From a virus, in the IMG/VR virus record IMGVR_UViG_3300027861_000145, positions 1-29,744 of that record: 29,744 nucleotides of DNA. One strand, 5' to 3'. The position numbers and the translations under genes are program-made. Shown here piece by piece: positions 1-29,744 of the stretch (within the stretch, counting starts at the first letter, position 1; each line of letters starts with the position of its first letter). A model generated the notes under the pieces. The model saw only the letters and a list, made by a program, of their open reading frames with translations, did not search any database and was not told where the DNA came from.

Positions 1-3000
1 GGGAATGACTTCTTTAGTCTCTCTAAGAATATCTCCCAAGTGCTTGCTTGTAAATCAGATATTTCATATGCCGTAGATGATGTAGACTGTGCAGATGTAC
101 CTGTAGCAGATACTGCATCAGCTTTACTAAAGTTAACCATCTTAGCTAATGGTGTCTCAGCTTCTTTCAAAAGATTTTTTATCTTATCATTGCTATTTAA
201 TTGCAGTGCCTCTTCTAATAGTGGCTTAATTATCTTCTTATCTCTTACCTTTAGTTTAGTAAATGCCTCAGATGCTAATACCTCTGCAATAATCTCTAGC
301 TTATCTGCCTTGCTAACATTATCATTTTTTGCTTTCTTTATTTTTTCAAATACTTCCGTCTCAGCTTCATTAGCTTTATATTTTACCTTGCCTGACTTCT
401 TTTTTTCTATACCTACAGCCCTCTTTTCCAACTGATTAAAGTAGTATTCTGATACCCTATAGAAAGGGGCAGTCTCTTCCATCATAGCGACAGCTCTACC
501 TCTTATGTATATGGGGTAGTTTGGATGTATCTGCATACCTTCAGCTTTTGCCTCTTCTCTTGAAATCTTTGCTGATGCTACAATATTATTTATCTCCTTT
601 GTGTATTCTTTTTCAGTTATCTCATTATTTTTAAGACGCTCATCAAGCTGTCTCTTTAAATCGCTTACCTTTACACCATCCTTGTTTGTAATCTCAAGCA
701 CCATAGTCAGTGCCCCTGCCTTTAGGTTCTTAGTAAACCCTTCAGATGTCTCATCAATAAGTACGTCTTGTGCTATGCCAAGAGATTGCAACTTTTTTAG
801 TAGCTCAACCTTATCAGTGTTTATATCTAATGTTTGAGGTAATATAAGCCCCATTACTTCTGCTCTTGTATCTACACTTTCATTTTTTTGTAATGCCTTA
901 AAGAACTCCATTGCATCGGTAGCACTATCTAAATGTTTCTTCGCCTTCTTTACATTTTTTAACTTTGATTCTTTAACTCTCTCTTTGATAAGATTAAATA
1001 TATTCTCCTTTTGCTCCTCAGGAATCTTTTCATTGAGAATCTCTGCCATAATAATATTAGACATTATACCACCTTCTCCCATATTATATACAGTAGAATA
1101 GTTTGCATCCATAGCACCCAATATTATTTTTGATGCTGCCGCATCTGTTATAGATGCCCACGCAACCTTACCAAATAGCCCTTCCATTAATGGAAAGAAG
1201 TTACCACCCATCTTTACGTATGGATTGGTTTCTATATTGTGAGGTTTTGTTGGGTCCTTTAATTCTACCTTTAGCTTGTCAGCCATTAATAGGTTTATCT
1301 TCTTCCCTATTAAATCTTTTAGTTTAAACCTTTTTATCTTATTTGCAAGAGAGATGTTTTCTTTTACTGTTATAGGTATTGGCTTTACTGTTGGCTCTTC
1401 TAATACTATTGTCTCTTCTGAGGCTTCTTGCTCATCTAATTTTTTAAATAGTTTCTTTACCTCTTTCGTCTTCTTGTCTATTACCTCATCTTGTGTCTTG
1501 CCTTCATCTAATTTGAATTGTACATCATCACTATCTAACATACTCTCTAAGTCCAACACGTCCTGCTTTAACACTTCAATCTCTGCTAGTCGTGTCTTGT
1601 TTTTATCTGCTACTCGTTGTTGGAATTTTGTTAGCTTCTTGCCTGCAATATTTTTATCAGCTATGCCGGATAAGATACCATCAAGTCTTGATGCTTCAAT
1701 AGTATTATTATCAAATGCCTTGACATCATCTTTATTAGGTCTAGCAATAGCATCAGGCATAGGTGATACATCTTCAATTTGTACTTCTTCGTATGTTGAT
1801 ATATCATTTAATAAAACAATCTCTCCTGTAGTACCATCTTCGTTTTTAGTAACGATAGCATCAAAGCCTTTTTCTTTTAATGCATTAGTTAGTTCAATAC
1901 CTGTCTTCCCATTATTTTCTTCCGATAGTTTTCTTTTATATTCTATCTGTGTATCAGTAGTCACATCAATGACTAATGGGTTGTTAATCTGTACAGTACC
2001 TGTTTCAAATCCTTCAGGTGTAAAGTCAGCTTCTTTTTGAGTTATATATGTTCCTGCTGCTTCTACATCTTGACCAAACTGAGCACCCATATCAGGTGCA
2101 GGTTTAGGATTTCTGTTGTAATTAATTGTTATAGGTTCATTTGTTGCTAACACATCTTCTCTTACCTCAGTATCTACCTCAGTATCTACACTTATATCTG
2201 TTTGTATTGGTGTAGGCTTAACTAATACAGGAAGGTCTATAGAAATAGTATATTCAACTCCTCTTTTTTTAGCTGTTTCTCCGGGGAGTGTGGGTGGAGG
2301 AGGTGGTCCTTTTTTTTCTATTATATTTGCTATTATACCCGGATATGCTTCTTCTATTTTAGCAAGCTCTGATTCTGCAGAATATTTATCAGTAGTTTTG
2401 AAAGGGTTATAAGCAGCATCCCCTGCTTTTTTCACAGACTGCTTTGTTGCGTCACTATATTTTGTAGGTCTTGTTACTACATTTCCATCAGAATCTACCT
2501 TTTCTATTAGCCTTGACTTCTTATAAGTTCGTAAACCGCCTTCAGATATTGTTGTAGTTTCAACAACCTCTGCATTAGCAGGCAATGTATTCTCTGCAGA
2601 TGTAATCATACCCTTAAATAAGCCACTTTCAGTTGATTCGAACTTACCCGTAAACATATTTGTTGGCTTACCGTTTTCATAAACTCTTGTATAACCTACA
2701 AAATTATTATCATTTTTTCCGCTAATTATAACATCTACACTTCCCGTCTCAGGATTTACATACTGAGCAGTAACAACTCCCTTTTCATCAGGTTTTGTAA
2801 TGTCGTATATTTTAGCCCTTCCCTTTCCATCATTACCTTTGTTATAAGGTAGTTCTTTAGATGAATGCTCTTCTCCAAATTGTTTTTTAACACTATTGCT
2901 TCTTTCGGATAGATTTTTTTGTCTATCTTCAGCTACCTTATCTGTAGCTACCTCAGTATCTACCTCAGTATCTACCTCAGTGTCTACACTTATATCTGTT

Positions 3001-6000
3001 TGTATTGGTAATGTGAAATTAGCAGCATCGTATTCCTTCAGTGCTTTTGTAGCCGCCTCAAGCCTTGGTCGTGTCTCCTTCATATTCTGAGGAGTCATAT
3101 TATCCTTAGCCGCCTCAAGCTCAGCAACAAGAGCATCTCTTTCCACTGTAGTACCTGTCCCCTCTATCACATCGTATTTCGCACGCTCCGTCAGCTTGCC
3201 GTCTACTAAGCGTCTTGGTTTTATTACCCTTTCTACAATCATAACGCCCTTGGGAACTTGGTCGCTTTCTTCCCTTCTTCCTATATCTACAAGCTCACTA
3301 TCTGATACTTCTCTACCAATCTCATTATCAAACACATACCCCTCAGCTTCAAGCTCTGCCTTAGCATTGTCATACCAAGCCTTATCCTCTTGACTTACAT
3401 TAGCCTTAGACGTTGTTGCATTATTAAGGAATCGAGTAACTGCAACTACCTTTCCTTTTATATCTGTAGCAGAAGCAAAGTCATTTATAGCTATATTAAT
3501 TCTTTTCTTTAATCCAATCTTATCCTTATCTGTAGCTACCTCAGTATCTACCTCAGGAGAGGTGTCAGTATCTGTAGTAGTTGAAGTCTCATTGGCAACC
3601 GCCCTATCAAATAAAGTTGGTTCTACTGAAGACTCTGTATCAGCAGTAGTCTTAGTAACTGTTGGAGCAGCGTCTTTTAATGATGTAGTGATTTTATTTT
3701 CTATTATACTCTGTGTCTCAGTGTCGTTGTTGACAACAAAATTAGTTTTAAATAGTTGCTTAGGTGTAAGTTTTTCTATCTTAGAAATAAATTTATCTTT
3801 AGATAGCACCTTGCCATCAATAGAATAGTATGGTGATACATCTGTCATTACCAATTTACCTGACAAATCAATTAGACCATCAATATTAACCTGAGACCCC
3901 TTATCACTTAATTGTCCTGTCTCTACTATCTGTGCTATCTCACTATTTATATTTTTTATCTTATCACTAAATAGCTCTCTACTATTAGTAGTAGATGATA
4001 GTTGTTCTTTAGCATATAACAATTGCGAAAGCCTGCCTGTAATATTAGAATTATCAGATTTTTGATTCCCAACACTTAATAGATTCTTTGCCTCTCTTAA
4101 TACACCTAAATTCTTCTGTATCTTTTGATTCTGCTCAGATGTAATCTGTCCTAGCGTCTGCATCTTAGTTGCCCAATTGGTTATCCGCTCTTCACTATAA
4201 TTCATTTTAGCAAGCTCAGATATATTTGTCATCTTCTTTGCAATATTAAGATTAGTAGAACTCCTTTGGTCCATATACATATTAACAGCACCCATACTCA
4301 TAGTCATTGGATTTACGACACCTCCAAAAAATCCACCGACCATCTCATCTATAATAGCATTTTGGTCAGTTTTCTGACCTGCAACTTTCTGTGCTAAATA
4401 CTCGCCACTACCTTCAAAAAAAGGGTTGACAGTAGTCTGTTCTGCAGCTAGTGCCGCAAGCTTTGTACTTCTTGATGCAAGTGGTCCTGTTTTAAATATT
4501 CGACCTGCTAGACTCATCTGCAGATATGACATCCCTGCTATCGTAAAACCTCTCTTTAATCCTATATCAAATGCTTCTGCCCATACATCATCATTTCGTA
4601 ATGCCTGCTCCGCTTGAAATGGGTCTGTCATATCATACCCCCTCTTGCTTGCTCCTTCCAAGAATGAATTTGTGTACTCAAGTGCTACAATTGTAGCAGC
4701 GTATCCAAGTTTTAGTCCTTCTTGCCCCCCCTTTATTGCACCGGGTATTGCACCTACACCAAGTGTAGTTGCACCTCCAATAAGTGCTCCTGTACCTGTA
4801 CCTGCTGCCGTTGCCAAAGGTACAATATAAAATCCATATGGAAGAAGTTGAGTTAAGCTCTCTGCAGCCATTGATGCCCCAACCTCCAAGGGATTGTCAT
4901 AGAATGCATCAAGTTTCTCTTCAAATGAGCGTGCTCCTTTGTGATACCTATATATCCCACGCCCCTGCTTACCTGTATCTGCCTCCTTCATATACTTAGC
5001 TATAGCAGCAGCAGCCTCCTCTCTTGTAGAATCTTCATCTATATCTTTTATACCTAATGATACAGCAAGGATGACGGCTCCTGCATTGCCACGTGCCATA
5101 CCCCTTTTATATGAATTTGTAACAGATTCTACGTCCTCTACCCACTCATCTCTTACCGACTTATCGACCTTTGCATCTAGCCACGTCTTAGATATATTAT
5201 ACCTATCTGCAGCCTGCTGCTTTTGTTTTTCTAAAAGTTTATATTTAACATTAAACTCGTCAAGCCCTTCTGCTTCTCGTGGGGATTGAGGCACAATAGA
5301 TTGTAATTCTCCTGCTGTTAAACCATAGAACTTCATAGCTACCTCATCCATAGCATCCAATTCTTCTTTTATAACTAGGTTCTCTTCTACTGCAAGTGCT
5401 CCATTTACCTCCCACGAATCCTGTAGGTATTTATCAAAGTCTTCTCTTACCCTTTGAAACTCATCTTGATTTACTGACTCTCTTAGTATAGCAGCCTCAT
5501 CTTTTAACTCTTTTAATGCCTCCTCACTATCTGCTCTCTTCTTTCCATTAATGTATAAGAATCCCATCTCATCTTTCTTCTCCTGTTGTTCTTCAAAACT
5601 CAACCCTTCTGTGCTGTAGTCTTGTTGAAATTCATATGTCGGTGAGTTTTCAATAGCAATGATTGTAGACATTAAATCTTCATATCTATTATACATATCC
5701 TTGTATGCATTATAGTCCAATCCCCTGTCCTTATAGAACATATTAGCCTCAACGTCTACGGCAGATACATCCTTCCAAGACCCCTCAGCTAATTCATCTG
5801 CTTTCTCTTTGGAGTCTACATATAGTACCTCTCCTCTTTTTTTAGCTTCAGCAAATGCCTCATCTGCATCTAACATCATCCATTCAGATGGGTCGGTACC
5901 ATAATCTGAATCAGGATTTTGAGGGAATAGTGTAGGGTATACAACATTTTTACCATCTACCTCTGCAGATACAAGATTGATGTTTTCTAAATTTCCATCA

Positions 6001-7013
6001 TCAGATACCATATAGTTCTTACGCATCCTACCTATCTTGATAGCATTAGAAATATCATCAGTAATCTCAGGAGGAGAATCTACAGGTGTAGCGTTTGTTG
6101 TAATAAAAGACTTTAGTTTATTTACCGCATCACGAGTTATAATCTTTTTAGTTGTACCTGCCGCTAAAGGTTTTAGGTCTATCACCTCTGTAGCACCGTT
6201 ATCTGTAGATATAACCTCTATAGAATTACGTGTTAGTGATGATACATCTTCAGGTATAATATTATTACCTAGACCAATCTTTCTAAACACAAAGCCATAC
6301 TTCCCATACTTATCTGTTAGGAAGTCTACTGCCTCATCTTCATTGTAATCTATAACCTCATCTGTAATATTTGCAAGGTCAGCTTGAAATTCTTCAGATA
6401 ATATTATATCCTCATTTTGTTTAAATTTAGATAGAGCCTCTTCGTCTGATACCTTATCTTCTTCTAAGGTTTTCTGTATAAGTGCTCCCTCTTCTTTTGA
6501 TGTTACACCTTCGGGTCTAACTATATTAGCAGTACCGGGAACATCTATAAATTCATCTTGAAGGTACTCTTGTGATACCTCACCACGATTCCCATAGTAC
6601 TCTACACTCTCTTGTGCAGGCGGGGCAGGCGGGGCAGGTGGTCCCGTAGGACTAGGTTTAATTCTAGAGTCAGCTTCGGGGGCTACTATGTTAGCAGCAC
6701 TCGCTACATCTACAAATTCCGAAGAACCATCCTCCAAAGGCGATGCCATATCGTCTTTTTTTTTTGGCGGTGTAGGTGGAGATGGAGGCGAAGGATTTGC
6801 CTCTTGAGACGAAGTATCTGCAGTTGGTGTTACACCCATCAAAACAGCAAAGTCATCAGAGGTTCCATTATATCCTGCTTCTTTAAAAACATTGAATCCG
6901 TCATTTAAAGCATCAGGATTTGTTTCTAATAAAACTTTAAACTGTTCTTCTGAACCGTTATATCCTACATCAATAAATATGTTATATAAATCTTTAACTG
7001 CCTGCTCGTTCAT
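1..7013 (-). CDS. Giant modular polyvalent-type phage protein, probably virion-carried (partial, C-terminus off left edge)
   Basis: The frame opens at ATG 7013, 10 bases after the preceding stop, and stays open to the left edge: 2337 residues, C-terminus missing. Visible in order: two 30-residue repeats (9-59); Pro-rich linkers (about 72-86 and 122-135); a module (about 333-441) with YPTLF, EGSWKDV and FYKDRGLDY; a Gly/Ala-rich hydrophobic stretch (about 718-780); Asp-Thr-Glu-Val linkers near 1155, 1345 and 1609; a possible GrpE-like module (about 1212-1288); an ADP-ribosyltransferase-like module (about 1642-1738) with INNPLVID, GFDAIVT and TGEIVLL; coiled coil; then a helical module (about 1900-2000) with GGNFFPLM and VAWASI. 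The size, modularity and place after two internal-protein-like genes suggest a T7 gp16-like ejected protein carrying effector modules (inference). I see no RNA polymerase DxDxD motif or protease motif. The open frame is certain; the domain names are tentative. Confidence 0.85.
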   Translation of the reverse strand, partial: MNEQAVKDLYNIFIDVGYNGSEEQFKVLLETNPDALNDGFNVFKEAGYNGTSDDFAVLMGVTPTADTSSQEANPSPPSPPTPPKKKDDMASPLEDGSSEFVDVASAANIVAPEADSRIKPSPTGPPAPPAPPAQESVEYYGNRGEVSQEYLQDEFIDVPGTANIVRPEGVTSKEEGALIQKTLEEDKVSDEEALSKFKQNEDIILSEEFQADLANITDEVIDYNEDEAVDFLTDKYGKYGFVFRKIGLGNNIIPEDVSSLTRNSIEVISTDNGATEVIDLKPLAAGTTKKIITRDAVNKLKSFITTNATPVDSPPEITDDISNAIKIGRMRKNYMVSDDGNLENINLVSAEVDGKNVVYPTLFPQNPDSDYGTDPSEWMMLDADEAFAEAKKRGEVLYVDSKEKADELAEGSWKDVSAVDVEANMFYKDRGLDYNAYKDMYNRYEDLMSTIIAIENSPTYEFQQDYSTEGLSFEEQQEKKDEMGFLYINGKKRADSEEALKELKDEAAILRESVNQDEFQRVREDFDKYLQDSWEVNGALAVEENLVIKEELDAMDEVAMKFYGLTAGELQSIVPQSPREAEGLDEFNVKYKLLEKQKQQAADRYNISKTWLDAKVDKSVRDEWVEDVESVTNSYKRGMARGNAGAVILAVSLGIKDIDEDSTREEAAAAIAKYMKEADTGKQGRGIYRYHKGARSFEEKLDAFYDNPLEVGASMAAESLTQLLPYGFYIVPLATAAGTGTGALIGGATTLGVGAIPGAIKGGQEGLKLGYAATIVALEYTNSFLEGASKRGYDMTDPFQAEQALRNDDVWAEAFDIGLKRGFTIAGMSYLQMSLAGRIFKTGPLASRSTKLAALAAEQTTVNPFFEGSGEYLAQKVAGQKTDQNAIIDEMVGGFFGGVVNPMTMSMGAVNMYMDQRSSTNLNIAKKMTNISELAKMNYSEERITNWATKMQTLGQITSEQNQKIQKNLGVLREAKNLLSVGNQKSDNSNITGRLSQLLYAKEQLSSTTNSRELFSDKIKNINSEIAQIVETGQLSDKGSQVNIDGLIDLSGKLVMTDVSPYYSIDGKVLSKDKFISKIEKLTPKQLFKTNFVVNNDTETQSIIENKITTSLKDAAPTVTKTTADTESSVEPTLFDRAVANETSTTTDTDTSPEVDTEVATDKDKIGLKKRINIAINDFASATDIKGKVVAVTRFLNNATTSKANVSQEDKAWYDNAKAELEAEGYVFDNEIGREVSDSELVDIGRREESDQVPKGVMIVERVIKPRRLVDGKLTERAKYDVIEGTGTTVERDALVAELEAAKDNMTPQNMKETRPRLEAATKALKEYDAANFTLPIQTDISVDTEVDTEVDTEVATDKVAEDRQKNLSERSNSVKKQFGEEHSSKELPYNKGNDGKGRAKIYDITKPDEKGVVTAQYVNPETGSVDVIISGKNDNNFVGYTRVYENGKPTNMFTGKFESTESGLFKGMITSAENTLPANAEVVETTTISEGGLRTYKKSRLIEKVDSDGNVVTRPTKYSDATKQSVKKAGDAAYNPFKTTDKYSAESELAKIEEAYPGIIANIIEKKGPPPPPTLPGETAKKRGVEYTISIDLPVLVKPTPIQTDISVDTEVDTEVREDVLATNEPITINYNRNPKPAPDMGAQFGQDVEAAGTYITQKEADFTPEGFETGTVQINNPLVIDVTTDTQIEYKRKLSEENNGKTGIELTNALKEKGFDAIVTKNEDGTTGEIVLLNDISTYEEVQIEDVSPMPDAIARPNKDDVKAFDNNTIEASRLDGILSGIADKNIAGKKLTKFQQRVADKNKTRLAEIEVLKQDVLDLESMLDSDDVQFKLDEGKTQDEVIDKKTKEVKKLFKKLDEQEASEETIVLEEPTVKPIPITVKENISLANKIKRFKLKDLIGKKINLLMADKLKVELKDPTKPHNIETNPYVKMGGNFFPLMEGLFGKVAWASITDAAASKIILGAMDANYSTVYNMGEGGIMSNIIMAEILNEKIPEEQKENIFNLIKERVKESKLKNVKKAKKHLDSATDAMEFFKALQKNESVDTRAEVMGLILPQTLDINTDKVELLKKLQSLGIAQDVLIDETSEGFTKNLKAGALTMVLEITNKDGVKVSDLKRQLDERLKNNEITEKEYTKEINNIVASAKISREEAKAEGMQIHPNYPIYIRGRAVAMMEETAPFYRVSEYYFNQLEKRAVGIEKKKSGKVKYKANEAETEVFEKIKKAKNDNVSKADKLEIIAEVLASEAFTKLKVRDKKIIKPLLEEALQLNSNDKIKNLLKEAETPLAKMVNFSKADAVSATGTSAQSTSSTAYEISDLQASTWEIFLERLKKSF
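1800..2090 (-). other. ADP-ribosyltransferase-like module (polyvalent-protein type) within the giant gene
   Basis: This segment encodes about residues 1642-1738 of the giant protein. It shows FGQD, then AGTYITQ, then TVQINNPLVID, then GFDAIVT, then TGEIVLLND. This order (a Tyr strand, a NPL strand, a G-[YF]-D-[AG]-I turn and an acidic E-[IY]-V strand) is the layout I know from ADP-ribosyltransferase domains in phage polyvalent proteins. A Tyr (about 1655) and a Glu (about 1731) sit where the H-Y-E family places its second and third catalytic residues. The usual His strand is not obvious; the matching region reads ITINYNRNP. The fold call is moderate and activity is uncertain. Confidence 0.5.
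2164..2211. repeat. Direct repeat copy A (Asp-Thr-Glu-Val linker)
   Basis: This 48-base stretch matches 2962-3009 at 47 of 48 positions by eye. On the minus strand it encodes IQTDISVDTEVDTEV. It is built on a 12-base unit, acctcagtatct on the plus strand. It lies just before the ADP-ribosyltransferase-like module of the giant gene. Confidence 0.9.
2936..3009. repeat. Direct repeat copy B (Asp-Thr-Glu-Val linker, longest copy)
   Basis: The right part (2962-3009) repeats copy A with one mismatch, and the left part (2936-2968) repeats copy C exactly over 33 bases. It encodes three Asp-Thr-Glu-Val units followed by ATDK. The 12-base unit occurs in tandem here, so the copy number may vary between related phages. 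Confidence 0.9.
3150..3382 (-). other. Possible GrpE-like (nucleotide exchange factor) module within the giant gene
   Basis: This segment encodes about residues 1212-1288. It reads as a helix with AKAELEAEGYVFDNEIGRE, followed by acidic residues, KGVMIVERVIKPRRL, then DGKLTERAKYDVIEG. A short helix, a G-Y-x-[FI]-[DI] turn, a G-x-x-I-x-x-V-[IL]-[KR]-P strand and a closing A-x-[YV]-x-V strand are what I recall from the C-terminal beta domain of GrpE-type proteins annotated in Bacteroidetes and their phages. The long dimerising coiled coil of cellular GrpE is not evident directly before it. The assignment is weak. Confidence 0.3.
3524..3556. repeat. Direct repeat copy C (Asp-Thr-Glu-Val linker)
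   Basis: These 33 bases are identical to 2936-2968. They encode PEVDTEVATDKD, at the entry to the possible GrpE-like module. With copies A and B they mark both ends of two successive modules in the giant gene. Confidence 0.9.
6756..6765 (-). other. A10 homopolymer inside the giant gene
   Basis: The coding strand has ten consecutive A, read in frame as Lys-Lys-Lys (with the last base of a Pro codon) after a Pro-rich linker. One extra A would give about 20 new residues ending RCSECC and then a stop. One fewer A would also reach a stop quickly. Either slip yields a roughly 105-110-residue product holding only the N-terminal repeats. Confidence 0.6.
6837..6989 (-). repeat. Two tandem 30-residue repeats at the N-terminus of the giant protein
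   Basis: Residues 9-29 and 39-59 align with a period of 30 residues. Both contain F-x3-GYNG and end in a short acidic stretch followed by F-x-V-L. The two units are separated by a short polar link. Repeats of this kind at the start of virion proteins often serve as docking modules; that role here is inference. Confidence 0.75.
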
Positions 7014-7023
7014 ACAATTTTAT

Positions 7024-8880
7024 TTAGTTGGTGGTTTGGGTATTATAATTTAGAATATTTTGAAGTAAAAGATTCATAGATTCTGTTCCTCCCGATGTTC
7101 CGGTAGGTGTTTTTCTTTTTCTTTTACCCTGAACAATTAATTTCTTTTGGTTTTCTTCCATAGAGTTTATTCCTATATTCCGTAATTTTTGTGCAAGTTC
7201 TGCAGGTGTATTGTCTTCAAGATTAAATATTATAGGTTGTTCCTCCCCTCTTGTTATTGTAACCTCGGATACTCCCGCATTAGATGTGGCGGATGTATAA
7301 CCTTCTAATCCGGGGGTCCCTGCTAATATGGCATCTATATTTTCTTTAGTTGTATCTTCATCACCCTCAACAAATACACTCGCATCTACGTTATAAGTAT
7401 TTTTCAACTCTCTTTGTAAGGTATTCATCACAGATTCATAATCGTTAGAAATTCCTTCAACAGTGAAATTAGTTGTAAAAATGCCCGGCTCTTGATTTCC
7501 AAAACCGTCGCCACTTTTTATTGCCTCATTAACATCAAGTATTTTATAAGCAGTTGGTAATGCATAATTTATACCTGACTCAACAAATGCCGCATTGGAA
7601 GTATTATATGGGATTGGTTGGTCGTCAAGTCCTGAATCATCAGTATACCTAATTGTAACATCATCTTTTGTAAAATCAAATGCTTTAATAGTAGGATTAA
7701 CACCCTTGATATAATTTGCTGCTGTCCTTTTTTCTGCTTCATTACCAAATCTCAGCTTAGCAAAAGCCATTAAAACACCTTGTTGAGCATCCTTCTTTTC
7801 ACCCGCAGTTATTGTATTTGTAGTCAGTTGCTCCCTCTGTGGTTTATAACCTGCTGTGGCAATATCAAGCTTCACGTCAATCTGTTGCTGTATCCTGTTT
7901 CTTAAAAAATCTTCAACAACCGTCTCTTGTTCAGGCTTAAACACAGGCTTACCTGCAGCATCTACAGATTTATCTAAGTATATTAATGTACCTGACTTGT
8001 CATTAATAAAATCCGTCTCATTATCTGTATACGTATATTTTACTCCCTTATCTGTTTGTAATAAATTATTAGTAAGAATCGATGTGATGTGGTCTGTATC
8101 AGCCATCATTGAGCTAATAGTTTCGTCTTCCCATTTTGTATATCCCGGTGCTTCTTTTTGGTCTGTAAGCTGTGATACACTGCTTAGTTCCCTTGACCTT
8201 AATGCTTGTTCAAGGTCAGAGATTATATAATCTCCCAAGTAGCCTACCTCGCTTTCTACTGCTGCGTTTACGTCATAGGCATCATATTTTCTTTTAATAC
8301 TACCATACATCTCTGCTGCGGTACGTGTATTGTTCATATCAAGCCCACCATTCTTATCTCTTGTAGCAAGGCTAATCACTCCGTTGGTAGGATTAATAAA
8401 AGAGCCCGTGGTTCTCATATTGGCTAATCCTTCTACCGACTCCATTTCATATATCTCTCGGTATTGCGATTTATTTTTATAATCACTACTTTTCCACCTA
8501 TCCATCTTCTCTGTGTATGCCTCTTGATATGCTGTGGCAAGGTCGAATGTTAGCTTTGTACCATCTGTATTATTCTGACGGTTACGGGCATAGTCTCCCA
8601 AGTTTAACTGACCTGTCTTTAATAGGTTGTCTTGCATACGTCTATACTCCGTCATATCAGTAGCGAACCCATTAATAAACGTGTTTCCGTGGTCGTAATC
8701 TCCTACAGGTGCATTGGCAAGCTCGATACCAAACTGTCTTGAGTTCTCATCTATCTCAGCCTTTTTGTCGAGACGCACCTTTGCCTCTTCATTGAGCATA
8801 TCAGATACACTCTTTCCAACCTCGTTCCAATTTATCCTGTCCTTAGCGTTACGCTCTACGTATTTATAGTAAGTAGCCAT
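7024..8880 (-). CDS. Structural/internal virion protein, 618 aa (T7 gp15-like position)
   Basis: I do not recognise a named domain. The N-terminus (starting MATYYKYVERNAKDRINWNE) is charged and helical for about 150 residues. It continues with a mixed polar region and ends in a Lys/Arg patch (KGKRKRKTPTG) and an Asn/Leu tail. There is no signal peptide or membrane segment. It starts 3 bases after the 336-aa gene and stops 10 bases before the giant gene, so the three are probably translated together. The size order (336, 618, more than 2337 residues) and the place after the tail genes match the T7 gp14-gp15-gp16 internal protein set, so I infer a virion protein ejected with the DNA. A tail or cargo protein without an ejection role is equally compatible with the sequence alone. 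Confidence 0.8.
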   Translation of the reverse strand: MATYYKYVERNAKDRINWNEVGKSVSDMLNEEAKVRLDKKAEIDENSRQFGIELANAPVGDYDHGNTFINGFATDMTEYRRMQDNLLKTGQLNLGDYARNRQNNTDGTKLTFDLATAYQEAYTEKMDRWKSSDYKNKSQYREIYEMESVEGLANMRTTGSFINPTNGVISLATRDKNGGLDMNNTRTAAEMYGSIKRKYDAYDVNAAVESEVGYLGDYIISDLEQALRSRELSSVSQLTDQKEAPGYTKWEDETISSMMADTDHITSILTNNLLQTDKGVKYTYTDNETDFINDKSGTLIYLDKSVDAAGKPVFKPEQETVVEDFLRNRIQQQIDVKLDIATAGYKPQREQLTTNTITAGEKKDAQQGVLMAFAKLRFGNEAEKRTAANYIKGVNPTIKAFDFTKDDVTIRYTDDSGLDDQPIPYNTSNAAFVESGINYALPTAYKILDVNEAIKSGDGFGNQEPGIFTTNFTVEGISNDYESVMNTLQRELKNTYNVDASVFVEGDEDTTKENIDAILAGTPGLEGYTSATSNAGVSEVTITRGEEQPIIFNLEDNTPAELAQKLRNIGINSMEENQKKLIVQGKRKRKTPTGTSGGTESMNLLLQNILNYNTQTTN

Positions 8881-8883
8881 ATA

Positions 8884-9894
8884 TTAATTTTTATTTTGTG
8901 CTGCAAGAATTTGTGCTATTAATTGCACCATCTCAGGCGACACTCCACCTGTTTCAGTACCCTGTGCAGCATTTACTCCACCCATATTAAAAATATAAGG
9001 AGAACTTGAAAAGTTAGGAGCAGCTCGTAATGACTGCATAGTATTTGCATAATCATCTGTGCCACGAATCTGTCTTAGTACGGAAGGGTTTAAACCTCTT
9101 TCAAATTTTTTATATTCTCTTTTAGTCATATCATCTACTGATGCCAAGGTATTTAAAGGGACTGTAGTTGTGGTAGATGCCAACGAGGTTGCAGGCGTAT
9201 TTAAAGACGGACCCATATTAGCTGAAATATCCGGAGTTCCTGCTAATAAATATGATGGAACTTGATTTGTTCCAAATATTTCTCCTGCAATTCCTGAGTC
9301 TGTTACTGATGCTGTTGATTCTTTTCTTTTACCTGCCGTACCTTTACCATATAACGCTCCCATTGATACTGCCTGACCAACACTGCCTATAGCTCCTTCT
9401 ATACCTTCTCCGATTGCCGACACCCTTGCACTCTCTGCGTCTCGTGCTGCTTGCTGAGCACCTGCTGCCTCCTGTAAACTTAGGTCTGCTTGCAGTCCTG
9501 CTAAACGAGCATCCTCTCCTGCAATCAGTCCCTCAATTCTATTCATCTCTCCCTCCTGTGCAGCTCGGACCTGTTGCTGTCCTAATAAGTCTTGTTGGTA
9601 TACCTGACCCGCAGTAGAAGCAACGCCTCGTGCAGACCCCTCTCTTGCTGACTCCATAAGACCTGCAGCCTGCACCATAGACCTGTCACGTGCTATATCG
9701 TAAATACCTTTGTTTATACTAAGGTCTTCCATATAGTTTACATCAAGTCTCTTTCTTGCATCAGCCATAGCTTTTTCTGCAGCTAATGTTGCTGCATCTC
9801 TTTTTCTTTTTTGAGCCCCTGCTTGACCAAATGATGCCCCTGTAGTTGCAACACCTACTGCTAAACTTGTTAATCCTAATGCTAATCCTGACAT
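8884..9894 (-). CDS. Ala/Gln-rich internal virion protein, 336 aa (T7 gp14-like position)
   Basis: Residues 1-25 form a Gly/Ala/Leu-rich hydrophobic stretch that could span or insert in a membrane. It is followed by a basic patch (QKRKRDAA) and a long Ala/Glu/Gln-rich helical region to about residue 160 with repeated AAQ/AGL patterns. A second Gly/Ser/Ala stretch (about 160-185) and a low-complexity Thr/Ser region follow. Small, Ala-rich proteins with a hydrophobic N-terminus are typical of the first ejected protein in podoviruses (T7 gp14, P22 gp7), which enters the outer membrane. That role is inference from composition and position. The start at 9894 overlaps the end of the cupin-like gene by 13 bases, which implies coupled translation. 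Confidence 0.75.
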   Translation of the reverse strand: MSGLALGLTSLAVGVATTGASFGQAGAQKRKRDAATLAAEKAMADARKRLDVNYMEDLSINKGIYDIARDRSMVQAAGLMESAREGSARGVASTAGQVYQQDLLGQQQVRAAQEGEMNRIEGLIAGEDARLAGLQADLSLQEAAGAQQAARDAESARVSAIGEGIEGAIGSVGQAVSMGALYGKGTAGKRKESTASVTDSGIAGEIFGTNQVPSYLLAGTPDISANMGPSLNTPATSLASTTTTVPLNTLASVDDMTKREYKKFERGLNPSVLRQIRGTDDYANTMQSLRAAPNFSSSPYIFNMGGVNAAQGTETGGVSPEMVQLIAQILAAQNKN

Positions 9895-10415
9895 AATGCT
9901 AATTCTTTTTTAATTATTAATGGTGGTAAGGTCTTATAGTCCTCTGTGTACACATCTGCTTCAGCCTCCTCAAACGTCTTAGCATCGCTCTTATATACGC
10001 AACACCACTTGGTGTCCTCGTGAATATATAAAACTCTTTGTGTACCTATCTGCGTGAATATAACGTGTGGGGCTTCGACTGTTACAAGCTCACCACTATC
10101 CGTTAGATACGATACCTTACCTTCAAGTAAGAATGATGGATGCTGCTGCTTGTGTATCATTGATACCACTATGTGTCCCTTAGGCATAAATAGTTGTCTT
10201 GTATAAAGACCTCCTTCTAACGTCTGCTTTAGTGGGTAAGTGGCTTTCATATCCTCACTCTGTGGTGTTCCACACGTATGCATAACAGCCTCATCGTAAT
10301 TACTTAAGGCTTGTTTAAAAGCCTCTATCCTTTCCCATAGCATCCCCCTATTATAGTTGACATAATTCAATATGTCCTCAGGTTTCTCGTCCTGCAATAC
10401 AATAGTATCCTGCAT
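9882..10415 (-). CDS. Cupin-like phage protein, 177 aa
   Basis: Residues about 76-142 look like a cupin barrel: MPKGHIVVSMIHKQQHPSF, then LLEGKVSYLTDSGE, a Pro turn (EAPHV), a G-x-x-R strand (IGTQRVLY) and a closing strand with WCCVY. Several His (81, 88, 92) could bind a metal, but spacing differs from the classic H-x-H motif. The N-terminal 70 residues are helical with a conserved-looking Cys (CGTPQS). Cupin-fold proteins of this size occur near tail genes of many podoviruses, with unknown function. They might bind a glycan or form a small capsid or tail part. The gene has its own promoter-like TATCTTTG box about 20 bases upstream, and its end overlaps the 336-aa gene. No activity can be named. 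Confidence 0.6.
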   Translation of the reverse strand: MQDTIVLQDEKPEDILNYVNYNRGMLWERIEAFKQALSNYDEAVMHTCGTPQSEDMKATYPLKQTLEGGLYTRQLFMPKGHIVVSMIHKQQHPSFLLEGKVSYLTDSGELVTVEAPHVIFTQIGTQRVLYIHEDTKWCCVYKSDAKTFEEAEADVYTEDYKTLPPLIIKKELALCQD

Positions 10416-10434
10416 AGAATTAAATATTTAATTA

Positions 10435-10442
10435 CAAAGATA
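10435..10442 (-). promoter_or_regulatory. Bacteroidetes-type -7 box before the cupin-like gene
   Basis: The minus strand reads TATCTTTG, a match to the TAnnTTTG consensus of the Bacteroidetes primary sigma factor. It lies in the 33-base gap before ATG 10415. A clear -33 TTG element is not visible. Confidence 0.5.
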
Positions 10443-10448
10443 GTAATT

Positions 10449-11288
10449 TTAAGGGAAAGATTTCATCACTTCTGATTCAACTGCAAATAATTCTGTAGGA
10501 TTAGTTGCCTTGCCCACAGGAAGAGTCAATGTGAACTCACAATAGTGACCCAATATACCGTGAGACTCTGCTATAGGATTCTTGATGTACAAGAAGTATG
10601 CGTCCTGTATAGGTATAGGATTTGTAGCAGGAGGAGTGAATGGGGTCCCTTGTTGGTCTTGTGTTGAGTTAACAACCAATTGGTTTACACCATTAACCTT
10701 GTTCACATTTATCCCAATAATTTGACCTGCGAATATAGGTACCTCATATGGGGGTATTGCATAGTACAGGTAGTCTCCCACACTTACTATGCTGCCTATA
10801 TTAATTGTTAGGGCAAAGTTAATCTCGTATGCTGCAGCGGCACCACCCACACTTGTGCTCCGTGATATACCATTTAATGACCGTAGCTCAAACTGAGACT
10901 CATCCGTATTTGCTCCTGTTGGTCCATCGCTTCTAACAAAAGCAAACCACGCATACTCTTTCTTCTCAAACCATTGCTCGCTTATCACACCCGTTGTCTG
11001 TATATCGCTTGTTAATACTGCGTCCCACGACTCGTCACTCTCTAAGTTTAATGTCTTAAATATCTTATTCTCTAACGGTGATTCGTTAAATATACTTGTT
11101 ATCGTAGATTCGTATGTAGTACCATAGTAGGTGTTATAATTATTATTGGTGTTGTGCCTGTAAAGGTTGCCATTCTTAAACGTATAGAAAAATTGATTCA
11201 TTCCTATCATCCAATCAGGTTCATAGGAATAAAAAGATGGAAACCCTTGAGAGGTCTCGCTGTACGTTAATGTATAATTCTGACTCAT
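10449..11288 (-). CDS. Phage structural protein, 279 aa (tail/head-tail type, crAss-like family resemblance)
   Basis: The N-terminus carries a run I associate with a conserved structural family of crAss-like and marine Bacteroidetes phages: QGFPSFYSYEPDWMIGMNQ, then FYTFKNGNLYRHNTN, then FNESPLENKIFKTLNLES near residue 90. The rest is beta-rich with no membrane segment. This family sits with the tail-nozzle genes, so I infer a tail or nozzle-associated protein; the exact part is unknown. The gene lies between the fibre-like 310-aa gene (35-base gap holding a perfect hairpin) and the cupin-like gene. The start at 11288 is the only ATG that keeps the conserved N-terminal motif whole. Confidence 0.75.
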   Translation of the reverse strand: MSQNYTLTYSETSQGFPSFYSYEPDWMIGMNQFFYTFKNGNLYRHNTNNNYNTYYGTTYESTITSIFNESPLENKIFKTLNLESDESWDAVLTSDIQTTGVISEQWFEKKEYAWFAFVRSDGPTGANTDESQFELRSLNGISRSTSVGGAAAAYEINFALTINIGSIVSVGDYLYYAIPPYEVPIFAGQIIGINVNKVNGVNQLVVNSTQDQQGTPFTPPATNPIPIQDAYFLYIKNPIAESHGILGHYCEFTLTLPVGKATNPTELFAVESEVMKSFP

Positions 11289-11301
11289 AACTTATTTTTT
11301 T

Positions 11302-11317
11302 GTCTCTTCAAAGAGAC
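11302..11317 (-). promoter_or_regulatory. Perfect 7-bp hairpin in the leader of the 279-aa structural gene
   Basis: The minus strand reads GTCTCTTTGAAGAGAC, a 7-base stem with a 2-base loop, ending 13 bases before ATG 11288 and followed by a run of A. With no T run after it on the minus strand, it is not a standard terminator. It could hold the ribosome-binding region in a defined shape or be a processing site. Confidence 0.5.
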
Positions 11318-11323
11318 TATTAT

Positions 11324-12256
11324 CTAACAAACACTTACTAATGTAATAACACCATTGGCGTCTACAACTAATTTTTTTCTTACTCCACCAACCTCTACTA
11401 CATATGTATCTGCAGGAGCTCTTGTGATACCGTTAGCATCAAGACATAAAAACTCGTGAAGCTGAGGGTCTCCTGCTGTTCCATTCCTATTGGGAACATT
11501 AAAATATATATCAGGCAGGTCTCCTAATAAACAGTCCACGGCACCAAATACTCTACCCGGAACACCCGTAAGGGCTACGGGACAATTTATCTCAACATTC
11601 CATCCTGTAGATGTGCAAGGTCCAAACACCTGAACCACCCCTGTCTCAGGAGTAGCTGCCGTCTTAGGGAAGTATACCGTACACCATCCCGGAGCTGTCG
11701 CTGTAAGGGCTACATCACTCGATGTGCCTGTCACTGCACCACTTGACCCGACATTATCAAAGCTTGATGTAGCTGAGTTCCACGTGTACTGCTGTACTGA
11801 TGAATACCCACCACCATTTAATGTAGCACCAATACTACAGTCTTTTGATGTCTGACCAACATACGTGAAGTTATTGATATTATTAGATGCTAAATATCCA
11901 AAGTTCTCACTCGCCAACTCGTTGTAGTTAGCAGAGTCATACGAAACCTTTATACCATCAGGGATTGTTCCCACGTCTACATATATTATGGTCGCACCAA
12001 TATTTGTTCCTACACTAAATGTGATGTCATAAATACCTTGGTCCCCACTTGCATTAACTCCTTGACCACACGGGAATGCACAGTCAGAACACGCAGGAGT
12101 GCTTGACGTTAACACGCCACCAACCTGCTCTCTTACCACAGTACTATCACTATACCATCCATCAGGAGCAGCCGTAGTTAACGTAGCATCTGTAAACACT
12201 GCTGTCGCTCCCGATAAGGTAGCTGCGTCTAAAAAATAATTTCCTGATACTGCCAT
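11324..12256 (-). CDS. Fibre-like structural protein with N-terminal cysteine cluster, 310 aa
   Basis: The protein is rich in Gly, Thr, Ser and Val and has a beta-strand pattern throughout, as in phage fibres and spikes. An early segment (VFTDATLTTAAPDGWYSD, residues 20-37) and a cysteine cluster (C56, C59, C63) resemble tail-fibre-type proteins I know from marine Bacteroidetes phages. More Cys follow (for example CSIG, GWCTV, FGPC, NCPV, DCLL, FLCLD) and the last residue is Cys. There is no signal peptide. It follows the 1441-aa nozzle protein after a 25-base A/T-rich gap. I infer a receptor-binding or nozzle-attached fibre protein. The Cys may form disulfides or bind metal; which cannot be told from sequence. 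Confidence 0.65.
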   Translation of the reverse strand: MAVSGNYFLDAATLSGATAVFTDATLTTAAPDGWYSDSTVVREQVGGVLTSSTPACSDCAFPCGQGVNASGDQGIYDITFSVGTNIGATIIYVDVGTIPDGIKVSYDSANYNELASENFGYLASNNINNFTYVGQTSKDCSIGATLNGGGYSSVQQYTWNSATSSFDNVGSSGAVTGTSSDVALTATAPGWCTVYFPKTAATPETGVVQVFGPCTSTGWNVEINCPVALTGVPGRVFGAVDCLLGDLPDIYFNVPNRNGTAGDPQLHEFLCLDANGITRAPADTYVVEVGGVRKKLVVDANGVITLVSVC

Positions 12257-12281
12257 AACTCTTTAATTTTATTATTTAATT

Positions 12282-15200
12282 TTAACACCCACAGCACGCA
12301 TCTAATTCTGATGTTGTACTATAACATAGCTCCAACTCTGTAGGTCTTCTGTAGTTATATATTAGGTAAAGGTACTCATCCGTACTGCTCGGCATCGCAA
12401 ACTCTGCGGTATAGGTGTTGCCACCGTTACTTGTAACAAGAGGCGTAGCATTTGTTGATGCGTTAAATAATGTCTGCATCTGTGCAGGTGTATTGACATA
12501 CAACGTGTTACTTCTTAGATACCTTAGCTCGTCAATGCTTGGGTCAAATACATAATCATCAGTAGACCCTATCTTATTAGATACAATACTTATAGTCGCA
12601 CCATCAGCAGGAATAAATCCTGAGCCCTGTGGTCCTACAATCTGCGTATACTGAGATATTAATGGATTTTCTGTGCCTGAAACTAACTTAACCTGCTCAC
12701 TATGTATAGGTGATGTATATAGACCATCCTGCCAACTGTATTCATTATGGATAAATAGTCCTGCATCATCATCGATAGAGTAGCATACCTGAATAATTGT
12801 TATCTGCTGAGCGTCAGGACAGTTTACAGTAATCTCTAAATGCGTAGAACCTTGAGAGGTAATACTTAGATTTAAAGTATTTGCAGCAACGCTATCCTTG
12901 TCTACAGTTAACGTACCTGATACAGATGTCACACCCGTGGTGTCTACACCACTATTGTACGTTGACTCAATTTCAAATGGACTCTGTCCGTCTCCTAATA
13001 CATTGTACTCAATAGATACATCTCCAACCAAGAAGCCTACATCTACACAGAAGGTTGTAGCCTCTCTGTCTGTTACAACTAACGAACGAGATATACCACA
13101 CTCAATACATTCTACCACAGATGGTAACAGCTCTGAGTTAGAGCTTAATACGTACTCATTCATATAAGGGTCAAACCCTCCAAGTTTTTGTGTGTTGAAA
13201 GACTCAAGGAATAAATCTCTAAACCACGACCGCATCCCCGACTCAGATATAACTGACAGTGACTCGCTTGTTCCTGCACCACGTAACTGTATTACAGCAC
13301 CACGCTTCGCATCGGTAAAGAACTTATTTGGTCCCCACTTACTGTAGCTCTCAGGATGAAAGCTTATACCATACTCTTCTACACGTGCAACCTGCTGACC
13401 TAATACCTCAGGTACGGATGCAACCTGACCCCCACCTGTTGAGTCGGTAAGAATATTCTTACCTTGTAGTACGTACGATACCTTATCCTCTTGCAGTGTA
13501 AGTATATCTGTCTCTCTACCATCTATTATATATATAGGTCCATAGGACTCTTCTAAGGGCTTAAAGTTTAATAGCCCTAAGTTGAACTCGTTAAGTTTAT
13601 TTACGTTGGACTCATCGTTAAATACACCACTATATGTGAGGTCTGCAAATCTTCTTATCTCTTCATAGTCTTGTGCTGCTGTAGATGTAACCCTGTTACC
13701 TAACGACAAATCATTCTTGCCTATAGCATCTCTGATTGCGTAGCTCTCTACGCCATTTCCAAATGCATAGCAGTTAAAGAACGCTGTCTTTACTATACCC
13801 GGAGTTGATGTGCTAATGTTTTGGTCTTGTGTATTACCTAAGTGTTCTCCGTCTGCTGTTATTCCAAATGATTGAGAGGACTCATACCATACATCAGGTA
13901 ATGCATCCTGTGGTTCGGTCTCAAATATTAATTGCGATGGAGCCCTTTGAACAACAATCTGTACTCTAATTGAAACATTCTTTCTCTTTACCCCTACCTT
14001 ACCTTGTGAACTTTTTACGACAAAACAATTTCTCCCCGTTATCGGGTGAGGCATTATTGTAGACGATATGTTTCCTGCTTTACACGGTAATGTCCCACTT
14101 AAATCAAAGTTTGGTCCTGTACAATCTACTTCCGTTGCCTGTGCTCTTAATTTTATATTTATATTCTGTCCCACAAACCAAGATTGAAAATTAGGATACT
14201 CTAATGGAGAAACGAATGTAGTATCTACAAACCATTCTCTGCGTATAGTATTGCCCTTCCCCTCTCTTAGGTTATCTATATATATCCTAATCCTTGAACC
14301 TTCAGGTATAGTATAATCTACAAAACCACCTGCCCCATCATCCTCGTCTATTGGATAAAAAATATCTTTACACCCTGTGCCTTGGTCAGATTCAACACCA
14401 TAGTCTATAATATTATCATCATCAAAAGCAGTGCTAAAATTATTTGCCCTTATCTTCATATACACTCCTTGAGGTATAACCCTATCAGGGAAGCTTATAA
14501 AGTCTTTCTGTTGAGATTGTTTTTCTAATACGGTTGCGTAAACACACCTGTTTAATGGTCCACTTGTATCTGCCTTAACCAATAATATATCCCCCTCGTC
14601 TACCTTCTGTGCATTCTGTCCTTCAAGTAAAAAGTAATCAGCAGAAGTCTCAGGGTCTCTAAAAAAGAAATTTGAGTACACATTAAAGTAATCCTCCTTG
14701 TCTGCCTTGATGCAAAACTTGTATCGTGTTGCCCACTCAGGAGCAATCTGCGGAACAGGTATTGTTACATCTATGTAGTTAACCGTTGATGCATCAGCAC
14801 ACGGTACGTGTACAGTATTGTTCGGACTAACCAATGCTGTAGTTGACCGATTAAAGTCGTCCATATATATAATGCCAACCTCGTAGCTTCTATTGCTATG
14901 CAAACTTTTAGGTGAGCTTAACTTTTGAAATAGACCATCTGCTGATAATATCTCATAGTACTCATACGCATTATCTGCAGTGATTGTTGGGTCCTCAAAA
15001 TACATAGATAGAAGCTGAAACCCTATTGTAGTTGGGGTAGAAAATATAGCTATATCACCTTGTATTGGATTTGCTGTACCTATACCACTATTCCGTTTAG
15101 TTAACGAATCTAAAGATGCAGGGATAATGCAGTTAAATTCATCCGTAAAAGATGTGCCATTACAAGCGTTTGGTACAGTTTCAACGCTTGTACCAATCAA

Positions 15201-16607
15201 CCCCACTGCTTCTACAAAGGCTGTGCTATTTGCAAGGTCGCTCGCACTACTAAAGTCTTGTGGCAGTATATACTGAAAACTTATTGTCGTAGTTCCTGTT
15301 TGCTGTGTAGGTGTTACTGTTCCTGTAAATTGGCTATGTTGAAATTGTAAAGTAAACTCAAAAGATGAGCCTGCAACCAAATCAAGTCCCTGTAAATCAA
15401 ATACAACTTTACTATCGTCTATCACCAATCCCGGATTCCCACTATCAAAGAAATAAGTTCCTTGTGATAATGTCTCAGGTACGTCTTCTAATCCCACATC
15501 CACAGATACCTTATCCACAAAATACTCTAATCGTGTGTCTACATCATACTGCTCTAAGTAGTTGCCATAAAACAACCTGTTACCCATAATAGTCTGTGCT
15601 TTTGCAAGACGTGGTACGTTGTCATATAATCTTAATATCTCTGATGATGGCAGTACCGTATATATCTTACTATTGCTAAAGCTATAGTCATACGAGGTGT
15701 CATTCACAAGACCTAACTGTACCTTATCCAACTTCTCAATGACACGTATAATGCCGTTGGTCATATCCTTCCACAGCAAGTCTATACCTACCACCAATGG
15801 TCCTCCCGACATATAATCTATTCGAACCTGATTAGCTGAGTTTAGCATCCCCTCGTTTAGACCTGTAGAAAAACTATAATCAAAAGACCCCGGCAAAAAT
15901 GCAGGCTCTGAGAATTGTGATGTGGCTGAATACTCGCCATCAGCATACTCATACCTATACGCAAAGCAGATGAACCTGTCCTCGATAAAGTTATTCTGAG
16001 ATGCTGTAATCTGTGGTGTTATAGTAGGTGCATCTAAAGGTGGCTTCTTTATAACAAGCAGTGCCTCAGCCAAATTGACATCATCTACATTAGCAACAGG
16101 ATTAGGATAGCTCCTATCTACGTTAACAAACCTCGGAGGGTTTATGTCGTCAGTAAAGAATAATAACTTCTCGTCTACAAGGTTTACTCCTGTTATAAGA
16201 TACTGAGGGTTAAAGTTTAGTGTCGTGTTAACACCACCCCCATCGTCAATACTTTTAACGATATAGGTTAATATATTTGTTTGTACATTAAGAGATACTA
16301 TAAGGTCTAACTTTCCTGTGGGACTTGGTGTAAAGTTTGAGTCGTGAATGAACCAATACAACGTCTCGTTACCTCCGTCCTCATACGCACCAATACACCT
16401 TGCATCGATACTTAATGGGTCTCCATTGTACTGCAGCTCAGTTAACTGTGTGTTGCCCTTACTGTTCTCCACAGAACCAATCTCAGAGTCTTCAGTAGAA
16501 CCTAAGCGTACATTTAAGGCATCAACATACTGACCATTGGGTAAAAGTCTCTCATCGATACTTTTGTTCATTACCCCCTTTATAAAATTTCTTTGCGTGT
16601 TAGCCAT
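12282..16607 (-). CDS. Tail nozzle / stabilisation protein (crAss-like 'muzzle' type), 1441 aa
   Basis: The N-terminus (residues 18-35) has LLPNGQYVDALNVRLG, followed by NSKGN and by CIGAYEDGGNETLYWFIHD, the opening I know from the stabilisation or muzzle proteins of crAss-like phages. Further family-type motifs are RLAKAQTIMGNRLFYGNY (about 335-355), NRSYEVGIIYMDDFNRS (about 570-590), and, near 1077-1152, SYSKWGPNKFFTDAKRGAV and GGFDPYMNEYVLS, like propeller or strand repeats. The protein would close the tail and contact the fibres. It ends in a tight cysteine group (LDACCGC). It starts 1 base after the preceding ring-protein gene stops, and the fibre-like gene follows. The family call is fairly firm; the structural detail is inference. 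Confidence 0.8.
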   Translation of the reverse strand: MANTQRNFIKGVMNKSIDERLLPNGQYVDALNVRLGSTEDSEIGSVENSKGNTQLTELQYNGDPLSIDARCIGAYEDGGNETLYWFIHDSNFTPSPTGKLDLIVSLNVQTNILTYIVKSIDDGGGVNTTLNFNPQYLITGVNLVDEKLLFFTDDINPPRFVNVDRSYPNPVANVDDVNLAEALLVIKKPPLDAPTITPQITASQNNFIEDRFICFAYRYEYADGEYSATSQFSEPAFLPGSFDYSFSTGLNEGMLNSANQVRIDYMSGGPLVVGIDLLWKDMTNGIIRVIEKLDKVQLGLVNDTSYDYSFSNSKIYTVLPSSEILRLYDNVPRLAKAQTIMGNRLFYGNYLEQYDVDTRLEYFVDKVSVDVGLEDVPETLSQGTYFFDSGNPGLVIDDSKVVFDLQGLDLVAGSSFEFTLQFQHSQFTGTVTPTQQTGTTTISFQYILPQDFSSASDLANSTAFVEAVGLIGTSVETVPNACNGTSFTDEFNCIIPASLDSLTKRNSGIGTANPIQGDIAIFSTPTTIGFQLLSMYFEDPTITADNAYEYYEILSADGLFQKLSSPKSLHSNRSYEVGIIYMDDFNRSTTALVSPNNTVHVPCADASTVNYIDVTIPVPQIAPEWATRYKFCIKADKEDYFNVYSNFFFRDPETSADYFLLEGQNAQKVDEGDILLVKADTSGPLNRCVYATVLEKQSQQKDFISFPDRVIPQGVYMKIRANNFSTAFDDDNIIDYGVESDQGTGCKDIFYPIDEDDGAGGFVDYTIPEGSRIRIYIDNLREGKGNTIRREWFVDTTFVSPLEYPNFQSWFVGQNINIKLRAQATEVDCTGPNFDLSGTLPCKAGNISSTIMPHPITGRNCFVVKSSQGKVGVKRKNVSIRVQIVVQRAPSQLIFETEPQDALPDVWYESSQSFGITADGEHLGNTQDQNISTSTPGIVKTAFFNCYAFGNGVESYAIRDAIGKNDLSLGNRVTSTAAQDYEEIRRFADLTYSGVFNDESNVNKLNEFNLGLLNFKPLEESYGPIYIIDGRETDILTLQEDKVSYVLQGKNILTDSTGGGQVASVPEVLGQQVARVEEYGISFHPESYSKWGPNKFFTDAKRGAVIQLRGAGTSESLSVISESGMRSWFRDLFLESFNTQKLGGFDPYMNEYVLSSNSELLPSVVECIECGISRSLVVTDREATTFCVDVGFLVGDVSIEYNVLGDGQSPFEIESTYNSGVDTTGVTSVSGTLTVDKDSVAANTLNLSITSQGSTHLEITVNCPDAQQITIIQVCYSIDDDAGLFIHNEYSWQDGLYTSPIHSEQVKLVSGTENPLISQYTQIVGPQGSGFIPADGATISIVSNKIGSTDDYVFDPSIDELRYLRSNTLYVNTPAQMQTLFNASTNATPLVTSNGGNTYTAEFAMPSSTDEYLYLIYNYRRPTELELCYSTTSELDACCGC

Positions 16608-16608
16608 A

Positions 16609-17532
16609 TTATTTTAGCCATTTATTTTGTCCTCTAAGATTCATTAATAATCTACCGGGATGTATATTACTTATTCTAATCTTTGCATTTCTTAAAAGAG
16701 AACTCTTTCTTTTTCTTGCTCTTGCAATCACATACTCTTGTACGTTTAGCTTTGAGCTTAGTATAGCGTACTCAATGTAAGCGTATATATAATCTTCAAA
16801 CATCTTGTTCACACTAATCTCTGTATTGTCACCGTTCTCCATTCCATCGGATACATACTCAAGAACAATACTTTCGTTAGCCATATCAGAACTAAAGTTT
16901 ATAACGCCACCCTTCTTGTTTATACTGAACGTAGGATTTGCGTTAGCAGTCTCTGTATTTAAACCAAACCGAGCTCCTATCGCATAATCAAAATACCACA
17001 TCCCATCACAACAGTAACCTTCGTATCCGTTAAATGGACTGTTAGCGTTTAAGTATATAGACTTCTTGCCTCCTGTAATCCTATCCATATCTAAGTTAGA
17101 GTGCTCAGGGCTTAAGGCGTTACCGTTCTCATCAAATAGAATCCTACAGTTATTGTCTTGTAGATACGCATCACTCCAATTAGTCTGAATGTTTTCAGTT
17201 AGAGGATATAGCAATCCATTCTTATACATAGATACCCTCACCCAATTCACATAGTCAGGAGGTAATACGTATCGTAAGGTATTGCATACCGTTAGCTGTA
17301 ATATTTTTATTTCTTTAAACGCATCATAGTTAAGCTCTTGTATACCACGCTTAGCGTGAAACAAAACCTTAAACCTCTCCTCATTATTTATCAATGAGTG
17401 ATTGCCTGCGTACATCAACATAAAGTTGTTTACTATATCATACAACGAGACATACTGATAAGAGCCCCAATTTGCATCTTCAGGAGTGTTACCATTATTT
17501 TCGTAATATTCATACTGTGAGATATAAGCCAT
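16609..17532 (-). CDS. Tail ring/adaptor-type structural protein, 307 aa
   Basis: A motif block (residues about 25-95) reads YVSLYDIVNNFMLMYAGNH, then FHAKRGIQELNYDAFKEIK, then YVLPPDYVNWVRVSMYKNG. I associate it with the head-tail adaptor or ring proteins of crAss-like phages, which play the part of P22 gp4 or T7 gp11 (tail tubular A). The C-terminal third is helical and basic (IARARKRKSSLLRNAKIRI). It sits between the 320-aa gene (6-base gap) and the nozzle gene (1-base gap), the expected place in a connector operon. No membrane segment is seen. The specific ring position is not resolvable. Confidence 0.7.
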   Translation of the reverse strand: MAYISQYEYYENNGNTPEDANWGSYQYVSLYDIVNNFMLMYAGNHSLINNEERFKVLFHAKRGIQELNYDAFKEIKILQLTVCNTLRYVLPPDYVNWVRVSMYKNGLLYPLTENIQTNWSDAYLQDNNCRILFDENGNALSPEHSNLDMDRITGGKKSIYLNANSPFNGYEGYCCDGMWYFDYAIGARFGLNTETANANPTFSINKKGGVINFSSDMANESIVLEYVSDGMENGDNTEISVNKMFEDYIYAYIEYAILSSKLNVQEYVIARARKRKSSLLRNAKIRISNIHPGRLLMNLRGQNKWLK

Positions 17533-17538
17533 AGTTTA

Positions 17539-18501
17539 TTATTTTTCGTCTTGGTCTTCTTTTTGTTCTAATCCTTGTCCAAACTGAACTGCTGCAACCT
17601 CTCTAATTGACATCCCTGCGTACTGTAGTATCTTTAATACTAACGTAGGCTCGTCAGATATACTCAACTCAAAGTCTTGAAAGTCAGATTGTGATTGGTC
17701 AAATGAAGGCTCTCCTCCAATTAACTCAACGTATGTCCACTTAGGGTCGTTAGGATACCTAATGTATTGACATTGAACCGCACCTATAGTATTTATACTT
17801 GGGGGGAACAATGAAAGGTTAGGCTCCTGTTGTGTGTATGCAGGGAACATTGTTGACGGTGCAGTTAGCAAAGAGTTGTTTAACATAGTTATCTTGCTAT
17901 GCGTAACCTTCTCTGCTTCGTTTAATACACTGTCATCGTATACCACATACCCCTCAGGGAAGTTTTGAAATATATCTGCAGGATTACCATTACCATCCGT
18001 TAATACAAGCGTATCTGTTCCGCTTAACGCCTGAACAAATGCTGTCTGATTCGTTGTGGTGTTACCTACAATATCACCTACATTAACACCTGCTGATACA
18101 AAGTCAATGGTGTTGTCTACTAAGTCACCTACCTGTAGTGATGTGTTGCTTCCACTTGCTAATAGTCGTGTGTATACTAATACCTTGTTTAATAGATAGT
18201 AGTCATCGTTTGTTGTTGTTTGACTTGGTGTAAAAAATTTATTAGATATGTTGTGTAATAAAAAATTGTCTACTGAGAATATATTTATTACCTCCTCATA
18301 TCCTTTTGTTATATCTGCATAGCCTGTCCCTGAGGCTCTTGCATTCTCTTTGTTTATCTGATAGTTATACTGATAAAAATAATCTTCAAAAATATCTAAC
18401 TGTGCCTGTTTAGCAAATAGGTTAAAGTCAGATGGAGAAATGTATCCGTAATTATTTTTATTTAGTATAGACAATACTGTGTTCCTAACCGAGTTTATCA
18501 T
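17539..18501 (-). CDS. Tail ring/connector-type structural protein, 320 aa
   Basis: The start (MINSVRNTVLSILNKNNYGY, then ISPSDFNLFAKQAQLDIFE) is a strongly conserved-looking helical block. It resembles a connector or ring protein found upstream of the nozzle gene in Bacteroidetes podoviruses. The middle is beta-rich (VGDLVDNTIDFVSAGVNVGD, a Hypertrehalosaemic-like strand repeat is not implied). A segment near 235-260 reads CQYIRYPNDPKWTYV. The end is acidic (QKEDQDEK). The gene begins a new unit: its ATG is 18 bases after a TATCTTTG box and a strong terminator lies just before that. I infer a portal-proximal ring; the family name rests on memory. Confidence 0.7.
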   Translation of the reverse strand: MINSVRNTVLSILNKNNYGYISPSDFNLFAKQAQLDIFEDYFYQYNYQINKENARASGTGYADITKGYEEVINIFSVDNFLLHNISNKFFTPSQTTTNDDYYLLNKVLVYTRLLASGSNTSLQVGDLVDNTIDFVSAGVNVGDIVGNTTTNQTAFVQALSGTDTLVLTDGNGNPADIFQNFPEGYVVYDDSVLNEAEKVTHSKITMLNNSLLTAPSTMFPAYTQQEPNLSLFPPSINTIGAVQCQYIRYPNDPKWTYVELIGGEPSFDQSQSDFQDFELSISDEPTLVLKILQYAGMSIREVAAVQFGQGLEQKEDQDEK

Positions 18502-18518
18502 CTGTAAATACTTTCATA

Positions 18519-18526
18519 CAAAGATA
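18519..18526 (-). promoter_or_regulatory. Bacteroidetes-type -7 box before the connector/tail operon
   Basis: TATCTTTG on the minus strand matches TAnnTTTG. It lies 17 bases upstream of ATG 18501 and directly after the T run of the terminator at 18530-18561. No convincing -33 element is seen; the T run may help as an upstream element. Confidence 0.6.
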
Positions 18527-18529
18527 CAC

Positions 18530-18561
18530 AAAAAAAAAGACCCCTTCATTTGAAGAGGTCT
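18530..18561 (-). terminator. Rho-independent terminator after the 108-aa gene
   Basis: The minus strand has a 10-base stem (AGACCTCTTC / GAAGGGGTCT, one T-G pair) with an AAAT loop, followed by eight T. It lies about 20 bases after the stop at 18581. Confidence 0.9.
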
Positions 18562-18580
18562 CATTGATATTGATTATTAT

Positions 18581-18907
18581 TTATGGGGCAGCAGGACCTT
18601 CAGGACCGGGGTCGGGACCTGCGTCTCCACCACCATCTTCAACAGAAATAGAGTCGATAGTAGTACCTAAAGGTATGCTAACAACAGATACTGCCTCTTT
18701 CCAAGAAGATTGAAATGCATCTACCTGTGCATTATTAATGCTGTCAATAAGAGATTGAGACATATTTGTGCCCTCAAAAAAAACAGTAATTATCCCGTTG
18801 GTAATAGCTAAAGCCTCAGGGCTACTAATATTCATATAGCACCCGTCAACAATAGGGAATAATACCGTGCCGTTATTTGTAGTTTCGAATGATAAAAATT
18901 TACTCAT
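18581..18907 (-). CDS. Small protein of unknown function in its own transcription unit, 108 aa
   Basis: I do not recognise the family. Residues 1-75 alternate hydrophobic and polar residues (FLSFETTNNGTVLFPIVDG), suggesting beta structure. The tail from about residue 85 is acidic and then Gly/Pro-rich (DGGGDAGPDPGPEGPAAP). There is no signal peptide or membrane segment. It has its own promoter box (18938-18945) and its own terminator (18530-18561), and the gene before it is also ended by a terminator. Such an isolated small gene between head and tail operons is typical of a moron or of a highly expressed head decoration protein. The sequence does not decide between them. Confidence 0.75.
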   Translation of the reverse strand: MSKFLSFETTNNGTVLFPIVDGCYMNISSPEALAITNGIITVFFEGTNMSQSLIDSINNAQVDAFQSSWKEAVSVVSIPLGTTIDSISVEDGGGDAGPDPGPEGPAAP

Positions 18908-18937
18908 AATAAAAAAAGTTTAAGTATTAATAAAAGA

Positions 18938-18945
18938 CAAAGATA
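18938..18945 (-). promoter_or_regulatory. Bacteroidetes-type -7 box before the 108-aa gene
   Basis: TATCTTTG on the minus strand, 30 bases upstream of ATG 18907 and just after the terminator at 18949-18977. It is identical in setting to the box at 18519-18526. Confidence 0.6.
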
Positions 18946-18948
18946 CAC

Positions 18949-18977
18949 AAAAAAAAAGAGGGGTCGTTAAACCCCTC
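18949..18977 (-). terminator. Rho-independent terminator after the 245-aa gene
   Basis: The minus strand has a 7-base stem (GAGGGGT / ACCCCTC) with a TTAACG loop, followed by nine T. It lies 22 bases after the stop at 19000. Confidence 0.9.
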
Positions 18978-18999
18978 CTCATCCATTATAACCTTATGT

Positions 19000-19737
19000 C
19001 TATAATTGTTTCTCTAAAAATACTAACACATCTACGCCATCGTCAGACTTAAACCAATCAGCTAAATACTGAATAGCGTCTACACCAAACGGTATCGTTG
19101 TTAATCTTTTTTTGTTTCCTTCTAAATTAAAGTATACCTCTCTCCTCTTATTTCTAAATGCAATAAGCTTGTTGTCAAAGAACAACTGAACAGTGGACTG
19201 TAGTTTTAATTTAGGGTCAGATAATATATTTAAAAATGTACTTGGATTTTGTTTTGCAAATATGAGTACATCTCTTCTTAACTCAGATGATGTCATCTTA
19301 GATACATCCTTGTTAAATACAACACGACCAAGATTCTCAAGCTGCTCTATGCTAAGTGACTTAGCTTCGATTAACGCATCCACCTCAGCAGTAAGCTGCT
19401 CTACCTCTTCTGCAGCATCCTTACCATAATCAACCTCAATAAATCGTTTACCGTTTAGAGGGTGGTAGTGTAAAAACTGTTGAAGCACAGGATTTGTTCT
19501 TGCAACTCTAAGCATACCATCTTCAAAGATTACAGGTGTAACAACAGCGTTACCGTCCTGTTCATCTTCAAAACAACTTCTTTGATTGATAGCATATCTT
19601 ATGGTTCTGTTAACTCCTTGCTCCTCGTCAAAGTACAGCAGTGCTGCATTACGAGAGCTTCGTGAAGGAATAATGCACGACAATGGTGCTCTGTCTCTTG
19701 TGAGTTTATAAACTCTGTCTTTTAATTCTAATTTCAT
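19000..19737 (-). CDS. Conserved phage protein of unknown function next to the capsid gene, 245 aa
   Basis: I recognise the pattern but not a function: VYKLTRDRAPLSCIIPSR, then ALLYFDEEQGVNRTIRYA, then FEDGMLRVARTNPVLQQFL and HYHPLNGKRF in the first 100 residues. A helical, acidic middle (EEVEQLTAEVDALIEAKSLS) and a C-terminal domain with EVYFNLEGNKKR follow. Proteins of this kind occur next to the capsid gene in marine Bacteroidetes phages. Possible roles are capsid accessory protein, head completion protein or DNA-binding protein; nothing seen decides. It is separated from the capsid gene by a terminator, so it may depend on readthrough or an unseen promoter in the A/T-rich 74-base gap. The leader is almost pure A/T without a Shine-Dalgarno motif. 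Confidence 0.75.
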   Translation of the reverse strand: MKLELKDRVYKLTRDRAPLSCIIPSRSSRNAALLYFDEEQGVNRTIRYAINQRSCFEDEQDGNAVVTPVIFEDGMLRVARTNPVLQQFLHYHPLNGKRFIEVDYGKDAAEEVEQLTAEVDALIEAKSLSIEQLENLGRVVFNKDVSKMTSSELRRDVLIFAKQNPSTFLNILSDPKLKLQSTVQLFFDNKLIAFRNKRREVYFNLEGNKKRLTTIPFGVDAIQYLADWFKSDDGVDVLVFLEKQL

Positions 19738-19760
19738 TTTGATTAAATTTTAAATTTTAA

Positions 19761-19796
19761 AAATAAAAAAGTTAGGAGTGCCTAAGTAGACACTCC
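19761..19796 (-). terminator. Rho-independent terminator after the major capsid gene
   Basis: The minus strand has GGAGTG paired with CACTCC, extended inward by CTA and TAG, followed after TAAC by six T, A and five T. It lies about 15 bases after the capsid stop at 19812. A strong terminator here fits high capsid expression. Confidence 0.8.
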
Positions 19797-19811
19797 CTCC
19801 TCTTTGCAATA

Positions 19812-21254
19812 TTAGTCTTCGAACAGTACGAAGTTATTTGCACCTAATGTACAAACACATCTTTCAGACAAGAAGTGTACTTCCATCGCATCTAAAGACG
19901 ATGTAGCTGCACCACCTGCAGAACCTGTAATCCAAGTCTTATATCTTCTGTCCTCAGTTTCAGAAGCTCTGTAACGAACGTGTAAGAACGGACGTTTAGC
20001 ATTCTTTCCAAGAACTTGGTCATACACAGATGTTGAACCTGCAGGTACCAATAACCCGTTGATATTACCTGTACCTGCGGCTAAACCTCCACGCATAGTT
20101 GGGTCATTCAGATATTTCCAATCAGTCTTGTAGAAGTCATATCCTCTTCGGAATCCTGTGAATCCTAAGTTCAATGCCATCTCTTGGTCATTGTCAAACA
20201 ATCCGAAAGAAGTACCACCTGCACCATAAGAATTTTGCTCAGATAACATATCGTCAATTGAAAATCCAAAGTCTCTATCTAAGAATATTACGTTCTCTTC
20301 AATTGCTCCTTGTGCATCAAGTCGTCCGATGATAGCATCGAAGTCAGCTAATACATTAGGAACGCCACCTGTCCATAGGTTACCTCGTTGTCCTACAGTA
20401 AAGAACACACCTTCAGAACCTTTAGCAGTTCCGGCATTGGCAACATTGTCCATAGGTACTGCTTCAATCATTGCAGTCTCAAGATAGTCGTCAAAACGTA
20501 ATCTTGTTTCGTGCTCAGACTTCATATACCAAAGGTATCCACTTGCACCGTTCTCTGTTGTTACTTCAACCCATCCAATCTGAGCCATATCAGAACCTGA
20601 TACTGCGTACTTATCTTTAATGATAATTGGAGAGTTCTCGAAAATGAAATCGTCAGACTCTAAAGAACCATTCATTCCTTCAGTTCCTTTTGCAAACTCA
20701 GAACCGTAGATGAAGATAGTAACGTCTGCGTTTCCAACTCCTGAACCTGCTGCTACAAGTCCACCTGCTTCGTAAAAAGCAACTGTAGCTGTAATAGGAG
20801 ATACTGTTAAATCAACATCAGTAACAATACCTTTGTTTTCACCTGCACCATTGTTTTGGTGAACAACAACAGTCTGTCCTACTCTCAATGCGATACCGCC
20901 TTGAGCACTAAAAGGATTCTGTCCTGTAGTAGCTTGACCTGCAGGTGCTGATGCATCATTGATTTGGAATACTGCTTGGTCAGCATTCACTAATGCGGCT
21001 GTACCCACGCTTGTATATTTAACGTGAAGTCTTCCTTGCTCTGCCCATTTTACAAGGTCTGAGTTAGAAGGCATCTCTGCTCCAACCATTCTTAAAAATG
21101 AACTAATCGTTCTGTTTCCGTAACGTTCAAATTCCTTTTCATAAGTATCCGGAAGATACTGATTCAAGAAATCAAAGTTAGTAATGTAATTTGTCGCCAA
21201 CGGCACTTGCTGTGCTGATGGCTGTAGGTCGAAACCCGGTCCTGTTAATGGCAT
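19812..21254 (-). CDS. Major capsid protein, 480 aa (crAss-like/HK97-fold type)
   Basis: Residues 26-80 carry the block NFDFLNQYLPDTYEKEFERY, then GNRTISSFLRMVGAEMPSNS, then KWAEQGRLHVKYTS. I know it as the start of capsid proteins in crAss-like and related Bacteroidetes phages. An insertion-like beta region (about 85-190, rich in Gly, Ala and Thr) and a helical-beta core with NFVLFED at the end follow. Length (480) fits that family. The gene lies after portal and scaffold and is followed by a terminator, the usual place for the capsid gene. The leader has an A/T-rich TTAAAAATTAAAAATT just before ATG. There is no protease gene nearby, so whether the N-terminus is cleaved is unknown. Confidence 0.88.
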   Translation of the reverse strand: MPLTGPGFDLQPSAQQVPLATNYITNFDFLNQYLPDTYEKEFERYGNRTISSFLRMVGAEMPSNSDLVKWAEQGRLHVKYTSVGTAALVNADQAVFQINDASAPAGQATTGQNPFSAQGGIALRVGQTVVVHQNNGAGENKGIVTDVDLTVSPITATVAFYEAGGLVAAGSGVGNADVTIFIYGSEFAKGTEGMNGSLESDDFIFENSPIIIKDKYAVSGSDMAQIGWVEVTTENGASGYLWYMKSEHETRLRFDDYLETAMIEAVPMDNVANAGTAKGSEGVFFTVGQRGNLWTGGVPNVLADFDAIIGRLDAQGAIEENVIFLDRDFGFSIDDMLSEQNSYGAGGTSFGLFDNDQEMALNLGFTGFRRGYDFYKTDWKYLNDPTMRGGLAAGTGNINGLLVPAGSTSVYDQVLGKNAKRPFLHVRYRASETEDRRYKTWITGSAGGAATSSLDAMEVHFLSERCVCTLGANNFVLFED

Positions 21255-21285
21255 AATTTTTAATTTTTAAATGTTTTAAATATTT

Positions 21286-22392
21286 TTACTTTCTACTCTT
21301 AATTTTCAAGCCTCTACTACTTGGTGTAGATATAGACTTGATTTGCAATCCATCCTTACGGTTTGATACTTGAGGTGCTTTACGTTCTGTCATATCGACA
21401 TTTTTCATTCTACGTGTTACACTTTCAGTAGCATCCGATTTACCTTGTTCATAAAAGAACGAAGCAAACTTGTTCGGATTCATTGCGACAGCTAATGCTC
21501 TGTGATAACCTGCAGCATCGCTAAGCATACCCGTGTCTTTATCAATAAATTTCCTTACGAAACCTTGATAATCCATTTGTTGCTCTTTGATTCTATCAGT
21601 CTCACCCGGTTTGAAAGTAAAAGTATCTTCTCCAATCTTGAAATCAAAACCTTTGAAATCTTGGAAAACTTGGTCTGTCTTTTCAGTAAACCATTCTCTT
21701 TTTCTTTTCATCTCTTCTTGAGCTGTATCAGCCTCAGCTAAATATCGCTTATACTCTTCAATCTCTTGTATCTGCTCATCAGAGACTCCAACCGTACTTG
21801 ACTCAAGTGGTTGTTTGTACATCTCCTTTTGCTCTTCAAAAAAGTTCTTAGCTTTAGCGATAGCCTTTTTCTTTGCCAACTTAGTTTTCTTAATATCTCT
21901 CTCTTCGTCTAAGTCCTCATCATAGCTGTAGTCATCCATAAGGACCTCTACATCTTCTGAGTCGGTAGCCTCGCCTGAAGCAAGAAAATATTCAGATAAC
22001 ATTTGGTCTTCGTCCATAGAAGAAAAATCTCGGTTTAGTTTTACGTAATCTTCAATCCCTCTCCCTGTACTTTTTTTATAATCAAAATAACCTTTAACAT
22101 CTTCAGGCAACTCTTCATTTTTTTCTCTTTGTTCGAAAAGTTGGTCTACAGATGTAAAGTCTTTCTCATATCTGTTTTTAATAAATGAAAGAACGTCATC
22201 CTCATTTAACTCAGAGGATTGAGTTTCTACAGTGTCTTGTGCATCATCAGATGTAGAGTCAGATGATTGCATATTAATCTGTTCTACACTTGTTGGGTTA
22301 TGTCTTTCTTCTGCATCTTTTAATAGTTTAGCCTCTATTTCTTGTTGAGACTTTTCTTCAGTCCCGGTAACTTCTTTTACTTTAAATTCCAT
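21286..22392 (-). CDS. Scaffold protein, 368 aa
   Basis: The protein is highly acidic and helical: Glu/Asp/Ser/Gln-rich for 1-120, then an acidic core (about 150-165, DDYSYDEDLDEE), a Lys/Ala-rich helix (TKLAKKKAIAKAKNFFEEQK) and long charged helices to 250. The C-terminus is basic (RKDGLQIKSISTPSSRGLKI). Acidic coiled rods with a basic C-terminal end that grips the capsid protein are typical of phage scaffolds. The gene lies directly between portal and capsid genes, as expected. No protease motif is visible, so it may leave the prohead intact. It has a TAACTTTG box in the 51-base gap before it. The name rests on composition and position, not on a sequence motif. Confidence 0.8.
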   Translation of the reverse strand: MEFKVKEVTGTEEKSQQEIEAKLLKDAEERHNPTSVEQINMQSSDSTSDDAQDTVETQSSELNEDDVLSFIKNRYEKDFTSVDQLFEQREKNEELPEDVKGYFDYKKSTGRGIEDYVKLNRDFSSMDEDQMLSEYFLASGEATDSEDVEVLMDDYSYDEDLDEERDIKKTKLAKKKAIAKAKNFFEEQKEMYKQPLESSTVGVSDEQIQEIEEYKRYLAEADTAQEEMKRKREWFTEKTDQVFQDFKGFDFKIGEDTFTFKPGETDRIKEQQMDYQGFVRKFIDKDTGMLSDAAGYHRALAVAMNPNKFASFFYEQGKSDATESVTRRMKNVDMTERKAPQVSNRKDGLQIKSISTPSSRGLKIKSRK

Positions 22393-22407
22393 TTGATTAA
22401 ATTTTTA

Positions 22408-22415
22408 CAAAGTTA
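22408..22415 (-). promoter_or_regulatory. Bacteroidetes-type -7 box before the scaffold-capsid unit
   Basis: TAACTTTG on the minus strand matches TAnnTTTG and lies 15 bases upstream of ATG 22392 in the gap after the portal stop. A start point about 7 bases on would leave a very short leader. No -33 element is evident. Confidence 0.45.
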
Positions 22416-22443
22416 GTTAATATTTTTTATTGATTTTATTCGA

Positions 22444-24879
22444 TTATCTTGGAGAGAACTCAGCTAAGTCAAATCCATCTAAGCTATCCTCGTTAGACTC
22501 AAATCTTTGTGGAGGTAGATTGTTCTTACGTTGATTGATTAACTGTGACTGCTGCGTGTTCTGCTGATTTATCCTTGAAGATTTTGCATCCTCTCGTTGA
22601 GTCTCTCGTGATTGTAAAGCATTCTCAGACATATCTCGAAGCTGCTGATTGTAGTTAAACTCCTCCTGCATCAACATAGACTTTAACTTAGCCTCGTTGT
22701 TCATCTTCTCAATCTCAAACGCAATCTTAGCCTGCTCAAGCTGCATCTTGCCTCTCATCTCCATCTCTATCTTCTGTGCAGCAATCTGTGCTGCCATCTG
22801 TTGAGACTGCATATTTATCTGACCTGTCATAGCCTGCTTCTGCATCTCCATCTGTTCTTCTCTATCCTGTTTCTGCTTACGCTTTAACTTAAGAAGTTGA
22901 TTAGCAAGTTTGATATTCTTAATCTCCCTGATGTCTATGGCATCCTCAAGATTAATATCCCCCTTTGAAAGAGCCATCTGAATGTTCTGCTCAAGTTTAG
23001 CTTTATCCTCCTCGTCAGGTGCTATCTCTATAAATATACCAAAGTCATAAATATACAAGTCACTTATATCATTAAGTATTGACACGTTATACTTGCCTAT
23101 CTTGTTTGCAAAGTCATCTTTAAAGTCAGCGTACTCTAATATGTCAGCAACACGATACGTTAATGCCTCAGCTAAACTTCTATATATGTAAAGACTTCCA
23201 TCAAGTATATGACGGGTGGCTACATTAGAGTTTAATGCAGCAAGTTTTTGTAAGCCAACCAACGAGTTAGGGTCAGGATTACTTCCGTCTCGTGCCTCGT
23301 TTAATCCTGTTACGGTTCTAATCATACCTAAGTAATGATTGTAGTTTCCTATAAGCATCTGTGTCTTAGACGCTCCTGAATTAGATGTAAGCTGTTGTAT
23401 AGGAACCTTAGCCTGATTGTAGTCACCATCCTGAGTGTATGACCTTCCTATCACACTACCCGTTTGGAAGTATAACCTTAATGCATCCTCAGGGTTATAT
23501 GCGTTGCCTGTACCGAGGTCAACCTCGTTCAGTCCATCTGCATCTATATATACACCATCAGGTACTACCCTTGCAATAACCTGTTGTAGCTTTAGGTGTG
23601 TCATCTGTATTAAATCAGCAAAGGGTACCATCCGTCTTACTAAAGACTCTAACCTACCCTTGTACATCCTTGGGGCAACTGCCACATAGTTTGGAAGTGC
23701 GTGCTGACTTGATGACTTAGGTCTTACCATATTCTTAGCAAGCTCCCACTTCAATACAATGTTGGTTCCCATAACCATAACCCCATCATACCACACATCA
23801 ATTGTTTTCTCAAACTTCTCAAAGTTCCCTTCCTCCATTACATCTTCAGGTGGGTCAAATTGGTCATCCTTCTCAATTACTTTATTACCGCCTGTTGCCG
23901 TAATCTTTTTCTTATAGACCATCTTCTCTGTGGTCTTATAGTTAAAGTATAATAGTGTTACAGTATCCCTAAAGAAAATATCATTCTCATAGAACTGTGC
24001 TACATTATAGTAGTCATACCACGATTGACTGTACTTACTTATCTCCTCTAAATCTTCTGTTGTCAATGAAGGGTCTATCTTCATCAGCTCTGTGATAGGA
24101 AGTGTCTTAACCTCTCCCCAATAGAAACAATCTTTAAAGTGTGGGTCTTCTGTATAGCTGTATACAATATTAGCCGGGTCAACATATGATACTGATACCC
24201 CTGCCCCCTTTAAAAACTCGTGCTTAGCTACACCAATACCTACGGTTGCTATATCATAGTCAACTCTTTTACGTATATCAAGGTAGTGATTCTCTTCGAA
24301 TATTGTATTGATAGCCTCCTCTTCAGCTATCTCTATAGCAGGTTTGTAGTTAAGCTGCATATATAAAGCCATCTCCGTATCATCTTGAGGTAGTGCATCC
24401 TCAGGCATTATAAACGGGTCGTATCCTGACTTCTCTTTTATAATAGAGAGTTGGTCTTTTGCAGCCATCTGCCCCTCTATCATATCCTGATACTTAGTTC
24501 TCTTAGCTTGAGACATTGCATCTTGAGCGTATGCCTTAACCTTAAACAGTCTATCAGACATTCCGTTCACAACTATGTCAACAAACTTAGGGATGATAGG
24601 TACAGGTGTCCAATCTAAGTTAAGATACGATAGGTCGCCATCAATAGCTAACTCGTTCTTATACTTGCTTATAGACTGCTCACCTCTTGCGTATAATCTC
24701 AATCTGTGAAACTCTCTCCATTGGTCATAAAACCTACAACCATTCCCATCCTTACGGAACCATTCATACTGAATGGCTTGCCCTATCATCAACCCGTATT
24801 CATCTGTTGCTTTCTCAGCATCAGAAACAAACTGACTTGGAAACCCTGCAGATGAAATATTAATTTTTACATCCTTCAT
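22444..24879 (-). CDS. Portal protein, 811 aa (crAss-like type)
   Basis: It forms the ring at the capsid vertex through which DNA enters and leaves. Family-type blocks are YARGEQSISKYKNEL (about 68-82), DGDLSYLNLDWTPVPIIPKF and VDIVVNGMSDRLFKV (to about 120), then RKRVDYDIATVGIGVAKHEF, and a stem or crown region with GNYNHYLGMIRTVTGLNEAR. The last 170 residues are Gln/Met/Lys-rich coiled coil (for example QAMTGQINMQSQQMAAQIAA), a C-terminal barrel-like extension seen in long portals. At 811 residues it fits crAss-like portals, which are longer than most. Its ATG overlaps the terminase stop (ATGA), so translation is coupled. Confidence 0.9.
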   Translation of the reverse strand: MKDVKINISSAGFPSQFVSDAEKATDEYGLMIGQAIQYEWFRKDGNGCRFYDQWREFHRLRLYARGEQSISKYKNELAIDGDLSYLNLDWTPVPIIPKFVDIVVNGMSDRLFKVKAYAQDAMSQAKRTKYQDMIEGQMAAKDQLSIIKEKSGYDPFIMPEDALPQDDTEMALYMQLNYKPAIEIAEEEAINTIFEENHYLDIRKRVDYDIATVGIGVAKHEFLKGAGVSVSYVDPANIVYSYTEDPHFKDCFYWGEVKTLPITELMKIDPSLTTEDLEEISKYSQSWYDYYNVAQFYENDIFFRDTVTLLYFNYKTTEKMVYKKKITATGGNKVIEKDDQFDPPEDVMEEGNFEKFEKTIDVWYDGVMVMGTNIVLKWELAKNMVRPKSSSQHALPNYVAVAPRMYKGRLESLVRRMVPFADLIQMTHLKLQQVIARVVPDGVYIDADGLNEVDLGTGNAYNPEDALRLYFQTGSVIGRSYTQDGDYNQAKVPIQQLTSNSGASKTQMLIGNYNHYLGMIRTVTGLNEARDGSNPDPNSLVGLQKLAALNSNVATRHILDGSLYIYRSLAEALTYRVADILEYADFKDDFANKIGKYNVSILNDISDLYIYDFGIFIEIAPDEEDKAKLEQNIQMALSKGDINLEDAIDIREIKNIKLANQLLKLKRKQKQDREEQMEMQKQAMTGQINMQSQQMAAQIAAQKIEMEMRGKMQLEQAKIAFEIEKMNNEAKLKSMLMQEEFNYNQQLRDMSENALQSRETQREDAKSSRINQQNTQQSQLINQRKNNLPPQRFESNEDSLDGFDLAEFSPR

Positions 24880-27104
24880 CTAATTATTTGACTTGTTTTT
24901 CCTGTATTAGTATACCTTGCAAAGTTAACTTTTATTTTTGATTCTTTTCTTTCAGGTTGATATAGATGTTTTTGACACGCCATAATAGCCAAACCCGTAC
25001 TAATAGATGCATCAAACTTAGTCCTGTTCGTAATATCAAACTTTGCCCAATCCTCTAACGTCCTATTGAATGCCATCGAACTCATATCCCCATCATCTTT
25101 TAATCCTACGTGATTTTCTATGTAGGACTCAATTGCTGCAGCGTGTGCCTGCTTAACAGCCTCACTTGAGTTAGGTATGCCACCCAACTCTTTTTCTGTC
25201 TTAGATAGCTTCGTAAACACCTTGTCGGGTCTGTTAGTGCAGAACCCCCTGTAGCCTCTATTCTTAAAATGATATAGTAACCTTGGCTTATTGTTCTCTA
25301 TTAGTATGGGCATACCATAGAACACGCACGCCATTAGCACATCCTCAAAGAATATCTCGGCTGTCTGTGGTCGTGCAATATACTCCAAGAAGAACTCGTT
25401 GCTTGGAGCCTCCTCCATACTAAACTTTGTTAGTCCGTGTAGAGAACCGTTTGAACCAACACCTCCTACTGTCCCACTAATATCATATGAGTCACATCCA
25501 AAGCTCCCTATGTGTTCATTACCCGGATACATAACCCCATTCTTTTTTACTATCCTGTTCTGTAGGTTTTTATTTGGTACCCACGTAATAAAAAATCTAC
25601 CTCGCTTGTCAGGATTAAACATAACCACACTATCCTTGATACCGTTCTTCCAACTGAAAGCCCCACGTGTAACATACTGCTCTGTTATCATACTATCGTT
25701 GTAGTCTATCTGCTGATATATCTTTGTCAAGTTAAACAGTGACTGCTTGCTCTCGTCCCTAAATGCGTGTGACTCTGTACGTGGAAACTGCCTGTAGTAC
25801 TCGTTTAGTGCATCAGGGTCATTCTTTAATGACTCCACCTCGTTGTCCCAATACTCTACAGCTCCTTGTGTAATCCACTCATTGTCAATACCCCTAACCT
25901 TACCGTCTACATTTTTTAGCACAGGCATACCATACCTGTCAATAAACCCTTCCATATTCCATTCCATAGGAATAAACAAGGAGTACATACCACTCTTGGT
26001 CTGACCGTTAGCATTTCTTTTAGTTACATCAGAATCGTAGTACAGCCTCTTAAAGTTTTCTCCACCTTTGCTTAATGCATTTGATGTTGAGCCCATCATA
26101 CACTTACCTATAATCCTGCTACCTAATCTTAGACACGTCTTTGTAACACGCCAATTGTTTAGGATGTTGTTTGGCTTTAACCACTTCCCACTCTCATCGT
26201 GTACTAACAATAGAAGCTTCTCACCATCATAGCTGTTGTCGTCCGTGTTCTTCCAATCTATAGTAGTATCCAACCCCTCCATCTCATTAGCATCGACATC
26301 ATACATATTCTTCTTAGTAATCTTAGCCGCAGGGACACGGTATGCTAACTCCGTCTTTGGTTTATCCATACCATCCATAATAGGCTTGAAGAAAAATGGC
26401 AGCCTGCTATTTATAGGTACGACCTTGTCGGTGAACATCTTCTTAGCATCGCTACCCGTCTTGGATAGTATACCAACCCTTGCATCTTTTACAAGCGTAC
26501 CTGTATTGACACACTCTGACGATGACATAAACGAGAACCCTGAACGCCTAATCTTTAGGTATATCATTCCAAAGCTTCTCTTGTCTGCCTTACAAGCCTC
26601 CCAATATATATACAGTAACCTATTAGCCTCTCTGAAGTCAGGGTATCCAACATCTATTGTGGTCCATTGCAGATACATATAGTGTGCCCCGGTTATATAC
26701 GTGGGTATACCATTACTCATAAACCAAAAACCTACCTCTCTATTATCGAACTCTGCTTCAATATAGTCCACCCATCTTGCCTTGAAATCTGAAGGCATCT
26801 CATTCCATTGAAAGATGGATGGTATTTTAGATAAAGGTTTTGGTATATCGTAACGCTCCCAATACTGCTCTTTCTTATCGTTATGTCTTTGGTATATTTC
26901 TTTTGGGGGTTTGGGTAGTGCTATCTTTAGTCCTGATATTTCAACTATATCTCCTATCTCTCCGGTCTTTGATATTACTACAACGTCATACTTCTCGTTA
27001 TGACCATACAGCCAAGACCTGTTACGGTTCTTGTTAGTATACACGCTCTTAGGTATGTAGTCGTGTATTACTCGGTATATATTATTTAGACCTTCTTTCT
27101 GCAA
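24876..27104 (-). CDS. terL: Terminase large subunit (packaging ATPase-nuclease), 742 aa, non-ATG start
   Basis: It pumps DNA into the prohead and cuts concatemers. The ATPase domain shows YITGAHYMYLQW (136-147), a degenerate Walker A, KIRRSGFS (184-191), with Phe where Lys is usual, a Walker B LLLLVHDE (297-304) and a coupling motif CMMGSTSN. The RNase-H-like nuclease has GCDSYD (about 536-541), an acidic IEN near 605 and a C-terminal KFDASISTGLA region. No in-frame ATG occurs before residue 103, and a stop lies just upstream, so the start must be TTG 27104 (used here), another non-ATG codon, or GTG 27044. It overlaps the upstream small gene by 23 bases and the portal gene by 4. Length and motifs fit crAss-like terminases. 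Confidence 0.92.
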   Translation of the reverse strand: MQKEGLNNIYRVIHDYIPKSVYTNKNRNRSWLYGHNEKYDVVVISKTGEIGDIVEISGLKIALPKPPKEIYQRHNDKKEQYWERYDIPKPLSKIPSIFQWNEMPSDFKARWVDYIEAEFDNREVGFWFMSNGIPTYITGAHYMYLQWTTIDVGYPDFREANRLLYIYWEACKADKRSFGMIYLKIRRSGFSFMSSSECVNTGTLVKDARVGILSKTGSDAKKMFTDKVVPINSRLPFFFKPIMDGMDKPKTELAYRVPAAKITKKNMYDVDANEMEGLDTTIDWKNTDDNSYDGEKLLLLVHDESGKWLKPNNILNNWRVTKTCLRLGSRIIGKCMMGSTSNALSKGGENFKRLYYDSDVTKRNANGQTKSGMYSLFIPMEWNMEGFIDRYGMPVLKNVDGKVRGIDNEWITQGAVEYWDNEVESLKNDPDALNEYYRQFPRTESHAFRDESKQSLFNLTKIYQQIDYNDSMITEQYVTRGAFSWKNGIKDSVVMFNPDKRGRFFITWVPNKNLQNRIVKKNGVMYPGNEHIGSFGCDSYDISGTVGGVGSNGSLHGLTKFSMEEAPSNEFFLEYIARPQTAEIFFEDVLMACVFYGMPILIENNKPRLLYHFKNRGYRGFCTNRPDKVFTKLSKTEKELGGIPNSSEAVKQAHAAAIESYIENHVGLKDDGDMSSMAFNRTLEDWAKFDITNRTKFDASISTGLAIMACQKHLYQPERKESKIKVNFARYTNTGKTSQIIR

Positions 27105-27360
27105 ACCCTTGTTTTGTATCTAACTTATTAGGAACACCGCTGCTCTCTATAGCCTCACGCTCCTCTTCAATCCTTTTTAATATCTCAAAGGCATCGAATA
27201 TTGCTAACTTCTTTGTAGCGGCAGCATTCTTTAATCTGTCTGCCGATATGTCATCCTCAGGGTCGTGCTTTATAATCTGCTCCTTGGCAACCTTTATAAG
27301 CTGCTCTACTGCCCTGTGCCCTGCTTCAATTATTTTTAGCTTAACTTGCTTTGTGTCCAT
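27082..27360 (-). CDS. Probable terminase small subunit, 92 aa
   Basis: The protein is helical and charged: VKLKIIEAGHRAVEQLIKVA, then DISADRLKNAAATKKLAIFD and AFEILKRIEEEREAIESS, and a basic end (GFAERRSK). No helix-turn-helix motif stands out. It lies directly upstream of the large terminase with a 23-base overlap, where the small subunit, which recognises the phage DNA, is usually found. The pattern SADRLKNAAATKKLAIFDAF is one I know from small proteins in the same place in marine Bacteroidetes phages. The small-subunit role is inferred from place and size. The gene starts 1 base after the 31-aa peptide gene ends. Confidence 0.55.
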   Translation of the reverse strand: MDTKQVKLKIIEAGHRAVEQLIKVAKEQIIKHDPEDDISADRLKNAAATKKLAIFDAFEILKRIEEEREAIESSGVPNKLDTKQGFAERRSK

Positions 27361-27456
27361 CTATCTTATAATATTAATTATAAACAATAGTAGTATAACA
27401 TCTAAAATAATCTTTGCTATAAGGAGGACTGCTAATGATTTGAAAAAATTTCTCAT
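27361..27456 (-). CDS. 31-aa single-span membrane peptide
   Basis: The 31-residue frame starts MRNFFKSLAVLLIAKI and continues hydrophobic through DVILLLFIINII to a final Arg. The ATG at 27456 overlaps the stop of the GroES-like gene (ATGA), and the TAG at 27361-27363 directly abuts the ATG of the next gene. This exact fit between two genes, with coupled start and almost no spare base, argues for a real gene. A basic N-terminus and one membrane helix suggest an inner-membrane peptide. It could be an accessory lysis peptide or a superinfection factor; neither is shown. Confidence 0.6.
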   Translation of the reverse strand: MRNFFKSLAVLLIAKIILDVILLLFIINIIR

Positions 27457-28016
27457 AGTTGTAAAGTTATTGAGTGGTCATACATTCTCCATAGCACCTC
27501 ATCGTCTACCTTAAACTCATACTCCTGTGACGGCTTGTAGCATACTACATCCCCTTCCTTTAGACCTTGAGATTTAAGTTCCTCGTTAATTATAGCAATG
27601 GTTCCAATTAAAGGTTCATTGGTTGTAGCCTTATATATATAGCTTTCTTTTGCGGGGATGGGTTTTATAAAACAGTAGCGGTCGTACCCTTGCCACTCGC
27701 CATTTTTTTTATATGCAAAGAATTGGTCGGGGTCTAAAAAGAATATGTTCTCTTTAAAAAAACTTTTCCCACTCTGTCTTCTGCCCCGCATATCATTGTA
27801 GAACTTAAATACATTGTGGTGAACCAATAAGACATCACCCTTTTCAATTGGACCGTCATAGTTTAGTGGTGTTTCTATCACTATAGCCTCTCTATTGGAG
27901 GCTGACACATCCTCTTCTGATGTGCTAACTATAAACTCTATTCCTGCTATTGTCTTGGTGTTGTTATATCTTTTCTTATTTACGGGTTCTACTATAAACT
28001 GATATATTGATTTCAT
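27453..28016 (-). CDS. Tandem GroES-like (co-chaperonin) protein, 187 aa
   Basis: Two similar halves can be seen. Half one (about 5-102): FIVEPV, then REAIVIETPLNYDGPIEKGD, then VLLVHHNVF and ENIFFLDPDQFFAY. Half two (about 113-187): CFIKPI, then IGTIAIINEEL, then GLKEGDVVCYKPSQEYEFKV and DEVLWRMYDHSITLQL. Each follows the GroES order: an R/K-P strand at the start, a G-x-V strand, K-x-GD before a hydrophobic strand (GD at 60-61 and 155-156), and a closing D/E-x-x-[IL] strand. A GroES-like helper could let the host GroEL fold the large capsid protein, as T4 gp31 does. That use is inference. Start and stop overlap both neighbours (TAATG and ATGA). A beta-barrel of another kind is possible. Confidence 0.55.
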   Translation of the reverse strand: MKSIYQFIVEPVNKKRYNNTKTIAGIEFIVSTSEEDVSASNREAIVIETPLNYDGPIEKGDVLLVHHNVFKFYNDMRGRRQSGKSFFKENIFFLDPDQFFAYKKNGEWQGYDRYCFIKPIPAKESYIYKATTNEPLIGTIAIINEELKSQGLKEGDVVCYKPSQEYEFKVDDEVLWRMYDHSITLQL

Positions 28017-28243
28017 TAAAAATTTATATTAAATTCAATTGACACAGGCACTGTAGATGTAAACTCCTTCCACAGTATAACCTCTTGACTTGTGCTCTCT
28101 ATCCATATCTTTATAGAGTCGCTCTCATCGTAATATTTTATTAGATGAATAGTGTGACTACCGTTTAGTATCTCTTGACCTACTATGTAGTGCATAGCCC
28201 CTGACTTGTAATCAGGTCCCACACTTATCTTACGAATATCCAT
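28016..28243 (-). CDS. Small conserved phage protein of unknown function, 75 aa
   Basis: The sequence runs SGAMHYIVGQEILNG, HTIHLIKYYD, SDSIKIWIES, VILWKEF and ends SIEFNINF. Short alternating strands suggest a small beta barrel or sandwich. I recall similar small proteins in marine Bacteroidetes phages but no function. Both junctions are TAATG overlaps, with the 203-aa gene before it and the GroES-like gene after it, so the three are tightly coupled. No membrane segment, Cys pair or charged cluster offers a role. Confidence 0.7.
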   Translation of the reverse strand: MDIRKISVGPDYKSGAMHYIVGQEILNGSHTIHLIKYYDESDSIKIWIESTSQEVILWKEFTSTVPVSIEFNINF

Positions 28244-28854
28244 TATTGTTTTACCATTAATACTCCGGCACCGTTTGCATTAGCTGCTGTTGTTTGATAC
28301 ACATCTCCTTGTATTAGTCCTGCTAATCCTGCTGCTGCATCATCGTCATATGCAGTTATGGCAGTCATTCTTAAAGGAATAGCTGAGGCTATATCTATTA
28401 ATACATCTACAAAAAGTTTATTACTTACAACCATATCCCCGGTTATATTAATATCTCCCGTTAAATTTACATCTCCCGTTAAATTTACATCGTTTGTTGC
28501 TGTGTTTCCTGCTGCTAATACACTTTCTAAATCTAAATTTATATCTACCCACTCTAAAGCGTTAGATAAAGATTTAACAAGAGCCTGCCCGGCTGTACCT
28601 GTATTACCACCTCCGTCTTGTATGTCGGTAGGTATGATAGAAGTACAGGTAATATCACCTGTTAATGTTATATCGTTTGTTGCAGTATTACCTGCTGCTA
28701 ATACCTCAGATAATGTGTTATCAGGGATTAAACCAATGATGTCTCCTATTGTGAAGGTTTTTGTTTCGAGGCTTGATGCTACTGTTCCAATAACATAATC
28801 TCCAATTACGGGAGTAGCGTTAGGATATGCTGCAGTGTTACTTATCTTTGACAT
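28243..28854 (-). CDS. Repeat-containing appendage/fibre-type protein, 203 aa
   Basis: The motif SE/ESVLAAGNTATND is followed by LTGD runs twice: residues 49-67 and 110-140, the second with three LTGD/ITGD units in a row. Between them is GNTGTAGQALVKSLSNALEW, a G-x-x-G-Q-x-L-x-S repeat of the type seen in phage fibres and collagen-like appendages. The end (GLIQGDVYQTTAANANGAGV) resembles the C-terminal tip of phage structural proteins. There is no membrane segment. I infer a surface or fibre protein of the virion. It is unusual for such a gene to lie before the terminase, amid lysis genes; position and repeats are seen, the role is inferred. Confidence 0.6.
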   Translation of the reverse strand: MSKISNTAAYPNATPVIGDYVIGTVASSLETKTFTIGDIIGLIPDNTLSEVLAAGNTATNDITLTGDITCTSIIPTDIQDGGGNTGTAGQALVKSLSNALEWVDINLDLESVLAAGNTATNDVNLTGDVNLTGDINITGDMVVSNKLFVDVLIDIASAIPLRMTAITAYDDDAAAGLAGLIQGDVYQTTAANANGAGVLMVKQ

Positions 28855-28857
28855 CTC

Positions 28858-29088
28858 TTATTTTTTTTTCTGCTGAACCTCTCCTGTTTGAATATTTATA
28901 ACAGAGTCTTCACCATATTTATCAATTAGTTTCTTTTCATTCTGAGCAAACTTCATCTTAATAGCTGCTATCTCAGAGATGATACTACTCTTTTGAATCT
29001 CTAAATCCCCAATAGTAATCTTGAACTTAGTGAACTCAGTGTTTAAATTCTGAAGCTCAGTTAATTCTTTTTCAGTTAACCTTTCCAT
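28858..29088 (-). CDS. Small coiled-coil protein, 76 aa
   Basis: Residues 1-57 form one amphipathic helix with heptad-like spacing (LTEKELTELQNLNTEFTKFK, then LEIQKSSIISEIAAIKMKF). A short tail DKYGEDSVINIQTGEVQQKK follows. Proteins of this shape with a YG-x-x-S-[IV]-N-[IL]-x-TG tail are common in marine Bacteroidetes phages. The function is unknown; dimerising scaffold or regulator is possible. It starts a unit after the holin gene, with a weak TATCTTTA box in the 35-base gap, and is followed after 3 bases by the 203-aa gene. Confidence 0.65.
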   Translation of the reverse strand: MERLTEKELTELQNLNTEFTKFKITIGDLEIQKSSIISEIAAIKMKFAQNEKKLIDKYGEDSVINIQTGEVQQKKK

Positions 29089-29110
29089 TTAATTTAATTT
29101 TATTTAGCTG

Positions 29111-29118
29111 TAAAGATA
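29111..29118 (-). promoter_or_regulatory. Weak Bacteroidetes-type -7 box before the coiled-coil gene
   Basis: TATCTTTA on the minus strand differs from TAnnTTTG only in the last base. It lies in the gap between the holin stop and ATG 29088. Confidence 0.3.
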
Positions 29119-29123
29119 GAAAA

Positions 29124-29540
29124 TTAATTTCTATTTTTTCTTCTACGTTTGTCTGAAGTGAAACTGTCCATCATCTTCTCACCCGTTCGACCTATAACAT
29201 AGCCTCCTATACCGAGCTGTAACAGGTTCCAAAACTCATCCTCTAACGGTGGTATGGTCAGACCGAACAACGGTCCAAGGAACTTTACGTATATAACAAT
29301 GAAACCAAACGATAACATTAGTATGGGTCTCCAACTTCTCTGTAGCCAATTGCCACTCGCCTCTGCTATTATTATATCAGCCTGCATCTTCTGAAGCTCA
29401 AGCTCCTTGGTCGCAAATATCTGCTTCAATGCTATCTCAGCCTGCATCCTTTCTTCCTTAGACGTTATCAGACCATCAAGCCCCCCGAGGACATCCTTGA
29501 CAAGGCTACCACTAAACCATTCCATTACCTTCCCCATCAT
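29124..29540 (-). CDS. Holin-like membrane protein (GTA/3TM holin type), 138 aa
   Basis: An N-terminal helix (TSKEERMQAEIALKQIFATK) carries the KEER and AE-x-x-L pattern of the three-span holin family. Then IIIAEASGNWLQRSWRPILM leads into the first membrane span (LSFGFIVIYVKFL), a short turn with Pro-Pro, and a second hydrophobic stretch (LLQLGIGGYVIG), ending RTGEKMMDSF and a basic tail (KRRRKNRN). The W-L-x-R-x-WRP and GGY-x-IGR-x-x-EK motifs are typical. A holin would make the inner-membrane lesion that lets the amidase out. The first ATG (29540) overlaps the amidase stop (ATGA), which supports this start and the lysis pairing. Two clear spans are visible, plus a helix. Confidence 0.75.
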   Translation of the reverse strand: MMGKVMEWFSGSLVKDVLGGLDGLITSKEERMQAEIALKQIFATKELELQKMQADIIIAEASGNWLQRSWRPILMLSFGFIVIYVKFLGPLFGLTIPPLEDEFWNLLQLGIGGYVIGRTGEKMMDSFTSDKRRRKNRN

Positions 29541-29744
29541 ATATTACTGTATTCTTCTGTTGCATCAAAACAAGGACACGCCTTGGCTGCAAAGTCTCGG
29601 TGTCCGTGTATAGTAGCGTCAGGCTGTAGTAACTTTAAAAACCTTAACAGGCTAAGTAAAGACTCCTTCTGCTTTTCCGTGCGAGTATCTTTTGGTGTCC
29701 TGCCATCCTGTTCAACCCCACCTATGTAGCATACGCCCCAAGAC
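29537..29744 (-). CDS. N-acetylmuramoyl-L-alanine amidase, C-terminal 68 residues (partial)
   Basis: This is the 3' end of an amidase cut by the right edge; the start is outside. Visible residues include GVCYIGGVEQDGRTPKDT and TIHGHRDFAAKACPCFDA. GHRDF with C eight residues after the His matches the second His and the Cys zinc ligands of the amidase_2 / T7 lysozyme fold (H122 and C130 in T7); the first His lies outside. It cleaves the bond between MurNAc and L-Ala in peptidoglycan and so acts as the endolysin. The stop TGA at 29537-29539 overlaps the holin start, so the two form a coupled lysis cassette. No signal peptide can be judged here. Confidence 0.85.
   Translation of the reverse strand, partial: SWGVCYIGGVEQDGRTPKDTRTEKQKESLLSLLRFLKLLQPDATIHGHRDFAAKACPCFDATEEYSNI

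Follow-up and report, generated by a model that had tools for sequence, protein, structure and literature searches.

A gene at positions 27453..28016 (minus strand) of the virus record IMGVR_UViG_3300027861_000145 starts with ATG and encodes a 187-aa protein that we identify, from its match to phrog_13932, an AlphaFold2 model and the resemblance of that model to chloroplast Cpn20, as a tandem GroES-like co-chaperonin. The stretch of DNA analysed, hereafter the window, is this whole record of 29,744 bases, which may be a fragment. The gene is already known and annotated: most of the phage records listed call it 'chaperonin cpn10' or 'co-chaperonin GroES' and a few 'hypothetical protein'; the two GroES-like domains are unmentioned in the annotations examined, and we found no paper on a tandem architecture in phage co-chaperonins among the papers listed by searches of the open-access literature. 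What is new is that the protein has two domains and one full loop and that it occurs in addition to a GroEL/GroES pair. The predicted structure of both halves together with the homologues upholds the proposal of an initial annotation, made from the letters of the sequence, that two GroES-like domains are joined in one small protein. By model and analogy, this protein would probably act as a subunit of a single-tier lid, mixed or not, on GroEL.

The profile phrog_13932 ('co-chaperonin GroES') matches the 187-aa protein with an E-value of 1.5e-23, residues 1-178 aligning with positions 1-190 of 200, and it also matches 93/93 members of A6, a diverse alignment of 93 family sequences in which the others share 26-94% identity with the window protein. 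Two further profiles recognise the C half only, i.e. phrog_3188 (co-chaperonin GroES, 96 positions) and Pfam Cpn10, the latter with 15.4 bits against a cut-off of 21.1. Among the relatives, 46/93 match Pfam Cpn10 at E-values up to 0.1 (best 8.5e-8), and the cut-off is exceeded by the tandem proteins of phi18:3 (33.3 bits) and Calle_1/phi38:1 (24.1 bits). Searching the PDB by phmmer with the single window sequence gave nothing at E-values up to 10; with the family profile, Cpn10 and Cpn20 chains were retrieved by the C half (positions 107-187) and one unrelated acyltransferase by positions 61-96.

A pattern scan of IMG/VR returned at least 600 stretches with relatives, 600/600 of which were confirmed by tblastn. 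Moreover, 85 phage records matched (68 Flavobacterium, 15 Cellulophaga, 1 Maribacter and 1 uncultured), many of which are near-identical isolates. When IMG/VR was searched with the Panino protein alone, the 13 pattern matches included no relative. All relatives found are in phage or viral contigs except for four contigs in bacterial MAGs; these four tandem relatives (L232-L235) lie on contigs binned in Cytophagales, Winogradskyella and Aliivibrio MAGs, which probably belong to phages; for Aliivibrio, the assignment to the bin is doubtful. Open reading frames of tandem length, 180-208 aa, occur at 189 loci, a number that includes duplicates of the same phages and leaves out L081, which is a piece of the window itself. 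These frames rule out a sequencing or fusion artefact, and the structure of each half together with the 93 aligned sequences speaks against a chance repeat.

The AlphaFold2 model of the whole protein, computed with the 93 sequences of A6, has a mean pLDDT of 85.5 and a pTM of 0.75. Its top solved match is chain R of 7ekq, the Chlamydomonas Cpn20 (Foldseek E-value 1.1e-4, TM 0.57, rmsd 6.9), and VIA-align superimposes the model on the same chain with a Z of 9.9 and an rmsd of 4.5 over 160 residues spanning 1-187. By contrast, one-domain GroES chains reach a TM of at most 0.35 to the whole model among the Foldseek matches listed. Thus, the two domains are predicted to be placed roughly as in Cpn20, and the rmsd values of 4.5 (VIA-align) and 6.9 (Foldseek) suggest that the angle between them differs from that in Cpn20. 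A BFVD model of the phi18:3 homologue resembles the window model with a TM of 0.78. BFVD also contains a viral protein of 304 residues, A0A516L046, with a TM of 0.76 to the tandem model; it is perhaps a tandem with a third domain.

The C-terminal GroES-like domain comprises residues 109-187 (27456..27692, minus strand), with a shortened loop at residues 121-137, and aligns with GroES chains in VIA-align with a Z of up to 9.5 over 78 residues. The N-terminal GroES-like domain, residues 1-108 (27693..28016, minus strand), was predicted alone with a pLDDT of 88.0 and a pTM of 0.75. The best Foldseek match of this model is a GroES at an E-value of 3.0e-3, with none at 0.001 or less; in VIA-align, rows 1-16 are all GroES, gp31 or Cpn20 chains, i.e. 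of Cpn10 type, with Z from 7.6 to 5.0, and row 17 is a glucose dehydrogenase with a Z of 4.9. A VIA-align Z below 8 can reflect merely a common arrangement and all values for the N half are in this range; therefore, we put the weight on the ranking and on the coverage of residues 1-104. We considered that the halves could be GroES-like domains of the dehydrogenase type; however, oxidoreductase chains rank under Cpn10 chains for both halves, with Z of 5.2 or less for the whole model and 4.9 or less for the N half alone, and the 187-aa protein has no room for the further (Rossmann) domain of medium-chain dehydrogenases. In total, structure prediction of each half, which the initial annotation had suggested as a check, gives a GroES beta-barrel for both of them.

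In sequence, the two halves are hardly alike. Profiles were compared in two runs, the second of which added shuffled controls at a slightly different setting. In the first run, the N half had no match to the C half or to E. coli GroES (probability at most 0.1%), and the probabilities were 4.5% for the N half with the one-domain GroES of these phages, 2.2% for the C half with E. coli GroES and 91.5% for the C half with the phage one-domain GroES. In the controlled comparisons, the score of the N half against the C half was reached by 2/200 column-shuffled controls. The N half scored 21.2 against the phage one-domain GroES, which 0/200 controls reached, narrowly (maximum 20.75; reversed control 17.2), and the C half scored 41.2, the best of 200 controls reaching 17.2 in one run and 16.9 in another. 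Judged by sequence, the C half appears to be a clear relative of the phage one-domain GroES; for the N half this link is weak, and its predicted structure, with Z below 8, points to a GroES relative. Because the likeness of the halves is slight and Pfam recognises the C half only, the evidence for two domains is mainly the predicted structure and the homologues. The initial annotation named the two domains correctly; the case for them is not founded on the repeated order of motifs that it listed.

The N domain contains a mobile-loop-like segment at residues 12-42 (27891..27983, minus strand). The stretch from P11 to R42 is 28-32 residues long in 93/93 aligned sequences; the corresponding stretch of the C half, I120 to G138, has 15-21 residues in 92/93 and 26 in the phi18:3-type member, and the equivalent stretches in E. 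coli GroES have, by our own placement, about 24-25 residues. The N stretch is modelled as a hairpin with strands 20-23 and 26-29 and a hydrophobic patch at 28-30, and within the chain pLDDT is lowest in the blocks 21-30 (70) and 31-40 (66), which agrees with a mobile loop. At position 28, 93/93 sequences have L, F or I, and residues 29 and 30 are hydrophobic in 91/93 and 60/93, respectively. A looser test for a hydrophobic triplet is passed by 93/93 N loops and also by 63/93 C loops and is non-discriminating. In the one-domain GroES of these phages, the loop motif G[LIVM]x[LIVMF] is present in 29/29 examined. The initial annotation expected a mobile loop with a GroEL-contact-like patch in at least one half; on sequence and model, the N half is predicted to have such a loop with hydrophobic contact-like residues, and the short, variable stretch of the C half lacks it. 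The C-half loop has remained longer and GroES-like in the tandem protein of phi18:3, gp096 (L107:16459-17058), which is possibly an earlier stage of the tandem.

The most conserved stretch of the family is the GD....HHNxF segment at residues 60-70 (27807..27839, minus strand), which has a mean column conservation of 0.84 compared with 0.45-0.72 in ten other segments. These include the C-half segment 155-168 (0.72), the strands 1-11 and 112-120 (0.70 each), the middling N loop (0.59) and the C loop, which is the least conserved of the eleven segments (0.45). H66, H67, N68 and F70 are each present in 99-100% of the A6 rows. By our own placement, GD....HHNxF is set at the place of GDIVIFNDGY in GroES, which we take to be chamber-facing. 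By analogy, this suggests that the inner lining of the chamber may have been selected for a particular client.

Separate components of a chaperonin usually accompany the tandem gene. We considered 34 tandem-bearing records, which were chosen for length from the loci in hand, and are thus non-random, and which are kin to one another and do not represent independent events. GroEL is present in 28/34 of these records and a separate small GroES above the Pfam cut-off, in open frames of 84-131 aa, in 30/34. For the 24 records with a length of 48 kb or more, the figures are 22 with GroEL and 24 with the small GroES; phi18:3, represented in two collections, accounts for both records in which GroEL was not found, and it keeps the two co-chaperonins, the second, small GroES included. 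Altogether, GroEL was not found in 6/34 records, four of which, IMG/VR contigs of 33-46 kb, are possibly incomplete. A MAG and nine viral records, 16.5-32.9 kb in length, were examined in addition; five of these ten have GroEL and in five none was found, and one of the five GroEL is that of the MAG and may be a host gene. GroEL had no match within the 29.7-kb fragment that forms the window; the contig of L001, the tandem protein of which shares 94% identity with the window protein, carries GroEL. These partners in the relatives lie outside the window and were beyond the reach of the initial annotation. In an alignment of 35 GroEL rows, one of them from E. coli, D52, D87 and D398 are kept in 35/35; at the contact positions, F204 is F in 33/35, L, I or V occupies position 237 in 35/35, and other positions vary. 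Based on these counts, we conclude that, as a rule, the phage also has a GroEL/GroES pair, to which the tandem protein adds a second co-chaperonin.

As the initial annotation had noted, the gene lies just before the genes for terminase, portal and head. The terminase large subunit (TerL; 24876..27104, minus strand) matches phrog_6681 with an E-value of 1.8e-174, the portal protein (22444..24879, minus strand) matches phrog_6547 with 1.4e-138, and a virion structural protein (19812..21254, minus strand) matches phrog_13704 with 7.3e-103. The last is the probable major capsid protein, and the Calle_1 gene in the same order is annotated as structural protein/major capsid protein. In 177/177 loci with enough downstream sequence, loci of one phage being counted separately, TerL starts on the same strand no more than 1.5 kb downstream. 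Between the co-chaperonin gene and TerL of the window lies a 92-aa ORF (27082..27360, minus strand), which has a weak profile match (probability 11.8%) to the N-terminal extension of the longer TerL of relatives. Given its position and this match, it is possible that the ORF is a small-terminase piece that has been split or fused. TerL has 876-879 aa in Panino, elemo and Calle compared with 742 in the window, and the match of the 92-aa ORF to the extension ends in a common Gly-Phe...Glu-Arg stretch.

Directly upstream, a 75-aa gene (28016..28243, minus strand) overlaps the ATG of the co-chaperonin gene with its TAA by one base. A homologue occupies the same place in 165/173 testable loci, a count obtained with queries other than the phi18:3 upstream gene, which seems to be unrelated to the rest; the loci without it are six of phi18:3 type, L020 and L115. 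The 75-aa gene had no match in PHROG or NCBIfam and no Pfam match near the cut-off, and its product is likely a functional partner of the co-chaperonin. Farther upstream, past two further ORFs, a holin-like gene and an amidase are situated at the window end. A 203-aa protein at 28243-28854 contains short repeats of the type LTGDVNLTGDINITGDM and scores just over the cut-off for the Pfam CRAM repeat (21.5 versus 19.8 bits). At the window end, an open-ended ORF (3-7013) of 2337 aa or more is placed like the very long late gene gp101 of phi38:1, a likeness of position alone.

We propose that Bacteroidota phages encode a two-domain co-chaperonin of the Cpn10 superfamily that probably serves as a lid subunit in a single-tier ring on GroEL. 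As to ring make-up, GroEL contact and substrate, we infer the following. The N domain would dock on GroEL, most likely the phage's own, by its predicted mobile loop, and the C domain, in which the loop is nearly lost, would be a roof or spacer element side by side with the N domain in one ring. Seven domains might be reached with the separate one-domain GroES, e.g. by three tandem proteins and one single. Plastid Cpn20/Cpn10 provide the precedent that best explains why a second, tandem co-chaperonin should exist in addition to a GroEL/GroES pair; nevertheless, we hold such a mixed ring with the separate GroES to be a tentative idea, with the chances against it. A 3+1 ring has four mobile loops for seven GroEL subunits, which may be too few. 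Late clients, e.g. capsid, portal or terminase, might be helped to fold, as the gene position suggests; this would agree with the role in folding head proteins put forward in the initial annotation. The boldest version of the proposal, which we advance with similar reserve, is a three-part Bacteroidota phage chaperonin consisting of GroEL, one-domain GroES and tandem GroES, in which a loop-asymmetric seven-domain hetero-lid with an HHN-lined dome would be fitted to a head protein and would have arisen independently of chloroplast Cpn10/Cpn20.

The main rival is, like the mixed ring, a lid on GroEL. It is a two-tier homo-heptamer in which seven loop-bearing N domains face GroEL and seven loopless C domains form a raised dome, so that large phage proteins would have a taller chamber, after the manner of T4 gp31. 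A single full loop in each protomer, i.e. an N stretch of 28-32 residues in 93/93 and a C stretch of 15-21 in 92/93, would suit the seven GroEL subunits, and HHNxF of the N half belongs to the most conserved stretch; however, the whole-chain match to Cpn20 (TM 0.57; Z 9.9 over 1-187) suggests neighbours in one ring and not stacked tiers, and the C-half loop of 26 residues in phi18:3 suggests that the ancestor may have had two working loops. We regard two tiers as unlikely.

Somewhat more unlikely still is that the GroES-fold protein no longer serves GroEL, which would be served by the one-domain GroES alone, and that it acts directly in head assembly or packaging, e.g. with terminase or the 75-aa protein. 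The fixed place of the gene between the 75-aa gene (165/173) and TerL (177/177), its distance of several kb from groEL in the two records examined for distance, the existence of a GroEL and GroES pair besides the tandem protein and the conserved HHN, absent from E. coli GroES, would all fit such a role. By contrast, the length of the N loop and the hydrophobic residue 28 are kept in 93/93, which is unexpected if the contact to GroEL was lost. Moreover, gp096 of phi18:3 is without an MS/MS note and several virion proteins have one, a weak argument as absence proves little. As no aligned relative has lost the N loop, we consider the GroEL-free role less likely than the lid on GroEL. Finally, the best structural match, 7ekq, is a complex in which algal Cpn11/Cpn20/Cpn23 are reported to cap ClpP (PMC8889267), and the seven-fold ring might likewise cap another heptamer such as ClpP; however, tandem-bearing records have their own GroEL (28/34) and small GroES (30/34), and we consider this reading very improbable.

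To our knowledge, tandem, even-numbered lids on a seven-fold chaperonin have been studied mainly in plastid-type Cpn20 and in engineered concatemers. Here, a phage version that is widespread and usually accompanied by a GroEL and a GroES of the phage itself is available in cultured phages (Cellulophaga Calle/phi38:1 and Flavobacterium elemo) and makes both the assembly of mixed lids and the adaptation of the chamber to one client testable. The theme known from gp31 would widen from replacing a lid to diversifying it. Should the tandem protein turn out to be an ordinary co-chaperonin, the practical gain is that a late gene common in these phages can be annotated better.

The Cpn20 type has a mobile loop in both domains; the window protein, by contrast, has a reduced C-half loop, as have 92/93 rows of the alignment. 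It differs from Cpn20 (12-15% identity) also in that it is phage-encoded, in that its halves are very dissimilar and in the conserved HHN of the N half. In common with chloroplast Cpn20/Cpn21 (7ekq chains Q and R), it has two GroES-like domains head to tail, and the lengths are similar, 194 versus 187 aa. Judged on sequence features, it may work like Cpn20, yet we do not class it as a Cpn20. The initial annotation regarded a double-domain lid as an odd partner for seven-fold GroEL; this view finds no support in chloroplast Cpn20, which is built likewise, has a one-domain partner in the same genome, and is reported to form functional rings of seven GroES-like domains together with one-domain Cpn10 and also to be able to work alone (PMC5780408).

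Among the phages themselves, a report of 2017 described GroEL in the phi38:1 group (PMC5332604) and one of 2024 homologues of GroEL and GroES in Maribacter phage Panino (PMC11590407); for the proposed family Pervagoviridae, 'chaperonin cpn10' was given among the core proteins in 2021 (PMC8776804), and we infer that this is the tandem gene. The one-domain GroES of the same phages is a separate gene near groEL, of which the C half of the tandem is a clear profile relative; unlike the tandem protein, it is without an extended hairpin after the GD motif. E. coli GroES has NDG where the tandem family has the conserved HHN. Finally, T4 gp31 (1g31_A), to which the N half aligns with a Z of 6.5, is like the tandem protein a phage-encoded GroES fold with a presumed role in folding head proteins; however, gp31 has one domain and is reported to take over from GroES on the host GroEL (PMC6318259), whereas the tandem protein usually accompanies a phage GroEL and a phage GroES.
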